Shown in pieces: positions 1 to 64,000 of a stretch of 64,000 nucleotides of DNA. Within the stretch, counting starts at the first letter, position 1. Every line of letters starts with the position of its first letter. The stretch comes from Methanosarcina acetivorans C2A (GTDB taxonomy: Archaea; Halobacteriota; Methanosarcinia; Methanosarcinales; Methanosarcinaceae): NCBI RefSeq assembly GCF_000007345.1, contig NC_003552.1, positions 496,001 through 560,000 on the forward strand. Reading direction: 5' to 3'. Under the pieces are notes generated by a model. That model saw only the letters and a program-made list of their open reading frames with translations, was not told the DNA's origin and searched no databases. The position numbers and the translations under genes are program-made.

Positions 1-127
1 TCTACACATAAGGAGAATTGAGCTCGCCGGGAATAGAAATTCCTAGTGGAACTTTATAGTGAATATTATAAGCTTACAATATATTATTAGTCCCGTTTTT
101 CATAAATGCAAAAATAGGGGGAAAAGA

Positions 128-898
128 ATGGCTATTAACGAGACTAAGCAATTTTTGGGGAAAGTTGCATTCGTTACCGGAGGGGCGACCGGCATTGGTC
201 AGGCCACTGCGGTAGCTTTTGCTCGTGAGGGCGCTAATGTGGCACTGACTTATCACAATCAAGGGGCTGAACAGACTGTTCGTAGGATTGAAGAACTTGG
301 CGGACAAGCATTAGCCATCAAGTGCGACGTGATACGTGAGGAAGATGTGAAAAATGCTATAGAAAAGATCATCCAAACATTCGGTCAGCTTGATTACGCT
401 TTTAACAATGCCGGCATTGAAGGAAAAACCGTAATAACCGCTGAATATCCGGTTGAAGAGTGGAACCGGGTCATTGCCACTAATCTCACAGGAGTCTTCC
501 TCTGTATGAAGTATGAGATTCCGCAGATGCTTAAGCAAGGTGCCGGAGCAATTGTAAATTGTTCCTCCGGGGCCGGACTGACCGGTTTTCCAGATATCTC
601 ACCATATGTTGCCAGTAAGCATGGGGTGGTAGGGCTTACAAAAACAGCTGCTCTTGATTATGCCAAGTCAAATATCCGGATCAATGCAGTCTGTCCTGGA
701 ATGACCGACACTCCGATGATGGAACGGTATAGCGGGGGCACTCCCGAGGGTTACGAAAAAATAATCGAGCAGGAGCCAATCGGAAGAATGGGCAGGCCCG
801 AGGAGATCGCCATTGCGGTTCTGTGGCTTTGTTCAGATGCAGCTTCCTTTGTGACCGGAGATGTGATGCGTGTTGACGGAGGACAGTTAGCGCACTAA
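128..898 (+). CDS. SDR-family NAD(P)-dependent oxidoreductase
   Basis: Classical short-chain dehydrogenase of 256 residues; it should oxidise or reduce a hydroxyl/keto group with NAD(P) in the cytoplasm, substrate unknown. Seen: the cofactor loop TGGATGIG (residues 17-24), NNAG (93-96), catalytic Ser147, and YVASK with Tyr160 and Lys164, followed by the PG motif and a C-terminal VDGG. The same frame is open back to an ATG at 59, but 128 is preferred because it has a purine-rich GGGGGAAAAG Shine-Dalgarno just upstream and starts directly before the first beta strand; the extra 23 residues have no SDR counterpart. It is followed by a cupin and a zinc alcohol dehydrogenase on the same strand, with gaps of 170 and 63 bp. 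The family call is secure, the substrate is not. Confidence 0.9.
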
Positions 899-1068
899 CG
901 GCACATCCCATACTACTTAGAATTTTGGATCAAGATCGGTGTTAATGGTCATTGGGCTTACTACTTGCTTCCGTTCTTTGGAACATGTAATGTCGGCAAT
1001 TATCGGTAACTTCCATATGGTGCTGAAAAGAAAGTAGTATCACGAAAAAATTTGAAGGAGAATAAATC

Positions 1069-1494
1069 ATGAATAAATCAAACAATTTAAGTGAAAGTGT
1101 AATCTTCCCGAAAGGAGAAGAACTTCCGGAAATGTTCAGCAAGTATTTTTCAGGTAAAGCATGGCTTAGCATGCTGGTGCCAAGAGATAATGAATTTAAT
1201 TGTCCAATAGGCAATGTAACGTTTGAACCAGGTTGTCGGAATAACTGGCATAAGCATCCGGGCGGACAGATTCTGTTAGTAACAGGCGGACGTGGTTACT
1301 ATCAGGAAGAAGGAAAGCTTGCACAGGAACTTAATCCAGGTGATATAGTAAAAATTCATCCGAATGTGAAACACTGGCATGGAGCAGCACATGATAGCTG
1401 GTTCGTACACCTTTCCGTTGAGACGAATGTTAGTGCAGGTACGGCCGAATGGCTTGAACCCGTAACTGATGAAGAATATAACAAGTTAGAATAA
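1069..1494 (+). CDS. Small metal-binding cupin, (R)-mandelonitrile-lyase-like
   Basis: Single-domain cupin of 141 residues. The first cupin motif gives His61, His63 and Gln67 and the second (PGDIVKIHPNVKHWHG) gives His102, so the fourth metal ligand is Gln instead of the usual Glu. A three-His-plus-Gln manganese site is known from bacterial cupin hydroxynitrile lyases, and the length (about 130 residues) also fits; this supports a Mn-cupin lyase or a related enzyme but does not prove cyanohydrin chemistry. The start has a good Shine-Dalgarno (GAAGGAG) 8 bp upstream. It lies between the SDR and the zinc dehydrogenase, consistent with a small aldehyde/ketone-handling cluster. Cupins of this type are common in bacteria, so transfer from bacteria is plausible. 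Confidence 0.85.
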   Translation: MNKSNNLSESVIFPKGEELPEMFSKYFSGKAWLSMLVPRDNEFNCPIGNVTFEPGCRNNWHKHPGGQILLVTGGRGYYQEEGKLAQELNPGDIVKIHPNVKHWHGAAHDSWFVHLSVETNVSAGTAEWLEPVTDEEYNKLE

Positions 1495-1557
1495 CTCAGA
1501 ATACGATATTCTTGTAAAATAATACTATTTATACAAAATCCAATATGGGGGGCTAAA

Positions 1558-2742
1558 ATGAAAGCCGTGGTATATAAAGGACCAAGAAATGTAGATGTTG
1601 AAGAAGTTAAAAAACCAGAAATAGAGAAGCCAACTGACGTAATTATAAAAGTGACAAGTAGTGGAATCTGTGGAAGTGATTTACATCTATATGATGGCCA
1701 TGGTCCTGACGGATTAGGAACAATTTTAGGACATGAACCAATGGGAGTTGTTGAAGAGGTTGGAGATGCAGTTGAGCTAGTTAAACCTGGTGATAGGGTA
1801 GTAATACCATTTAATGTTGCATGTGGATCTTGTTTGAACTGTATCAGAGGTTTAACCAATATGTGTCTTACCATGAATCCAGACGCAGCTATAGCAAACT
1901 ATGGATATCCTGGAGCGGGACCATATGCTGGTGGACAAGCTGAGTACCTGAGAGTTCCTTATGGAGATTGGGCTTGCTTAAAATTACCCGGTGAGCCGGG
2001 GGATGAATTTGAAGATGATTTTGTGATGCTTGCAGACATATTTCCAACTGCATATTATGCAGCAGAGTTAGCTAAAGTAAAAACTGGGAAAACGGTAGCT
2101 GTTTTTGGCGCCGGGCCTGTGGGTTTACTTGCAGCGTACAGTTCAATGTTAATGGGTGCAAGTGAAGTCTACGTTGTTGATAAATCTGATAAACGTTTAA
2201 AACTTGCTGAATCAATTGGTGCAGTTCCAATTAACTTTACAGATGGTGATCCCGTTGAGATGATAATGCAAATCCGTCAAAATAACAAAAATTTAATGAG
2301 TTCTCTAAGGCCTGGAGAAGAAAAGGTTTTAGGTGTGGATTGTGCAATTGATGCAGTGGGTTATCAAGCACTTGATAGAAATAATTCTGAAGAATTTAAG
2401 CCAAACCAAGTTTTAATGGACATCGCAAGAATTATAGCCCCAGGGGGCAGCATTGGAGTAATTGGTGTTTATAGTCCAGATCCTGCCGGTAAGGATGAGA
2501 ATGAGAAACAAGGATATTTAACGCTTCCGTGGGCTGAATTATGGTTCAAAGGAGTATCTATAGGTACTGGACCGACACCTGTTAAACAAATGCACGGGTT
2601 TTTAAGAAATTTGATATTCAATGGTAAAGCAAAACCAAGCTTCATAGTATCTGACCGTATCAGCATTGATGAAGCTCCTGAAGCATATAAGCAATTTGAT
2701 AAGAGGGATGATGTAGTTAAGCCTATAATCAAATTCCATTAA
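1558..2742 (+). CDS. Zinc-dependent alcohol dehydrogenase (formaldehyde-dehydrogenase-like)
   Basis: Medium-chain zinc dehydrogenase of 394 residues. Catalytic zinc ligands are Cys38 and the His59-Glu60 pair; the structural zinc site is Cys89, Cys92, Cys95 and Cys103; the Rossmann fold starts at GAGPVG (184-189). The length and the insertions between the zinc lobes resemble glutathione-independent formaldehyde dehydrogenases and threonine-dehydrogenase-like enzymes rather than plain ethanol dehydrogenases. It probably oxidises an alcohol or aldehyde with NAD(P). The start follows a strong GGGGGG ribosome site. It is the third gene of a same-strand run with the SDR and cupin. The 335 bp after it contain no gene but carry the regulated promoter of the next flavoprotein. 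The substrate cannot be read from sequence. Confidence 0.9.
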   Translation: MKAVVYKGPRNVDVEEVKKPEIEKPTDVIIKVTSSGICGSDLHLYDGHGPDGLGTILGHEPMGVVEEVGDAVELVKPGDRVVIPFNVACGSCLNCIRGLTNMCLTMNPDAAIANYGYPGAGPYAGGQAEYLRVPYGDWACLKLPGEPGDEFEDDFVMLADIFPTAYYAAELAKVKTGKTVAVFGAGPVGLLAAYSSMLMGASEVYVVDKSDKRLKLAESIGAVPINFTDGDPVEMIMQIRQNNKNLMSSLRPGEEKVLGVDCAIDAVGYQALDRNNSEEFKPNQVLMDIARIIAPGGSIGVIGVYSPDPAGKDENEKQGYLTLPWAELWFKGVSIGTGPTPVKQMHGFLRNLIFNGKAKPSFIVSDRISIDEAPEAYKQFDKRDDVVKPIIKFH

Positions 2743-2944
2743 GTATGGTTAAAATAAGAACTTAACTTATTTTTTTAATTTAACTTTCATTTGATTAATT
2801 CTCCCTAATTATAGCGACTGCGAACTAAAAATCAGTCATTCAGATATAGAGATTAATTGAAAACTTTCCTTTAATCAATCAGGAGTCATATCCATGAGTT
2901 AGTTATCAATTTCTTTTTTATTCTCATTTTTTTGAGGAAGCAAA

Positions 2945-2988
2945 TAGTTATATAGCATTAAGTATCTGATGATTGACCAATCAGTCAA
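2945..2988 (+). promoter_or_regulatory. TATA box plus dyad operator, flavoprotein promoter
   Basis: A TATA box (TTATATAG, 2948-2955) is followed by TTGACCAATCAGTCAA (2973-2988), a TGAC-N6-GTCA dyad centred at 2980.5, 29 bp after the TATA centre. Archaeal transcripts start about 25 bp after TATA, so the dyad would cover the start site, as expected of a repressor operator. The 100 bp upstream align with those before both aldo/keto reductases. The rest of 2743-3077 holds no gene. Confidence 0.7.
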
Positions 2989-3077
2989 TATTGACATTCA
3001 CATTATATAATGAACTTATCTCAAAGCTCAAATTTGCCGAGTATAAAACATAATCAAGAATATGGAGGATAATACAA

Positions 3078-3617
3078 ATGAGCAAAAAAGTATTAGTGTT
3101 GTCTGCAAGTCCAAGAAAAGGCGGAAACTCCGACCTGCTGTGCGACCAGTTCATACGTGGAGCGGAAGAGGCGGGCAATCAGGCGGAGAAGATCTTTGTG
3201 AATGACAGGACGATCGCTTACTGTACAGGATGTGGGGTCTGCTTTAACAGAGGGAATGGATGTTCCCAAAAGGACGACATGGACGAGATCCTGGATAAAA
3301 TGATCGCGTCAGATGTGATCGTAATGGCCACTCCGGTGTACTTCTACACAATGAATGGTCAGATGAAGACCCTGATAGACCGCACTTGCGCCCGATACAC
3401 AGAGATCAATTACAAGGATTTCTATTTCATCGTAGCAGCTGCCTCCGATAGTGAACCGGCCATGGAGAGAACACTTGAGGGATTCAGAGGTTTTACTTCC
3501 TGCCTTAAAGGGCCAAATGAAAAAGGCGTTGTCTATGGAACGGGTGCCTGGAACGTAGGAGATATCAAGGGAAGCAAAGCAATGGAACAGGCATATGAAA
3601 TGGGAAAAACAGTTTGA
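3078..3617 (+). CDS. Iron-sulfur flavoprotein (NADPH-dependent FMN reductase family)
   Basis: Flavodoxin-fold protein of 179 residues with the FMN phosphate loop SASPRKGGNSD (9-19) and a compact cysteine motif Cys49, Cys52, Cys55, Cys62 (CX2CX2CX6C). That arrangement is the hallmark of the methanogen iron-sulfur flavoprotein (Isf) family, which passes electrons from ferredoxin to acceptors such as O2 or H2O2. The protein is slightly shorter than typical Isf at the C terminus. The gene has a clean GGAGG ribosome site and is driven by a TATA/operator promoter of the shared type. The next gene is an alpha/beta hydrolase with its own operator, so the two may respond to the same signal. Family confident; electron acceptor inferred. 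Confidence 0.9.
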   Translation: MSKKVLVLSASPRKGGNSDLLCDQFIRGAEEAGNQAEKIFVNDRTIAYCTGCGVCFNRGNGCSQKDDMDEILDKMIASDVIVMATPVYFYTMNGQMKTLIDRTCARYTEINYKDFYFIVAAASDSEPAMERTLEGFRGFTSCLKGPNEKGVVYGTGAWNVGDIKGSKAMEQAYEMGKTV

Positions 3618-3634
3618 TTGAAGGATGAGGTACA

Positions 3635-3691
3635 ATGATCAGAGTAGAATCATGCGAACAGATATTTGAAGAATTATCCGGAGAGGTCTAA
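3635..3691 (+). pseudogene. Short remnant reading frame with SGEV tail
   Basis: An 18-codon reading frame ends in ELSGEV. The DNA over and after its 3' end (about 3670-3740) aligns with 10350-10425, where a longer frame reads GLSGEV and continues. Both lie just before an operator-type promoter, so this looks like the 3' scrap of a gene that once preceded each promoter. No family is recognised. Confidence 0.3.
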
Positions 3692-3723
3692 CTAAAAACT
3701 AATTTTTTCACGCTTTTTATGAG

Positions 3724-3787
3724 TGATTAGTCAATCAAAGTAAATATATACTAAAACCCCTATCTATTACTGACTGATCAGTCAGTA
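3724..3787 (+). promoter_or_regulatory. TATA box plus perfect 20-bp palindromic operator
   Basis: The palindrome TACTGACTGATCAGTCAGTA (3768-3787) is perfect over 20 bp and centred at 3777.5, 31 bp after the centre of a TATA box (AATATATA, 3743-3750). It is the most symmetrical of four related operators. A shorter dyad, TGATTAGTCA (3724-3733), lies upstream of the TATA box. The leader to the hydrolase start would be about 55 nt. Confidence 0.75.
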
Positions 3788-3830
3788 GTAATACTATTTG
3801 ATACAATTCTAATATTCAGGAGAACTAAGA

Positions 3831-4814
3831 ATGTCGGGAAATATGGAATCTAAAAATGAATCTAGTGGGAAAACTTTTGAACTCAGTGAAAAGGTAACTG
3901 TAGAAAAAGTATCCTATAATAATAGGTACGGAATTACCGTTGTAGCAGACATGTACTTATCAAAAGATATTGATATGTCTAAAAAATATCCAGCAATTGT
4001 TATAGGAACACCTTATGGAGGTGTAAAAGAGCAAGGGGCTGGTATTTACGCACAGAATATGGCAGAACGAGGATTCGTTGCTATTGCGTTCGATGAATCT
4101 TTTAATGGCGAAAGCAGTGGTGAACCAAGACATGTTTCTTCTCCAGATATATTTGTTGAAGATTTTAGTGCAGGAGTAGACTTTTTGGGAACACGCCTTT
4201 TTGTGGACAGAAATAGAATCGGCGCTATCGGTATCTGTGGAAGTGGCGGATTTTCAATTACTACAGCTCAAGTTGACCCACGTATCAAAGCAGTTGCTAC
4301 TGCAAGTATGTATGATATAAGTAGCATGATAAGAGATGGATTTGGAAAAACAATGACTGATGAACAGCGTGCTCAAACTTTAGTTCAGTTGGGCGAGCAA
4401 CGATGGAAAGACTTTGAGAATGGTACTCCAGAAGTGCCTATGGGTTTCCCAAGTGAACCAGCTGATTCAATCCCAGAAGGATTAGATCCAATTTCAAGTG
4501 AATTTTTTGAATACTACGGAATGGAGCGTGGACATCATCCTAATGCAGGAGCCGCATTTACTATTACAAGTAGCATGTCATTCATGAATTTCCCATTGAT
4601 GAACTATATTGATACCATTTCACCACGACCAATTTTGTTCATCATCGGTGAAAATGCTCACTCCAGGTATTTCAGTGAAGATGCCTATGAAAGGGCTGCT
4701 GAACCGAAAGAACTCTACGTTGTTCCGGGAGCAAGACATATTGATCTGTACGACAGGACCGACATGATTCCATTTGACAAATTAGAATCATTCTTCTCTG
4801 AAAATCTAAAATGA
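3831..4814 (+). CDS. Alpha/beta hydrolase (dienelactone-hydrolase/YcjY-like)
   Basis: Protein of 327 residues with an alpha/beta-hydrolase fold: a GTPYGG oxyanion region near 60, the nucleophile elbow GICGSGG (134-140) and a catalytic His near residue 303 (PGARHIDLYD). The elbow offers Cys136 as nucleophile in dienelactone-hydrolase fashion (G-x-C), with Ser138 as the alternative. It should hydrolyse esters or lactones in the cytoplasm; there is no signal peptide. The Shine-Dalgarno CAGGAGAACTAA is almost identical to those of the two aldo/keto reductases, another sign that these promoter-leader cassettes share ancestry. Codon use is more AT-rich than in the downstream reductases. Family confident, substrate unknown. 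Confidence 0.87.
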   Translation: MSGNMESKNESSGKTFELSEKVTVEKVSYNNRYGITVVADMYLSKDIDMSKKYPAIVIGTPYGGVKEQGAGIYAQNMAERGFVAIAFDESFNGESSGEPRHVSSPDIFVEDFSAGVDFLGTRLFVDRNRIGAIGICGSGGFSITTAQVDPRIKAVATASMYDISSMIRDGFGKTMTDEQRAQTLVQLGEQRWKDFENGTPEVPMGFPSEPADSIPEGLDPISSEFFEYYGMERGHHPNAGAAFTITSSMSFMNFPLMNYIDTISPRPILFIIGENAHSRYFSEDAYERAAEPKELYVVPGARHIDLYDRTDMIPFDKLESFFSENLK

Positions 4815-4844
4815 TCCCATTAGAAATCAAAATGAGATGATTAC

Positions 4845-5327
4845 ATGAAGAGAATAGCAATCAATGGTAGTCATAGGAAGAATATGAACACTGCAATAAT
4901 CCTGGAACATGCACGTAAGGGAGCAGAATCCAAGGGTGCGGAAACAGAACTCATCCACTTTATGATCTAAACTACAAAAGGTTCATAAGCTGCTTTGCCT
5001 GCAAGAGAGTAGGCGGTCAAAGCTATGGCGTATGTGCCATGAAAGATGAACTGACCCCTGTCCTTAATAAAATAGAAGAAGTCGATACCTTTATTCTTGG
5101 AGCTTCTATCTACTTCGGGGATGTGACCGGAGAGATGAGGTCTTTTCTGGAACGATTATTGTTCCAGTACCTTGTTTGGAGTGAAATAACGGGTCACATG
5201 TGCACGATATACAACTGCAATATATGACCAAAACTCCCCAATTGCTGATACTCTCAGGAACGCATCCCAGCAAGCTGCCTCAGGAAAATTGATCCGCATA
5301 ATAGCATATTTTAAACATCATCAATAG
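4845..5327 (+). pseudogene. Broken flavodoxin-fold NAD(P)H reductase
   Basis: The gene starts KRIAINGSHRKNMNT, an FMN-loop N terminus. The first frame runs into a stop near 4968, and the continuation lies one frame over (LYDLNYKRFISCFACKR), so one base was gained or lost around 4955-4965. The second frame continues through VGGQSYGVCAMKDEL to a flavodoxin-type FILGASIYFGDVTGEM and ends near 5227; a third open stretch (YDQNSPIADTLRNASQ, to 5327) looks like its tail after a further frameshift. The protein would be a relative of the intact flavoprotein at 3078. It follows the hydrolase by about 30 bp and probably shared its transcript. At least two lesions make it non-functional. Confidence 0.75.
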
Positions 5328-5350
5328 CTATTTAACTAAGTATACATAAA

Positions 5351-5950
5351 ATGATAAATTATCTGGGAGTGATACAAATTAGGGAAAACATAAGCAGCTT
5401 AACTTTTTTTGTCCTGCTACTGATCACCGCAGTGGTCGGGATTTCGGGATGCCAGGAAAACGGGACAAACTCCGAAAGTACGGATACGTCGGGCGTCACT
5501 TTACAGGATTCCGTTTTGAATGATACGGAAATAAACTCTCTCATATACATGCGAGAGGAAGAGAAGTTAGCAAGAGACGTGTACCTCTACCTCTACGACA
5601 AATGGAATATACCCATCTTCAGAAACATCGCTGCGAGCGAACAGGAACATACAGATGCAGTGAAATCCTTACTGACGCAGTATGGCGTGCAGGATCCAGC
5701 CTCCACGACTTCTGAGGGAGAGTTCACCAATCCCGAGCTGCAGGAACTCTACAATCAGCTGATCCAGCAGGGAAGTGTCTCCAGGGAAGATGCTCTTAAA
5801 GTAGGTGTGATCATCGAGGAGAAAGACATTCGCGATCTAGAAGCAGATCTCGCTAATACCACGAACAGCGATATCAAGATTGTCTACGGCAACTTGCTGC
5901 GAGGCTCGAACAATCACCTTTCCGCCTTCAACACCCAGCTTGGAAAGTAA
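5351..5950 (+). CDS. DUF2202 ferritin-like lipoprotein
   Basis: An N-terminal hydrophobic segment ends in a lipobox (GISGC), so the mature protein should be a lipid-anchored exported protein. The rest is a DUF2202 domain, a four-helix ferritin-like bundle with the recognisable stretches MREEEKLARDVY and EQEHTDAV, whose Glu/His residues could bind metal. Function is unknown for the family. The first ATG (5351) has no ribosome site. A strong GGAGTGAT lies at about 5366-5374, 4 nt before an ATT codon at 5378 that would give a compact signal peptide (RENISSLTFF...); a GTG at 5369 is too close to that site. The true start may therefore be ATT at 5378. The gene sits between the broken flavoprotein and the first aldo/keto reductase. 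Confidence 0.85.
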   Translation: MINYLGVIQIRENISSLTFFVLLLITAVVGISGCQENGTNSESTDTSGVTLQDSVLNDTEINSLIYMREEEKLARDVYLYLYDKWNIPIFRNIAASEQEHTDAVKSLLTQYGVQDPASTTSEGEFTNPELQELYNQLIQQGSVSREDALKVGVIIEEKDIRDLEADLANTTNSDIKIVYGNLLRGSNNHLSAFNTQLGK

Positions 5951-6168
5951 CATAGGCAACACTTTCCTTTTTCCGTGGACGAATACTCTACTTTTGGCGG
6001 GACTTAAGGGTAAATCTTTCCAGTACCTCATTCTGGAATAGGTTCATAAAACTTGACTTTTGAATTGATTCGCAGATCATGGATCTTTCTGGGAAATCAG
6101 TTCGGAGTCATATTCGTGAGTGTTATTTATCATTTCTCTTTTCATTCAGTAGTTATTGAGAGGGCAAA

Positions 6169-6283
6169 TGGTTATATAATATTAAGTATTTTGTTGATTG
6201 ACTGATCAGTCACAACAATTTACATTCTGTAGTAGTCTCATCCCAAAAGTAAGTATTTCATTCTTTTTATGAGTGACCAGTCT
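6169..6283 (+). promoter_or_regulatory. TATA box, dyad operator and leader dyad, first aldo/keto reductase
   Basis: TATA (TTATATAA, 6172-6179) is followed 30 bp later, centre to centre, by TGACTGATCAGTCA (6199-6212), a perfect 14-bp palindrome. A second, shorter dyad (TGACCAGTCT, 6274-6283) lies in the predicted leader. The leader from this promoter to the ATG would be about 195 nt. The remainder of 5951-6400 has no gene and aligns with 10450-10763. Confidence 0.75.
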
Positions 6284-6400
6284 ATCAGATACAAAAACTA
6301 ACTGATCGATCTCTCGCAAAAATAAGCAGCCAGTCGATAAACAGTCAATCAAAAATCAATCAGGATCAAGTTAAAAATTCAAAAATTCAGGAGAACTAAA

Positions 6401-7603
6401 ATGTTATACAGAAAAATGCCTAAAAATAGAGACGAACTTTCGATACTTGGATTCGGATGCATGCGCCTTCCCGCAAAAGAAGATGGTAATATAGACGAAG
6501 AAAGAGCCACCAGGCAGGTACGTTATGCAATCGACCAGGGAGTGAATTATATTGATACTGCCTGGCCCTATCACATGGGAGAGAGCGAGCCTTTCTTGGG
6601 TCGTGCTCTTGCTGACGGGTACCGCGAGAAAGTTAAACTCGCAACAAAACTTCCTTCCTGGCTTATAGAGAGTCGGGAGGATATGGATAAGTTCCTGAAT
6701 GCTCAACTGGAGAAACTCAAAACAGACCACATCGACTATTATCTCATACACGCTCTCGTTGGTGATTTGTGGGGCAATATTGAAAAGTTGGATGTGGCTG
6801 ATTTCCTTGACAAAGCCAAAGCTGACGGACGCATCAGAAATGCAGGTTTCTCCTTCCATGGCTCGGGAGAGGCCTTCAACCGGATAGTGGACGCTTATGA
6901 CTGGGACTTTTGCCAGATCCAGTACAACTTTCTGGACGAAAAGAACCAGGCAGGGACTTCCGGTCTAAAATACGCTGCCTCCAGAGGTCTTGGTGTTATC
7001 ATCATGGAACCTCTCCGTGGAGGAAACCTGACAAAAACCGTGCCTCAAGCCGTGAAAGATATCTGGAACGAAGCCCCGATAAAGAGGTCCCCTGCAGAAT
7101 GGGCTCTTCGCTGGGTTTGGAACCATCCGGAGGTCACTGTAGTTCTTTCCGGGATGAATGAAGAAACCCATGTGGAAGAAAACCTGAAAGTGGCAGGCGA
7201 GGCTTACCCGAATTCCCTTACAGAAACCGAACTGCAACTAGTAAAAAAAGTAGAGCGGAAGTACCGTGAACTGATGAAAGTAGGCTGTACAGGCTGCAGA
7301 TACTGTATGCCCTGCCCGGCAGGAGTGAATATCCCACTCTGTTTTGAATTGTACAACAACCTCTATCTGTCCGGCAACGCAGACGAGACAAAGTTCCTCT
7401 ATGCCGCACAGTTGAGTGGTGCCATATCCGTTGGAGAAACCGGATTTGCATCCCAGTGCGTCCAGTGCGGACAGTGCCTTGAAAAATGTCCCCAGCACAT
7501 TGATATACCAACGATGCTCGAATCCGTTGTAGAAGAACTGGAAGGATCCGATCTGGAGGAAAGAGTTGCCATGGCAAGGCAGTTGTTCAAGAAGCAGGCG
7601 TAA
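6401..7603 (+). CDS. Aldo/keto reductase with C-terminal 2[4Fe-4S] ferredoxin domain
   Basis: A 400-residue fusion. Residues 1-280 form an AKR barrel with the catalytic tetrad Asp52, Tyr57, Lys83 and His117. The C-terminal part carries Cys296/299/302/305 and Cys353/356/359/363, each followed by Pro, enough for two [4Fe-4S] clusters (COG1453 architecture). Such enzymes could take electrons from ferredoxin instead of, or as well as, NAD(P)H; in vivo substrates are not established. It has its own operator promoter with a long leader and a CAGGAGAAC ribosome site. A second copy lies at 10764; the first 90 codons and the 3' untranslated DNA are much more alike than the centre of the genes, which suggests conversion between copies. 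Confidence 0.92.
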   Translation: MLYRKMPKNRDELSILGFGCMRLPAKEDGNIDEERATRQVRYAIDQGVNYIDTAWPYHMGESEPFLGRALADGYREKVKLATKLPSWLIESREDMDKFLNAQLEKLKTDHIDYYLIHALVGDLWGNIEKLDVADFLDKAKADGRIRNAGFSFHGSGEAFNRIVDAYDWDFCQIQYNFLDEKNQAGTSGLKYAASRGLGVIIMEPLRGGNLTKTVPQAVKDIWNEAPIKRSPAEWALRWVWNHPEVTVVLSGMNEETHVEENLKVAGEAYPNSLTETELQLVKKVERKYRELMKVGCTGCRYCMPCPAGVNIPLCFELYNNLYLSGNADETKFLYAAQLSGAISVGETGFASQCVQCGQCLEKCPQHIDIPTMLESVVEELEGSDLEERVAMARQLFKKQA

Positions 7604-8187
7604 AAGCAAGAACGATTCTAAGTACCGAAAAAACAAAATGAAGATATTGTTTAAGCTGACTTTTATCAACAGATTAAATAATATCTCCATTTTCCGCTTT
7701 TGATCTTCATTCAGTTAACTATACTCATTCAGCTTTAGAATTTTGATTTTTTACCTCAAATTGCAAAGCAGTAACACGATAATCATATAGGACTTACGCA
7801 TTTGCCTGCTTTGCAGGCGATTTTTTAATTTCCAGAAAAACGGCAGGCTGCACTTTCATCTTGTAATTTTCGGTATTAATTGGATAATGCCAATAAAACT
7901 TCTTAAAAAGATATGGGTTAGCTACGGGGGCGGCCCGGTGATGAACATCTGTGCCATTACCAAACAAAAGAAGGTTGGACCTGGGCGCGTAAACTTCCAA
8001 AAGAAGCAGGTGGTCAAGATCCAGCCGGCTTTCTCTCTGATTATCTTGAAAAATCAATGTCTCCAAGTTCCGGGGCTCTATGTTGGACCTTCAATATTCA
8101 GTTCTGGTCTGCCAGCTAGGATATAAAACAGAGTCCGGAAAAGCATGAAACAAAAGGATTCTGGGCTCGGGTGAGTGTAGTTTCAAA

Positions 8188-8227
8188 AAAAGGTAAAAAG
8201 CTATACATACATGATTTTTTACCTTTT
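8188..8227. repeat. 12-bp inverted repeat
   Basis: AAAAGGTAAAAA (8188-8199) and TTTTTACCTTTT (8216-8227) are exact inverted copies around a 16-nt loop. It could be a terminator-like hairpin or a transposon relic. Confidence 0.4.
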
Positions 8228-8332
8228 GGTAAATCGGATACTTGATTTCAACAGCAAAGAGGTATTTTGTTCTTTAGATCTGTAGTCTCCAAGGAGTAAT
8301 TTACCTTTAACTTCCATTAAATTTAGTCTAAA

Positions 8333-8370
8333 AGTACGTGATGAAGGTGGTTCCTCACGTACTCACTCTT
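8333..8370 (+). terminator. Hairpin, possible terminator
   Basis: AGTACGTGA (8333-8341) pairs with TCACGTACT (8355-8363) around a 13-nt loop and is followed by the T-rich CACTCTTTT. No expressed gene is visible directly upstream, so its role is unclear. Confidence 0.4.
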
Positions 8371-8470
8371 TTCTGGGTACTGTCAAGTCTATGAGGGCTA
8401 AAGAATTTTCAGCTATGATTGAGCTTAAAAAGTGTCCAGCAACTGTAACATGACAGAACCAGAAATTAAA

Positions 8471-8502
8471 TGTATATATACAAGTACGTATGTATATATA
8501 CA
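8471..8502. promoter_or_regulatory. Twin 12-bp palindromes upstream of a small zinc protein
   Basis: TGTATATATACA occurs twice (8471-8482 and 8491-8502), each copy perfectly palindromic, with centres exactly 20 bp apart (two helical turns) and a TACGTA palindrome between them. This spacing suits two dimers of one regulator binding the same DNA face. A possible TATA region follows (about 8511-8523), 150 bp before the next gene. Confidence 0.45.
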
Positions 8503-8672
8503 ACTTACTCGTATTATATGATATAGGACATATATTTGGGGTGCAAAATCAATCACAGTGGTTTTTTATCTTCATTCGAACTCTAAGCTTTGAAGTTAAT
8601 GTTATTGATTTCTTAGTTCAACCGCATACGTCCTAAACACTAATAAGACAACTACAAACAAAGGTAAATAAA

Positions 8673-8903
8673 ATGGCTTTTAATGACAGAGGAAAACCCT
8701 TCAGGGGAAAGTACGACAATCGTGGAGATTTCGAATCTCCAAGAGGAATGTACAAAGCGGCTCCAAGAGAAATGTACAAGGCTATATGTTCAGATTGCGG
8801 TGTTGAGACTGAAGTTCCATTCAAACCAGCAGAAGGACGGCCTGTTTATTGTAAGGATTGTCTTCCTAATCACAGGAAACCCAGAGAGAATCGCAGGTAT
8901 TAA
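8673..8903 (+). CDS. CxxC-x17-CxxC small zinc-ribbon protein
   Basis: Small basic protein of 76 residues. An N-terminal Arg/Gly/Lys-rich tail (about 1-38) is followed by a two-knuckle zinc ribbon, CSDCGVETEVPFKP then YCKDC, ending in another basic tail. This CxxC-x17-CxxC domain is widespread in Methanosarcina and other archaea as a stand-alone protein; nucleic-acid binding is likely from the charge but unproven. A long leader (over 100 nt) precedes it if the upstream TATA is used, which would be compatible with post-transcriptional control. The second small zinc protein at 9101 is unrelated in detail. There is no operon partner. Confidence 0.8.
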   Translation: MAFNDRGKPFRGKYDNRGDFESPRGMYKAAPREMYKAICSDCGVETEVPFKPAEGRPVYCKDCLPNHRKPRENRRY

Positions 8904-9100
8904 ATGCGATCATATAAAAAGATTTAAAAGCATTTATTTTCTTTAAGATTTAGGGCAGAGTTAAAGCTTTGCCTTATGAATTTTGCTTTAAGTTTTTTGT
9001 AGTGTTGTAAATCTACTGGAAATTTAGCTATTGATGTAATTTTCAATTTCTGTACTGGTAAAGATCTTGATTAATGCTTATAGACTTAAAGGAGTTGAAT

Positions 9101-9262
9101 ATGAAAATAGGCAAATCGAAAACAAAGAAGGGTGGGAATTATACTCCATGTGAAAACTGCGGAGAATTCTATAAGCAAGCTGTTTATATGTATATAGGTA
9201 GAAAATGGACTAAAATAGGAGTGGGATGCCCTGAATGTCTTAAAAAGGAACTACAAAAATAA
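9101..9262 (+). CDS. 53-residue zinc-ribbon protein
   Basis: Very small basic protein with two cysteine knuckles, PCENCGEFY and GCPECLK, separated by a basic YIGRKWTKIG stretch, so probably a single zinc ribbon. The start at 9101 is chosen over the in-frame ATG at 9074 because AAAGGAG lies 7 nt upstream of it, and the extra N-terminal residues are not conserved-looking. Role unknown; possibly nucleic-acid or protein binding. It is isolated, with a MITE 30 bp after its stop. Confidence 0.7.
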   Translation: MKIGKSKTKKGGNYTPCENCGEFYKQAVYMYIGRKWTKIGVGCPECLKKELQK

Positions 9263-9291
9263 TTATAGGGTATTACACATGTTTTAACATA

Positions 9292-9422
9292 GAGCTTATC
9301 CCAAAACCTATTTTATTACTCCATCGGTAGAAATCTCCGAATTATTATCATTATCTGTGGGCTCGATTGACTATTCTGGATTTAAGATTTAGAGAGCAAA
9401 TTTTGAGTTTTGGGAGAAGCTC
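9292..9422. mobile_element. MITE, copy A
   Basis: A 131-bp non-coding element with inverted ends: GAGCTTATCCCAAAACC at the left and, read in reverse, GAGCTTCTCCCAAAACTC at the right. It shares its ends, length and right-hand TTTTGAGTTTTGGGA segment with copies at 10017 and 61521. The ends resemble those of IS5-type elements (compare TCTATCCGAAAAGT of the element at 21294). Confidence 0.7.
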
Positions 9423-9492
9423 AACGTTTATTCCATGCTCCGAGAAAAAATACATGTTGGAGTTTTGATAAAAAGTTTAAAAGAGGATAACC

Positions 9493-9966
9493 TCACCATT
9501 TTTTACGTCTAAATATTACTGTTAAAACAAGGATTGCAGCAACAAGTACAATAATTGAAGGGAAATCTACGAAATTTGGAGCAAACTTCTGAATGCGTGA
9601 ATATCCTGATTCAACAACATAAACATTACCCGAAGAATCTACAGCAATATCAGTTGGGTCATAAATTTGTCCGTTTCCGCTGCGTGAAGAATCCCATTGA
9701 GTGAGGTATCTGCCGTTGCTGTTAAACTTCTGAATGCGCTGATTAAAGTCATCGGCAACATAAACATTACCCGAAGAATCTACAGCAATACCACATGGTA
9801 AAAGAAATTGTCCGTTTCCGCTACCATAAGAACCCCGTTTAGTAACAAAATTATAAGTCTCAGCATACGTAGCAGAAGCGATCATCAAACAAAGAAATAA
9901 TAAAACCAAACAAAACAATATTTTCCTAAAAATATTGACTTGTTGACACTTCATTTTTTGAATCAC
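9493..9966 (-). CDS. Secreted NHL-repeat protein with PEF-like sorting tail
   Basis: 157-residue precursor. Residues 12-36 form a signal peptide ending near ATYAET. Two NHL-type repeats follow (GIAVDSSGNVYVAD and DIAVDSSGNVYVVE, each with an RIQKF strand), which is only a third of a normal six-bladed propeller, so it is either an oligomer-forming fragment or a shortened gene. The C terminus (VDFPSIIVLVAAILVLTVIF then RRKK) matches the layout of Methanosarcina PEF-CTERM archaeosortase tails, with VDFPS in place of PEFPS. It should be exported and anchored to the cell surface. The gene lies alone between two MITE copies, so the segment may have been shuffled. Confidence 0.8.
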   Translation of the reverse strand: MIQKMKCQQVNIFRKILFCLVLLFLCLMIASATYAETYNFVTKRGSYGSGNGQFLLPCGIAVDSSGNVYVADDFNQRIQKFNSNGRYLTQWDSSRSGNGQIYDPTDIAVDSSGNVYVVESGYSRIQKFAPNFVDFPSIIVLVAAILVLTVIFRRKKW

Positions 9967-10016
9967 TCCTTTATTTTTTCATATTATGTTGTTAATAGTC
10001 CAACATTTTACTATAT

Positions 10017-10143
10017 GAACTCATCCCAAAACCCAGTTTTATCTAATTATCTAGGGTTATTCAGGATTGCTTCATAAACGAGGTTAGATATGTAGCTTAA
10101 ATATGAGATCCAAAAAAGCAAATTTTGAGTTTTGGGATCAGCC
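10017..10143. mobile_element. MITE, copy B
   Basis: About 127 bp, non-coding. The left end GAACTCATCCCAAAACCC and the right end (reverse complement GGGCTGATCCCAAAACTC) match copies A and C. It is close to copy C internally, sharing for example GAGATCCAAAAAAGCAAA. Confidence 0.7.
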
Positions 10144-10186
10144 CATTGTTTAAATGAGATAATGCCAGAAAGCAATAAGTAATGTA

Positions 10187-10408
10187 GTGCATTTTGTGAA
10201 TGAAGGAAAGGAAACAGGAGAGAGCAGAGACTTTTCCGAGGAGCTCACCATTGTAATGTTTTATCAGGCTAGAAGAGCGATAGTGAACTTTATCCCTGAT
10301 CCAGATTCATCACAGGATGAAAATAAAATTATAAAGGAAAGGATGGATTCCGGATTATCTGGAGAGGTCTGGCTAAAAAATAATTTTTTTCACTCGTTGC
10401 GTGAGTGA
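10187..10408 (+). CDS. 73-codon fragment of unknown family
   Basis: An open frame that starts with GTG right after a MITE and has no ribosome site. The protein is soluble and acidic, with the stretch FSEELTIVMFYQARRAIVNF and an end reading GLSGEVWLKNNFF. I do not recognise a family. The DNA at its 3' end aligns with 3670-3710, before the hydrolase promoter. It may be the C-terminal remnant of a gene whose 5' part was lost at the MITE, rather than a working gene. Confidence 0.35.
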   Translation: MHFVNEGKETGESRDFSEELTIVMFYQARRAIVNFIPDPDSSQDENKIIKERMDSGLSGEVWLKNNFFHSLRE

Positions 10409-10544
10409 TATCAGCTAATCAGATTTGGGGATTAATTGAAAACCTGCCTCAAAATACCCAGCTAGTTAGGAAATCAATACGGAGTCATATCCGTGAGTTA
10501 TTTATCAGTTTTTCTTTTCATGTCGTCGTTATTGAGGGGGCAAA

Positions 10545-10660
10545 TAGTTATATAGTATTAAGTATTCTGTTGATTGACTAATCAGTCACAACAAAACTTA
10601 AGTTATACAATGACCTCGCCCCAAAATTAATATTTCACTCCACACACGAGTGACCAGTCA
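10545..10660 (+). promoter_or_regulatory. TATA box, dyad operator and leader dyad, second aldo/keto reductase
   Basis: TATA (TTATATAG, 10548-10555) lies 30 bp, centre to centre, before the dyad TGACTAATCAGTCA (10575-10588). A second perfect short dyad, TGACCAGTCA (10651-10660), sits in the predicted leader, which is about 185 nt long. The whole of 10409-10763 is non-coding and aligns with the DNA before the first reductase. Confidence 0.75.
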
Positions 10661-10763
10661 ATCAGATATATAAATTAACGGATGATCTCTCGCAAAAATA
10701 AGCTGTCAATCAAAGATCGATCAGGATCAGGTTAAACAATTCAATAAATCAGGAGAACTAAAA

Positions 10764-11966
10764 ATGCTGTACAGGAAAATGCCTAAAAATGGAGACGAAC
10801 TTTCGATACTTGGATTCGGGTGCATGCGCCTTCCCGTAAAAGAAGATGGTAGCGTCGACGAAGAAAGAGCCACCAGGCAGGTACGTTATGCAATCGACCA
10901 GGGGGTGAACTATGTTGATACTGCCTGGCCCTATCACATGGGAGAGAGTGAGCCATTCCTGGGTCGTGCCCTTGCCGACGGATACCGCGAAAAGGTTAAA
11001 CTCGCAACAAAGCTTCCCAGCTGGATGGTGAAAAGCCGGGAGGATATGGATAAATTCCTGAATGCCCAGCTTGAGAAACTTAAAACAGATCATATCGATT
11101 ATTACCTTATTCACAACCTCTCAGGAGAAACATGGGATAGAATAGAAGCTCTTAATGTGATAGATTTTTTTGAGAAAGCAAAAAGTGACGGACGGATTGT
11201 TAATGCAGGTTTTTCCTTCCACGGATTAGCCAATGATTTTAAGAGAATCGTAGATGCATATCCATGGACTTTCTGTCAGATTCAGTACAATTTCATGGAT
11301 GAAAAACATCAGGCAGGAACTGAAGGACTTAAATATGCAGCTTCAAAGGGACTGGGAGTTATGATCATGGAACCTCTGCGAGGAGGCAACCTCGCTAGGA
11401 CAGTTCCACTTGCTATTGAAAATATCTGGAGCGAAGCCGATGTAGAACGTACACCAGTGGAATGGGCTCTGAGATGGGTATGGAATCACCCTGAAGTTAC
11501 TGTCGTGCTTTCAGGCATGAATGAAGAAGTCCACATAAAGGAAAACCTGAAAATAGCATCCGAAGCTTATCCGAATTCTCTGACAGAAGCCGAATTACAA
11601 CTTGTCAGTAAAGTTGAGCAAAAGTACCGTCAGATTATGAAAGTTGGCTGTACGGGTTGTCAGTATTGTATGCCCTGTCCCTCAGGAGTTAATATACCTG
11701 AATGTTTTAGTATTTATAATCACCTGAGTACTTTCGGCAATGCAGAAGATGCAAATTTGCTGTATATAGGATTATTGAGTGGCGCCGTTTCAGGTGGAAA
11801 ACCAGGAATGGCATCCCAGTGCGTACAATGTGGGCAGTGTCTTGAGAAGTGTCCCCAGCACATCGATATTCCAACGATTCTCGAGTCAGTTGCAGAAGAG
11901 CTTGAAGGATCCGATCTGGAGGAAAGGATTGCTATAGTAAAACAGGAGATGCACAAGCAGATTTAA
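10764..11966 (+). CDS. Aldo/keto reductase with 2[4Fe-4S] domain, second copy
   Basis: Paralogue of the gene at 6401, equal in length (400 residues), with the AKR tetrad (Asp52, Tyr57, Lys83, His117) and both CX2CX2CX2-3CP cluster motifs intact. The N-terminal 90 residues and the last 40 are nearly identical to the first copy; residues about 118-180 and 320-345 differ most (for example HNLSGETWDRIE in place of HALVGDLWGNIE), so the two may accept different substrates. Promoter, operator, leader dyad and ribosome site are also duplicated. Probably a cytoplasmic ferredoxin-linked reductase; substrate unknown. Confidence 0.92.
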   Translation: MLYRKMPKNGDELSILGFGCMRLPVKEDGSVDEERATRQVRYAIDQGVNYVDTAWPYHMGESEPFLGRALADGYREKVKLATKLPSWMVKSREDMDKFLNAQLEKLKTDHIDYYLIHNLSGETWDRIEALNVIDFFEKAKSDGRIVNAGFSFHGLANDFKRIVDAYPWTFCQIQYNFMDEKHQAGTEGLKYAASKGLGVMIMEPLRGGNLARTVPLAIENIWSEADVERTPVEWALRWVWNHPEVTVVLSGMNEEVHIKENLKIASEAYPNSLTEAELQLVSKVEQKYRQIMKVGCTGCQYCMPCPSGVNIPECFSIYNHLSTFGNAEDANLLYIGLLSGAVSGGKPGMASQCVQCGQCLEKCPQHIDIPTILESVAEELEGSDLEERIAIVKQEMHKQI

Positions 11967-12309
11967 AAGTAAGAACGATTTGAAGTGAAAAGTGACAAAA
12001 TGAAGATATTGTTTAAGCTGGCTTTTACCAACAGATTAAACAATATTCCCATTTTTCACTGCTGATCTCCAAATTCAGTTAACTATACCCATTCAGCTTT
12101 TTCAGTTAATTATACTCATTCAGCTTTAGAATTTTGATTTTTTTACCTCAAATTACAAAGTAGTAACCCAAATAATTATAAAAATCAAACCTGTATGAGT
12201 TAGCACGAAACTCTAAAGAGTCTCCAAAATAATAAATTAGTGCCTGGTAGCTTTGTATTTAAGCTGTTTATTGCTAAAGCATTCAATTCCTTTCGATTAA
12301 GGGTGGCGC
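11967..12309. other. Spacer with 27-bp tandem duplication
   Basis: No gene. The first 200 bp match the DNA after the first aldo/keto reductase, except that a 27-bp unit beginning TTCAGTTAACTATACCCATT is present twice in tandem (12074-12100 and 12101-12127) but once in the other copy. Confidence 0.6.
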
Positions 12310-13143
12310 ATGGATCTTACTGATATATTAAAGTCTGTCAAAGAAGGAAAAATCGATCTTGAATCGGCAGAACAGCAGGTTCGAGGTCTGGGTTTTGTTT
12401 CCTATTCGCATATAGCTAAAGTGGATACCCATAGAAAAAACAGAACCGGAGTAGTCGAAGCTATTCTTGCTGACTGCAAGGAGCCTGAAGATGTTGTCGA
12501 GATTGCCAGGGTTATGGTAGTAAAAAGTAATAGAGCCCTGATTACCCGCGTCTCTGCCTCGCATCTGGAAGCTTTAATGAAGGCTTTTGGTGCTGATAAA
12601 CTCGAGTGGAACAGCCGTGCACGCACAGTGGTTATTCATGACGGGACTCCTGCTCCGCTTACAGGAGGGGTTGTTGGAGTAATATCCGCAGGCACGGCAG
12701 ACATTCCTGTTGCAGAAGAAGCCAGGGTCGTTGCTTCCGAGATGGGCTGCGAAACCGTAGCTGTCTACGATGTAGGGGTTGCAGGGATTCACAGGCTGAT
12801 CCCCGAACTACAGAAGCTCAAGATTCGGAATCCGGGGGCAATAGTTGTTGCAGCCGGAAGAGAGGGGACGCTTCCGACTATAGTCTCAGGACTTGTCGAC
12901 GTGCCTGTAATAGGGCTTCCCGTATCTACGGGTTACGGGGCTGGCGGCGGAGGAAAAGCAGCTCTGCTATCAATGCTTCAGTCCTGTTCGACCCTTGCAG
13001 TGGTAAATATTGACGCAGGGTTCGTTGCAGGAGCTTATGCAGCCAGGATCGCAAACATGATTGCTGCAGCTTCTGGAAAAAAAGAAAATCCCGAAGACCT
13101 TAAGCAGGAAGAAGAACCGAGAGAGGAACAGGAAGAAGCATAA
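12310..13143 (+). CDS. larB: Pyridinium-3,5-biscarboxylate mononucleotide synthase, LarB
   Basis: 277 residues, the usual LarB length. In nickel-pincer cofactor synthesis LarB carboxylates and hydrolyses nicotinic acid adenine dinucleotide. The N-terminal helical part (1-60) is followed by the conserved RVSASHLEAL region and a PurE-like domain from about residue 115 (GGVVGVISAGTADIPVAEEA, then YDVGVAGIHRL and GLPVSTGYGAGGGG). The last 25 residues are a Glu/Lys-rich tail (EEEPREEQEEA). It is followed 37 bp later by larC in the same direction, an obvious operon. LarE and a LarA-type racemase are not in the window, so the cofactor is either completed elsewhere or used by another enzyme. Confidence 0.93.
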   Translation: MDLTDILKSVKEGKIDLESAEQQVRGLGFVSYSHIAKVDTHRKNRTGVVEAILADCKEPEDVVEIARVMVVKSNRALITRVSASHLEALMKAFGADKLEWNSRARTVVIHDGTPAPLTGGVVGVISAGTADIPVAEEARVVASEMGCETVAVYDVGVAGIHRLIPELQKLKIRNPGAIVVAAGREGTLPTIVSGLVDVPVIGLPVSTGYGAGGGGKAALLSMLQSCSTLAVVNIDAGFVAGAYAARIANMIAAASGKKENPEDLKQEEEPREEQEEA

Positions 13144-13180
13144 CTGTGATAATTTAGGAGTATGATTAGGGAGGAACTTT

Positions 13181-14371
13181 ATGAAAACACTGGTCTTTAA
13201 TCCCTTTTCAGGGGCAGCTGGGGATATGATTCTGGCGTGCGCTCTCGATCTCGGAGCTGACAAGCAAGCGGTGAAGGAACTTGTTGAAGCTTCAGCGCCC
13301 GTATCCATGGATATAAGGGAAGTGGTGAAAGAGGGAATAAAAGCCCTGGATGTCCGCATAAAAGTGCCTGAAAATGAACATGTCCGGACGTATCCTGAAA
13401 TCGTAGACCTCGTAAAGGCTGCAAAACTACCTCTTCAGTTGGAAGCAAGTACTCTTAGTATCTTTTTGAAAATGGCCGAAGCCGAAGCTGCCGTCCACGG
13501 GCAGCCCGACCTTGAAATGCTCCATTTCCACGAAGTGGGACAGAGTGATGCCCTTGCCGATGTCATAGGTTCTTCTGCAGCCCTCCATTCGCTTAACTGT
13601 GATTCGGTTTACTGCACTCCCATCAACGTGGGCAGCGGAACAATAGAATGTGCCCATGGGACCCTTCCTGTGCCGGCTCCCGCAACTCTGGAGATTCTCA
13701 GAAAGGGGAAACTCTATTTCAGAGGAGGGAGCGTGAATAAGGAACTGCTGACCCCTACAGGGGCTGCTATCCTTTCACATTTTGCAAAGCCTGTTGAGAC
13801 TTTTCCCCAGGGGAAGGCAATAGCCATCGGATACGGGGCAGGAAATGCCGACCTTCCAGGGCCCAATGTGCTCCAGGGAGTGCTTCTTGAACCTGACTCC
13901 CACCTGATTTCGGATATAATTGAGGTGCTTGAGACCAATGCCGATGATGTAAGCGGGGAAGTTCTGGGCAACCTTTTTGAAGAACTGCTCTCGATGGGGG
14001 CAAGGGATGTTGCGATTATGCCCGCAACCATGAAAAAAGGAAGGCCTGCCCATATCATCAAAGTCATTGCAAAGCCCGAAGACAGTGCGAAACTCGCCAG
14101 GAAAATCATTGTTGAAACAGGGTCGCTTGGAGTCAGGGTTATGCCTGCACGCCACAGGCTCATGGCTGCCCGCAACATTGAAAGGATCAAAATAGAACTC
14201 GAAGGTCAGGAGTTTGAAACCGCAGTCAAGGTTGCCAGGGACTCGGAAGGGGTTCTGCTCAATATCTCTGCGGAGTTTGAGGACTGCAAAAAGATTGCAA
14301 AAGCCAGCGGTATTCCTGTTCGAGAGATCATGCGCAGGACAGAAGAAGTCGCAAGAAAACTCTTTTCCTGA
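13181..14371 (+). CDS. larC: Nickel insertion protein LarC
   Basis: LarC is the CTP-dependent nickel insertase of nickel-pincer nucleotide synthesis. The 396-residue protein starts with KTLVFNPFSGAAGDM, contains the metal-handling HFHEVGQSDALADVIG block, and has the DDVSGEVLGNLFEELLSMGARDV segment typical of its central domain. No programmed frameshift is needed, unlike some bacterial larC genes. The Shine-Dalgarno is GGGAGG. It is cotranscribed with larB and ends against the convergent asd gene across a shared hairpin terminator. Function is assigned by family; the Ni-pincer client in this organism is not visible here. Confidence 0.93.
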   Translation: MKTLVFNPFSGAAGDMILACALDLGADKQAVKELVEASAPVSMDIREVVKEGIKALDVRIKVPENEHVRTYPEIVDLVKAAKLPLQLEASTLSIFLKMAEAEAAVHGQPDLEMLHFHEVGQSDALADVIGSSAALHSLNCDSVYCTPINVGSGTIECAHGTLPVPAPATLEILRKGKLYFRGGSVNKELLTPTGAAILSHFAKPVETFPQGKAIAIGYGAGNADLPGPNVLQGVLLEPDSHLISDIIEVLETNADDVSGEVLGNLFEELLSMGARDVAIMPATMKKGRPAHIIKVIAKPEDSAKLARKIIVETGSLGVRVMPARHRLMAARNIERIKIELEGQEFETAVKVARDSEGVLLNISAEFEDCKKIAKASGIPVREIMRRTEEVARKLFS

Positions 14372-14542
14372 TGTTACCCGAGAGCTGCCTGAAAAGTAGC
14401 TCTCCAGATAACTGCTCCAGCTAAACTCTCCAGCCAAACTTTCCAGCTAAACAAAGTAATATCTAAAAATGTGTTTGAAAAACCCGAGAAAAAGAGATTA
14501 AAAACAAAAAACGAAAAGTTTCTGAGAAAAGAGTTTTAAGAA

Positions 14543-14575
14543 AAGTAAAAGTCCGGATTTTCAGACCTTTTACTT
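14543..14575. terminator. Hairpin between convergent larC and asd
   Basis: AAGTAAAAGTC (14543-14553) can pair with GACCTTTTACTT (14564-14575), with one bulge and a 10-nt loop. It lies between the convergent genes and is T-rich on either strand, so it may serve both. Confidence 0.45.
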
Positions 14576-14625
14576 CTCATTCTTATTCTTTACGATTTTT
14601 CTTGAGCCGCAAGTTCTGCTTTAAC

Positions 14626-15654
14626 TCAGAGCTTGCCCATTGAGTGCAGGAGTTCCGCATTAAGGACACTTGCCCCTGCAGCTCCCCGGATTGTGTTGTG
14701 CCCCATTGCGATGTAACGGATTCCTTCTCTGATCCTGCCCACCGAAACACTCATGCCTTTTCCCATATTGCGGTCAAGGCGCGGCTGGGGCCTGTCGACT
14801 TCGTCCCGGACTATAAGGGCTTTCCCTGGTTCTGAGGGGAGTTCTCCGAGCTTCGGGTCAAATTTGAGGAAGGATTCTCTTACCTCTTCAGGGGTGGGTT
14901 TATCCCTCATGCCTGCCCAGATGGCTTCCGTGTGCCCGTCGACTACAGGGACCCTGTGGCAGGAAGCACTGACCTTCATGTCTGCAGGCACGATTTCCGA
15001 GCCATTAAATTCCCCGAGGAGCTTTAAGGTTTCAGTCTCCATCTTCTTTTCTTCGCTCCCTATATAGGGGATTACGTTATCATAGATTGCCATGGCTGCA
15101 ACGCCGGAGAAACCTGCTCCGGAAATCGCCTGCATGGTTGCTACCTGTACGGTTTCAAGCCCAAACTGTATGAGGGGCTTTAAGGTAATTGTCATGACAA
15201 TTGTGGAGCAGTTAGGGTTAGTAATGATGTATCCGTCCCAGCCCCTTGTGTCCTGCTGGACCTCAAGGAGTCCCAGGTGTTCGGGGTTTACTTCGGGAAT
15301 CACCAGAGGGATGTCTTTTTCCATCCTGTAGGAAGATGCATTGCTTGCAACTGCAAACCCGGCTTTTGCAAACTCGGGTTCCACTGAAAGGGCAAGGTCT
15401 GCAGGAAGAGCCGAAAAGACCACATCCGCTTCAACGGTTTTCGGGTCTACGGGAACAACCTCTATGTTTTCGACACTTTCCGGCATGGCTGTATCCAGCC
15501 TCCATCCTGCCGCTTCTCGATACGTTTTGCCAGCGCTTCTTTCGGACGCTGCAAGGGCTGTAATCTCAAACCAGGGGTGGTTTGCAAGTGCTTCTACAAA
15601 TCGCTGCCCTACAGCGCCGGTGGCGCCTAAAATACCCGCTTTAACTGCTACCAT
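14626..15654 (-). CDS. asd: Aspartate-semialdehyde dehydrogenase
   Basis: Reduces aspartyl phosphate with NADPH to aspartate semialdehyde, the branch point to threonine, methionine and lysine and, in methanogens, a direct substrate of the archaeal aromatic pathway. The 342-residue protein shows the NADP loop GATGAVGQ (10-17), the nucleophile Cys149 in NPNCSTIV, the SGAGFSG loop (178-184), and Arg234 and His241. Length and motif spacing match the archaeal/fungal-type enzyme. A GGAGG site lies 11 nt upstream. It is convergent with larC and followed on its own strand, upstream, by a ferredoxin gene. The aldolase that would consume its product for aromatic synthesis lies at 23393. Confidence 0.95.
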
Positions 15655-15753
15655 CTAAAAAATTGCCTCCGGAGAGATAAGAAATGATTTGATAAGATAA
15701 AAAGGAAAAAGAAAAAAATGGAATAAATAATTATTCCACAATGAGCTCTGTTT

Positions 15754-15936
15754 TTACTCTTCTACCTTAATTGCCTGGTTCGGGCATGCTTCTTCACATG
15801 CACCGCACTCTACACATTCATCCTGATCGACAACTGCAAGTCCCTTTTCTTCATCGAGGGTGATTGCTTCAGAAGGACATTCATCGACACAGGTTCCGCA
15901 TCCAGAACATTCATCTGCATTAACTATTGCTGGCAT
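15754..15936 (-). CDS. 2[4Fe-4S] ferredoxin
   Basis: 60-residue clostridial-type ferredoxin. Two CX2CX2CX3CP motifs (Cys10/13/16/20 and Cys41/44/47/51) bind two [4Fe-4S] clusters, and the protein is strongly acidic. It should carry electrons between methanogenic and biosynthetic oxidoreductases, possibly including the ferredoxin-type reductases earlier in the window. The start ATG follows an AGGAGTG site on the minus strand. A close paralogue lies at 46620. It stands alone rather than in an obvious operon. Confidence 0.95.
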
Positions 15937-16182
15937 ATTTTTTTCACACTCCTTTTGATTTGCTCGATATGTACCAGGAAATTATATCGGGGCGTTTTTG
16001 AAACTTCCATAGAATATCGAAAAATTGATCATAACGCCATTACTCAGATAAACATAAAAACTTATCGCTTTTTAGCAAAAGGCAATTTTCAATAATCGGA
16101 AGGAGCTAAGGCTCAAGCTCCGAAAATTTATGTTTTTGAAAGTACATAAAAATAACAAAAAAATATGAGAAAATCTTTTTTT

Positions 16183-16491
16183 TTAACATACGGAATCATG
16201 CAATGTAATTCCGGAATCCGTAAGCCGGTACATTCCTTCTTCAAATTTGAGGAGTCCTTCTTTTAACAGGAAATCCATATGGAATTTGTAAAAAAAATCG
16301 GTTAACTCTGACTCTTCTTTTAGCTGTTCCTCGGTTTTCCCAAAGATACCGACTATCCTGAGAAGTTTCCTTCTCGCCGGGTTTATGGAAACTTTTTCCA
16401 TCATCATGTGGTCCAGCTTGACAGCTTCGGCTTCGGTCACTTCTCCCTTTGAGGCGAAATAAGCATCAAGTTCGTCAATTTCGTCTTGCAT
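16183..16491 (-). CDS. Winged-helix-like protein, paralogue of 17926
   Basis: 102 residues, no signal peptide. An acidic N-terminal helix (DEIDELDAYFASKG) leads into a compact helical domain ending in MYRLTDSGITLHD, the typical wing-and-tail pattern of archaeal winged-helix proteins. It aligns along its whole length with the protein at 17926 (EEIDEIDLFLDS..., VYRLTELGLKVL), with a conserved RR(K/N)(L/I)(L/M)R segment before the putative recognition helix. The two flank the CobW-type GTPase on the same strand, suggesting metal-linked or local control. Promoter DNA upstream contains an exact 20-bp duplication. Confidence 0.6.
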   Translation of the reverse strand: MQDEIDELDAYFASKGEVTEAEAVKLDHMMMEKVSINPARRKLLRIVGIFGKTEEQLKEESELTDFFYKFHMDFLLKEGLLKFEEGMYRLTDSGITLHDSVC

Positions 16492-16512
16492 ATTGAAACT
16501 CCAATTCTTATC

Positions 16513-16552
16513 CTTTAATTTATCAGTTTGTTCTTTAATTTATCAGTTTGTT
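16513..16552. repeat. Exact 20-bp tandem duplication in a promoter
   Basis: CTTTAATTTATCAGTTTGTT is present twice head to tail (16513-16532, 16533-16552). Read on the minus strand the unit includes a TATA-like ATAAATTAAAG, so the core promoter of the gene at 16183 may be doubled. Confidence 0.7.
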
Positions 16553-16627
16553 TCAGTTTTTGATACTGAATATAGTTGCTTTTATTTTTTTCGTTGATTG
16601 GAACCGGATTTCTTAAAATATCTGGAA

Positions 16628-17692
16628 TTAATACGAAACCTTCTTTTTCATGAGCCCGTCGATTTTCGTAAGCGTGCCGTGGTGCAGTTCCTTTTTCTCA
16701 AAAGATATGTCTGATTCCTTCAACTTTGCTTCAAGTGTGCTTTCCACGATATTTCTGAGCCTGTCTTTCGGAACCTTTGTAATTGCGGAGAGCAGCCTGA
16801 GTTCGAACTTTTCATTTTTGCGGGGAATAAATTCCACCTGCGGAGTTTCTTCTGAGGATGTCACACTGCCCTTTACCATGAAGTCCGGGAGCTTCAGGGA
16901 AAGTTTGATATGCCCTATAAATTCGGGGTTCATTTCTTCTACCCTGTCCCTTATGGTTTGAAGGCTCTCTTCAATAAGGAACCTGCCTTTTTCAGGGTTA
17001 AGGCTGCAGACCTTGAAGGTATAGAGTACCGAGTGGGCCGAAACTTCCGAAATTTCAATGGAATTTTGCTTTTCCTGTGGAGGTTTCGCGGTCCCGGGAA
17101 CCGAAAGGTGGGCGAGCAGGTTTTCGAACTGTTCATCTCCCAGTTTTGCCGAAAACTTCAGAATTTTAGCTTCAGGGTTCAGTTCGGTAAGCATCTGTTC
17201 TGTTGCCATAACTATTTCCGCAGGGGCTATGTCCACCTTATTTATCCCGAGGATTTCGGCTTCTTTTACCTGGGTCTCAATAAACCTGGGGATTTCTTTT
17301 GCTTCGGTGCCGAAACGCCCCGGGTCTACTATGGTCACAATCGGGGCAAAGGACAATTCGGAGAGCCCCATTATCTCGATTTCTTCCCTTATCTGCCCTG
17401 GAAAAGCAATACCTGTCGGTTCGATAATCACAATCTCAGGCCTGAATTCTTCTTCAAGGGTCTGAAGAGTGTACTGCATACTGATTTTTAAGGTGCAGCA
17501 TATGCAGCCACTTGTCAATTCTTCAGTTTTGATGTCAGGGCTTTTGAGGGTATCTCCGTCAAGCCCTATTTCTCCGATTTCATTTACGATAATAGCAATC
17601 CGTTTTCCGGCATCACTGAGTTGTCTGCTTATTTTCTGAATTGCAGTTGTTTTCCCGCTTCCGAGAAAACCTCCTATGATCATGACTTTCAT
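16628..17692 (-). CDS. CobW/COG0523 metallochaperone GTPase
   Basis: 354-residue G3E GTPase. Walker A is GGFLGSGKTT (7-16), the family's metal-binding CxCC motif is CICC (63-66), Walker B/EPTG follows near residue 90, and the base-specificity motif NKVD lies near 155. COG0523 proteins use GTP hydrolysis to deliver Zn, Co, Ni or Fe to client enzymes; which metal applies here is not decidable. Nickel is a candidate because larB/larC are nearby, and cobalt or zinc because of the corrinoid and zinc methyltransferases in this organism. There is a weak HH pair near the C terminus but no His-rich loop. Flanked by two paralogous winged-helix genes on the same strand. Confidence 0.9.
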   Translation of the reverse strand: MKVMIIGGFLGSGKTTAIQKISRQLSDAGKRIAIIVNEIGEIGLDGDTLKSPDIKTEELTSGCICCTLKISMQYTLQTLEEEFRPEIVIIEPTGIAFPGQIREEIEIMGLSELSFAPIVTIVDPGRFGTEAKEIPRFIETQVKEAEILGINKVDIAPAEIVMATEQMLTELNPEAKILKFSAKLGDEQFENLLAHLSVPGTAKPPQEKQNSIEISEVSAHSVLYTFKVCSLNPEKGRFLIEESLQTIRDRVEEMNPEFIGHIKLSLKLPDFMVKGSVTSSEETPQVEFIPRKNEKFELRLLSAITKVPKDRLRNIVESTLEAKLKESDISFEKKELHHGTLTKIDGLMKKKVSY

Positions 17693-17925
17693 GTTTTTCT
17701 ATCCTTTTTTATCCTGAAAATTATCCTGAAAAGAGATTCCGTATAAGAAGATCCCGTATAGGTAGATTCTGTGCAAGAATCTTTTATTTAGGGCTGACAA
17801 GTATAATATATTTACTCATATATATAAAATTGGTAAAGCCTTCTATCCAGGTGGTTATAACAAATGAAAACCGGTAAATATTCAAAACGATCCCGAGCTA
17901 ATTTTCCATCCGGGCTGCAAACTTT

Positions 17926-18231
17926 TCATAGTTTGGGAAGCACCTTCAGCCCGAGTTCGGTCAGCCTGTAAACGCCTTTTTCGTCTTGGAAGAGAAAATC
18001 AGCACTGATCAGAATTTCAGTGTGGAACTTTAAAGCAGCTTCATCGAGACCTGTTTCTTTAAGAAGCTCTACTTTCCTTTTCCCGAGAAAACAAACAGTT
18101 CTCATTATATTTCTGCGGGTCTGGCTGGATGCTGCATTGTAGGTTTTTTCACATTTTTCCTGCATCAGTTCTTTTTCGGTTTTTACCTGCGAATCCAGAA
18201 AAAGGTCAATTTCATCTATTTCTTCCATCAT
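17926..18231 (-). CDS. Winged-helix-like protein, paralogue of 16183
   Basis: 101 residues. The same architecture as the protein at 16183: acidic N-terminal helix, RRNIMRTVCFLGKRKVELLKE helical core and a VYRLTELGLKVL wing. Without close characterised homologues I can only call it a probable DNA-binding or adaptor protein. It lies 230 bp upstream of the GTPase on the same strand. An alternative first Met one residue later makes little difference. Confidence 0.6.
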   Translation of the reverse strand: MMEEIDEIDLFLDSQVKTEKELMQEKCEKTYNAASSQTRRNIMRTVCFLGKRKVELLKETGLDEAALKFHTEILISADFLFQDEKGVYRLTELGLKVLPKL

Positions 18232-19481
18232 TAATGCCTTCCTGTGCCGTAAAAATGTCCTTTGAAATTCGGGAGGGTAAATATATAATTATTTTGATTT
18301 TGTTTTCCCGGTTTAAGGATACGGAATTTTTTAAAGGAAGTCTGTGTAATCGTTGTTGGGGCAATAGTTGCCTGCCGGGTGTTTTCATTTTCCTTTCTGC
18401 TTTAAGCACGCAGGCTCGGGCGTCGCTCAGGGCGTGGAAATGAATCACAAAAATAGTATTCATTGGTCATCGGTTAAGGAATTTTCTTGCCTGAAGGATA
18501 TCGATTTTGCACCAAAAGTCGCCTTAAATTTTGTCCTTTTTACATGAAATCGATATCCAGTTCCAATCACCAATGGGATACAGTTTTTGAGAACTGTTAC
18601 GAAAATGGAGGCAATTTATCATGATTCCTCACTTAACCGAAGACGCATGAAATAGTATTATATAATACAATAATTTGGAAGTAATATCTCTAGAAACGAT
18701 GTATGAACAATATCTTGGAAAGAAATATCTTTGGAATAATATTTCTTAAAACAGTGTCAATAGTTTCAGAAAAGATTCACAAATTACTAACTGTTGCAGA
18801 AATTTCCTGAAAATAATTTTGCGTTCCCATCCAAAAACCTGGAAGTTCCGAACGGCTTTAAATGATGCTTTTTTTGTCTGGGAAGAGATATTGAGGTACT
18901 GGACTCACGGGTTGCGAGTTGTTTATTTATTTTATCCCTTTACTTGCGGAGTGGATCTTGTACTAGTGTGGGGTGTTGAAGGGATGAGAACGCAAGTTAT
19001 ACTATGCACTTCATGTATATAACACTTTTGTAATTATATGTAACACATAATGTTATTTTATTCTCGTATCATTGTTACCTCTATCTAACTTTAACTCACT
19101 GGTATAATATTATAGAACCTTTATAACCTCTCCAAATCTCGGGAAAAATCAGTATCTTATGCCCTCTTATTTCCCATATTTGCATCGGAGTTTAAAGATG
19201 TTCGGAAATAAATCCGGCGTTTCTTTCCTGCAAAAACGGCTTTGAAAATAGATTATAAAATTTGGTTTATAACACAAATTCTTGATATGTAATGGTGTGA
19301 ATTCTCTTTTTTTTGGATCTGGACTCTCTATAAAAAATTTCTATAATATTGATTCTTAGAACCAATTATGGAGTAGTGTTCAGAATAAGTACGAATAAAG
19401 TCCGAGTTTTAAGAAAAACAGAATATGCTGGAAAAATCCAGCAGAATTGCAGAGTATTCATTTTATAGTCCCTGGGAATTT
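18232..19481. other. 1.25-kb gene-poor region with inverted repeats
   Basis: AT-rich, without a convincing gene. It contains two structured segments: a nested inverted repeat at about 18463-18574 and a 175-bp piece bounded by near-identical inverted ends TTGCGTTC(C/T)CATCC (about 18820-18993), possibly a second MITE type. Confidence 0.5.
18496..18558. repeat. 12-bp perfect inverted repeat
   Basis: GGATATCGATTT (18496-18507) and AAATCGATATCC (18547-18558) are exact inverted copies 39 nt apart. Outside them CATTGGTCATCGG (about 18463) and CCAATCACCAATG (about 18562) form a second, imperfect pair. Confidence 0.55.
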
Positions 19482-19988
19482 TTATTGCCCCTGGGAATAT
19501 TCCATCACATTGCCTTCTTCATCTACGATTTTCATTTTGCCGTCTTTCATGCTCATTTCGGATATTACGTCTCCCGAAGAGTCATAAGCAGTCCAGAAAT
19601 AGGTTGCTCCGTCTTCGGACCATAAATATTCAATGCTGGAGACATCTTCATCTTCGACGTTAGTCTCATAAACGGCTTTGCACATCAGGACCCCATCAAC
19701 AGTTTCGGTCCCTACGATCTCCATTGTTACTTCCTCGCCTGTCTGGGGGTTTGTTGACTTCCAGGAAGATCCTACAGCACACCAGTTGCTGGTGTCTCCG
19801 CTAACCATTTCCACTTCAACGTTTTCTTCATTTTCGGTGTCTTCTGCAGAAGCCTCTTCTTCGTTTACTTCTTCAATCGATTCTTCCGGAACATTTGTGT
19901 CCTCTTCGCTGTTGTCACTACACCCCGAAGAAACAGCAAAGATGGCACATATGAGTATTACCAGTACTGGAAACCACTTCTTAAACAT
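19482..19988 (-). CDS. Acidic lipoprotein of unknown function
   Basis: 168-residue precursor with an N-terminal membrane segment ending in a lipobox (VSSGC, Cys23), so it should be exported and lipid-anchored. After a 35-residue Glu/Ser/Asn linker comes a beta-rich domain (about 60-165) with the aromatic-rich NWCAVGSSWKS and YLWSEDGATYFWTAYDSSG stretches; the repeated W/Y strands suggest a small beta-sandwich or barrel. No family recognised. It is monocistronic, with a purine-rich AGGAGGAG ribosome site on the minus strand. Confidence 0.75.
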   Translation of the reverse strand: MFKKWFPVLVILICAIFAVSSGCSDNSEEDTNVPEESIEEVNEEEASAEDTENEENVEVEMVSGDTSNWCAVGSSWKSTNPQTGEEVTMEIVGTETVDGVLMCKAVYETNVEDEDVSSIEYLWSEDGATYFWTAYDSSGDVISEMSMKDGKMKIVDEEGNVMEYSQGQ

Positions 19989-20198
19989 AAATCTACTCCT
20001 CCTCTATTAACTTCAAAATTTAAATAGCATTTATTTTATTTATATGTGCTTACTTTGACTTTTCCCGGGAAAAAAGGCTTTTTTTCGGGCCGGATATCCT
20101 AAATTAATATTCAACGAAAAGAGTCTTCCTTATTTCAAAGCTGGCTCCAGACTGTTTAAATTATATTTTCAGAATAATTTATATACTATCTGGTGGAG

Positions 20199-21248
20199 AT
20201 GACAAACAGGCCGGAACTACAGGAAAAAATAACTATTTTGAGGAACATCCGAATGCAAGGCACGCAAATTACTCCGGAAATAAAGGCTTTTCTGATCTCT
20301 ACAGGTTCCGTTTCCGTGGACCCTTCGCTGATTCCAAGGGCACGAGGTTCTACTGCAGGTCCTGGAGCAGGTACCAGCTCCGTCTTTTTCAGGTCAGGGA
20401 AAAAGCGAGTCCGGCTCAGTGTAAATAAGAACTCCCTGCTTTCCATCGAAGCCGCAGGAGAGGACGGAACAGTTGCGCTTTTACATGAAGGAAAAGAACT
20501 GCTCAGGGGAAAACTTGAGCCTGCTCCTGCCCACTGCCCTGAGCAGGCTTTCATCACGCTCTGCGAGAGGTGTATCTTTGACTGCAAATATTGCCCTGTG
20601 CCCAAACTTCAGGGGCATGTCAAAAATGAAGAGGAAGTCCTGAGCATAGTTGAGGAGGTCATGAAAGCCGGAACTCTCAAAGCCATCTCTCTTACTTCCG
20701 GAGTAGAGACCTCAATCGAAGGGGAAGTTGAGCGTGTGCTCGAGCTGCTTCCTGCTCTCAAAAAATACAATGTCCCAATAGGAGTTTCGGTTTATCCGAC
20801 CGAAGGCTGTTCCCGCAAATTTTATGATGCCGGAGTTGCCGAAGTCAAATACAATGTTGAAACCATGGATAGAGAGATTTTCCGGAAAGTCTGTGGAGAC
20901 CTTTCCCTTGACTATATCCTGGACCGGCTCAAAGAGGCTGTAGAAATTTTCGGAAAAAACAGGGTCTTCAGCAACTTTATAATCGGGCTTGGGGAGAGCG
21001 ACGCTACTGTCCGGGAAGGAATCGAAACCCTTGCAAAGATAGGAGTAATCCCCATCTTACGCCCGGTAAACCCTCACCCTCTCAGGTCCAGAGACTGCTT
21101 TACCGAACGCCCGTCTCCTGAACGCCTTTTGAAACTTGCGAAAATGGAAGCTGAGATCCTGAAGAAATACGGGCTTGATCCCGGACTTGCGAAGACGATG
21201 TGCCTGAAATGCACAGGTTGTGACCTTGTACCCTTTGTAGACTTCTGA
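20199..21248 (+). CDS. Radical SAM protein, biotin-synthase-related
   Basis: About 350 residues. The S-adenosylmethionine radical cluster motif is CIFDCKYC (CX3CX2C; Cys125, 129 and 132 from this start), preceded by a 110-residue N-terminal domain. A second Cys group, CLKCTGC, at the extreme C terminus could bind an auxiliary cluster or zinc. The core resembles COG2516 (biotin-synthase-related radical SAM) proteins, whose substrates are unknown. A GTG two codons earlier (20193) is an alternative start. There is no properly spaced Shine-Dalgarno, but a TATA box (TTTAAATTATAT, 20156-20167) lies about 30 bp upstream, so the mRNA is probably leaderless. An IS5-type element landed 45 bp after the stop. 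Confidence 0.85.
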   Translation: MTNRPELQEKITILRNIRMQGTQITPEIKAFLISTGSVSVDPSLIPRARGSTAGPGAGTSSVFFRSGKKRVRLSVNKNSLLSIEAAGEDGTVALLHEGKELLRGKLEPAPAHCPEQAFITLCERCIFDCKYCPVPKLQGHVKNEEEVLSIVEEVMKAGTLKAISLTSGVETSIEGEVERVLELLPALKKYNVPIGVSVYPTEGCSRKFYDAGVAEVKYNVETMDREIFRKVCGDLSLDYILDRLKEAVEIFGKNRVFSNFIIGLGESDATVREGIETLAKIGVIPILRPVNPHPLRSRDCFTERPSPERLLKLAKMEAEILKKYGLDPGLAKTMCLKCTGCDLVPFVDF

Positions 21249-21293
21249 TTCAGGCATGTCCTTATTCATGTATGGCTTCATATAATGCATTAA

Positions 21294-22162
21294 GTGTCTA
21301 TCCGAAAAGTATTTTACTTACGATTTAGGGTAATGTTTTGTAGTGACAAAACGAAAAACGGAACACGACTACGAGATCTCTGATGAATTGTGGACTAAAA
21401 TAAAAGCTTTACTGCCATTGCCCAAACCTAAAAAGAAGGCTGGAAGACCGCGAGAGGATGATCGGAAAATAATGAATGGCATTTTCTACCTCCTTCGTAC
21501 AGGTTGCCAATGGAAAGCGTTGCCAAGATGTTATGGAGCACCAAGCACTGTACATGATCGATTTCAGGAATGGCAAATATCAGGCTTATTTGAGAAAATA
21601 TGGCAATTAGGTCTGCTGGATTATGATGATGAAGAAGGGCTAGAGTGGGAATGGCAAGCTATTGATGGAGCTATGACAAAAGCACCATTGGGTGGAGCTG
21701 GAACAGGAGCAAATCCTACTGATCGTGGCAAAAAAGGTACAAAAAGGAGTCTGTTAACAGACGGAAAAGGTATACCGCTTTCTGTTGTTGTGGATGGTGC
21801 CAATCGTCACGATAAAATGCTTGTGAAAGGGACTCTTGATGCCATTATTATTGAAAGACCTTCGCATAAAGTAACTCAGAATATATGCATGGATAAAGGA
21901 TATGATTTTCCTGATATCAGACAATTGGTTAATGATTATGGATATACTGCTCATATCAGGAAACGTGGAGAAGAAAACATAAAAATAGATATACCAGGTT
22001 ACAGGGCAAGAAGGTGGGTAGTGGAAAGGACACATTCTTGGCTGAATAGATTCAGGAGGCTGCTGATTAGATGGGAAAAGAAGATTGAGAATTATCTCGC
22101 AATGCTACATTTAGCATGCGCATGGATAACTTTCAGAGCAGCGGGACTTTTCGGATAGGCTC
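21294..22162 (+). mobile_element. IS5-family insertion sequence, complete
   Basis: 869 bp. The terminal inverted repeats are GTGTCTATCCGAAAAGT (21294-21310) and, reversed, GAGCCTATCCGAAAAGT (22146-22162), 15 of 17 identical. A 3-bp target duplication TAA flanks the element (21291-21293, 22163-22165). It carries one intact transposase gene. The DNA on each side also shares an imperfect 30-bp direct repeat (TTCATGTATGG(C/T)TTCATA...). Confidence 0.9.
21343..22158 (+). CDS. IS5-family DDE transposase
   Basis: 271-residue single-frame transposase. The N-terminal domain (YEISDELWTKIKALLP, then GRPREDDRKIMNGIFYLLRTGCQW) is typical of the IS5 group. The catalytic triad reads Asp108 (AIDGA), Asp184 (MDKGYD) and Glu229 (VERTHSWLNRFRRL). 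It starts with GTG and has no lesions, so the element could still move. The stop lies inside the right inverted repeat. Codon use does not stand out strongly from the neighbours, but the gene is less GC-rich than the radical SAM gene before it. Confidence 0.95.
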   Translation: MTKRKTEHDYEISDELWTKIKALLPLPKPKKKAGRPREDDRKIMNGIFYLLRTGCQWKALPRCYGAPSTVHDRFQEWQISGLFEKIWQLGLLDYDDEEGLEWEWQAIDGAMTKAPLGGAGTGANPTDRGKKGTKRSLLTDGKGIPLSVVVDGANRHDKMLVKGTLDAIIIERPSHKVTQNICMDKGYDFPDIRQLVNDYGYTAHIRKRGEENIKIDIPGYRARRWVVERTHSWLNRFRRLLIRWEKKIENYLAMLHLACAWITFRAAGLFG

Positions 22163-22165
22163 TAA

Positions 22166-23392
22166 GTTTGATTCATGTATGGTTTCATAGAATGAATTAC
22201 CGGTCTGGAACAGTAATTCTCTCTAAATTCCAAACTCTCGTTTTTAATTTTTACTATTTGAGAGGTGTCTTTATCTTTTTACAGGTTTTCAACCCCTTCT
22301 CTGGAACTCTTCAATTTTCTTTCTCTCCTCCAGCAGGCACCCCATTGTTTCCACTGGAGACATTTGCAGATTAACTTTTTTTATGATCTGTATTTTCTTC
22401 TGTTCTATGACATTTCATCTTTTTTCTATATATTTTCTCAATTGTTTCACTTATTTCTGTTTTCAGAGAAGAAACTTTTTTTACTCACTCTGCTATTGTT
22501 TTAGACTGTAATGACTTCTTACATGTATCTACACTCTCGAGAAGCCTTCGTATTCACAAAAATTCCCTTTCCCTTGCCTTTTTCTTTAGTTTACCCGGAT
22601 GTTATTCTCTTAACTCCTCACAAGACACAAACCTCACATTTTTCCCTACAGGTAGTAATTTTCAAACCCCCTTATTTCCACTGGAATCTACAGGTAAACA
22701 AATACTCTTTTTCCGGTGTATACAATAGCAGGTTCCTGATCTGGTAAACTTTCAATGGAAGGAAAACTTATTTTGAAAAAAAAGTTCATATTGTTGAAAG
22801 TCTCACATCCATCTATTTAGATTGAAGTTCCTGATAAGGTCAATGCAATTCCGGACATATCCTGACAGGGGTTTCGGAGATGTCTCTAATAAGTTCCGGG
22901 GGCATCATTCAAAAGTTGTAATTCTATGTGAACAAAATAACGAAAAAAGATTAAAAAGGCTTATCCTGTCAAGGCTTTTCGGCTAAGGCCTTTCGGCTAA
23001 GGTTTTTTGGTTAAGGCCTATTGGTTAAGGTCTATTGGTTAAGACTTACCCAATCAAGGTTTACTCAGTTAAAAACACCGGAGCGAGTCGAGTTGAAACT
23101 TAAAAATCTGGTTAGGTATTCTTCGCTTTTTCTAAAGCTGAGTTGAGTTTCTAAGGTCAACTCCTCACTTTTGTTCGTTAAATCTCTTAAGAAGGATTTT
23201 TCCTGAAAAAGAGCTGCTCCTCCATTTCTGATGGAAGGGTAAGGGAAAATTCCTGAATGGTAAATTTCCCGCTCCCTCATATCTGAAATTCGGATTTTAC
23301 TTAAGTCCATTCGAAACTCAGATTTTATTTAAGTTAATTAGTTTCAAAATTTATTTTAATAAATTACCTTGTTTACCTTAAACATTCAGGTG
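22166..23392. other. 1.2-kb gene-poor, pyrimidine-rich region
   Basis: No gene I can support. 22250-22600 is strongly T/C-rich on the plus strand. 22969-23068 is a 14-bp tandem repeat listed separately. A small minus-strand frame at 23065-23310 has no ribosome site or family. Confidence 0.6.
22969..23068. repeat. 14-bp degenerate tandem repeat, seven copies
   Basis: Consecutive units: TCAAGGCTTTTCGG, CTAAGGCCTTTCGG, CTAAGGTTTTTTGG, TTAAGGCCTATTGG, TTAAGGTCTATTGG, TTAAGACTTACCCA and a diverged seventh unit. The shared core is YTAAGG-N6-GG. Non-coding in any supported frame. Confidence 0.8.
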
Positions 23393-24196
23393 TCAGACAT
23401 TGCTGCCCAGTTTTATCACTTCTTCTGTGGTCATGCCTTCGTGAACGATCTTTGCAATTCTCCGCACAAGGCCTGTGGGGTCTTCTGCCTGGAAAACGTT
23501 TCTTCCGATTGCGACACCCCTGCCACCTGCTTCAAGAGAGCCTTCGATCATTTCCAGCAGTTCCTTTTCCGAGCCCATCTTGGGCCCGCCTGCAATAATC
23601 ACAGGTACGGGACATCCACTGACAACCTCTTTGAAAGTTTCAGGGCTTCCGGTGTAGTTTGTTTTAACGATATCTGCTCCGAGCTCGGCCCCGATTCTGG
23701 CTGCGTGTTTTACAACATCCACGTCGTATTCGGAACGGACCTTTTTCCCGCGCGGATACATCATTGCAAGGAGGGGGATTCCCCATTCATCGCATTTTCC
23801 TGCAACATAACCGAGATCCTGCAGCATTTCAAATTCGTCCTCAGCCCCTATGTTAATGTGGACCGAGACGGCATCAGCTCCGACTTTTATGGCTTCTTCC
23901 ACAGTCGTTACAAGCACTTTATGGTTCGGGTCAAGAGCAAGAGATGTTGAAGCTGAGAGGTGGATTATAAGGCCCACATCGTGCCCGTATCCTCTGTGCC
24001 CGTGTTTGGCAAGCCCCATATGCCCGAGAACGGCATTGGCCCCCCCCTCTGCAACCTTATTTACAGCTTCCTGAAGGTTTGTAAGCCCTGAAATTGGACC
24101 GGCCCCGACTCCATGGTCCATGGGAATGATAATAGCATTACCTGTATTCCTGTTGAAAATACGCTCAATCCTTACGGATTTCCCTATAGTACTCAT
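23393..24196 (-). CDS. 2-Amino-3,7-dideoxy-D-threo-hept-6-ulosonate synthase
   Basis: Class I aldolase of the archaeal DKFP pathway. It joins 6-deoxy-5-ketofructose 1-phosphate with aspartate semialdehyde, the first committed step toward 3-dehydroquinate and the aromatic amino acids in methanogens. The 267-residue protein has the acid/base PMDHG (Asp27, His28), Tyr147 in MMYPRG and the Schiff-base Lys178 in DIVKTNY, with the phosphate-binding IAGGPK and [10 protein letters not shown] loops near the C terminus. Length is typical. The next pathway gene (the AroB'-type dehydroquinate synthase) is not beside it. Asd at 14626 makes its co-substrate. It appears to be monocistronic. Confidence 0.93.
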
Positions 24197-24307
24197 AGGC
24201 TTTGATATACAAATCAGATGATATATACTTTATCTATATATTTTCGACAGACCCCCTTCTCCGGCCTTCTAAACACTGTCCTCTTTCCCGGAGGTCAATC
24301 CCGAAAA

Positions 24308-24823
24308 TCATTTTGTATTTTCGTTCTGGTATACTCCGGAATAACCTTCTTCTACTTCGCTGTTAAGAGTATAGAAAAGGAGCTGCATGATCCTGGCGTT
24401 TTTCTTCAGCCTGAAGCCTGCGGAGTTGTAAACTACAAGCATGGATTCGCTTCGCCCCCTGTACCCGGCATCCCATACCGCGGTTTCAAGGGTTGCCCCG
24501 CAGCGAATGAGGCTTGACCTGGGTTTTGCAATTGCAGCCAGGTTCATGGGAATATTTACGATTTCATTAAATATTACTTTATAAATCCCTTTGGGTAGAT
24601 GGATCCAGTCGTCGTCCTCAAACTCAAGAGGTTTTGCGTCGGGAACCTTTCTTTCAGAGTTGTCAAAGTCGACAGCTCCGACACCCTCTATTGTCTTAAT
24701 CTCTTTCAGGGTAAGTTCAAGCCCGTTTGGCTGGATCTGGGTTTCGATATCAACTGCATTTTCAAGCAAATGAGGAGTTGCCTGTATAAGTTTTCTCAGT
24801 TCATTGCTGGATAGGAGAGTCAT
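24308..24823 (-). CDS. dUTPase/dCTP-deaminase family nucleotide hydrolase
   Basis: Homotrimeric dUTPase-fold protein that should clear dUTP or deaminate dCTP. From the Met at 24823 (TLLSSNELRKLI...) it has 171 residues, the normal length. Key stretches are QPNGLELTL (substrate binding), AKPRSSLIRCGA (motif 2) and WDAGYRGRSE (motif 3), with a C-terminal LNSEVEEGYSGVYQNE tail. The frame is open upstream to 24931, but those 36 residues are hydrophobic, low-complexity and outside the fold. No Shine-Dalgarno precedes the chosen ATG, so a leaderless message is likely. In archaea this branch is usually annotated dUTP diphosphatase; the deaminase alternative cannot be excluded by eye. Confidence 0.85.
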   Translation of the reverse strand: MTLLSSNELRKLIQATPHLLENAVDIETQIQPNGLELTLKEIKTIEGVGAVDFDNSERKVPDAKPLEFEDDDWIHLPKGIYKVIFNEIVNIPMNLAAIAKPRSSLIRCGATLETAVWDAGYRGRSESMLVVYNSAGFRLKKNARIMQLLFYTLNSEVEEGYSGVYQNENTK

Positions 24824-25098
24824 TGGAAACTGTAATTGTAAAGATTCTTTATTATCATTTCGGACTTCCTCTTCTCTCTCACTTATTTTTATATTGACTA
24901 TTATTATTATTTTAACTATTATTCTGTACAAGTATTTATGAAAAGGTTTATTGTTTTTGGGTTAATTAGTAGTTAAATTAGTAGGTAAAATATAGTATCT
25001 GTTATATGGTCTTGACGACGTCTTGATAATCTCTTGATATATCTGGATAGTATTCTTTATCGTGTTTGATATAAGGGCTTAATAAGAGGCTGCTAAAA

Positions 25099-27168
25099 AT
25101 GAAAAAGAGACTGCTCACGTATGGGATTGTTTCTACTTTTTTCCTGGTTTTGATCACAGGCTTTGCTCTGGCTTCAACTACAGATGCCTGTTCCCAGGAG
25201 ATCACAATTACTGAAAACTCCGGAGAAAATCTAACAGGCTATCAGGTTCCCATTTATTTGGACTCTTCTAACTTTAATTTCTCGCAGGCAAATGAAGATG
25301 GTTCTGACCTTCGTTTTTCTTCCGGAGGTCGAAGTCTTAATTACTGGATTGAAACCTGGGATCCGGAGGCCGAAAAGGCTCTTATCTGGGTCAGGATTCC
25401 CTTCCTGCTTGCGAACAGCAACATTACGCTGCTTATGAAGTGCGGAGATTCGGAGGTCACGGCAGTTAGCAGCGGAGAAGAAACCTTTGATTTTTTCGAT
25501 GGCTTTGAGGACGATAAACTCCAGAGCCTTTTATGGAGATCCGAAAGTGCCGGGGGAGGTCTTGTTGAAGTTGAAGATGGCATATGTAAAGTTTCAGCTC
25601 CCAAGGTACATGCTTATGATTCCTCCATGATCTACAGCAAAGCCAGCTTTGACATAAATTCCATGTTCGTGGTCAAAAGAATGAAGGTTACCACAGGAAA
25701 GGATGAGAGAGGCCCTCTGCTAAGGCAGGGTTTCATAGATCAGATTAGCAGTAAGAAAAACGAAATCCAGCACGAAACCGAGCTTGCCAATGAAACCCGT
25801 GTGAGTTGGGAAACTTCTAACAGAAAGGAAAGGTACAACTCTTTTGATCTTACCAATGTCCGCGTGCCTGAAGGGGAATGGTACACCTCGGGAATTGCTT
25901 GGTACGAAGAAAACGATAATCGCAGCATTGCCTGGTTTAAGGACGGGGTTCGGGATACAAAGATGGACTATACTTCAAGTGAGTATGTTACGAACATCCC
26001 GATGCATATTTATCTTTATGCAGCTTCTTACTCCGATGCTTCGAAGAACACCGGCTATATGGCTGTAGACTATGTTTTTGTCCGTAAATTCGTGAACCCC
26101 GAACCAACTGTCACATTTGCTTCGGCCCAGATCGAAGACAAAACCCCGGAAGAAACTATTTCGGGCTCTGAAACTTCCGCCGAGAACGAAACTATTTCGG
26201 ACTCTGAAACTTCTACCGAGAACGAGACTCCTGTTTCTGAGGTTTCGGTTTCTGAAGAATCCTCTGAAATCCCGGCACAGATGGAGGAAAACCAGAGTGC
26301 AAACGCAACTAATGCCCCCGAACCTCTGTTCCCCAGATACAGTGTCAGTGTTTCGGGCATTAAACTTTCTTCCCCATACAGGTTCGATTTCCCTGCACTT
26401 TCAAAAGATTTTGACTCATCCCGAATCGATACAATCTTCCTGAACATGAGCGGGGAAGATGTCTGGCAGTACGAGCGCTTTGTAAAGATGGCTCACGAGG
26501 AAGGAACGACCGTGCATGCAGTGCTTTTTGAAGAACTTGACTGCACGGAAGAAAGAGCCACGAACAGCTCCCTGGCTTCCCTGGATGCCATCCTTGACTA
26601 TAACGAAAAGTCGCTTGCACCTTTTGATGGGATCAACATCTACATGAAATCGTCCAATGATTCTGAAGAGGGCTGTATGGACTATGTAACCCTTCTTGAG
26701 GCTGCAGAAAAGAAAGCCGGAGACAAAGTGTCCATTTCAGCAAGTCTTCCTCCCGGTTATGATACGTCAAACGTTGAAGAAATCGCTCCTCTGGTAGATT
26801 TCTTCGTTGTCAGGGCTTATGACCGTGAGAAGAAAAACCTCACCTCCGAATCCGATATTGTTGATGCTATTGCACTTGAGATGGGAGAAATCAGAGGTGT
26901 GAACTCAAAAGGAATAATTGAAATTTCCGTAGATGAGGGCTTTGAGGACAAGTATTCGATACAGAACCTCTTTGCCACCCTTGCGGAATACTATGCCAAT
27001 GATTCGGCTTTTATGGGAGTTTCAATTTCTAACTATGATACCTATAAAGCCCTGCCTGTGAAAGCCGAACCCGAAGAAGAAAAATCGCCACTGCCTGGAT
27101 TTGAAACGCTTTCTGTTTTGCTTTCAGGGCTTGGAGCGTTTGCTCTCCTTAAAGCGAGGAAAAATTGA
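25099..27168 (+). CDS. Large surface protein, DUF2341 plus glycoside-hydrolase-like domain
   Basis: 689-residue precursor. A signal peptide (1-26) is followed by a DUF2341 domain (about 30-95), then a concanavalin-like beta domain (about 125-350) with an aromatic GYMAVDYVFVRKF end. A Ser/Thr/Glu-rich linker with near-repeats of SETSAENETISD follows (355-410). Residues about 420-665 form an alpha/beta domain resembling polysaccharide-processing TIM barrels. The C terminus, LPGFETLSVLLSGLGAFALL then KARKN, is a PGF-CTERM sorting tail, so the protein should be processed by an archaeosortase and anchored in the S-layer. Many N-x-S/T sites suggest glycosylation. Binding or cleavage of extracellular polysaccharide is an inference. 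Confidence 0.85.
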   Translation: MKKRLLTYGIVSTFFLVLITGFALASTTDACSQEITITENSGENLTGYQVPIYLDSSNFNFSQANEDGSDLRFSSGGRSLNYWIETWDPEAEKALIWVRIPFLLANSNITLLMKCGDSEVTAVSSGEETFDFFDGFEDDKLQSLLWRSESAGGGLVEVEDGICKVSAPKVHAYDSSMIYSKASFDINSMFVVKRMKVTTGKDERGPLLRQGFIDQISSKKNEIQHETELANETRVSWETSNRKERYNSFDLTNVRVPEGEWYTSGIAWYEENDNRSIAWFKDGVRDTKMDYTSSEYVTNIPMHIYLYAASYSDASKNTGYMAVDYVFVRKFVNPEPTVTFASAQIEDKTPEETISGSETSAENETISDSETSTENETPVSEVSVSEESSEIPAQMEENQSANATNAPEPLFPRYSVSVSGIKLSSPYRFDFPALSKDFDSSRIDTIFLNMSGEDVWQYERFVKMAHEEGTTVHAVLFEELDCTEERATNSSLASLDAILDYNEKSLAPFDGINIYMKSSNDSEEGCMDYVTLLEAAEKKAGDKVSISASLPPGYDTSNVEEIAPLVDFFVVRAYDREKKNLTSESDIVDAIALEMGEIRGVNSKGIIEISVDEGFEDKYSIQNLFATLAEYYANDSAFMGVSISNYDTYKALPVKAEPEEEKSPLPGFETLSVLLSGLGAFALLKARKN

Positions 27169-27962
27169 GCAAAATCAGGAAAATAAAAGATTGATTAAGA
27201 TTAAGGCAAAAAGAGAATAAAGTAGTGAGAAAAGAGTGAAGGGAATTTTTTCCTTTTTTATCTATTTTTCCTCTTCTTCCTTTTTTCCATTTTTTTCCTC
27301 TTCTTCCTTTTTTCCATTTTTTTCCTCTTTTTCCTTTGGCATGAAAGTATTTTCAATCACTTTCATTTATTTTTGCCTTTTATTCGAAGAATATCATGTG
27401 TGTTTTATCTGTTTTTCCCCTTTCTTCTTTTTTTATCTGTTTTTCCTCTTCTCCTTCCTTTCTTTCTATTTATTTTTGTCCTGTTTCTGCCTTTTATTTC
27501 ATTTATTTCTTTTCTCTCATTGCCCTCATTTCTTTCATTTGCATTGCGTGGAGTTTCATTGCTTCGTCGTTCTACAGCTTGAACCTGTGTGCAGAGTGCT
27601 GAACAGTGTTCCAAATATCCGGATTCGATTTAGGTTGATAGGGGCATGAAGGCTGAGCATGTTATTATTATCAATTAATTATTATTTTTCAATATACTGC
27701 TATTTATAATATCTAATAATATTATATTTCAATAACTTTTGCCCTATTGCATTTCTGGGCAGGAAATATTTTCAAGCCGTATATCTGGGAGTTTTGTCGG
27801 GGGTAAATCCTGCCTGAACAAGAGGGGATAAAAAACCTGAACAAAAACCCTTTCTGACAAAGAACCTGCAAATCATGCAGCCAGAGTCTGTATGAAGCAG
27901 GGGGAAAGTCCGGATAGTGGTTTGAGCTTTACATCAACTAAAATGGAGTTGGGGGAAGTAGT
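27169..27962. other. 0.8-kb spacer dominated by a polypyrimidine tract
   Basis: No gene. 27240-27550 is almost pure T/C on the plus strand and includes a 27-bp tandem duplication (27270-27296, 27297-27323). Such U-rich runs terminate archaeal transcription, so it may end the preceding gene. 27650-27740 is nearly pure A/T. Confidence 0.6.
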
Positions 27963-28703
27963 TTGATTAAGTACCGAAAATTCGGAGTGCTTACTTTAAG
28001 CCTGATGATTTTATCCGTGTTTGCAGTGTTATGTGGGACTGCCTTATCCGAAGAAAATGATTCGATTGAAGATGTGCCTGCCCTGCCGCTTATCCTGCGT
28101 GGCGGGCTAAATGTAGATGGAAACCCTGTCTCGGAGGGCTCTGAGATTCTGGCATATTATGACGGAGAGCTAATTGCAAAAAGTACTGTCGGAGAAGAGG
28201 GCAAATACAGCCTGAACCTGAATCTCACTCCCGAAAATTACACTAATCTCGGGGATGTGGAACTCTATATCTATGAAAATAATTCCAGTTTTAAGATCCC
28301 TGTCTCTGAAATTGAAGCTGTAAACAAAACTGCCGGGTCGATCTCTGAAATTGATCTTGAAGTTTCAGCTTCCTCTGCGGACAATGATACGAGTTCGAGC
28401 AGTACGAGTTCGAGTGGCAGCGGCGATTCGGTAGGGGAAGTTAAAATTGTGACAAAAGATTCTGACTCTGGTGATTCCGCAGAAGATGATTCCGCAGAAG
28501 AGAGTTCCACAGAAGAAGGAGACTCCCAGAAAACCAGTTCTGCAGAAGGAGTAACTGAAAGTTCTGTTGGTATGTCCGATCCTGTTTCTCAAGCAGATGA
28601 GGGGGAAACCGAAAGTACCGAAGAATCAGGCTATTCAACATTCTTTACAGGGTTGCTTTTTATTACAGCACTTCTTGGAGCGTTCTATGTAATTAAAAAG
28701 TAA
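27963..28703 (+). CDS. Membrane-anchored surface protein with Ser/Asp/Glu-rich stalk
   Basis: 246-residue precursor starting with TTG after a GGGGGAAG ribosome site. A signal peptide (about 5-30) is followed by a small beta domain (LILRGGLNVDGNPVSEGSEI..., 40-130) resembling carboxypeptidase-regulatory-type Ig-like repeats. A long acidic Ser-rich stalk (about 135-220) follows, and a C-terminal membrane helix (FFTGLLFITALLGAFYVI) ends in KK. There is no PGF motif, so anchoring is by the helix itself. Together with the protein at 25099 it forms a small cell-surface block; function unknown. Confidence 0.75.
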   Translation: MIKYRKFGVLTLSLMILSVFAVLCGTALSEENDSIEDVPALPLILRGGLNVDGNPVSEGSEILAYYDGELIAKSTVGEEGKYSLNLNLTPENYTNLGDVELYIYENNSSFKIPVSEIEAVNKTAGSISEIDLEVSASSADNDTSSSSTSSSGSGDSVGEVKIVTKDSDSGDSAEDDSAEESSTEEGDSQKTSSAEGVTESSVGMSDPVSQADEGETESTEESGYSTFFTGLLFITALLGAFYVIKK

Positions 28704-28886
28704 TCTGGATAACTGGTTAAAATATGCGGAATTCTCTTTTTCTCTTTTTTATTTTTTTATTTGGAGCGTTCTATACAAACTTATGTATTTTTTTACACAA
28801 GAGAAACTTTTTTATCCTGATCCGTCGTTTATACTTTTGCTCAAAAACGTTCAGCAACTTATTTAAAATTTGATGGGGGTTCTAAC

Positions 28887-29492
28887 ATTAAAGTTCTCGG
28901 ATTGGTGGGTAGTCCTAAGATCGATGGTAATACCTCAAGACTTGTGAATGCAGTTCTCGAGGGGGCTGCGGAAAAGGGGGCAGAAACTGTAGTTTATAAC
29001 ATAGCTTCTCTTGACATCAAAGGCTGTGATGCCTGCGGCAGGTGCCAGGAACAAGGCTGCTGCGTTATAAATGATGATATGCAGGAACTTTACCGTGAAA
29101 TTCAGGCAGCCGATGTTATTGTACTCGGTTCTCCTGTGTATATGTGGCAGGTGACAGCCCAGACAAAACTCCTTATCGACCGCATGACAGCTTTCTTAAG
29201 GCCAAATTTTTCGAGCAGGCTTGAACATAAAAAACTAATCCTTGTCTTCTCTCAGGGAATTCAGGACAGGGATGCCTTTAAACCGTATTTCGAATATACA
29301 GCAGGTCTTCTCTATTATCTGGGCTTTGATGTTCTTGATACAATCATTGCAGCAGGCACGGATAAACTTGAAGTTGCATTCAGGCCCAAGTTGCTGGAGA
29401 ATGCAAAGGATCTCGGGAGATTAATCTCGGTTTCGAACCTTCCAGGTCTGGAGTATAGCACGATCGAATTAAGCCGGACTCCTTCACTATAA
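28887..29492 (+). CDS. Iron-sulfur flavoprotein, probable ATT start
   Basis: Flavodoxin-fold protein of about 200 residues with FMN loop GSPKIDGNTS and a compact cysteine motif, CDACGRCQEQGCC, of the Isf type. It aligns closely with the next gene (29613), which begins MRVLGLIGSPRVDGN after its first Met; here the matching DNA reads ATT AAA GTT CTC GGA, preceded by GGGGGT at good spacing. The first conventional start in frame is TTG at 28902, which would remove the first beta strand of the fold. I therefore place the start at ATT 28887; loss of a functional ATG is the alternative. The tail past residue 185 (EYSTIELSRTPSL) is unlike the paralogue. Probably a ferredoxin-linked redox protein. Confidence 0.8.
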   Translation: MKVLGLVGSPKIDGNTSRLVNAVLEGAAEKGAETVVYNIASLDIKGCDACGRCQEQGCCVINDDMQELYREIQAADVIVLGSPVYMWQVTAQTKLLIDRMTAFLRPNFSSRLEHKKLILVFSQGIQDRDAFKPYFEYTAGLLYYLGFDVLDTIIAAGTDKLEVAFRPKLLENAKDLGRLISVSNLPGLEYSTIELSRTPSL

Positions 29493-29612
29493 ATTTCTTT
29501 ATCTTTTTTTCAGTAAAGACTGGTTAACCTCAAATTTTTTGAGGGAATATTTTATACCTCGGTTAGCCAATCTATTTTATTACTTTTCATTTTCTTTTTC
29601 GGAGGAAGATTT

Positions 29613-30164
29613 TTGATGAGAGTTTTAGGATTAATCGGAAGCCCCAGAGTAGACGGAAACACCACAAAGCTTGTAAATGCAATTCTTGAAGGAGCTGCAG
29701 AAAATGGCGCTGAAACAAAGGCCTATAATCTTTCCAGAATGGATCTCAACCCTTGCAAGGGCTGCATGACCTGCAAGATCAATGGCAAATGCGTGATCGA
29801 TGACGATATGCAACAGCTTTATGATGAAATCCAGGAAACTGACGCTATTGTGCTCGGCTCTCCTCTTTATATGTGGGAAGTCACTGCCCAGACAAAACTC
29901 TTTATAGACCGTCTGATCGCCTTCATTAATCCTGATTTTTCCACCCGGCTTAAGGGGTCCAAGAAACTCGTCCTCGCCTATACTCAGGGCAACCCCGATC
30001 CGAATACCTTCAAACAGTACTTCGATTATATGGAAGGGCTCTTCTCTTTCATCCACCTCGATGTCCAGGGCAGTATAGTCGCAGCCGGCACCCACGCCCC
30101 TGAAGATATTCTTCAACAGCCGGATATCCTTGAAAAAGCAAAAGAAATCGGAAAGAGCCTTTAA
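29613..30164 (+). CDS. Iron-sulfur flavoprotein, paralogue of 28887
   Basis: 183 residues, intact. FMN loop GSPRVDGNT near residues 9-17; the cysteine cluster KGCMTCKINGKC gives CX2CX5C plus a preceding Cys (NPCKGC). In characterised Isf proteins these cysteines hold a [4Fe-4S] cluster next to FMN, and the dimer or tetramer reduces O2 or H2O2 with ferredoxin electrons. An ATG-ATG double start follows GGAGGAAG. It is 120 bp after its paralogue, so the pair arose by tandem duplication, and each has its own AT-rich leader. A third, more distant relative lies at 3078. Confidence 0.88.
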   Translation: MMRVLGLIGSPRVDGNTTKLVNAILEGAAENGAETKAYNLSRMDLNPCKGCMTCKINGKCVIDDDMQQLYDEIQETDAIVLGSPLYMWEVTAQTKLFIDRLIAFINPDFSTRLKGSKKLVLAYTQGNPDPNTFKQYFDYMEGLFSFIHLDVQGSIVAAGTHAPEDILQQPDILEKAKEIGKSL

Positions 30165-30259
30165 AAAAGTAAAAACCGATAAATCAGTTAAATCATTCTT
30201 TACCGGACTTTTTCTCTGTGGGAGTTCTATTTCCCATTTCCAGTTTTTTTGATTTTTTT

Positions 30260-30315
30260 CTTCACACGTTATTCTTCACACGTTATTCTTCACACGTTAT
30301 TCTTCACATGTTATT
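30260..30315. repeat. 14-bp tandem repeat, four copies
   Basis: CTTCACACGTTATT is repeated at 30260, 30274, 30288 and 30302; the last copy has one change (CACATG). The last copy overlaps the stop codon of the broken acetyltransferase gene on the opposite strand. Confidence 0.85.
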
Positions 30316-30600
30316 GAACTCTTCAGGATATTCCACAACCCCACCTGCACCTTCGAGAGCTCCTGTCCTTAACTCTAGCGCCACGAACACTTCAGCCGGC
30401 GCCCCGAAGAGCTCTTTTATTCCCCATTTTCCCATCGGCTCAAACCCGAACTTCGGGTAATACTCGGGATGCCCGAGGACTATGACAGAATCGTATTCGG
30501 GCCTCGGGCAGCCTTCAGCCCTTCTTTTACGAACTCGCCTCCAATACCCTGTTTCTGGAACTCAGGCAGGACTGCTACCGGGGTAAGTGAAAATAGTCTC
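30304..30600 (-). pseudogene. GNAT acetyltransferase fragment, frameshifted
   Basis: On the minus strand the region reads LTPVAVLPEFQKQGIGGEF then VKEGLKAA, the acetyl-CoA-binding motif A of GNAT acetyltransferases (Q-x-x-G-I-G). The frame is then lost near 30490, and the sequence resumes in another frame as YDSVIVLGHPEYYPKFGFEP and MGKWGIKELFGAPAEVFVAL to a stop at 30304. The N-terminal third, before motif A, is missing. An N-acetyltransferase of the YhbS type is the likely ancestor. It cannot make a working enzyme. Confidence 0.8.
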
Positions 30601-30763
30601 TTTTTTCCTCCCCGGTCTTTTTTCATTCCGGACCTGTCCTCTTAATTAGCAGGATTTATATGTTTGATATATTCATTTAAATAAAGTTTAAGGATCTCAG
30701 TTTGACCCTCAATCTCAATTTTATCCTTCCCCCAAAAAATGATATAAAACGGAGTCTTCACTC

Positions 30764-31975
30764 ATGATCCCTCTTTTAAATGCAGGAAAAATAGCTCTTG
30801 GGAGCATTAAAAGTGCAAAGATGCGTTCAACCCTTACCGTGCTTGGAATTGTTATCGGAGTTGCGGCTGTAATTGCCAATGTGTCCCTCGGGGCAAGCTT
30901 CAACCAGCATTTTACGAATGAGGTTTCGAACCTCGGTTCAAATTTCATTTACATTCAGGGAATGCAACCCAAGCTCTTCTATGATAACCAGCTGAAGATT
31001 GTTGAAAATACGCCGGGAATTTCCGGGGTTTCGCCTTTGAAGTCCCAGGCTGCCGAAGTCACGTACATGTCCGAGACCAAAAGTATCATGGTAAGCGGAG
31101 TAGGGGAAGCTTATGACGAGGTTGCAAATACCCAGATCGGGAAAGGCACTTTTATCAATGACAATGATAGGTATGTTGCAATTGTCGGGTACGATATTGC
31201 AAACGAGAAGTTCGGCAGGAACCTTTCGGTCCGGAATTCCATAGATATGACATTCAGGGTAGGGGAAGACGAGAAAATCACAAAAACCTTCAAGGTTAAG
31301 GGAATTATCCAGAACCCGGAAAACACCATGGTCCAGGCGTACAACGATAACGAAGCTATCCTGATCCCCATTGATGTCATGAACGAGATTCTTGGCGAAA
31401 AGGACTATGGAGGGGTTTTTGCAATGGCTGAAGACCCTGCGGCTATTCAGGAGACCTCGGATGAGGTGGACCGACGGCTTGCCCGGAGCTTCGGGATTTC
31501 CGAGAGGGAGCTTGACGACAAAGATTCCCGGCCTTACATGCTCGTTAACCAGGCTGAGATTTTGGAGCAGACTGACATGATGGCAGCAGCCCTCAGTTCT
31601 TTCCTGACTGCAGTTGCCCTGATTTCCCTCCTGGTAGGGTCAATCGGGATCATGAACATCATGCTGGTAAGCGTTACCGAAAGGACAAGGGAGATAGGAG
31701 TACTCAAATCTCTCGGCTTCACAGGTTTTGACATCCTTTTTCTTTTCATGGTCGAGTCAATCCTGCTCGGAGTCTTCGGGGGAATTCTCGGAGGGGCTGT
31801 CGGAATTGCAGGTGCGTACAGCGTAGAAAGCCTCCTCAACCTGCCTGTGGTCTTTCCTTTAAGCCTGATCTTTGCAGGTTTTATAGTTGCTGTTGCAGTT
31901 GGTTTTGTTTCCGGCGTCTATCCCGCAAGAAAAGCTGCTAAAATGAAGCCTGTAGACTCGCTCAGATACGAATAA
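30764..31975 (+). CDS. MacB/FtsX-type ABC transporter permease
   Basis: 403 residues. An N-terminal amphipathic and membrane segment (about 15-45, MRSTLTVLGIVIGVAAVIAN) is followed by a large extracytoplasmic MacB-type periplasmic core domain (50-270), and three C-terminal helices of the FtsX domain (about 275-395), with the TERTREIGVLKSLGF coupling helix between the first and second. Such permeases act with a LolD-like ATPase in lipoprotein, peptide or metal export. No ATPase gene is adjacent; the upstream neighbour is a dead GNAT gene. It must use an ATPase encoded elsewhere or be an orphan. No Shine-Dalgarno is obvious. Confidence 0.88.
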   Translation: MIPLLNAGKIALGSIKSAKMRSTLTVLGIVIGVAAVIANVSLGASFNQHFTNEVSNLGSNFIYIQGMQPKLFYDNQLKIVENTPGISGVSPLKSQAAEVTYMSETKSIMVSGVGEAYDEVANTQIGKGTFINDNDRYVAIVGYDIANEKFGRNLSVRNSIDMTFRVGEDEKITKTFKVKGIIQNPENTMVQAYNDNEAILIPIDVMNEILGEKDYGGVFAMAEDPAAIQETSDEVDRRLARSFGISERELDDKDSRPYMLVNQAEILEQTDMMAAALSSFLTAVALISLLVGSIGIMNIMLVSVTERTREIGVLKSLGFTGFDILFLFMVESILLGVFGGILGGAVGIAGAYSVESLLNLPVVFPLSLIFAGFIVAVAVGFVSGVYPARKAAKMKPVDSLRYE

Positions 31976-32045
31976 GATTCCCTGAACTTATGATTTTCTG
32001 AACTTATGATTTTCTGAACTTATAATTCCCGGAACTAATCTCAAG

Positions 32046-32510
32046 TTATTGAACAAAGAGCTTGAAAACTATCAGGGACAGAACAAAAAGCCCAAGCCCT
32101 ATCTGGATAAGGACTTTCCCCCGTTCAAAAGGATCGCTTCTGGCTTTCACTGCTCCATAGCTTAGCTGCCCCAGGCCGGGTCCTGTAGGGAATATAAGAG
32201 GCCAGGCGTAAGCCCAGCTTTCCGTGTCTCCTGTCCCGTATTGGTAGAAGAGGATCAGGCCAAACATGTTAAGAGTCCAGCTGAAAGAAGCAATCCACTC
32301 TCCAATACCTCCCTCGGCTTCCAGGGAGGTAGCAAAGAGATACATTCCTGAGACAACGAGATAAAACGGGAGAGTAAACTTTCCCAGGTAGATCTTCCTG
32401 GTAACTACCAGGACAAACACAACCGTAAGAATGAGAAATACAAGGGCAGCTACTATTATGCTGTGGTTTTTTCTCTTCCCCTGGTTTTCCTCCATGGCCC
32501 CCCGACTCAC
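32046..32510 (-). CDS. Small membrane protein of unknown function
   Basis: About 150 residues with four predicted membrane helices: HSIIVAALVFLILTVVFVLV, LPFYLVVSGMYLFAT, WTLNMFGLILFYQY and IQIGLGLFVLSLIVFKLFV. Both a GTG at 32510 and the ATG five codons later (MEENQGKRKN) are possible starts; the ATG is closer to the first helix. No family recognised. The gene is convergent with the permease at 30764 and has its own promoter region shared divergently with msrB. Confidence 0.7.
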   Translation of the reverse strand: MSRGAMEENQGKRKNHSIIVAALVFLILTVVFVLVVTRKIYLGKFTLPFYLVVSGMYLFATSLEAEGGIGEWIASFSWTLNMFGLILFYQYGTGDTESWAYAWPLIFPTGPGLGQLSYGAVKARSDPFERGKVLIQIGLGLFVLSLIVFKLFVQ

Positions 32511-32674
32511 GAGTTTTATTCATTCAATGCAGTTAGGTTGAATAGTTATATACTAATCTTTATACTTCTTCGGCATATAATAATCTAATAATCTCTAATA
32601 GTACACAATGTCCCTCCGTCAGGAGAATTCAGGCTTTTTCCTGAACCAAAGGACGATAGTCTTTTCCGGCATAA

Positions 32675-33127
32675 TTGAGTTATGTGCATAAAGGGGGTCT
32701 GCAACTGGCACAGAACAAAATCGAAAAGTCCGAAGAGGAGTGGAAAAAGATTCTTACTCCTGAGCAATATCACGTTTTGAGGCAGAAAGGCACGGAAAAG
32801 CCCTTTTCCGGCAATCTGTACTATAACAAAGAAAAAGGGGTCTATACCTGTGCTGCCTGCGGGCAGGAACTTTTTTCGTCCGATACCAAATTTGAATCCG
32901 GAACCGGCTGGCCAAGTTTCTATGATGCGATTTCCAGTGACAAAGTCAGGCTCAAGGAAGATAACAGTTATTTCATGCACAGGATCGAAGTGGTCTGCTC
33001 CCGATGCGGAAGCCACCTAGGACATGTTTTTGAAGACGGACCTGTCCCAACAGGGAAACGTTACTGCATCAATTCCGTTTCTCTCGGTTTCGAGAAAGAA
33101 GAAGAAGCAGAAAGGGAAGAGAAATAA
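32675..33127 (+). CDS. msrB: Peptide-methionine (R)-S-oxide reductase MsrB
   Basis: Repairs oxidised methionine (R form) in proteins. The zinc site is Cys59, Cys62, Cys108 and Cys111 (CAAC, CSRC), the catalytic Cys131 sits in RYCINS, and the substrate pocket [10 protein letters not shown] and [11 protein letters not shown] are intact. Family members usually begin near [13 protein letters not shown], so the true start is probably downstream of the TTG at 32675; a GTG at 32684 or a non-standard codon at 32705 after GGGGGT are options. The Glu/Lys-rich tail is a local addition. Its role in oxidative-stress repair fits the flavoproteins nearby. Not to be confused with the Msr transcription regulators at 41926. 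Confidence 0.93.
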
Positions 33128-33350
33128 TAAGAGTAATAGGCGAGATCGGAAGAATTGAGAGTAAGAGAACAATAGATAAAGCAATAGACGAAGTCGGAAA
33201 TTAAGAGAAGCAGTAGAGACATTAAGAGAAATAGTAAGAAAAGAAGTAATTGGGACGGTAAGAGAAAAAAGAAAAAATTGAGTAAAATCCGGAAAGTATA
33301 CACAGGAAACTGGAATTTCAAGTCAGCTTTAGATCCGGCTAAAGGAGGTC

Positions 33351-33560
33351 ATGGTAAGTTTGAACCTGACGAAAAGGCAAGCCGAAGTTGGTGGGTTTTT
33401 AGTTTTTCTGTTCTTTTACCTTGTTTTTTTCAACCTGGTATTCCACTTTAAAGGCCCTGGTTACCCTATTTACGCCCCGGGAACTCTTATCTTTGCTTTC
33501 CTCGGGTACTGGCTGGGTGGCTATCTTTACGATAAATATCTGGGACGAAAACCCGGATGA
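33351..33560 (+). CDS. Two-helix small membrane protein
   Basis: 69 residues with a very strong ribosome site (AAAGGAGGTC) directly before the ATG. Two membrane helices (GGFLVFLFFYLVFFNLVF and YAPGTLIFAFLGYWLGGYLY) are joined by a short HFKGPGYP loop. No recognised domain. The strong ribosome site argues that it is a real, translated gene. It is followed immediately by a 22-bp tandem repeat. Confidence 0.7.
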   Translation: MVSLNLTKRQAEVGGFLVFLFFYLVFFNLVFHFKGPGYPIYAPGTLIFAFLGYWLGGYLYDKYLGRKPG

Positions 33561-33582
33561 AAAAAGAAGCAAGAAACGCCTT

Positions 33583-33688
33583 GTGAGCAAACAAGAAATG
33601 CCCTGTAAGCAAACAGGAAATACCCTGGAAACAAACAGGAAATACCCTGGAAACAAACAGGAAATACCCTGGAAGCAAACAGAGAATC
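33583..33688. repeat. 22-bp tandem repeat, four copies plus partial
   Basis: Units begin at 33583, 33605, 33627, 33649 and 33671 (partial). The core is AAACAAACAGGAAATACCCT; the middle two are identical, the first and last diverged. It lies 20 bp after the small membrane protein gene; 33561-33869 contains no gene. Confidence 0.85.
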
Positions 33689-33869
33689 AAATTCAAGAAT
33701 TTGTTAAATTTTCTTCAAGATCCGAATGTGCCTATCTCATACGTCATCTCAATGTTTCAATCTGGACACGTTTATCTTAATATGTTTATCTTGGTTGTCT
33801 ATATAGAAAATTTGATAAGTTCGGATTTCTCACAATATTTATTAAGAAGCATAACAATCTCCTGCACAG

Positions 33870-34526
33870 ATGTTAAAAGCAATCATTTTTGATGTGGATG
33901 GGGTTCTTGTTGACTCCATGCGTTTTCAGGCTGAGGCCTGGGTTAAGACTCTCAAGGAAGTGGGTGTCACCGTCAGCAGGGAAGACATTTACGAGCTTGA
34001 GGGTTCAAATAATTTAGGGCTGATCAAATTGGTCTTTGAGAAGGCAGGAAAAGAGCCTGAACCCTGGCATTATGAGCAGTTGCCTGTAAAAAAACGAGAA
34101 GTTCTTGAGTTTGACCGCATAAAACCCTTTGAAGGCATGCCTTCCTGTCTTAATCAACTGAAAAAACATTTCAGGCTTGCAATGGTTTCGGGGTCGAACT
34201 TTGATGTCGTCAGTACATTTGCAAATTCCTTTTTTCCAGACTGCTTCGAGGTCATTATTACCGGCGGCGACCTTGCGCGTGGAAAACCCTGTCCTGACCC
34301 GTACCTTAAGGCGCTTGAAAAACTCGATCTGGCAACGAATGAGTGCATTGTAGTTGAAAATGCCCCTCTTGGAATTACTGCCGCCAAAAGAGCCGGACTT
34401 TACTGTGTTGCGGTTGCAAGTATGCTTGCCCCTGAAAAGGTGAAGCATGCTGACCTTGTGTTCGAAAACCATGCTGCACTGCTTGATTACCTGAAAAGCC
34501 TCATACCCGGGGAGTCTCACACTTGA
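33870..34526 (+). CDS. HAD-superfamily phosphatase, beta-phosphoglucomutase-like
   Basis: 218 residues. HAD motif I is DVDGVLVDS (Asp8 nucleophile, Asp10 acid/base), motif II is MVSGSN, motif III Lys lies in RGKPCPDPY and motif IV in VVENAPLGITAAKRAG. The cap domain (about 15-85) is alpha-helical as in phosphoglucomutase/phosphoglycolate phosphatases. It should dephosphorylate or isomerise a sugar phosphate; the substrate is unknown. The start has no Shine-Dalgarno, but a TATA-like ATATTTATTAAG about 30 bp upstream suggests a leaderless message. The next two genes, on the opposite strand, are glycosyltransferases. Confidence 0.88.
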   Translation: MLKAIIFDVDGVLVDSMRFQAEAWVKTLKEVGVTVSREDIYELEGSNNLGLIKLVFEKAGKEPEPWHYEQLPVKKREVLEFDRIKPFEGMPSCLNQLKKHFRLAMVSGSNFDVVSTFANSFFPDCFEVIITGGDLARGKPCPDPYLKALEKLDLATNECIVVENAPLGITAAKRAGLYCVAVASMLAPEKVKHADLVFENHAALLDYLKSLIPGESHT

Positions 34527-34607
34527 TGAGTCTCGTCCCGAATGGGGCTCTTCTTTTCTGAGAATCCGATCTTTATTTACCGGGAATCATCTTTTTCAGG
34601 AAAGTTT

Positions 34608-35747
34608 TCAGGAGGCTTTTTTCCCTATTTCTTTTTCCAGCAGTTTTCTTATCGTTTTTGGCCCGTCAAGCTCCCCGGAAAGGCGCTGCAATCTCTCGAC
34701 TTTGTTTCTGTATGCCTCATCTTCAATGACTTCCCTTATACATTCAAGAATGACCTCGGGAGGGGTGGAGTAACTGAGCATTCTTCCATAGCCTTCTTCC
34801 TCCACCACTGCAGCATTACTCTCCTGTTCGCTGTGCCCCTCGTCCGGGAAAGAGAGGATGGGAACCCCGAAGCTTAAAGCTTCCATGATTGTGCTGTGCC
34901 CGCCTGGAGCTATTACGGCATCCGAACTCTTGATATAAGGATAGGTATCTTCAACAAAGTTGAGAATCCGAACGTTTTTCGGGACTCCCCCGAGCTTTGA
35001 AGGGTCAAGGGAAGGGCCTGAAATAAGCGTATAGTTAATTCCCGGGTCAAGCATGGCAGTTGTTAGTACTTTCCTGAAAATCGGTTCCCTGTACCCGAAG
35101 CCTCCTATCAGGGAAACGACATGCGGTTTTTCCAGAGGGATGCTGTCTATATCTTCATATTTCTCCCTCACAAGAGGGCCGCTGTAGAACAGTTTTCCCC
35201 GGAGTTTGGGGGCAAAATTCAGATTTTTTCTGCAGACGGTGTAGGGCAGGGGGTAGTCAGGAATAATTATTTTATCGGTTTTTTCAAAGACTTCTTTGTA
35301 GAACTTCTTTGTCAGCTTCCCAATAATCCGAACCGGAACTCCCCTGTTCTTGAAAAACTCTTCCATATTCGACTGGTTGATGATCAGATATACGGGAAGC
35401 TTAAGGACCATTGCTGCAAGAGTCCCCAGGTAGTAGCTGTCCGAAACCACCACATCGGGTTTGAATTCTCTGAGCAGCTTGAGAAGCTTCGGGCCTCCGA
35501 GGAGCTGGGCACTTTTGAGGGTTGCTTCGATCGATCCTGTCAAATCAAGGCTCCCTGCCTTCCCTACCAGTTTTATTTCCGAAGGGATTTCCTGAGCCGT
35601 ATACCCTGTTTTTTCCACCAGTTCCTTTGAATAGCCGTAAGCTCCGAATTTGATCTCATGCCCTGCATTTAGAAGTTCTTTTCCCAGCGCAAGGCAGCGG
35701 CTAGTATGACCAAGCCCCTCTCCGCATATAAAAATCATTATTTTCAT
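34608..35747 (-). CDS. MurG-like (GT28) glycosyltransferase
   Basis: 379-residue GT-B fold enzyme. The N-terminal Rossmann domain starts KIMIFICGEGLGHTSRCLAL, the glycine-rich GHxxR acceptor loop of the family. The C-terminal domain has GGFGYREPIF and the nucleotide-sugar site APGGHSTIMEALSFGVPIL followed by PDEGHSEQESNA. It probably transfers a sugar from a UDP-sugar to a lipid or surface glycan at the inner membrane face. It is the second gene of a tandem pair; the upstream gene (35805) is a paralogue over its full length, about half identical by eye. Acceptor unknown; archaeal glycolipid or S-layer glycan synthesis is plausible. Confidence 0.85.
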   Translation of the reverse strand: MKIMIFICGEGLGHTSRCLALGKELLNAGHEIKFGAYGYSKELVEKTGYTAQEIPSEIKLVGKAGSLDLTGSIEATLKSAQLLGGPKLLKLLREFKPDVVVSDSYYLGTLAAMVLKLPVYLIINQSNMEEFFKNRGVPVRIIGKLTKKFYKEVFEKTDKIIIPDYPLPYTVCRKNLNFAPKLRGKLFYSGPLVREKYEDIDSIPLEKPHVVSLIGGFGYREPIFRKVLTTAMLDPGINYTLISGPSLDPSKLGGVPKNVRILNFVEDTYPYIKSSDAVIAPGGHSTIMEALSFGVPILSFPDEGHSEQESNAAVVEEEGYGRMLSYSTPPEVILECIREVIEDEAYRNKVERLQRLSGELDGPKTIRKLLEKEIGKKAS

Positions 35748-35804
35748 CCTTTTTTCCTCGTTTTTCAGGATGTGTTTATTTCTATTTGCTTTTTCTCCCG
35801 GACT

Positions 35805-36971
35805 TCAGGTTTCTTCCTTTGAGTTTTCTTTTCCCGCGGACCTTTCTCCAAACTTCTCTTCAAGAAGTTTCCTGACAGCCGCAGGTCCGTCCAGCACTTC
35901 GGCAAGTTCCATCAGCCGTCGGGTTTTTCTCCTGTAATTCTCATCTTCCAGGACTTCCCGGATACAGGCAAGGATAACCTCCGGGCGCGTCAGGTAACTC
36001 ATCCGCTTTCCGTATCCTGCATCTTCGAGCACGGTGGCATTATTTTCCTGCTCCGTATGTTTTTCATCCGGAAAGGAAAGCACGGGAAGTCCGAAGGCGA
36101 GGCTCTCCATAATGGTACCGTGCCCTCCGGCAGTAATTACCAGGTCCGAGCCCCTGTAGTAAGGAAAGGGATTATCCGTAAATCCCGTAAATTCAACGTT
36201 TTCAGGGATTTCAGGAAACTGTTCGGGGACTATCCCGGGACCTGCAATAAAAGTATAGTGGATGTCCGGGTCGAGTTTTGCAGCCTCAAGAACCTTCCGG
36301 AAGATAGCTGCCCTGTACCCGAAGGCTCCGATTGTTGAAAGGACATTCGGATGTCGGAAGGCTTTTGCTTCAACTTCCCTGTACCTGCTCCGGATGAGGG
36401 GACCGCTGAAAAAGATATTGGGATTTAGCGCTCTTGGGATGGTGAAATTTCTTCGATTTACGGAGTAAGGGAGCGGGTAATCAGGAACCATTATCCCGTC
36501 AACGCTGCTAAAGATGTAGTTGTAAAACCTTCGGACAAGCTTTCCTGCCACAGCTAAAAGAGGTCCCTTTTTCTGAAAAAATTCTTCCATATTGAACTGA
36601 TGCCCTATGAAGTAAACAGGAACTTTCCTTGAACGTGCCGCAAGGATACCTGAGTAGTACCCGTCAGAAAGGACCACATCAGGCTCCAGGACTTCGATCA
36701 GCTTAAGGAGTTTCCTGAACCCGACAGGGGAAAGATTTCTCAGGGTTTCTTTGATGGATTTTCCGATGTCAAAGATCCCGGTCTCTCCTATCAGCCTTAT
36801 TTCCGGCTGGATCTCCCATGCCGAATAGCCTGTTTTTCTCACCAGCTCCCTTGAGTATCCATAAGCTCCAAAGCTCACCTCATGCCCTGCAGCCAGAAAC
36901 TCTTTCCCCAGCGCAAGGCATCGGCTTGTATGCCCGAGCCCTTCTCCGCATATGAACAGCAAGATTTTCAT
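35805..36971 (-). CDS. MurG-like (GT28) glycosyltransferase, paralogue
   Basis: 388 residues from the ATG at 36971, which follows ACAGGA and aligns with the start of the neighbour; a longer open frame to 37082 adds 37 residues without counterpart. GEGLGHTSRCLALGKE opens the protein; TAGGHGTIMESLAFGLPVLS and PDEKHTEQENNA make the donor site. It differs from its neighbour mainly in the acceptor-binding half, suggesting sequential sugar transfers onto one product. A Lys/Glu-rich tail (ERSAGKENSKEE) is unique to this copy. The gap to the second gene is 57 bp, so the two are likely cotranscribed. Confidence 0.85.
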   Translation of the reverse strand: MKILLFICGEGLGHTSRCLALGKEFLAAGHEVSFGAYGYSRELVRKTGYSAWEIQPEIRLIGETGIFDIGKSIKETLRNLSPVGFRKLLKLIEVLEPDVVLSDGYYSGILAARSRKVPVYFIGHQFNMEEFFQKKGPLLAVAGKLVRRFYNYIFSSVDGIMVPDYPLPYSVNRRNFTIPRALNPNIFFSGPLIRSRYREVEAKAFRHPNVLSTIGAFGYRAAIFRKVLEAAKLDPDIHYTFIAGPGIVPEQFPEIPENVEFTGFTDNPFPYYRGSDLVITAGGHGTIMESLAFGLPVLSFPDEKHTEQENNATVLEDAGYGKRMSYLTRPEVILACIREVLEDENYRRKTRRLMELAEVLDGPAAVRKLLEEKFGERSAGKENSKEET

Positions 36972-37767
36972 ATTCCTGTCATCCTTCCCTGCCGTAAGCT
37001 GTAATACCAAATATTTTCCTAAGGTTAAACCTTTGCCTGCAGAGTTGTAGAGTTGTAATAACTTCAAAAATAATAGCCTCAAAAAAGGTCTGCATGACTA
37101 AAAAATTAAAAAGAAGAGATTTGAGGTAAAATCCTTTTAGAAGGAAGTAACATGGGAAGGAGATTTTTGGTAGGTTCCTGACTGATAGCATGCTTTTTGG
37201 TCTGTTCGTATGCTTTTTGATCTGTTCGTATATTCCGGTTGTTTTGATCCCACGCTACTAGTTAATAGATACTCATTTCCTGTATATATACTTTCTCTTT
37301 TTCTATGTAATAATTCTCTTAAGTATGGTTATTATTTTTAGAAAACTATATTTCTTATTTTTCTATCCCTCCCATTTTTCGGAGATTTCAGGTCAGAAAT
37401 ACTTGCCTTAAAATAAGTTTTTTACAAAAAAAAGGTCTTATTTGCTTTAAATTTTTCTTAACCTTTTTATTTGCCATATTCATTCAAAACAAAAAAAATA
37501 GTGCCTTCAAGCTTCATCTTTCTCTTCTTTTCTCCTTATTTCTCTCGGCTTAATCCTTTTTTCTCTCATTTTCTTCCTTCCCAGTTTCTCTTTACTTTTT
37601 TGATCTCCTCTCTCTATTTCTATGGATTACCAATTTATTTTTAATTGATCTATGTATTAATTATGGAAAACATATTTTTTAGCGAAATATATTTATATTT
37701 TCTCCGTCTTCTTTTAACTGGATAAGAATTTCTTGAATATTTCGCACCGAAAGAATATTCGAATAAA
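36972..37767. other. 0.8-kb AT-rich spacer
   Basis: No gene. A 20-bp near-exact tandem duplication (ATGCTTTTTGGTCTGTTCGT) lies at 37190-37229. 37500-37620 is T/C-rich. A TATA-like AAATATATTTATATT (about 37685-37699) probably drives the PHP gene. Confidence 0.5.
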
Positions 37768-38781
37768 ATGGTCGTGCGTATTATGCGAGGAAAACCCAAA
37801 AATAATCCAAGAACAACGGTAAGCTCTGAGCTTGCAGAAACTTTAGTTCAGGAGGGATGGAAAAAGGTGGATCTGCACGTGCACTCCTCCTGTTCCTATG
37901 ATGTCCCTCCCGCAAAGGCAATGCACCCTTCGGTTCTTTTTGAAAAGGCAAGGGCCAAGGGGCTTGATTACGTGACCTTTACCGACCATGATACTGTCGA
38001 AGCATATAACCTGCTTGGCTGGGACAGGGAAGGGCTGGTCCCGGGGGTCGAGATTTCAATCAAAGACCCTGAAAACATAGGACATACCCTTCACGTTAAT
38101 GTTTTTGAACTCGATTCCGAAGAGTTCGGAGAGCTTGAGGCAATTGTAAACCAGGAACATGACTTTAAAAGCTTTATCCGCTACCTCAGGCTTCACGACC
38201 TCCCGCACATCTATAACCACCCCTTCTGGTTTGCCATAGGGGACAGGCCCAACCTCCGGGCTGTGCCTGAACTCATAAAACAGTTCCCTGTTATCGAATA
38301 CAACATGCAGGACTTAACGGAAAAAAACCTGATAACGGCTGCCCTTGCCCGAAAATATGGAAAAGGGCTTGCTGCCACTACGGACAGCCACACCGGAGGC
38401 ATGGGGGCCGTCTATACGCTCGCAAAAGGCGATTCTTTCAGAGAATATTTTGATAACATCAAAAACGGCAGGTCCTATATGGTGATTGAGGGGGGAGCCA
38501 GGCGGCACCTTACAAAAGAACTGAATGCCTGGGTCGAACTGGTCTTTTCCATGGACCGGAATGCAAGGGGAGAAGTGGGTTTCACCACAAATGTGAAGAC
38601 TTTTGACAGGTTGATAGGTTTTTTTGCAAACGGGAAAATAAGGGAGTTTCCCAGGATTAACGGGCTGGCAATGAAATTTTTCCAGAATTTTTCTCGCTCA
38701 GGACTTCCTGCTTATATGTACATGAGGGCTGAAAAGCCGCTGATTTCAAGGATAGAAAAAGTAGTTAATCTGACGGCATGA
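37768..38781 (+). CDS. PHP-domain metal-dependent phosphoesterase
   Basis: 337 residues. Metal ligands of the PHP fold are visible as DLHVHSSCSYD (Asp35, His37, His39), FTDHDT (Asp73, His74, Asp75), GVEIS (Glu near 95), HIYNHPF (about 150) and TTDSHTGG (about 210). These proteins hydrolyse phosphomonoesters or phosphodiesters using two or three metal ions. The C-terminal 80 residues are helical and lack the PHP signature. The biological substrate is unknown. The stop overlaps the region just after mtaB, which is convergent. Confidence 0.83.
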   Translation: MVVRIMRGKPKNNPRTTVSSELAETLVQEGWKKVDLHVHSSCSYDVPPAKAMHPSVLFEKARAKGLDYVTFTDHDTVEAYNLLGWDREGLVPGVEISIKDPENIGHTLHVNVFELDSEEFGELEAIVNQEHDFKSFIRYLRLHDLPHIYNHPFWFAIGDRPNLRAVPELIKQFPVIEYNMQDLTEKNLITAALARKYGKGLAATTDSHTGGMGAVYTLAKGDSFREYFDNIKNGRSYMVIEGGARRHLTKELNAWVELVFSMDRNARGEVGFTTNVKTFDRLIGFFANGKIREFPRINGLAMKFFQNFSRSGLPAYMYMRAEKPLISRIEKVVNLTA

Positions 38782-38843
38782 AAAAAGTGAGGACAAAAGT
38801 GCAGTGCGTGAAGTTTAAGAAAAAGAAAAAGAGAACTGAGGGC

Positions 38844-40229
38844 TTAGAAGCCGTAGTTCTCGGGGAGGAAGACCTTAACTTCACTCTTGTACTTTGTGAG
38901 ACAGTCGTCCATGAACTTGTCCATGTCGTCTGTGAGGGAGTCAAGAGATGCCTTTGCGTCTGCGAGGGCTTTGGTTTCGAACCTGGAGAGCTCGAGCTTA
39001 CCGGCTGCACCTTCGCTGACAATGTCGCAGCATGCAACTGCAGCGTTCTTTGCTCTGAGGTAGATGTCTTCTCCGTCCTTAACAATTGCTTCGCCGACCT
39101 TGTATGCATTGTCGTAGGCAAGGACATATCCCTGTGGGTCTCTGTACCTGTCAGAAAGCATGAAGAGGTCTCTGAGAACTTTCTCGTTCTTGGTTTCAAG
39201 AGCGGTGTTCATGAGGGTGCAGTCGTATGCAAGGGTCTCGGACCAGCACTGAACAGTGGTACCGCCGAATTCACCGTGGTATTCGACGGATTCATTGGAC
39301 CAGCAGTCACAGCACTGCATAATGAGGTTACCCAGTACGTCAGAGTGAGCGCAGGTGGAAGTCTTACCTTCCTGGGTCATCGGCTTGCCTGTGATGGCTT
39401 TGATGATGATGTTTTCGTATCCGCAGTCCTTTCCGGGGCCCATTGCGCCGCATTCGTATGCAACGAGGGACCTGGGTGCGGAGATTGCTCTTGCGAGGAT
39501 TGCAAGGGTGTGTGCGAGGTTCTTGTCAAGCAGACCGCCGCCGATGAACATTGCGGTGTTTGCCTGGGCGCAGTCGGTGTCTCCGGCTGCAACAGTGCCG
39601 GTCTTCTGTGCAATTGCTGCAATATCGGACCAGATCATTTCCATGTCGATGGAACCGAGGCAGCCAATTGCGTAGAGCATACCAGCGACGTCGTTTCTGA
39701 GAACTGCGTGGTCGAATACTTCCTTACCACCCATCGATTCAACGGAAAGCAGGTCAGCACCGGACTTTGCGCATTCTTCGAAAGCCTCGAGGAAGACGGA
39801 GTACTTGTCGCCTCTGAGCTGGAGGAAGTCTCTGTTTTCACGGATGTCACCGATGGTGTGGCGGAGGGCGCACTTTATGCCGTATTCATCGTGGTATTCT
39901 TCCATGATGGTCTTCTGGGCGTGTGCGACTTCTGCTCCCCAGGAGGGGTTGTTGGACATCTGCTGAACGTGTTCGGTTTCAAGGATAACTGCAGGGAAAC
40001 CGACCTGGACCATTCTGCCCATAATGTCGGTGGTGATTCTCTCGTATTCCTTTACGAGTTTTTCCTTGGATGCACCGGCTTCAGGCCTGGGTGCATAGTT
40101 AACTTCAGGAATTGTGTAGCCTGCACCGATCTCAAGGCCAAGGCCTGCCTTTACTGGGTACTTGGATACGCCGAAGCTCATTTCGTCTGCGCTTGCATAT
40201 GCCATTGAAGTGTATCTTTTTGCTGCCAT
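38844..40229 (-). CDS. mtaB: Methanol--corrinoid protein methyltransferase MtaB
   Basis: Zinc enzyme that activates methanol and methylates the Co(I) corrinoid on MtaC, the entry step of methanogenesis from methanol. The 461-residue protein starts AAKRYTSMAYASADEM; the zinc ligands known for MtaB map exactly onto Glu164, Cys220 and Cys269. It is cotranscribed with mtaC, 10 bp downstream of its stop on the minus strand. Codon use is strongly biased (CTC/CTG, GAG, GTC), as expected of a very highly expressed methanogenesis gene, in contrast to the AT-rich surroundings. Methanosarcina carries several mtaCB isozymes; the divergent pair of Msr regulators resembles the arrangement described beside mtaCB1 of M. 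acetivorans. Confidence 0.98.
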   Translation of the reverse strand: MAAKRYTSMAYASADEMSFGVSKYPVKAGLGLEIGAGYTIPEVNYAPRPEAGASKEKLVKEYERITTDIMGRMVQVGFPAVILETEHVQQMSNNPSWGAEVAHAQKTIMEEYHDEYGIKCALRHTIGDIRENRDFLQLRGDKYSVFLEAFEECAKSGADLLSVESMGGKEVFDHAVLRNDVAGMLYAIGCLGSIDMEMIWSDIAAIAQKTGTVAAGDTDCAQANTAMFIGGGLLDKNLAHTLAILARAISAPRSLVAYECGAMGPGKDCGYENIIIKAITGKPMTQEGKTSTCAHSDVLGNLIMQCCDCWSNESVEYHGEFGGTTVQCWSETLAYDCTLMNTALETKNEKVLRDLFMLSDRYRDPQGYVLAYDNAYKVGEAIVKDGEDIYLRAKNAAVACCDIVSEGAAGKLELSRFETKALADAKASLDSLTDDMDKFMDDCLTKYKSEVKVFLPENYGF

Positions 40230-40239
40230 TTAACTCACC

Positions 40240-41016
40240 TCAGTGCTTGTGGAATTTCTCTCTTAATGCTGCGATCTCTGTGGTACCTGCAACGATTGCG
40301 TCAGCAATCTTGGGGGCATCGGCTGCTTCTTCACCATACACACCGAGTGCATACTGGGACACGAAGTCCTGGTTAACTGCTCCGCCACCGCATGCGAATG
40401 GGGTTTTAATACCCTTTTCGAGGAGTTTGTCATTAACTTCCTTGAATGCGTACATGGTGGTGGTCATGAGTGCAGTACCTGTGACCATAAGAGGTTTGTT
40501 TGCAATAACTGCATTGACAACTTCGTCCACAGGGACGTCCCTTCCGAGGTCTACTACATCGTAGCCGTTTGCTCTGAGGAGAGCGGTAACGATGTTCTTA
40601 CCGATGTCGTGGACGTCGCCTTCTGCAACGTGGCAGACAACAGTTCCCTTTGTTACAGGGGCAGTTTCGGAGTTTTCCTTACAGAATTCGATACCTTCGA
40701 GCATGGCGTCGGCAGACATCATGACATTGGGGAGGAAAATTATACCTTCATCGTAGAGCTTGGTGACAACGCCCATACCGATCATGAGGGCATCATCGAT
40801 GAGTGCGATTGGGTCCTTACCTGCATCCATTGCAGCCTGGAGACCCTCGATCACGTCATCTTCTTCTCCTTCGAAGATGGCTTTTGAGATCGGGTAAATA
40901 AGTTCGTCCTTAGGATAGAGCTCTTCTGCGGCTTCTTCTGGCGTCATTGCCTTTTCCAGAGCCACATTGTATCTGGTTAATACCTTTTTCAGACTTGCCT
41001 CTGTAAAGTCCAACAT
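40240..41016 (-). CDS. mtaC: Methanol corrinoid protein MtaC
   Basis: Carries the methyl group between MtaB and MtaA. The 258-residue protein has an N-terminal helical cap domain (1-120) and a B12-binding Rossmann domain with the DXHXXG lower-ligand motif as DVHDIG (Asp134, His136, Gly139), followed by the conserved VDLGRDVP and GTALMTTTM stretches. It precedes mtaB with a 10-bp gap, so translation is coupled. The ribosome site is GGAGG on the minus strand (AATGGAGG). The untranslated region upstream is probably several hundred nucleotides, as known for mtaCB operons; TATA-like DNA on the minus strand near 41594-41605 would give a leader of about 550 nt. Confidence 0.98.
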   Translation of the reverse strand: MLDFTEASLKKVLTRYNVALEKAMTPEEAAEELYPKDELIYPISKAIFEGEEDDVIEGLQAAMDAGKDPIALIDDALMIGMGVVTKLYDEGIIFLPNVMMSADAMLEGIEFCKENSETAPVTKGTVVCHVAEGDVHDIGKNIVTALLRANGYDVVDLGRDVPVDEVVNAVIANKPLMVTGTALMTTTMYAFKEVNDKLLEKGIKTPFACGGGAVNQDFVSQYALGVYGEEAADAPKIADAIVAGTTEIAALREKFHKH

Positions 41017-41925
41017 ATTTCTAAACCTCCATTTAGATCAAACAACAAAAAGGTCCTTGCCATTCCGGCTCTGCAGTTTCCGGATATATTAGGCATGGGA
41101 TATTCCGGTTTTGCCTTTGTAAAGTATTTTCTTCCTGTGGTAGTACTCTGAGAAACATCTGAAGTTTATAAATTTTTGAGGGTGTAAATTCCAGATTTCT
41201 GCAGTACGATGCCGGTGAAAGAATTTCTTTCTCCTGTTACCGAAACTTTTCCTTTTTTTATTGTATCTCATGCCTGCATGCGGACATGTGCTTACAGCAT
41301 AATTAGGGGAAATCATCACATATACCATAACCGACGGAAATTTTTTCCTGATTTTTACAGGTCAACACAGGGTCTAAAATTTTGAGGGTGCAGAGGGGTA
41401 TCTTTCCTTTGAATTTTTTAAGCTCGCTTTTTCTGATAATAGAGCTCTGAATTTTTGAGGTGATTTTGGGGAGAACTTCTTTACTGTTTTTTGAGAAGCT
41501 TTCTTTTTTATCATTTGTACTTTTTTTGAACAATGTCATTATTCAGATCAAGCGGGTAAAAAATTTCAATGTTCAAATTTGCAATCTCAGTCAACATATA
41601 TAAAATTTAAAATTAGTGATCGTGTAATTCGTTTTCTCTTTTTAGGTGACTGATGTTGTTTTTCCTTCTATCTTGCAACTCTCTTCAACTGTTAAAGTAA
41701 ACTCAATTAGATTATCTCGCGTTTTAAATTATTCATCCAAATTCTTTTATATAAATCCATATAACGGTAATCTCTAATATATGGCGCAAACTCTTCCTCC
41801 TATTAGGGTCGTATATGGCCCGAGTGTAACTCAAATCCTTATTCGCCCACATGTAAACATTTTTTCCTTGCCGCATAATGCAGATTATCCTATATTTAAA
41901 GAAAAAAGAGATAGGAGTGGTTTGA
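41017..41925. other. Divergent control region of mtaCB and the Msr genes
   Basis: No gene. The 909 bp separate mtaC (minus) from the first regulator (plus). TATA-like sequences lie at 41594-41605 (ATATATAAAATT, usable on either strand) and 41744-41757 (TTTTATATAAATCC, plus). Leaders of about 550 nt for mtaC and about 150 nt for the regulator would follow. Long leaders are established for mtaCB messages. I see no clear operator repeat. Confidence 0.6.
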
Positions 41926-42780
41926 ATGCAATCTGAGTTAATAGATGTAGTATTTCGTTCTCAGAAAAGAAGAGACCTCCTCTTACTGCTGGGAGAGGAA
42001 CCCCGCACAATGGAAGATATTAAAGTCCTCCTTGATGTTTCTCCCACGGCTATCTTGCCCCAGATCAAGAGGCTTACGGACAGTAACCTTGTTATTCAGA
42101 AAAATGGCAGCTATGAATTGACAGATATGGGAGAGCAGGTCTTCAAAAAAGCCAGGGCCCTTGTTGATGTCCTTACCCTGGTTGAAAAAGATAACTACTG
42201 GATCGAACACGACCTGGGGGGAATTCCCCAGTACCTACTTGATAAGATCGGGGAAATTAAGGACTGCAATCTGGTTAAAGCTGATCCCAGCCAGATTTTC
42301 GAGCCGAATACCGAGCTTCTGGAATATTTCGCTTCTTCCCGCTACCTTATGGTATTTTCATCTTTCTACAGGCCGGAGTTCCTGCCCCTCTATTCCAAGC
42401 TAGGAAGGCTTGAGTCAGAGGTCTCCCTTATTTTCACGGAATCGGTACTCGAAAAGTTCCTGTATAACTATGAAAAGAAAATCAGAAGGCTTGCCACAAT
42501 GGATAACACCGAACTTTGCGTCTGTAAGGATGGTGTAAAAATTGCCGAACTTATTGTCTCGGATCGCGGGATGATGATCTCTCTTTTTGACAGCCAGGGA
42601 AGGTTCTATCACGAATATATGTACTGTTCCGAACCTCAGGCTATTTCCTGGGCAAGAGAGCTCTTTGATTTCTACGAATCAAGGGCATTAAGGGTTGATG
42701 GCGAGAAGAGCCTTGACAGTTTTATATGCACACCCGAAAGCGGAGCTTTTTCAGAATCTCTGCTCTTAAGCCTCCACTGA
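41926..42780 (+). CDS. Msr-type methanol-operon regulator (winged helix + FilR1 domain)
   Basis: 284 residues. Residues 1-80 are an ArsR-like winged helix (SQKRRDLLLLLGEEPRTMEDI...TAILPQIKRLTDSNLVIQK); the C-terminal two-thirds is the FilR1/DUF1724 domain shared by methanogen regulators such as the Msr proteins, which activate individual mtaCB operons in Methanosarcina. It diverges from mtaC and is followed by a second member of the family, matching the known regulator pair beside an mtaCB operon. The ribosome site is GATAGGAGTGG. Most likely an activator of the neighbouring operon; a repressive role on other isozymes is possible. Confidence 0.9.
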   Translation: MQSELIDVVFRSQKRRDLLLLLGEEPRTMEDIKVLLDVSPTAILPQIKRLTDSNLVIQKNGSYELTDMGEQVFKKARALVDVLTLVEKDNYWIEHDLGGIPQYLLDKIGEIKDCNLVKADPSQIFEPNTELLEYFASSRYLMVFSSFYRPEFLPLYSKLGRLESEVSLIFTESVLEKFLYNYEKKIRRLATMDNTELCVCKDGVKIAELIVSDRGMMISLFDSQGRFYHEYMYCSEPQAISWARELFDFYESRALRVDGEKSLDSFICTPESGAFSESLLLSLH

Positions 42781-43016
42781 TATTATGCCTGTATATCAAC
42801 AGCTTAATACAGTTTTGAGGCTTTTCCCCAAAATCAGCAAGGGAATTGAGATTATCAGGAGCAACTGGAATTATTCGGGAAATTATTCGGGAATTATTCC
42901 GAACAGCTGGAATATTCCTGTTCAAACTTCGGTAACTTCAACCTCAGCAACTCAGGATAATCTTAATAGATACCATTATTTAATCCAAAACTCCTACCGG
43001 AAGGAGGCCGAACAGA

Positions 43017-43808
43017 ATGAGTATGGAACTGCAGTTAATAGATACTATTTTCTTTTCAGACAAACGAAAAAATCTGCTTATATTCCTGAAGAATGGGCCA
43101 AAAACGATTGAAGAGATCAAGACTGAACTTGAAGTCAGTTCCAGCCCGATTATGGCTCAGATCCGTATCCTGCTCAAAGACGGGCTGCTGGTGCAGAAAG
43201 AGAACAGTTACGAACTTTCTGTAAAAGGGAAACTTGTAGTCCCCAAAATGGAACCTCTTCTTTCCACATTCCGGGTCTTTGATGAAAACCATGATTACTG
43301 GGCAAGGCAGAACCTCCTCACTCTTCCCACCCACCTGCTTGATCGGATCGGGGATCTCGGCAGCTGTATGGAGCTTGTGCCTGACAGGACTCATATTTTT
43401 GATTACCCTCCTGAAATAATGGATCCCCTCTACAGGTCAAAAACAGTCATGGAGGTTTCTTCTTTTTTCCGCCCCGGGTATCCGGGCCTTTACCTTGACC
43501 TTGCGAATAAAGGCATTGAAGTTTCTCTTGTTCTCGAAAAACCCATCTACAGAAAACTGGTCTCCGACTACAGACCGGAAGTTGTAGAGTTCCTTAACCT
43601 GGAAAATACGCAGATCTTTGTCTGTGAAAATAAAATCGAACTTGCGTCCAGCCTTGTTACGGACCGCTTTATCTCTCTGTCCATGATCTCCAAAGATGGA
43701 AGATACTATAACCATGAAATGGTGAGCTTTGAGAAAAGCGCCATTGAATGGGGGCAGGAACTTTACGCCTATTACAGGGACATGTCGGAAGAGATAAAGG
43801 AAATCTGA
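43017..43808 (+). CDS. Msr-type regulator, second gene
   Basis: 263 residues, the same architecture as the protein at 41926: winged helix SDKRKNLLIFLKNGPKTIEEI then VSSSPIMAQIRILLKDGLLVQ (1-75) and a FilR1 domain ending in GQELYAYYRDMSEEIKEI. A GGAAGGAGG ribosome site precedes the ATG. The 236 bp between the two genes contain no other gene I can support, so it may have its own promoter. Working together, two Msr proteins are needed for one mtaCB operon in M. acetivorans, which is the likely situation here. The last codons (EEIKEI) have been copied into an untranslated 18-bp tandem repeat downstream. Confidence 0.9.
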   Translation: MSMELQLIDTIFFSDKRKNLLIFLKNGPKTIEEIKTELEVSSSPIMAQIRILLKDGLLVQKENSYELSVKGKLVVPKMEPLLSTFRVFDENHDYWARQNLLTLPTHLLDRIGDLGSCMELVPDRTHIFDYPPEIMDPLYRSKTVMEVSSFFRPGYPGLYLDLANKGIEVSLVLEKPIYRKLVSDYRPEVVEFLNLENTQIFVCENKIELASSLVTDRFISLSMISKDGRYYNHEMVSFEKSAIEWGQELYAYYRDMSEEIKEI

Positions 43809-43861
43809 AGAGGTAAAGGAAATTTGAGAGGTAAAGGAAATTTGAGAGGTAAAGGAAATTT
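43790..43861. repeat. 18-bp tandem repeat derived from a gene end
   Basis: GAGAGGTAAAGGAAATTT is repeated at 43826 and 43844, with a near copy at 43808 and a diverged one at 43790 inside the last codons of the regulator gene. Slippage seems to have copied the 3' end of the gene outward. Confidence 0.75.
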
Positions 43862-43897
43862 TGTTTTGAGATCTGGTTATTTTAGGGGAATCTTCCC

Positions 43898-45817
43898 TTA
43901 CTCCTCAATGATCCGCTCTTTTCCCAGCGTATCAAGAATTTCAATAAGTCTCTTTTTGCGTTTATTTTCCTCCCTGATCCCACGGAGATATATTTCCCAT
44001 TCTCTTTTTTGTCCCCCTGCTTCCATGGTCTCTTTGATCTTCCGGAGGTGTACGGCAGCCTCTCCGTAGGTATTCACATTTGTTTTTGAAATGAGCTCTT
44101 CGGCAAGCTTTTTCCATATTTCTGTCGCAATATCGGGGTATTTCTCATGAACGGCGTTTGAGATTTTGTTTTCGTCGATATGATATGCGTAGCGTTTTGC
44201 TGTTTCCCCTCCCTTTTTTAGTTCTCGGTACCACCTGACAACCTCATCTGGAGCTTTTTCTTCGATGGCTATTTTGATCAGCAGGTCAAGAACAGGAGGT
44301 TTAATCTCTCTGAAGTCATCGGGATCAAGAAGCCCTGTTGCGGGAAGAGTCCCGGGGATGATTAAAATTTCGGCCCGGTTTTTGAGCCGGATTGAGGGTA
44401 TTTCTCCATTTTCAAGGTATCGATGAGCTTTTTCCCTGACTTCCTGCCAGATCCCGGCTTTTTCGGCTGCTATCCACATGTCAAGATAGGAAGAAAGGTT
44501 CGGATCTCTAAAAAAATTTTCAGTCTGAAGGGACGCTACAAAAAACAGATCTCCTTCTTTTTCTTTAATTTCGAGAAGTGTTTGACGGAGTTGTGTGGTA
44601 ATTCTGGGTTTTTTCCGGGTTTCTCTGATTCCCCGGTAGATCCATTCTTTTGCCTTTTCTTTTTGTCCTGATTCAAGCAGCATCCCAACCAGTCGGACAT
44701 AACTGCCCTTCTCTTCGGCTTCGCGTTCACAAAGATGGATAGCTTCTTCAAAAAGGCCTGCGTTTTGCAGGGCCTGGACCAACCGGTCAACCACATGGTC
44801 CCTGTCCGATTTTGAATAGTCAGGGAAGTACCCTTCTTCAATTTCATGCAGGCGGTTTTTCAGGATTTCTGCAAAGCTTTTCCACTCTTCCGGGGGCAAC
44901 TCCTCTCCCCAGAACTTATGTTCCCCAATGATGTCGAATTCGTCTTTTAATTCAAACTCTAAGGCTTCAAGCATCCTTTCGTGGACCGGGCGGAAGGATG
45001 CGGAAAGGGCTTTGAATACAATGCTCATACAGTCGGAAATTTCCATCCCGATTTCCCCTTCCGAATCATACTCCACAATATATTCATAGCGGTCCATGAT
45101 TTCTTTCCCGATACTTATCAGCTCATCGTAGTGCTCTGCATCATGCAGGATTTCCATCCTAGCCTGCACGTTTGAAAAATCATGCCTTGTACTTTCATAA
45201 TCCCACGGTTCGTACTCCTGTGCGTCTCCCCAGAGCAGGTCCAGTTCGGAATAGATGCTTCCGAGAATTCCCCCTATATTTTCCATTGCAAGGTCTTGCC
45301 TGTCCCGGAGGTAGTTGCCGAAAACAGGACTCTTTTCCGAGAACTCCATCAGGATATCTACCAGTTCGCCTTTATTCAGCCCTTCGAGCCATTCCCGCAG
45401 GGGCATCCGAGAACTTTTTCCGGGTTTAAGGCTTTCAAAAGTTTCGGCTCCCTCCTGCATGCGCCTGGCCCTCAGGAGGAACGTGTCTCCCTCGGAAAGG
45501 ACAGGGACTTCTTTTCCCTGTTTCAGGAGCTCAAGATACTCCAGAACAACTGCTACCCCATGTTTACAGTCGTGGGCCACAGGACATGTGCATATAGAAT
45601 TCAGTACCCCGTTTTCCAGGGTAACCTCTGCAAAATACTCCTTTCTTCCCCGCACCATTGCGAGCAGCTTTCCTTCCGGGGTACGTCTTATCTTCTCTAC
45701 CTTTCCTGTCTGCTGATGGTCCTTTCCCCTTGAAGTGGTCCTTGAGTCGGCCCATTTATTGAGGTCGCTCCATTTGAGAGCTCGGAACGGGTCGGCGTTT
45801 TCTCTCTCCGAAACCAT
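43898..45817 (-). CDS. SWIM zinc-finger protein with helical repeats
   Basis: 639 residues. The SWIM finger is CTCPVAHDCKH (Cys76, Cys78, Cys84, His86), preceded by a beta-rich region (WSDLNKWAD..., GKVEKIRRTPEGKLLAMVRG). The remaining 500 residues are helical repeats of TPR/HEAT-like character (for example EEAIHLCEREAEEKGSYVRLVGMLLESGQKEKAKEWIYRGI). SWIM fingers bind DNA or protein; the domain partner here is a scaffold. The paralogue at 46972 shares the layout along its whole length. Between them lie a DNA-deaminase-repair glycosylase and a ferredoxin. A DNA-repair or chromatin link is only suggested by context. Confidence 0.85.
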   Translation of the reverse strand: MVSERENADPFRALKWSDLNKWADSRTTSRGKDHQQTGKVEKIRRTPEGKLLAMVRGRKEYFAEVTLENGVLNSICTCPVAHDCKHGVAVVLEYLELLKQGKEVPVLSEGDTFLLRARRMQEGAETFESLKPGKSSRMPLREWLEGLNKGELVDILMEFSEKSPVFGNYLRDRQDLAMENIGGILGSIYSELDLLWGDAQEYEPWDYESTRHDFSNVQARMEILHDAEHYDELISIGKEIMDRYEYIVEYDSEGEIGMEISDCMSIVFKALSASFRPVHERMLEALEFELKDEFDIIGEHKFWGEELPPEEWKSFAEILKNRLHEIEEGYFPDYSKSDRDHVVDRLVQALQNAGLFEEAIHLCEREAEEKGSYVRLVGMLLESGQKEKAKEWIYRGIRETRKKPRITTQLRQTLLEIKEKEGDLFFVASLQTENFFRDPNLSSYLDMWIAAEKAGIWQEVREKAHRYLENGEIPSIRLKNRAEILIIPGTLPATGLLDPDDFREIKPPVLDLLIKIAIEEKAPDEVVRWYRELKKGGETAKRYAYHIDENKISNAVHEKYPDIATEIWKKLAEELISKTNVNTYGEAAVHLRKIKETMEAGGQKREWEIYLRGIREENKRKKRLIEILDTLGKERIIEE

Positions 45818-45987
45818 GAATAACTATTGGGAGAATCATTATATATAATAGCAGAAAAATCCCCAACTCTGAAAGATTTTTTTTCTCTGGTCTCCCCTCT
45901 ATCTTGGTCCCTTCCAGAAACCCGTTTCAGCGAAAGGATCTTTTGCTTTCCATAAATTGAAATAGCCTCACCCAGCTTTCTTTAATA

Positions 45988-46464
45988 ATGATAAAGCGAG
46001 GTTTTCCTGCAGTCCTTGATGAAAATACCGAGATCCTTATTCTGGGGTCCCTTCCGAGTGATGAGTCCATCCGGAAGCAGCAGTACTACGGAAATCCGGG
46101 CAACGATTTCTGGAGGCTAGTCGGACATGCGATTGGAGAAAACCTTCAGGACATGGCTTATGAAAAAAAACTTAAAACCCTGAAACACAACCGAATAGGG
46201 CTCTGGGACGTGTTTAAAGCCGGGAGCCGGGAAGGGAGTCAGGACTCAAAGATCGGGGACGAAGAAATAAATGATTTTTCAGGCCTGAAAGAAATGGTCC
46301 CGAAGCTCAGGCTCATCTGTTTCAACGGCAGGAAAGCCGGAGAATACGAACCTCTCCTGAGGGGAATGGGGTATGAAACAAAGGTCTTACCCTCTTCAAG
46401 CGGGGCTAACCGGAGATTCTCAAAAAATAGGGAATCGGAGTGGGAGGCTGTTTTCAGGCATTAA
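45988..46464 (+). CDS. Hypoxanthine-DNA glycosylase (UDG family 6)
   Basis: 158-residue uracil-DNA-glycosylase-superfamily enzyme that removes hypoxanthine, the product of adenine deamination, from DNA. The active-site region is LILGSLPSDESIRKQQYYGN then PGNDFW; the Asn in NDFW (residue 39) matches the catalytic Asn reported for the family, which was first described from Methanosarcina. The C-terminal LPSSSGANRRFS is the DNA-intercalation loop equivalent of the superfamily. It is a single gene, divergent from the SWIM gene at 43898. No signal peptide, nuclear-type tail or lesion. Confidence 0.88.
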   Translation: MIKRGFPAVLDENTEILILGSLPSDESIRKQQYYGNPGNDFWRLVGHAIGENLQDMAYEKKLKTLKHNRIGLWDVFKAGSREGSQDSKIGDEEINDFSGLKEMVPKLRLICFNGRKAGEYEPLLRGMGYETKVLPSSSGANRRFSKNRESEWEAVFRH

Positions 46465-46619
46465 AACAATGCCCTACCCTAAGCCCACTCTTTTTTCCAT
46501 AGGGACTTTAAATCCGGGTTAAGAAAACAAGTTTGAATCTGTATATTTTAAATCTGTATATTTCTGATTTCCGATTTTTTGGATTATTCTTACTTCTCTG
46601 TTTTTTCCGGTGTTTTGGA

Positions 46620-46799
46620 TTATTCGGTCTTTATAGCCCCTACAGGGCAGGCTTCTTCACAGGCGCCGCAGTCCACGCATTCGTCTTCGTCCACAACCGC
46701 ACAACCCGCATCCTCATCGATAACGATTGCTTCTACAGGACACTCTTCCACACAGGTTCCGCATGCTGTACATTCTTCTTTGTTGACTTTTGCTGGCAT
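46620..46799 (-). CDS. 2[4Fe-4S] ferredoxin, second copy
   Basis: 59 residues read from the minus strand, beginning [20 protein letters not shown]. Cysteines 10, 13, 16, 20 and 41, 44, 47, 51 make two CX2CX2CX3CP clusters. It is clearly paralogous to the ferredoxin at 15754, with identical Cys spacing and the same acidic linker pattern, but has an extra Cys at 33. It should be a low-potential electron carrier of methanogenic metabolism. A GAGGAGTTG ribosome site lies just upstream on the minus strand. It stands between the glycosylase and the second SWIM gene. Confidence 0.93.
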
Positions 46800-46971
46800 T
46801 AGTTTTCAACTCCTCATTTCGTTTTTCTGTTTTGTTCTGTCAGATCAGTATTTTAGAAGTATGGCAAGTATAGGATCCAGGTAAATCCTGGTCTAATTTT
46901 TATTTATCTCTTTTTATATATAAAAATTTACTCCTGCTCTTTTCCATCTCATTTTTCTTTTTTATCCCTGT

Positions 46972-48933
46972 TCACTCTCCGATGATCCTGTCTGCCCCAA
47001 GCCTGTCCAGAATCTCAAGCAGCCTTTTTTTGCGTTTGTTTACTTCCTTTATCTCCGATAGATAGGCTTCCCATGCTTCTTTTTCCCCTCTGGCTTCGAG
47101 AGTTTCCTTTATTTTCCGCAGGTATGGGGACGCTTCTTCGTATGAGCTTACTTTTGTTTCGGAAATCAACCTTTCTGCAAGTTTTTTCCAGATCTTAAGC
47201 GCAATTTCCGGATATTTTTCTTTGACGGCGTTTGCAATTTTATTTTCAGAGATTGATTTCCAGTAGCTTTCGGCTTCTGCTCCACTCTTTTTAAGTTCCT
47301 CATACCAGTGAGCCACTTCTTCAGGGTCTTCTTCCTGAATTGCTATTTCTATTAAAAGGTCGAGGGCAGGAGTCCTGATCTTATGTATGGAACCCGCTTC
47401 CAGAAGACCTGTTTTCGGGAGGATGCCGGGAAGAATTGAAAACTCTTCTTTACCTGAGATTTCTTCCTTACTTTTTTCTTCTTTACTTTCGGCTTTACCG
47501 GCTTTAGCCTGACCCGCAGGCAGTTCTCCTGTTTTCAGATATTTGAGGGCAGCTTCCCGGACTTCCTTCCAGACCCCCGCGTTTCTGGCAGCTTTTTGCA
47601 TTCCGGGATAACTGGCCGTATGAGGGGCCCTGAAAAACTCTTCTGCTTCAAGGGCTGTTGCAAAAAGCCAGTTCCCTTCTTCTTCTTTTAGCTCAAACAG
47701 GGTCTGAAAGAGCTGGCGGGCAGTTCCGGGCTGATATTCTCTGGTTTTTTTGATTCCCCTGTAAAGCCATTCTTCTGCTTTCTTTTTCTCTCCGGAGTCG
47801 AGTAACAGCTCTACCAGCCGGATATAATTGCCTGTTTTTTCGGCTTCGCGTTCACAGGTAGGGATTATCTCTTCGGAAAGCCCGGCTTTTCCAAGGGCAT
47901 CAATCAGCCTGTCAACGGCATAGTCCCTCTGCCAGGGTGGGCTGTAGAGAGAGTTTTTTTCCTCTTCGACTTCCTGCAGCTTAACTTTCAGGGCTTCTGC
48001 AAAAAGCTCCCATTCTTCAGAAGTATAATCCTCTTCCCAGAACGCATGTTCATTAAGAATATTATAGTTATCTCTGAGTTCGATTTCAAGCATATAAAGC
48101 ATTTTCTCGTGGGCAGGGAGGGATGACCTGAACAGGGCTTCAAACACGACGTCCATGCAGAAGGATATTTTTGTCCCGATCTCTCCTTCTTCGTCATATT
48201 CTGCTATTTTTTCGTACCTGTCCATCAGCTCTTTTCCGATATCAAGCAGTTCATCGGAGTATCCCGAATCAAGCAGGCTTTCCAGCCCTATCTGCACATT
48301 CAAAAAATCGGGCAAATCAATTTCATAATTTTCATAAGCAGAATACCCGGTTTCTTCCAGAAGCTCGTCAAGTTCGGAATAGACCTCCCCTATAATTTCT
48401 CCCACATCTTCTGCTGCAAGGTTCTGCCTGTCTCTGAGGTACCTGCCAAGCAGAGCATCTTTTTCTGCAAATGCCACCAGTATTTCTATCAATTCCCTTT
48501 TTGTCAGCTGTTCCAGGTATTCGCGGAGAGCTCCGGCTGAGGGCTCTTCAGACTCGGTTTCGGCTTCAGTGTACCCTTTTCTGGCTCTTATTACGAAAGG
48601 GTCTTCTTCGGAAGCAAGAGGAGCTTCTTCTCCCTGTTCTGCGAGTTCGAGATATTCAAGTACGGCTGCAACGCCGTGTTTGCAGTCATGTCCTACGGGG
48701 CAGGTACAGATCGAACTTAATTTTCCGTTTTCCAGGAAGATTTCCGTGAAATATTCTTTTGTTCCTTCCACCCGGGCTACAAGGCTGCCTGTAGGGGTTC
48801 GCTTAAGCTCTTTTACCCTTCCTTCTTCCTGATACGCGATCCCCTTTGCAGTTGCCTTCCCTCCCGCCCAGTCCTGCAGGTCGCTCCACCTGAGTTCTTT
48901 GAAGAGGTCGGCACATTTATTTTCTGATGGCAT
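46972..48933 (-). CDS. SWIM zinc-finger protein, paralogue of 43898
   Basis: 653 residues with the same SWIM finger at the same position (CTCPVGHDCKH, Cys76/78/84 and His86) and a similar helical-repeat body. By eye about half the residues match its paralogue. A Lys/Glu-rich insertion (about 475-500, GKAESKEEKSKEEISGKEEF) separates two repeat blocks and is missing in the other copy. Expression seems independent: each gene has its own AT-rich upstream region. Probably a DNA- or protein-binding scaffold. No SNF2-type ATPase or VWA/MoxR partner, often seen with SWIM proteins in bacteria, is encoded next to it. Confidence 0.85.
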   Translation of the reverse strand: MPSENKCADLFKELRWSDLQDWAGGKATAKGIAYQEEGRVKELKRTPTGSLVARVEGTKEYFTEIFLENGKLSSICTCPVGHDCKHGVAAVLEYLELAEQGEEAPLASEEDPFVIRARKGYTEAETESEEPSAGALREYLEQLTKRELIEILVAFAEKDALLGRYLRDRQNLAAEDVGEIIGEVYSELDELLEETGYSAYENYEIDLPDFLNVQIGLESLLDSGYSDELLDIGKELMDRYEKIAEYDEEGEIGTKISFCMDVVFEALFRSSLPAHEKMLYMLEIELRDNYNILNEHAFWEEDYTSEEWELFAEALKVKLQEVEEEKNSLYSPPWQRDYAVDRLIDALGKAGLSEEIIPTCEREAEKTGNYIRLVELLLDSGEKKKAEEWLYRGIKKTREYQPGTARQLFQTLFELKEEEGNWLFATALEAEEFFRAPHTASYPGMQKAARNAGVWKEVREAALKYLKTGELPAGQAKAGKAESKEEKSKEEISGKEEFSILPGILPKTGLLEAGSIHKIRTPALDLLIEIAIQEEDPEEVAHWYEELKKSGAEAESYWKSISENKIANAVKEKYPEIALKIWKKLAERLISETKVSSYEEASPYLRKIKETLEARGEKEAWEAYLSEIKEVNKRKKRLLEILDRLGADRIIGE

Positions 48934-48991
48934 AAACTATTATTTCGATATTGTCATATAAAAATAGGAATCATGAATTGTCTCTTATGTA

Positions 48992-50491
48992 TTAATACGG
49001 TTTTCTATTCTCTCCCCTTACTTTCTTTTCAAGGAGCCCGTATACTGCAGGGCTCTGAATAACTTCTCCCCTGGCATTATAACGGGAACCGTGGCAGAGG
49101 CAATCCCAGGTTTTCTCGGCATCGTTCCAGGAGACAAAGCAGCCCATGTGCCTGCAGGCCGGATTGAGGGTGTAGAGTACTCCCTGGGGGTCCCGGTATA
49201 CTGCCACTGCCTCCTCTTCTCCTCTCTCAATAATAGTTCCCTGCCCGGGTCCGATTCCGGATATCTCTTCCATAGAAAACGGAGACGCCTGTCCGGATCT
49301 TGAAGGGTCGTATACCTCGATCCAGGGGTTGTCTCTCCCAAGGATCGTATCCGTAAGAATCATTGCTGCAACAGTGCCTTCAGTCATACCCCATTTTTTA
49401 AAGCCGGTTGCCAGATACAGGTGTTCGCTGTCCGGGGTAAGCCTGCCAATAAGCGGAATGTTATCTTCGGGCATGACATCCTCGGTCAACCAGTGATAGT
49501 CAATGGACCGTACTTTATAGATCGACCTCGCCCAGTCCTCAAGGTGCCTGTAGTGCTCATGTGTGGGATTTCCCTGCCCGGTAGGGTGCCCGTCTCCGAC
49601 TACCAGCACCATTTCTCCTTTTTCCGTAGGTTGCGAACGCAGAGATCGCACAGGTTCCTCGGCGTTAATGAACATACCTTCCGGAAACGGTTCTTCTATG
49701 TATGCTCCGAGTGCATACGACATCGATTGGTGCAGCTTTTTGAATAGTTCTCCAGGCCTGTCCACTATAGGGAAATTCGTTGCCTGAATGATATTCTCGG
49801 CTGTTACGTTTCCTCGATCCGTTTTTACAATAACGGGACCACCCCCTTCGATTCCGAGAGCCCGGGTCTTCTCATATATGTGGCCGCCGCCTCCTTCGAT
49901 TTCTTTTGCAAGGGCGCAGAGGTATTTTCTGGGATGAAACTGCGCCTGATGGCTGAAACGGACCGAGCCGAAGGTTTTAAAAGGAAGCGGCAAATCCCCT
50001 TCGAATGATGCCGGAAGGCCCAGGCTCCTGGCTGCACGAACCTCGTCCAGAATCTTTTGTGCAGAAGCCTCCGAACCTGCATAGACATAAGCAGGTTTGT
50101 GAGAAAAGTCGCAGTCAATATCCCATGAACGGACTATAAACTCAATCCTATCGATTGCTGCCTGGTTGGAGTCAGCGTATTGTTTTGCCTGCCCTCTTCC
50201 CACTTCCGATATGAGGCGGTTATAGATCAGGCCATGCTGGGAGGTGATTTTTGCTGTCGTATTTCCGGTAGTACCCCTTAGAATCCTGTCCGCTTCAATA
50301 ACTGCAACGGACACTCCGGTTTCCCTCAAAAGAAAGGCTGAGGTTATTCCGGTTATCCCTCCCCCAATTATTGCCACATCAACCCGAATGTCTCCCGGGA
50401 GAGCAGGATAATTTGATTCCTGAGTGGTCTCCACCCAGTAAGATTCTGCTTTTCCAGGCAGAGTGTACCCGGTTTCATTCCTACCTAACAT
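48992..50491 (-). CDS. FAD-dependent oxidoreductase with C-terminal Rieske domain
   Basis: 499-residue fusion. The FAD-binding loop is VAIIGGGITGITSAFLLRE (about 39-57), typical of the DAO/GlpO superfamily. The central part includes SIDYHWLTEDVMPEDNIPLI and YLATGFKKWGMTEGT, the FAD end motif. The C-terminal 90 residues are a Rieske domain whose two pairs CRHMGC and CLCHGS hold a [2Fe-2S] cluster. The likely role is oxidation of an amine or amino acid with electrons passing to the Rieske cluster; substrate unknown. The start follows AAGGGG, immediately downstream of an (ACTTT)6 microsatellite. A dead paralogue follows upstream at 50627. Bacterial-type architecture suggests transfer. Confidence 0.9.
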   Translation of the reverse strand: MLGRNETGYTLPGKAESYWVETTQESNYPALPGDIRVDVAIIGGGITGITSAFLLRETGVSVAVIEADRILRGTTGNTTAKITSQHGLIYNRLISEVGRGQAKQYADSNQAAIDRIEFIVRSWDIDCDFSHKPAYVYAGSEASAQKILDEVRAARSLGLPASFEGDLPLPFKTFGSVRFSHQAQFHPRKYLCALAKEIEGGGGHIYEKTRALGIEGGGPVIVKTDRGNVTAENIIQATNFPIVDRPGELFKKLHQSMSYALGAYIEEPFPEGMFINAEEPVRSLRSQPTEKGEMVLVVGDGHPTGQGNPTHEHYRHLEDWARSIYKVRSIDYHWLTEDVMPEDNIPLIGRLTPDSEHLYLATGFKKWGMTEGTVAAMILTDTILGRDNPWIEVYDPSRSGQASPFSMEEISGIGPGQGTIIERGEEEAVAVYRDPQGVLYTLNPACRHMGCFVSWNDAEKTWDCLCHGSRYNARGEVIQSPAVYGLLEKKVRGENRKPY

Positions 50492-50505
50492 TGATATTCC
50501 CCTTT

Positions 50506-50535
50506 ACTTTACTTTACTTTACTTTACTTTACTTT
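50506..50535. repeat. (ACTTT)6 microsatellite in a promoter or leader
   Basis: Six perfect ACTTT units. Read on the minus strand they are AAAGT repeats that end at the ribosome site AAGGGG of the FAD/Rieske gene, 12 nt before its ATG. Changes in copy number would move the promoter relative to the ribosome site. Confidence 0.9.
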
Positions 50536-50626
50536 GTAGAGTTATCCCAGCCTGAAATTCATTTTCGGGAGCCCTTTTCTACTGGGTGTTCTCTATCCCG
50601 CAACTCGCACTTTATAGTGCAGTGCC

Positions 50627-51258
50627 TCATTTCTCAACTTTCTTTTCCGGAAGCCTGGAAACTGCTGGACTGTCAATGACTTCTCCTGTTGTACTGTAGC
50701 GAGAGCCGGGGCAGGGACAGTCCCATGTCTTTTCTGCATCGTTCCAGGAAACAATACCCCAGATGCCTGCAGGAGGGGTCGAGTGTGTGGAGCACTCCTT
50801 CCTTATATCTGTACGCTGCTACTCTTTCCCCCTTTACTTTGACAATCCCACCTTCTCCAGGGGAAATTTGTGATGCCTCCATATGGGTAGGGAGTTCCGG
50901 TCTCCCACAAAACTTCTGGTGGCTTCGGCAACCTGCGAAAGAATAATCTTTGCCGACTCTATCGGCTTGAACCTGTAAGGATCATATACCTCTTGCCAGG
51001 GATTGGACTTTCCGAGGATTATATCCGTAAGAATTATTGCTGCAACAGTGCCTGCTGTCATGCCCCATTTATTGAACCCTGTTGCCAGATACGAGTTTTC
51101 GCTGCCAGGGGCCAGCTTGCCAATGTAGGAAATATGGTCAATGCTTATGGTATCGTGGGTCGACCAGTGGTAATCAATGGAATTGACGGAATAGCCGCCA
51201 TCCAGTAAGATTCTGCCTTGCCGGGAAGAGTATAACCAGTTTCCTCTCGCTCTCTCAT
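50627..51258 (-). pseudogene. Internally deleted FAD/Rieske oxidoreductase copy
   Basis: The minus strand starts MREREETGYTLPGKAESYW, the same first codons as the intact gene, then jumps within about 15 codons to the equivalent of residue 347 (IDYHWSTHDTISIDHISYIG). It continues through YLATGFNKWGMTAGTVAAII, loses frame near 50900 and again in the Rieske domain (the CRHLGYC pair is intact, then CRKD), and ends [15 protein letters not shown] at 50627. About 320 codons, including the FAD-binding fold, are missing. It is a tandem duplicate of the gene at 48992 and cannot be functional. Confidence 0.85.
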
Positions 51259-51591
51259 ATCTGTCACCATATCAATTCCCGGGGTTGTGCCTCGTTAGCT
51301 TTTTCTCATGGAACTTCCTTCCCGACCGATAGTATAGCTATCAGGAACTTGCTCACGTTCCGTCCAGTCCCTTTGCTAAAGGTGCTCCCGTCGTATCTAT
51401 TCCCCAATAGTATCTATCCCCAATAGATACTGTAAAATTATCCAATTAAATATTATAAAAATTAATAGTAATATTAACTCAGGTATTATTGACCTGGATA
51501 TTAATTTTACTCAGTTGTTATTTGCTCGGGTGCTATTAACCCGTATATTACTAACCCAGGTATTATCTATGAAGTTGTTTCAAAATCGACT
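51259..51591. other. Spacer with degenerate direct repeats
   Basis: No gene. 51470-51570 contains loosely repeated (C)TCAGGTATTATT / ACCCGTATATTA units of about 20-25 bp. The ATG of the next gene follows a GGGGTAT ribosome-like site. Confidence 0.4.
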
Positions 51592-51603
51592 ATGGGGTAT
51601 CAT

Positions 51604-52807
51604 ATGAGGTATTTGGTATTTTTGAGAGGAATTCCCGGGTCCGGCAAATCAACCTTTATTAAGGAAAACAGGCTTGAGCCCTATACCATTTCCTCGGATG
51701 AGGTCAGGCTTCTCTTAAAGCCCCCGGTACTCTCTGTTACCGGGAAAAACCGCGATTTCCCAGAAAATCAACCGCAGAGCCTGGGGGCTCATTTACTCGC
51801 TTATTAAAAGCCGTATGGCAGAGGGAGAATTTACGATCCTTAATGCGACCAATGCGGGAAATGCAGATATTGCAAAGTACAGGCAGCTCGTCAAAATTTA
51901 CAGGTATAGGGCATTCTGTGTTGACTTTTCGGACGTGCCTCTTGAGCTTGCGAAAGAAAGGAACATGAAGAGGCCTGCACATGAGGTTGTGTCTGAGGCT
52001 GTTATCGAAGATATGCATTCCATAATTAGCAGGCAGAGCGTGCCGTCATTTGTAACGGTAATAAAACCTCGCGAATTCCATGAGAAACTGCAGTATGGGA
52101 CTACTGATTTTTCCGGCTACAGAAAAATCCATCATATCGGAGATTTAAACGGCAGTTATACTGCCCTGAAGAAATACCTGGCTTGCGGCCTGAAAGATAG
52201 CGACCTGTATATTTTCCTGGGAGATTACATCGGCACCGGGCCCGAAAATTCAAAGGTCATTGAATTCCTGAGTTCAGTCATGTGCAGAGAGAATGTGGTC
52301 CTGCTCGAAGGAGACAGTGAAAAATGTCTTTGCAATCCGGAAGCGGGTGAAGAACAAACCCGGATATCAGAGTTCATGGGTACTTTACATTCCCTGCCCC
52401 TGTATTCCCTGCCAGAACTCGAACAGGCAGGCGTTACAGGTAATGATATCTCTGAACTCTACAGGAAAACGGTACCGTGTGTTTATTACAAATTCCATAA
52501 CAAGCGTGTGCTTGTAACACATGGAGGACTGAGCAACCTTCCTGATAATCTGGTTTTTGTGGGAACCGAACAGATGATTAACGGCGTTGGAGAGCCTGAA
52601 GATACGACTCAGGTTGCTGAAAGTTTCAACAAAAACACAGGTGAGAGCACATATCAGATCCATGGACACAGGAACCCTGAAAATCTCCCGGTTGAAAACG
52701 GCAGGACATTTAATTTATGTGATGGAGGCCGGAACGGAAGATTCCTTCGAGTTCTTACTCTTGATAATGGGGGATTCCATATCCACCGTATCCTGAAAAA
52801 ATATTAG
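51604..52807 (+). pseudogene. Polynucleotide kinase/metallophosphatase-like gene, one-base frameshift
   Basis: The N-terminal part is a P-loop kinase: MRYLVFLRGIPGSGKSTFI, then SSDEVRLLLKPPVL. The frame is lost in a run of five A (51745-51749); deleting one A gives VTGKTAISQKINRRAWGLIY and joins the second frame, which continues MAEGEFTILNATNAGNADI. Thus one 400-residue protein was present. The second half is a calcineurin-like phosphatase by order of motifs, but the metal-binding residues are changed: GDxHG is GDLNGS, GDxxDRG is GDYIGTG and GNHE is EGDSE, while later THGG and IHGHRNP keep their His. Related proteins repair RNA/DNA ends. Either a pseudogene or a sequencing error in the A run; the kinase half would be truncated as it stands. 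Confidence 0.75.
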
Positions 52808-52979
52808 TCAAGATAGAAGTTAGGGGTCTGATATCTGCTGGATTATACGGGAAGCCTGAAGTTCAGGCAGCAGGATTGTTTCTGTTTCTACGTATTTTTC
52901 CTTACCCGTCTGGCTCCTCGCCCGGATTTATTCAACTTACCTTCCTGGCTCTTTACTCTGGTTTATTTCCCTGCCCTGC

Positions 52980-53450
52980 TTACTTCTTTAATATCACATT
53001 CATAATAGAGTCTATCTGGTCATCAACCTTCTCTATATAATCAATTGTAATCTCGTCAGGACTCACCAGCTTAATTGTGAAATCTTCTCGAAACTTTTTG
53101 CCGTCTTTCAGTCCTTCGTATCCCCCTTTCAGGGTATTTTCGTCAGACCAGGAAGCTGTATGGTCATGTGTTTCTGCCATGTTAGTAAGGCTGTAAATAT
53201 GCAGTGTCCCGGTCTCTCTATCGAAGCCAAATAAGTTATCCAGTTCATAGGTGTCCAGTTCTTCCACTTCGAACTTATTTGCTGATTTCAGGCCCCAGCC
53301 ACCCGCAGCTGTGCTAAATCTCCACTTTCCCTCCAGTTTCAGCTTATTGTCTCCGATTTTAATGGTTCCTTCCGCATTCCAGTCCCCAAGAAACACATGG
53401 AGCCTTTTTATTTCAGGAGGAATCGGGTACATTTCGCTTATCGTAGACAT
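52980..53450 (-). CDS. DUF1579-like small beta-barrel protein
   Basis: 156 residues, no signal peptide. The pattern LHVFLGDWNAEGTIKIGDNKL...GKWRFSTAAGGWGLKSANKF resembles DUF1579-type lipocalin-like proteins (a short motif H-x-F-L-G-x-W followed by alternating beta strands). Function is unknown. The start ATG has no strong ribosome site. It is convergent with the kinase/phosphatase pseudogene and stands alone. Confidence 0.7.
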   Translation of the reverse strand: MSTISEMYPIPPEIKRLHVFLGDWNAEGTIKIGDNKLKLEGKWRFSTAAGGWGLKSANKFEVEELDTYELDNLFGFDRETGTLHIYSLTNMAETHDHTASWSDENTLKGGYEGLKDGKKFREDFTIKLVSPDEITIDYIEKVDDQIDSIMNVILKK

Positions 53451-54417
53451 AAGATATACTCCCCCGTCTTACTATGCTTGCAGGTAATTATGTAATTTTT
53501 GCCCTGACTTCCGGTAACTTCCTGTAATCGATGAGGATATAGAGAAGGTAACGAGAAACAACTTGCCTTATCAGGTTGAGTAAAACCGTCGACATTCTCC
53601 TCGAAAACTTCAAGGCGTCGGGGGAAGAGAAAAGTGCTCAACTCTCTTCCGGAAAACCGCAAGGTTTCAACCGAAAAGGAAATTTTAAGGCATACTGAAT
53701 TTTAAGGCACGTTGAATTTTAAGGCGCGCCGAATAAAGTCCTTCACTCCCGGGATATGATATTTTGTCATCTTATCCTGGAAATTCTTTTTTGAGCCTAT
53801 CCGGGTAACAATTCCCGCTGCAGGAAATCTTTGGGAAGGACCTGTTGGCGGAAAATCATTGGCATGGAACCCTATAATTGGAATATTTTCTCTCATGCAG
53901 CACCCCGACGCCGCATATTTCTCCTGATTTCTCCTAACGAAGAGGGGGGTCAGGACTGTTTAGAAGAAAACTCGCGTCTTGAGCTCTCATGAAGATAAAT
54001 ATATAATTTCTTTCCTTTAGGAAATACGACTTTTAATGATTTTGATTAGAATTAATTCAAACATTTAAGCTTTTTTGTTGCTTATAAGTTTTTATAAAGC
54101 TTTTTTTTGAAATTAAAACGCTTTAGATCCTTTATTATTGAAAGTAAGTTTATATTTTAGCCTGCTGATCTCATGACTGTCAGCAGGTGAGAAGCCTGCA
54201 GGACAAACGGAACAACTGAATAACAAGACAAATGGAACAAATGAATCCCCAGAATAAAAGAATAATTGAAAAACAAGTCAAAAGGACATAAAAAATACAC
54301 AAGACAAAAAAAGAACAAAAAACGGACGAAAAATGGACGTAAAACGGACGAAAAATGGACATAAAACGGACAAAAAATGGACAAAAAATGGACCTAAATC
54401 AGTAATGGGAGTATGTT
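53451..54417. other. About 1-kb AT-rich region with one small unassigned frame
   Basis: A minus-strand frame at about 53702-53932 reads CCMRENIPIIGFHANDFPPT, then GPSQRFPAAGIVTRIGSKKN, to NVP-stop. It looks like real coding sequence but matches no family I can name; probably the tail of a lost gene. 53990-54160 is strongly A/T-rich. The 3' part carries the phased A-tracts listed next. Confidence 0.45.
54324..54394. repeat. 11-bp periodic GGAC / A-tract array
   Basis: GGAC occurs at 54324, 54335, 54346, 54357, 54368, 54379 and 54390, exactly every 11 bp, with runs of A between. A-tracts in phase with the helix bend DNA, so this is probably a curved segment. It ends 24 bp before the ATG of the secreted-protein gene at 54418. 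Confidence 0.85.
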
Positions 54418-55323
54418 ATGAAAATAAAAACAACAGTATTCAATTCGATTTACCGCATTGCAGCGGTACTAATGGTGTTATGTATAATCCCTTCAGGGGC
54501 TTTTGCATCGGAGAATTCTCCTGCATTTGCTCCTGTAGAGAACATAACAGAAGAAAATTATGCTGATGTTCAGGCAGAGATCCTTGACTCTCTCAGCGAA
54601 CAAATCTCGGAGCTTCAAAGCTTCTATTCCAATGTAAGTGAAGCCTCCGATGCCTCGGAGCTCCAGGAAGTTTTGTCCAGCCGAATGCCGGAAAACGGAG
54701 GCGGACATGACGGGAATATGGGCCCCGGTGGAATGGGCAAGGGACCCTGTGGAATGTCTGGCTTATTCGGTTTCGCTCAGGTTGAAAGCGTAACTGACGA
54801 CAATTATACCGAAGTCCAGACAGCAATTGTTGATTCCCTTGAAAATATGACTGAGATGCTTAACAGTCAGCTGGATAACACGACTGATGAAAACATGACC
54901 GAGATGCTCAACGAACAAATAACCAAGCTTGAAACCCTATCCAGCGAAATAAGTGCAGCTTCCAGTGCGGATGAGCTTCAGGACGTTGTGTTCACCTATT
55001 TACAGACCCAGGCTGTTGACTCTCTCGAAATGGAAATAGAACACCTCGAAGAGATGCAAAGTAACAGCGAGACCGACGACAACATGAGTGAGAAGCTCAG
55101 CAGCAGGATCACGGAACTTACTGCCCTGATAGACGATATCAACGGAGCAGAGTCTCTCGAAGACTTTATGGAGGTCATGTCCTCTTCCCAGGGAATGCCC
55201 GGAATGGGAGTAGGCGGTCCGATGCAGCATGGTGGCTGCGACTGCCCCATGCCCCCCTCCGAAGCTCAGGACAGCAGTACTGATGACAGTACCGATGACA
55301 GCACTGACGACAGCACTGAGTAA
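54418..55323 (+). CDS. Secreted helical repeat protein with Asp/Ser/Thr tail
   Basis: 301-residue precursor: a signal peptide (1-29, ending GAFASEN), then two copies of a unit beginning ENITEENYADVQAEILDSLS and ESVTDDNYTEVQTAIVDSLE, each followed by a coiled-coil segment and an SADELQ/DASELQ capping helix. A Gly/Met-rich linker lies between (GGGHDGNMGPGGMGKGPCGM) and again near the end (GMPGMGVGGPMQHGGCDC). The C terminus is four repeats of the type STDDSTDD. No membrane anchor or sorting tail is visible, so it may be released or bound via the acidic tail. The ribosome site is GGGAG. Possible metal binding by the Met/His/Cys patches is only a guess. Confidence 0.8.
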   Translation: MKIKTTVFNSIYRIAAVLMVLCIIPSGAFASENSPAFAPVENITEENYADVQAEILDSLSEQISELQSFYSNVSEASDASELQEVLSSRMPENGGGHDGNMGPGGMGKGPCGMSGLFGFAQVESVTDDNYTEVQTAIVDSLENMTEMLNSQLDNTTDENMTEMLNEQITKLETLSSEISAASSADELQDVVFTYLQTQAVDSLEMEIEHLEEMQSNSETDDNMSEKLSSRITELTALIDDINGAESLEDFMEVMSSSQGMPGMGVGGPMQHGGCDCPMPPSEAQDSSTDDSTDDSTDDSTE

Positions 55324-56435
55324 GCTGTGACGGATAACCCGTGACAGATAACCTGTGGTGACAGATAACCTGTGATGGGTAAGCTGTGACAGTAAACTCC
55401 GGCAGGAACTCTGTAAGGTAAGTTCTGCAGGTTTGAACACTTAAAAACGAACTAAAACGAATTACAGGCTTAATGGACGAATAACAGGCTTAGTGATGCA
55501 CAAATCAGCTTCGATGATGATAAACACAATAGACATACTCAAAAGGAGGTGATAGGGAGTCCTACATGAGATCGGAAGCGAAAAGAGATGATGAAAAATC
55601 CAGATGATGAAAAACTCAAAAGGAGATGATAGAAAGTTGGAAAGGAGATGATTTGAATCTTCTCATCTTTCCAGACGGACTGGAACTAAACACAGAACAA
55701 ACATATCGAACAAATCCCTACACTAGATTATACCTAAATTGAATATCGCTTGATTAGTATCAAAATGTACCTCCTTTGCCCGGCTCGAAAGAACCGGGCG
55801 ACCATATGAAAACCCGACAACCGTAGCAGTAGATTACAGAACTAAATACTCTGATGAATGCAAAAAACGTTCCCAATAAAAAACACTTCCCTTCATCATC
55901 TCTTTTTTCTTTCATTTTGAAATTGTTTTTACCCTCCGTTTTTATTTTTCCCAAAACAATGGCCTGTTTTGTGTAATTTCTCAATACGTTCCTGCCTTCT
56001 TTTTCGTTGATAGTGAAATTAAAGTTTCACAAACGGAAGGAAAAAAGTAACACCGTAAAATTTTTGGGTTTGCGACTTTGCTCTATGTCTAAAGGGCATG
56101 TCGAGAATTCGTTGTACTATTTAAAGTCTAATTTTTTTACATTTTGTGAAACATCGTTCTCTTGATGTGAAACTCTTTCCATAATAGCTTTTTTAGATTA
56201 TGGTTTACAGAAAATCATGTACATTGCCAGAAAGATTTTCAAAATAATTATTCGTAAGCTATCAGTTTTTTCATGTTACCTCAATAGCTAACAAATGTTA
56301 CTCGTATAAATTCATTGATATATTATAATACAATATTTTTATAGGTTCCTTTTTAAAGTTACTTAATTTACTACTAATTGTTACCTTCTTTAATTAGTTA
56401 GATTTAAATTAAACTATGAATTTTATGGTCTTGAA
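55324..56435. other. 1.1-kb spacer with repeats and hairpin
   Basis: No supported gene. 55326-55393 has three to four degenerate repeats of GTGACAGATAACCTGTG. 55537-55655 contains four copies of a ribosome-site-like AAAGGAG(G/A)TGAT. The hairpin at 55778 is listed separately. 55900-56420 is AT-rich and featureless. Confidence 0.5.
55778..55799. terminator. GAAA-tetraloop hairpin
   Basis: GCCCGGCTC (55778-55786) pairs with GAACCGGGC (55791-55799) around a GAAA tetraloop, with one C-A mismatch. In an AT-rich region it is the most stable local structure. It is not followed by a T run on the plus strand, so an RNA-processing or attenuator role is as likely as termination. Confidence 0.5.
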
Positions 56436-56756
56436 ATGATGGCTTCGCCACCATCCACACGTTATATTGGGAATGAAAGTGTATGGATCTTTCCAACAGC
56501 CCCACCAAAAGAAAGCATGTCATCTATAGAAAAAAAGAAATATGGTTTAATAGAAATCCCTGTTAGTGATTTCGAAAAACATGCATATGATCTTGGTTTA
56601 CCAACTGCAATCGTTAGCGAGCATATTAAGTTAGGAGAGCCACTATATGTTATAACTAATCCTGACATAAAAATTGAATCATGTAAATTTGAAGGTAAAA
56701 AAACGATTACAAAAGATGAGGAAGATACTTCATATAGCATGGATCGGGAATTCTAA
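56436..56756 (+). CDS. Hypothetical protein upstream of an IS-split gene
   Basis: About 100 residues; the first residues (MMASPPSTRYIG) may precede the real start. Acidic, with KYGLIEIPVSDFEKHAYDLG and a Lys/Glu-rich C terminus; no signal peptide or known domain. Its stop (56754-56756) lies 2 bp before the ATG of the membrane-protein gene that IS1182 later split, so the two were an operon. There is no ribosome site at the first Met. Composition is AT-rich like its neighbours, unlike the housekeeping genes. Confidence 0.5.
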   Translation: MMASPPSTRYIGNESVWIFPTAPPKESMSSIEKKKYGLIEIPVSDFEKHAYDLGLPTAIVSEHIKLGEPLYVITNPDIKIESCKFEGKKTITKDEEDTSYSMDREF

Positions 56757-56769
56757 AAATGAAGTTTAA

Positions 56770-58437
56770 CAGACTGTCTCATAACCATTTTAAATTGTAC
56801 AATTGGGTAATACCCATTTCAATTTTTATTTCATTTCAACAATGAGAGATAATTTTCATGGATCAACATAGAGTATTTGTTATTCTCGCTCGAATTCCCC
56901 CTTTATTCCATCCTTTACTTCCTCCTCCAACTATCATTTTCAGCATACTTTTCAGGTTTTTCCCTTCTCTTTTTATAAAGTCTGCTATTTTCTTTATATT
57001 ATGTACAGTACACATCATAACAAATTCAATTCCTGTCTTCCTTTTTCCTCTCAATAGGAATTCTCTGAACCCTCTATCCTGTTTCATCTGACCAAACACA
57101 GGTTCTACGGTAGACATTCTTTTCTGATACTTTTCTGTCCCCTTCTCTGTGTTCAGTTTATCCCTCATATCCTCCATCAAATGTTCCCTAGGATCTCTTG
57201 TTATTGTCCTTTTTCCGCTCTTAGTACATGCATTTTTCAGCACACACTGAGAACAATAGCTACATACATAATACCTTAAATCAGGTTCACCTTTCCTCTT
57301 TTGTATTCTTGTAAAGGGGATTTCAAATGCAGCAGGACAATAATAGCAGTCTTTTTGTTCATCGTATGTAAAAAGAGACTTCCTGAACCTCCTGGTTTTT
57401 CCTTCTTTTTCAGCTTTATAGAAATTGTCAGGAATATAAGCATCAATTCCTTCTTCCTGTAAAAATTCCAGATTCTCATATGAGAAATAACCTGCATCTG
57501 CAAGTACTATTGTTGGTTTATATCCCAGTGTGTTTTTTACATTCTGTATCATTGGTTCTATTTGATGAAGGTCGTTTTCTTCGTTGACAACGTCTGCTGC
57601 AACGATTATTTGCTCTTTTTCATCAACAGCAACCTGACAATTGTAGGAAGGTTTCTTGCTTCCATCTTTATGCTTCATAATTCGAGCATCGTTATCTGTG
57701 ATGTTTATTTTTTTCAGCTTTTCTTCATCAAGCTTCTTCTTAGCAGCTTTTATTTTTTCCAGTCTTTTCTTCTTGTCAACAAGCTCTTCTGGAATCTGAT
57801 ATGGTGTTGAGTCACCATAAATTTCATCTTCATGTTTATCTGTCTCAATACTCTCTTTGAGTATCTTATCTATTTCTTTTTCGAGAGCATCCGAACTCTT
57901 GCTCTGTCTTGATGAAGCATTTGCCTTAACCTTTGTTCCGTCAATTGAGATACTGGAACCAATCATATCCATTTCTTTACAAAATGTGACAACCTGGGAA
58001 AAGATTTCTTTTATAGGGCCAAGATGAGTTGAACGGAATCGACAAATCGTATGAAAATCAGGTTTTTGCATGGCTGCCAGATACATAAATGCAGTATCAG
58101 TTTGAGTCATTTGTTGCAGTTTACGTGAACTTCTAATGCCTATAAGGTAACCATAAAGTAATATTTTTAAAAGAGGTCTTGGATGATAGGCTGGGCAGCC
58201 TTCCTTAGAGTAAGTGGATTCAATAGCAGTGATATCAACGACATCTACGATGTCGTTTAGTACTCTGGCGATATGGTTTTCAGGAACAAAATCTTCCAGG
58301 TCTAACGGAAGTAAAAACTGCTGCTTTTGATCGTACTTTCGGAACATGGGAAACACTGGAATTTGTTTTGTAAAAAAGATAAAGATTACGGGTTTCTGCC
58401 CCAAATGTATGATAGAGTATAGTTTTGAGACAACCTG
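56770..58437 (-). mobile_element. IS1182-family insertion sequence
   Basis: 1668 bp. Terminal inverted repeats are CAGACTGTCTCATAACCAT (left) and, reversed, CAGGTTGTCTCAAAACTAT (right), 15 of 19 identical. A 4-bp palindromic target TTAA is duplicated (56766-56769, 58438-58441). It carries one intact transposase gene on the minus strand. Removing it restores the reading frame of the host gene. Confidence 0.88.
56863..58347 (-). CDS. IS1182-family transposase
   Basis: 494 residues from the Met at 58347 (FRKYDQKQQFLLPLDLEDFV), the usual start of the family; a TTG-initiated extension to 58404 adds 19 residues without counterpart. The DDE core shows Asp in SIDGTKVKANAS, Asp in LADAGYFSYEN and Glu in VEPVFGQMKQDRGFREF; a Cys-rich zinc segment (YYCPAAF..., VCSYCSQCVLKNAC) lies between the last two. 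No frameshift or stop, so potentially active. It is transcribed toward the host gene's upstream neighbour. Typical length for the family is 450-520 residues. Confidence 0.92.
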   Translation of the reverse strand: MFRKYDQKQQFLLPLDLEDFVPENHIARVLNDIVDVVDITAIESTYSKEGCPAYHPRPLLKILLYGYLIGIRSSRKLQQMTQTDTAFMYLAAMQKPDFHTICRFRSTHLGPIKEIFSQVVTFCKEMDMIGSSISIDGTKVKANASSRQSKSSDALEKEIDKILKESIETDKHEDEIYGDSTPYQIPEELVDKKKRLEKIKAAKKKLDEEKLKKINITDNDARIMKHKDGSKKPSYNCQVAVDEKEQIIVAADVVNEENDLHQIEPMIQNVKNTLGYKPTIVLADAGYFSYENLEFLQEEGIDAYIPDNFYKAEKEGKTRRFRKSLFTYDEQKDCYYCPAAFEIPFTRIQKRKGEPDLRYYVCSYCSQCVLKNACTKSGKRTITRDPREHLMEDMRDKLNTEKGTEKYQKRMSTVEPVFGQMKQDRGFREFLLRGKRKTGIEFVMMCTVHNIKKIADFIKREGKNLKSMLKMIVGGGSKGWNKGGIRARITNTLC

Positions 58438-59562
58438 TTAAACTCATTTTTTTCTTTATGTTAATACTAATCCTGCTGGCAGGCATTTTTGAAATTGAGA
58501 CCCTGAAACAGGACATTTCAACAGAAAATGCTCAAATTGCAAATGAAACCAGCGAACAGTTAGAGTACATAAAGAACTTGCAGGCTGAATCTGACAGAAT
58601 ATTAACAGGAGATCCTGATGTACAGGATTTACTGGACGAAAAGACACATTTCCAGGGCTTATGAAATAATACATAACGAGAGTTTGGTAGAAGCTATTTA
58701 CATTGTTGGCTTTCATCCTGAGAAGTCAAGGTATTCGAAAGGTTTCAGAATGGTTGACGGGGTTGTGTACAGATTTTACATTGATATGAACAGTAAAAAA
58801 GTTAGCATTAAAGAAGATGAAACTCACGAAGATTTTGATCCGGATTCCGGTTTGGTAATAAGTGATTATATCCATGAAGAAGGGGATGGAATCTCACTTG
58901 ATTCCTCGATATCTATGAACACCTACCCAGGTGGTTGGCTCGAAACATTCTGGTTTTACCAGTTCAAAATAGAAGGCCATGAGAACATAAGTTTAGCTCC
59001 TGAATCCACTAAAAAACCTGAAATGAAGTACCAGCTGGAAGTTAAAAAGGTTACTGACGTTGGGTATAGAAATTTTTATCTGGGAATGCTTTTATTTGGT
59101 GATAAGGGTGCAGATGTTCTATCCGGTAATGACAGCATCCCATCTAAGTATTGGAAAGAGATGAGAAATCGTGAAACACATACTCTAACAATTTCCTCTC
59201 CTAAAAAAAGGAGCAACTCTATAGATTACTTTTACCGTTGGGATATAAGGAGCAACGCTAACCAGACAATTGTTTTTGATATCGATATGATAATTGATGG
59301 ATTAGGAAATACTGCCAAACCCGAAGAACTGCATGGATGGAGGATCATCATGCATACACCTCCGTATGTAACTGATCTATCAGAGGCTGATATGATGGAA
59401 CTTGGGATCTGGTCATCATACTATGGTAATTACTACCCTATCTCAACGATAATTGTTAAAAAAGGGGAGTGGCTGGAAAATAATAGCAGGGTATAATTTG
59501 CTGATATCAGGTTTGTAAATTTGACTGTAAACTGTATACAAAATTCTGGGGAAAATTCATAA

Positions 59563-60177
59563 ATGAAAAAATACAGGCTATTGATAATTGGCTGCTTGAT
59601 CATAGTTTCTATTTTTACTTTAGTGTCGAATACGCATTATTATGGGGAAAAGCCATCAACAATTAGCAGTGCAAAACAACTTAAAATAGGCGCAAATGAA
59701 ATTGGACCCGGATGGAAAGAAGAAAGTTACCAATATATGAGTGACCCGGTAGAATTTCTTGAGGACTTTGTTAATCAATTTGATGAAACAGCATTTAATC
59801 CCGAGGAAGCAAAAAAAGACAAAGAACGTTTGCTGGAAATGTCAACTAAACTTAACGAATCAAATGTGAAAGACGGATCTATTTTGCAATTGAGGAACTT
59901 GGATCATGAAATTACAACAGGTTTCATTGAACTTGATATCTTTGTCTTCAACGACCGTAAGGGTGCAAAAAAATATTTTGATCACAGAATAGATAAAAAC
60001 AGCGGAACAAAAATAACAGGATTTGGAGATGAAGCTGCTGTCGTTTCAGAGGAACATAGCAGTCGATATATTTATCTTGTTCAGATCTCAAACGCTTTCA
60101 TAGAAATAGTAGTGTATGATGAGGAAGAAGAAGCAAGAACAGTTGCAGAGAAAATTGTTGAAATTCTTAATTCGTGA
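59563..60177 (+). CDS. Membrane-anchored or secreted protein of unknown family
   Basis: 204 residues with an N-terminal hydrophobic segment (LLIIGCLIIVSIFTLVS) that contains IIGC, so it could be a signal anchor or a lipoprotein signal. The exported part (about 35-204) is alpha/beta with KIGANEIGPGWKEE, RNLDHEITTGFIELDIFVF and a repeating Glu-rich C terminus (YDEEEEARTVAEKIVEIL). No catalytic motif. The start has only a GGGGAAAA-like purine run upstream. It follows the IS-split gene by 66 bp on the same strand. Confidence 0.65.
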   Translation: MKKYRLLIIGCLIIVSIFTLVSNTHYYGEKPSTISSAKQLKIGANEIGPGWKEESYQYMSDPVEFLEDFVNQFDETAFNPEEAKKDKERLLEMSTKLNESNVKDGSILQLRNLDHEITTGFIELDIFVFNDRKGAKKYFDHRIDKNSGTKITGFGDEAAVVSEEHSSRYIYLVQISNAFIEIVVYDEEEEARTVAEKIVEILNS

Positions 60178-60225
60178 GATTCCTACAAAACCGGCTACCT
60201 TCTATTAGTTATAGGGAGGTGAAGT

Positions 60226-60669
60226 ATGAAACCAAAGCGGATGACTGTAATTGCAGTAATTCTGGTATTTCTTCTTTCTGGCTTTTATATCTATAGCACC
60301 TTTTCTTATATTTTATTTGGATCTTTGCTTCCTCTTTATAGCATATATAACAAAGACGATACGCGGCATGAGGTAGTTGTAGAGGTACTTGGAGTATATA
60401 ATCAATCCATAATCAAAGAGAAGTATTCTGTAGGTCCCGGGAGCGGGGCAGATTATCCAAAGACATTCTGGTTTAAATTTAACCGCTGGACAGATTATAG
60501 ATATGAAGTCAACCTGGATAATGAAACGGTAAGAACATACGAAGGAAAAACTGATAACTTTAAAAAAGTTCATATTGTATTGTATGATGAAGATAGTGAA
60601 TATTATCCAATTGTCGTAGATGAAATGTCTTTTGAGCTTGGGGAAGGTAGGAAGTGGGATTATGATTAA
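60226..60669 (+). CDS. Small membrane-anchored protein of unknown family
   Basis: 147 residues with a strong ribosome site (AGGGAGGTGA) before the ATG. An N-terminal membrane helix (MTVIAVILVFLLSGFYIY) is followed by a beta-rich domain (VVVEVLGVYNQSIIKEKYSV, then FWFKFNRWTDYRYEVNL and VHIVLYDEDSEYYPIVVDEM). No recognised domain; a small Ig-like fold is likely from the strand pattern. It is the last of three small exported-protein genes starting with the IS-split one. 60670-61855 after it contains only remnants. Confidence 0.65.
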   Translation: MKPKRMTVIAVILVFLLSGFYIYSTFSYILFGSLLPLYSIYNKDDTRHEVVVEVLGVYNQSIIKEKYSVGPGSGADYPKTFWFKFNRWTDYRYEVNLDNETVRTYEGKTDNFKKVHIVLYDEDSEYYPIVVDEMSFELGEGRKWDYD

Positions 60670-60809
60670 GTGTCATTTTTCCTTTTTACCATAATGTTAT
60701 AGAATACGCAGAATTTCAATTTAATCATAAAGAAGATCAAAACAACGAAGAAAAACGGGTTCATCGGGATTCAAATTCACTAATCTCTACGGTTTGCCAC
60801 AACTTCTAA

Positions 60810-61034
60810 GGCTGGATCTTCAAAAAACAGGCTGGAATTCTCAAGTTCGGTGAAGACCTGATGAGCTGGCTCCGAACGATAAAAGATTATGTTGTAACGA
60901 ACTTCCACCTGGAAATAGGGGATCTCGATTACGTACCCTTTGATACTTTTGGCGGGCGTGGCAGAATGTACCAGCTTTTCGGGGACAAAATGAATACTGT
61001 GATTATTGAATTGAATGAGGCACTGGTGACTTAA
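60810..61034 (+). pseudogene. C-terminal remnant of type I restriction subunit HsdR
   Basis: About 74 codons, in frame and without stops, read LKFGEDLMSWLRTIKDYVV then TNFHLEIGDLDYVPFDTFGG and RGRMYQLFGDKMNTVIIELN, to EALVT-stop. This is the end of HsdR proteins (typically YVPFDxxGGxGxMYQLFG). Everything before it, including the helicase and nuclease domains, is gone; an in-frame stop (60807) precedes it. The relic shows that a type I restriction-modification locus was once here. Confidence 0.8.
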
Positions 61035-61520
61035 AAATTAAATGAGACGAACTGGTGGATGATAGTTCGGAGATAAGCTGGGAGAAAGGTTCGGAGAAAA
61101 GTTCGGAGAAAACTGTGGGGAAAAATTGGGTTAAAAACTATCATTTTGGGAAAATTCATAGACGTTCTTTTGCTTACTGTTTTCAGTTACTGGTGGACAT
61201 GATCTCAAGTGCGTAAAGAATGTATATTATTAATGAGTTGTTATTATTAGTGGGAAGGTTTATGATGGGATAGCTGATAGGGCAACCAGGAAAGGAAACC
61301 TACACCTTCGGAACTTAAACCTGCTTCTGTTAAGGGGCAGTGGTTACGACGGTTATAGCATAGGAAACCAAAAGTCTCTGGTTTTGAGATTCTCAAAAGG
61401 TAACCTGTTGCTCTTAAAATAGGCTATCAGCATCATACTTTTTCATAAATCTATAATTAAAGGAGATCAAGAACATACCTGAACGGCTTATTTACACATT
61501 TGAATTTGAAGGTATGCTAG
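61035..61520. other. Spacer with possible TnpB remnant
   Basis: No gene. Around 61284-61345 one frame reads NQERKPTPSELKPASVKGQW followed by LRRL and a stop, similar in style to C termini of IS605-type TnpB proteins, but only 25 codons remain and the assignment is weak. 61060-61130 has a few GGAGAAA-rich near-repeats. Confidence 0.3.
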
Positions 61521-61652
61521 GAGCTCATCCCAAAACCCAGTTTTAATCTCAATTATCTAAATAATTCAAGATTGCTTTCTTAATCAGAAGCTTTGTTGGT
61601 TACTTAAATTAAGAGATCCAAAAAAGCAAATTTTGAGTTTTGGGATAGACTC
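61521..61652. mobile_element. MITE, copy C, with TAG duplication
   Basis: 132 bp. Ends are GAGCTCATCCCAAAACCC and (reversed) GAGTCTATCCCAAAACTC. It is flanked by TAG on both sides (61518-61520, 61653-61655), a 3-bp target duplication as made by IS5-type transposases. It is almost the same as copy B inside. Confidence 0.75.
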
Positions 61653-61655
61653 TAG

Positions 61656-61838
61656 GTCAATATTCCTTATAGCGGCAACTTTCGAAGAATTTCTGGCAAA
61701 GGGCTGACAGTCACATCCCTTTTCCAAACGATTAAAGATCGTGACAATACGCTTAAGTCCGGGATGGAGAATGAGCAGGTGGAAAGCATGGAACGCTTCT
61801 CCATGCTTTTGGAAGAAATAACTACAGATAACAAGTGA
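61656..61838 (+). pseudogene. Truncated coding fragment after the MITE
   Basis: The frame is open for 60 codons directly after the MITE (VNIPYSGNFRRISGKGLTVT, then SLFQTIKDRDNTLKSG...) and ends with TGA at 61838. There is no start codon or ribosome site of its own. The MITE appears to have separated it from its 5' part, which is no longer recognisable upstream. Family unknown. Confidence 0.4.
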
Positions 61839-61861
61839 ATAATATATTAGGAGTGAGGTGT

Positions 61862-62233
61862 ATGGGAATAGCTGAAGAAACGCAAGTTCCAAGGAACAGG
61901 ACTTTTGTGGCGGCAACTGAAATAAAAGGATCTAAGATCCTCACCGTTAAAGATGAAGAACTCGGAACGATTAAAGAAGTCATGATTGACTCTGAATGGG
62001 GAAGAATCGCATACGTAGTGTTCGCTTGTGATTGTTTTCTTGGTATGAAGTGTAAATTCTTTGCCATTCCCTGGGGGGCGCTTCATACAAGTCGAGGGGA
62101 TTATATCCTTAAAGTTGATAAGGACGCATTCAAAACGGCAGAAGGCCTAGATGAAAATGTGTGGACTTTAAACCATAACGATTTGGTTAAAGTGTATGAA
62201 CAGTATAATCTTCATCCTTACTGGGAAATTTAA
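61862..62233 (+). CDS. PRC-barrel domain protein
   Basis: 123 residues. The N-terminal half is a PRC barrel: FVAATEIKGSKILTVKDEEL then GTIKEVMIDSEWGRIAYVVF. The following strand contains CDCFLGMKCKFFAIPWGALH, and the C terminus is helical. PRC-barrel proteins act in RNA processing, sporulation-like or photosynthetic contexts; in archaea the stand-alone ones are uncharacterised. The start at 61862 is chosen because GGAGTGAGG ends a few bases upstream; a GTG at 61835 is in frame but overlaps the previous fragment. It precedes the tandem hairpin array by 500 bp. Confidence 0.8.
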   Translation: MGIAEETQVPRNRTFVAATEIKGSKILTVKDEELGTIKEVMIDSEWGRIAYVVFACDCFLGMKCKFFAIPWGALHTSRGDYILKVDKDAFKTAEGLDENVWTLNHNDLVKVYEQYNLHPYWEI

Positions 62234-62740
62234 AAGCTCATTTTCCGGCTATGATGTGAAAATTGTTGTTTCCGATCCGATTTTCTTTCCGAAGAATACA
62301 GGAAAGATTTGAGGTTCTCGGAAACCTTACTGTTTTTGAGAATGTGCCCATTTCCATTGAATAATTTATTTCAGTTGAATACCTCCGTTGCTTGCAGAGA
62401 GGTGAGTTCGCACAACTTTGATTATCTATTATTCAACAAACTCTATTAAAAAAGTGAACTTCATTTCTAAATAGAGATTAAAACTATTCAGGATGATGTC
62501 CCAGAAGTCGCATAAACGGTAATCTGAAGGCTTTTTAGCCATATATGGGAACCATAGGACGTTGTTTAAGAATGTAAAAATTAATACAGCATTTTATGCA
62601 CACGCTGATCAACAGAATGTATGACTGATGATTTACAGGCAGACCTATAAAAAAAACGAACCGTGTATATTACTATCAGTAATACCACCGTCAGTATTTT
62701 ATACTTGAACTTACATATTATATATTGTTCACAAGGAACT
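62234..62740. other. Spacer with a TATA box before the hairpin array
   Basis: No gene. The main feature is ATATTATATATTG (62715-62727), a TATA box about 25 bp before the first repeat unit. Confidence 0.55.
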
Positions 62741-63155
62741 AAGCTGTAAAATGAAGAAAATTCAGGACAGAGTAATAATCTGATCCTGTAATAAACTTCA
62801 TTGACGCGTAAGCTGTAAAATGGAGCAAATTCAAGACGGCTTGAAAACCGATCTCGAAACCTACTTCATTGACGCATAAGCTATAAAATGAGGTAAATTC
62901 AGGACAGGCTGAAAGCAGGCTAAAAGCTGATTCCGTAATAAACTTCATTGACGCGTAGCTATAAGGTGGAGCAAATTCAGGACGGCTTGAAAACCGATCC
63001 CGTAATATACTTCATTTATGGCGTAAACTGCGAGATGAAGCAAATTCAGGACAGACTGAAAGCTGATCCCGTAATATACTTCATTGACGCGTAAGCTTAA
63101 AATGAAGCAAATTCAGGACAGAGTTCTGATCCTGCAATAAATTTCATTGTTGCAG
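62741..63155 (+). repeat. Tandem array of six structured 60-79-bp units, candidate ncRNA
   Basis: Units start at 62741, 62810, 62878, 62957, 63025 and 63093; lengths are 69, 68, 79, 68, 68 and about 63 bp. Each has a left arm (AATGAAG or a variant), ATTC, an inner arm (GGACAG, GGACGG or AGACGG), a loop of 4-19 nt, the complementary arm (CTGATCC, CCGATCC or CCGATCT with a conserved bulged A) and a right arm (CTTCATT). The linker is close to GACGCGTAAGCT. Changes in the arms are compensatory or turn A-U into G-U only when the plus strand is RNA. No protein frame explains it. Confidence 0.75.
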
Positions 63156-63647
63156 ACCAAACCTTGTGGACCTTTTATTCACTCTTTTAATCAACGCTAA
63201 AGTATACAGATATCTTTTTCTCGTCTTTTACTGCTTCTCTTATCTTTTCGTTCCGGGATATTTTCCTCAATACCCAGAATTTAATCGACTTTCCAGCTCG
63301 TCTACTCTGCTTTATTGTTCAGTCCCAACGTGACTGTGCACAAAATCACTTATTTTTTTTATAATAGCTTTCACCTGAGACAATCCAGCTGGCAGTGTCG
63401 TGAATTTGCTGTAAATCTTGAATCAAGTTTTTGTATACAATTGGAAATGTTGATCTTCTGATATGGAATTTATGACTCAATCAATTTTTGAAATTACAAT
63501 TTTTATCGGTACACTGCCGGTACTGCAGAGTTTGTGATTGAAAAGTTAAAACTGAATAAGTTGATATCGGGAGTTCGAATATGTCTCAAGCTTATCAAGG
63601 TCTGTGTTTCCATCCCTCCCCGACTCAGATGGATGAGCCCATATCTA
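63156..63647. other. AT-rich spacer
   Basis: No gene. T-rich runs (CCTTTTATTCACTCTTTT, 63171-63188) follow the hairpin array and could end its transcript. Nothing else is recognised. Confidence 0.5.
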
Positions 63648-64000
63648 TTATTCGGCTGTGTACCCTCCATCTATGCAATGAACACTGCCCGTTATGAATG
63701 CAGCTCTCTCACTAAGTAAATAGGCGACCAAGTCAGCTACTTCTTCTCTTGTAGCAAGACGTTTCATGGGGTGTGCAGCTGCCATGTAATCCATAGCTTC
63801 CTTTCCAGAATCTATGATTCTGGGAGTTGCAACATAACCCGGGGCAACTGCACATACTCGAATATTGGATTCTGCTAATTCCAAAGCTGCTGAACGGGTT
63901 AACCCGATTACGCCATGTTTTGCTGTTGTATAAGCTGCCATGCCAGCCAAGCCGACAAGTCCATTGGCAGATGACATGTTCACAATAGCGCCAGAGCCAT
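63648..64000 (-). CDS. SDR-family oxidoreductase, cut by the window edge
   Basis: The last 117 residues of a short-chain dehydrogenase; the 5' part with the cofactor loop lies beyond the window. Visible are the beta strand and catalytic Ser (GSGAIVNMSSANGLVG), the catalytic Tyr and Lys in YTTAKHG, the PG motif in VAPGYVATP and the end IDGGYTAE. The N-terminal boundary given is only the edge. It is related to the SDR at 128 but not a copy. Substrate unknown. Confidence 0.9.
   Translation of the reverse strand, partial: GSGAIVNMSSANGLVGLAGMAAYTTAKHGVIGLTRSAALELAESNIRVCAVAPGYVATPRIIDSGKEAMDYMAAAHPMKRLATREEVADLVAYLLSERAAFITGSVHCIDGGYTAE

Follow-up and report, generated by a model that had tools for sequence, protein, structure and literature searches.

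A plus-strand structured noncoding RNA gene, built of six tandem hairpins inside one closing stem (P1), very probably lies in the stretch of Methanosarcina acetivorans C2A DNA analysed here. This stretch, the window, has 64,000 nucleotides and covers 496001-560000 of the 5,751,492-base single-contig genome; all coordinates below are window positions (genome position minus 496000). Comparison of homologous loci, at the level of sequence, showed the boundaries and strand of the gene, P1, the unit fold, a variable unit number and a restriction to four genera. The fuller statement, that this is a free-standing RNA gene whose product acts in trans as a multi-site protein-binding scaffold or sponge, seems to us evenly balanced when taken as a whole. 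An earlier note on the window had proposed a plus-strand multi-hairpin structured RNA at this place, a proposal now well supported by strand asymmetry, homologues in four genera, promoter spacing and P1.

The gene and its features

The following features were assigned.

62670-62682, no strand: palindromic box TTACTATCAGTAA upstream of the promoter (upstream alignment, 61 loci)
62687-62695, plus: box ACCGTCAGT adjoining the TATA-type box (upstream alignment of loci)
62697-62703, plus: TATA-type box TTTTATA, its spacing to P1 kept in 59 of 61 loci
62727-62736, plus: 5' arm of P1 (GTTCACAAGG), with the predicted transcription start at 62727; pairs with 63162-63171, with compensatory changes
62744-62806, plus: hairpin unit 1 (this and all following units by covariance model match and fold)
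62813-62874, plus: hairpin unit 2, inner arm AGACGG/CCGATCT
62881-62953, plus: hairpin unit 3, enlarged loop
62959-63020, plus: hairpin unit 4, extended outer stem
63028-63089, plus: hairpin unit 5
63095-63152, plus: hairpin unit 6, 3' arm TTTCATT
63162-63171, plus: 3' arm of P1 (CCTTGTGGAC), complementary to 62727-62736
63173-63188, plus: T-rich run, probable U-tract terminator (from the sequence; a T-rich stretch follows P1 at other loci too)

Six imperfect tandem units of ~68 nt were found at about 62741-63155, with similar linkers and a unit-to-unit spacing of 63-79 nt (period mostly about 67-68 nt). In each unit, an outer stem of 7 bp (AATGAAG type against CTTCATT type) is joined through an asymmetric internal loop to an inner stem, GGA-CRG / CYG-A-TCC, which contains a bulged A with an A-C mismatch beneath and is capped by a loop of about 8 nt; unit 3 has, besides its longer loop, CTGATTCC. 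Some non-helical nucleotides, e.g., CAAAUUCA and the bulged A, are kept across units. The two-part stem described in the earlier note is indeed present in the six units, and the inner-arm variants listed there (GGACAG/CTGATCC, GGACGG/CCGATCC and AGACGG/CCGATCT, with the kept bulged A) are all in the sequence. The outer-arm G-U variants were likewise seen on the plus strand, except that the 3' arm of unit 6 is TTTCATT instead of the CTTCATT that had been reported, which makes another G-U. A 69-aa minus-strand ORF over the array was rejected as coding, since the 63-79 nt unit spacings break any frame. About 4 kb upstream of the array, a 513-aa minus-strand ORF (56863-58404) looks transposase-like by eye.

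All six units are enclosed by P1, a long-range stem that was missed when the element was first placed at 62741-63155; the units do lie there, and the element is longer. When the loci of 16 genomes were aligned, a common frame emerged, composed of a TATA-type box, about 22 nt, (T/G)GTTCACAAGG, n units, CCTTGTGAACC and a T-rich stretch, in which the two flanks of the array are mutually complementary and form P1. With the flanks of 61 loci each aligned on its own, P1 was paired in 626 of 634 cells (98.7%). Exchanges across loci include C-G/U-G/U-A and G-C/U-A, as in L123, where GGUUACAAGG pairs with CCUUGUAACC, as well as a compensated 1-bp indel that changes the length on both sides. The single-unit loci L014-L016 fold as a simple rod of about 105 nt, composed of P1, the outer stem and the inner stem, and one unit is therefore a complete module. 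These data also bear on the reading of the RNA as a precursor cut between units into single hairpins of ~48-68 nt, each acting alone. The regular spacing, the similar linkers and the existence of single-unit genes would suit such processing, but P1 closes the array in 61 loci, including single-unit ones, and a mere precursor needs no closing stem; we regard this reading as quite improbable.

Support for the fold, register and strand

In the training alignment, 97.6% of stem cells pair, vs. 25-49% when the partners are slid by 1-3 columns. Outside the training set, 94.2% of stem cells pair in 60 distinct Methanolobus and Methanomethylovorans units, in an alignment that was fitted to the model, which favours this result; 8 of the 14 pairs are doubly changed in these units, and none of 500 shuffles matched the observed pairing percentage, doubly changed pairs or cells, or covariation score. 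The main varying inner pair, 25-36, is Watson-Crick in 88% of cases within the unit vs. 41% with the arm of the next unit, which places the pairing register within the unit. On the plus strand, the stem cells of 150 units hold 200 G-U and 22 A-C combinations, a ratio that the minus strand would invert, and the plus strand is thus taken to be the RNA.

Covariation was further evaluated with a self-written tree-aware test, in which substitutions were re-dealt on a FastTree tree of 224 units. Pair 25-36 ranked first (E 0.31 among all column pairs, 0.003 among structure pairs), with the loop pair 27-34 next to it, and 25-36 was the only stem pair clearly supported. The other stem pairs, either too strongly conserved or altered on a single side, lack support in this test, which is itself rough because trees of 60-nt tandem units are poor. 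The covariation that the earlier note expected from more copies was thus strong for one inner pair and for P1, and weak elsewhere by the tree-aware measure; that this measure supports only 25-36, plus 27-34, counts against our best explanation. The full RNA folds with z-scores of -7.2 (plus) and -5.7 (minus) against dinucleotide shuffles. Its unconstrained minimum-energy fold reaches -132.7 kcal/mol, vs. -117.3 kcal/mol for P1 with local hairpins; since the arms all resemble one another, this fold combines arms from different units, which counts against our best explanation.

The distribution of changes within the units is also relevant to the possibility of a trans-acting antisense sRNA, in which the loops, the linker ACGCGUAAGCU or the 3' arm CUUCAUU would pair with mRNAs and the repeats would multiply the seed. 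The 3' arm CUUCAUU is nearly invariant, kept beyond pairing needs; outer-stem changes are almost all A-to-G on the 5' side, and pairing-compatible C-to-U changes on the 3' side are rare. The linkers are partly conserved as well, and sRNA154 and sRNA162 of Methanosarcina work by base pairing (PMC5867862, PMC3510493). By contrast, the terminal loops differ among units and most conserved nucleotides lie in stems or structured internal loops, so that antisense action appears rather unlikely to us.

Promoter, upstream boxes and terminator

In 59 of 61 loci, 26.5 nt separate the centre of the TATA-type box from the first G of P1 downstream; the distance is 27.5 nt in one of the remaining two, and the box was not recognised in the other. 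A distance of 26.5 nt is the usual archaeal TATA-to-start distance, and the RNA should therefore begin with P1. From this arrangement of sequence elements, we infer plus-strand transcription of the gene. The earlier note had placed a TATA box ~25 bp before unit 1, which did not hold: the conserved box of the window is at 62697-62703, about 40 nt before unit 1, and the AT-run near 62715-62725 is not it. By contrast, the T-rich run that the note had seen after unit 6 is there, behind the 3' arm of P1.

Upstream of the TATA-type box, a TTACTnnnAGTAA-type palindrome is kept in loci of the window type, and less strictly in other genera. The TATA-adjacent box reads ACCGNCAG or ATCGTTAG, the ATCGTTAG-like form being that of the second locus type. 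Even when three mismatches were allowed, the promoter pattern had a single occurrence in the genome. The palindrome TTACTATCAGTAA and the box ACCGTCAGT (62670-62695) may together form a candidate operator for a dedicated regulator.

Distribution and unit number

Of 40 relatives covered by a DNA search, 16 carry the element, and these all belong to Methanosarcina. A covariance model built from 51 diverse units (R1) matched 27 of 31 Methanosarcina genomes, in a search of the kind that the earlier note had called for. Of 200 genomes of the class it matched 51, which all belong to Methanosarcinaceae and one of which was marginal and not confirmed on recheck; no match was found outside Methanosarcinaceae among these 200 genomes. 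A second model (R2), built from the units of the other genera, revealed homologous arrays in 54 of 112 Methanosarcinaceae genomes and in 4 of 14 genera (Methanosarcina and three others). An exact-pattern scan of 84,980 species returned Methanosarcina, Methanolobus, Methanomethylovorans, and Methanosarcinaceae or Euryarchaeota MAGs, together with two contigs of one 'Candidatus Cloacimonadota' MAG (L154 and L162; JAQVBK010000341.1 and JAQVBK010000191.1). These two contigs are probably mis-binned, as the RNA also occurs in a Methanosarcina MAG from that sample.

The sequence-only profile counted, in 61 loci, one unit (9 loci), two (7), three (26) or 4 to 10 (19); a looser profile gave 12 units in L007, some of them partial, and an overall range of 1 to about 12. 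Genomes have two or three loci. The M. acetivorans genome carries a second copy with four units (L092, 5381172-5381443, minus), which differs from the window locus in its promoter-proximal sequence and in its neighbours (ABC-2 transporter), and L107 (G022:C19) combines a three-unit copy (5286-5480) with a single-unit copy (13996-14058) about 8.5 kb apart. Array positions have kept their identity, since 192 of 224 units are closest to a unit of another locus and not to an array mate; block duplications within arrays were seen in L101 and L113. In the Methanolobus three-unit arrays L124, L127, L128, L129, L130, L149 and L150, conservation is good in the last unit, whereas the loops and inner stems of the first two have diverged, a pattern suggestive of different roles among units.

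Genomic context

In Methanosarcina, the loci are of two syntenic types. One, with 1-4 units, follows an ABC-2 transporter gene pair and adjoins a RibD-like gene. The other, the window type, has mostly 5 or more units and often follows a PRC-barrel gene; the PRC-barrel protein was rejected as a partner, as it is found beside window-type loci only and not in other genera. An HsdR-like type I restriction gene is upstream in ten window-type loci, HsdS-type genes are downstream in six, and AlbA-2 and HsdM-like genes are downstream in several; in L101, L113, L116, L135, L137 and L145, the RNA sits between the HsdR-like gene and HsdS/AlbA-2/HsdM-like genes. No HsdR- or HsdS-type gene was found beside the window locus or the remaining loci, and the restriction genes were for this reason judged to be passenger synteny. 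In other genera, the neighbours are unrelated (a peptidase, a PEP-utilising enzyme, a beta-lactamase-fold protein, an ABC transporter, DUF5714). As neighbours differ between genera, the gene serves no fixed neighbour and is free-standing, and its action is most probably in trans.

Synteny is also part of the answer to a purely DNA-level reading, namely a mobile satellite, an iteron or a protein-binding repeat without RNA function. In line with it would be the dyad symmetry of the tandem repeats, the presence of two or three loci in a genome and the transposase-like ORF lying about 4 kb before the array. The G-U signature is nevertheless strand-asymmetric, the promoter-to-P1 spacing is fixed, P1 shows compensation, the loci are syntenic across species and not dispersed, and plasmid, phage and viral collections gave no match to the RNA; such a reading is very unlikely. 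A transposon satellite or MITE was rejected on the same ground, since each genome has few loci and these occupy syntenic positions in many species; no transposon satellite was found, a match to which the earlier note had named as speaking against an RNA.

Comparison with known RNAs

At the curated gathering cut-off, the only Rfam 15 match in the window and 8 homologous loci was a tRNA distant from the element, and permissive searches gave chance-level matches only, in agreement with the earlier remark that no described family has such a layout. A literature search, mostly without subscription papers, likewise returned no description of the tandem-hairpin RNA, although the M. mazei catalogue (Jager 2009) may list its transcripts without a name.

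The CsrB/RsmZ sponge RNAs of bacteria have several hairpin copies, and their copy number can differ between relatives. The methanogen RNA resembles them as a free-standing RNA with several copies of one hairpin, and differs from them in being archaeal, in having the whole array held by a closing stem, and in carrying GGA in the inner stem, paired with UCC, and not in the loop. Moreover, its hosts are without CsrA: PF02599 was absent in 30 relatives, whereas control genomes gave matches, and this absence counts against our best explanation. A Y RNA was rejected, as Ro60/TROVE (PF05731) is absent in 112 family genomes, and neither CsrA nor Ro60 was retained as a partner protein, both being absent from the genomes searched. 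C/D box sRNAs and k-turn RNAs, of which boxes RUGAUGA and CUGA and tandem G-A pairs would be expected, were rejected; the CUGA-like segment is a stem arm, since it varies to CCGA together with its stem partner. CRISPR/TIGR arrays share the tandem layout, the period here being about 68 nt, and were rejected because whole units are conserved and homology, among units as well as among species, extends to every linker and unit, with no variable spacers; the loci also have no conserved Cas or Tas neighbour.

Among archaeal sRNAs, nine conserved cold-induced intergenic sRNAs of Methanolobus psychrophilus are reported to share an upstream 'cold box' (PMC5378194). They resemble the tandem-hairpin RNA as conserved intergenic sRNAs of Methanolobus, a genus that carries it, and as having a motif upstream of the promoter, and the boxes at 62670-62695 are possibly comparable to the cold box; no tandem-hairpin layout is described for them in the main text (PMC5378194), though one of them may prove to be this RNA. 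The sRNA154 and sRNA162 are also regulatory intergenic RNAs of Methanosarcina, but, compared by description, they have one or few stem-loops or domains and no tandem repeats (PMC5867862, PMC3510493). We rate the tandem-hairpin RNA as a probable new RNA family of the multi-hairpin regulatory kind.

Proposed mode of action and significance

From a mechanistic point of view, the TATA promoter would start transcription at the first G of P1, and a plus-strand RNA of roughly 445 nt, ended by the U-tract, would fold into a P1-closed multiloop with six near-identical hairpins. Each hairpin may be one autonomous site for one copy of the same RNA-binding protein; a protein site is favoured because conserved non-helical nucleotides (CAAAUUCA, the bulged A) fit it. 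The repeated binding platform suggested in the earlier note is thus plausible and agrees with the mechanism that we favour. The RNA would then be a trans-acting, multi-site scaffold or sponge with a capacity proportional to the number of its units, and the conserved boxes that precede the TATA box would presumably control its expression. A scaffold or sponge is favoured by the autonomous module, the variable number, the closed ends and the dedicated promoter, and the module is regarded as autonomous because single-unit genes of about 105 nt exist and unit number varies. By contrast, the diverged first two Methanolobus units argue against a pure sponge of identical sites, which needs no divergence.

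To our knowledge, a defined structure is available for few archaeal noncoding RNAs beyond the housekeeping classes, and hardly any archaeal sponge or scaffold RNA has been described. The family may, and we put this forward tentatively as the less probable outcome, represent a new archaeal ribonucleoprotein class, without parallel in other lineages, in which a hairpin, multiplied 1 to about 12 times inside one closing stem, gathers a protein specific to this lineage. The ends of the RNA are predicted precisely, its covariance model works, and variants of 1 to about 12 modules occur naturally. As the RNA is present in Methanosarcina species with genetic tools, its study could reveal an RNA-protein system and the effect of module number on capacity.
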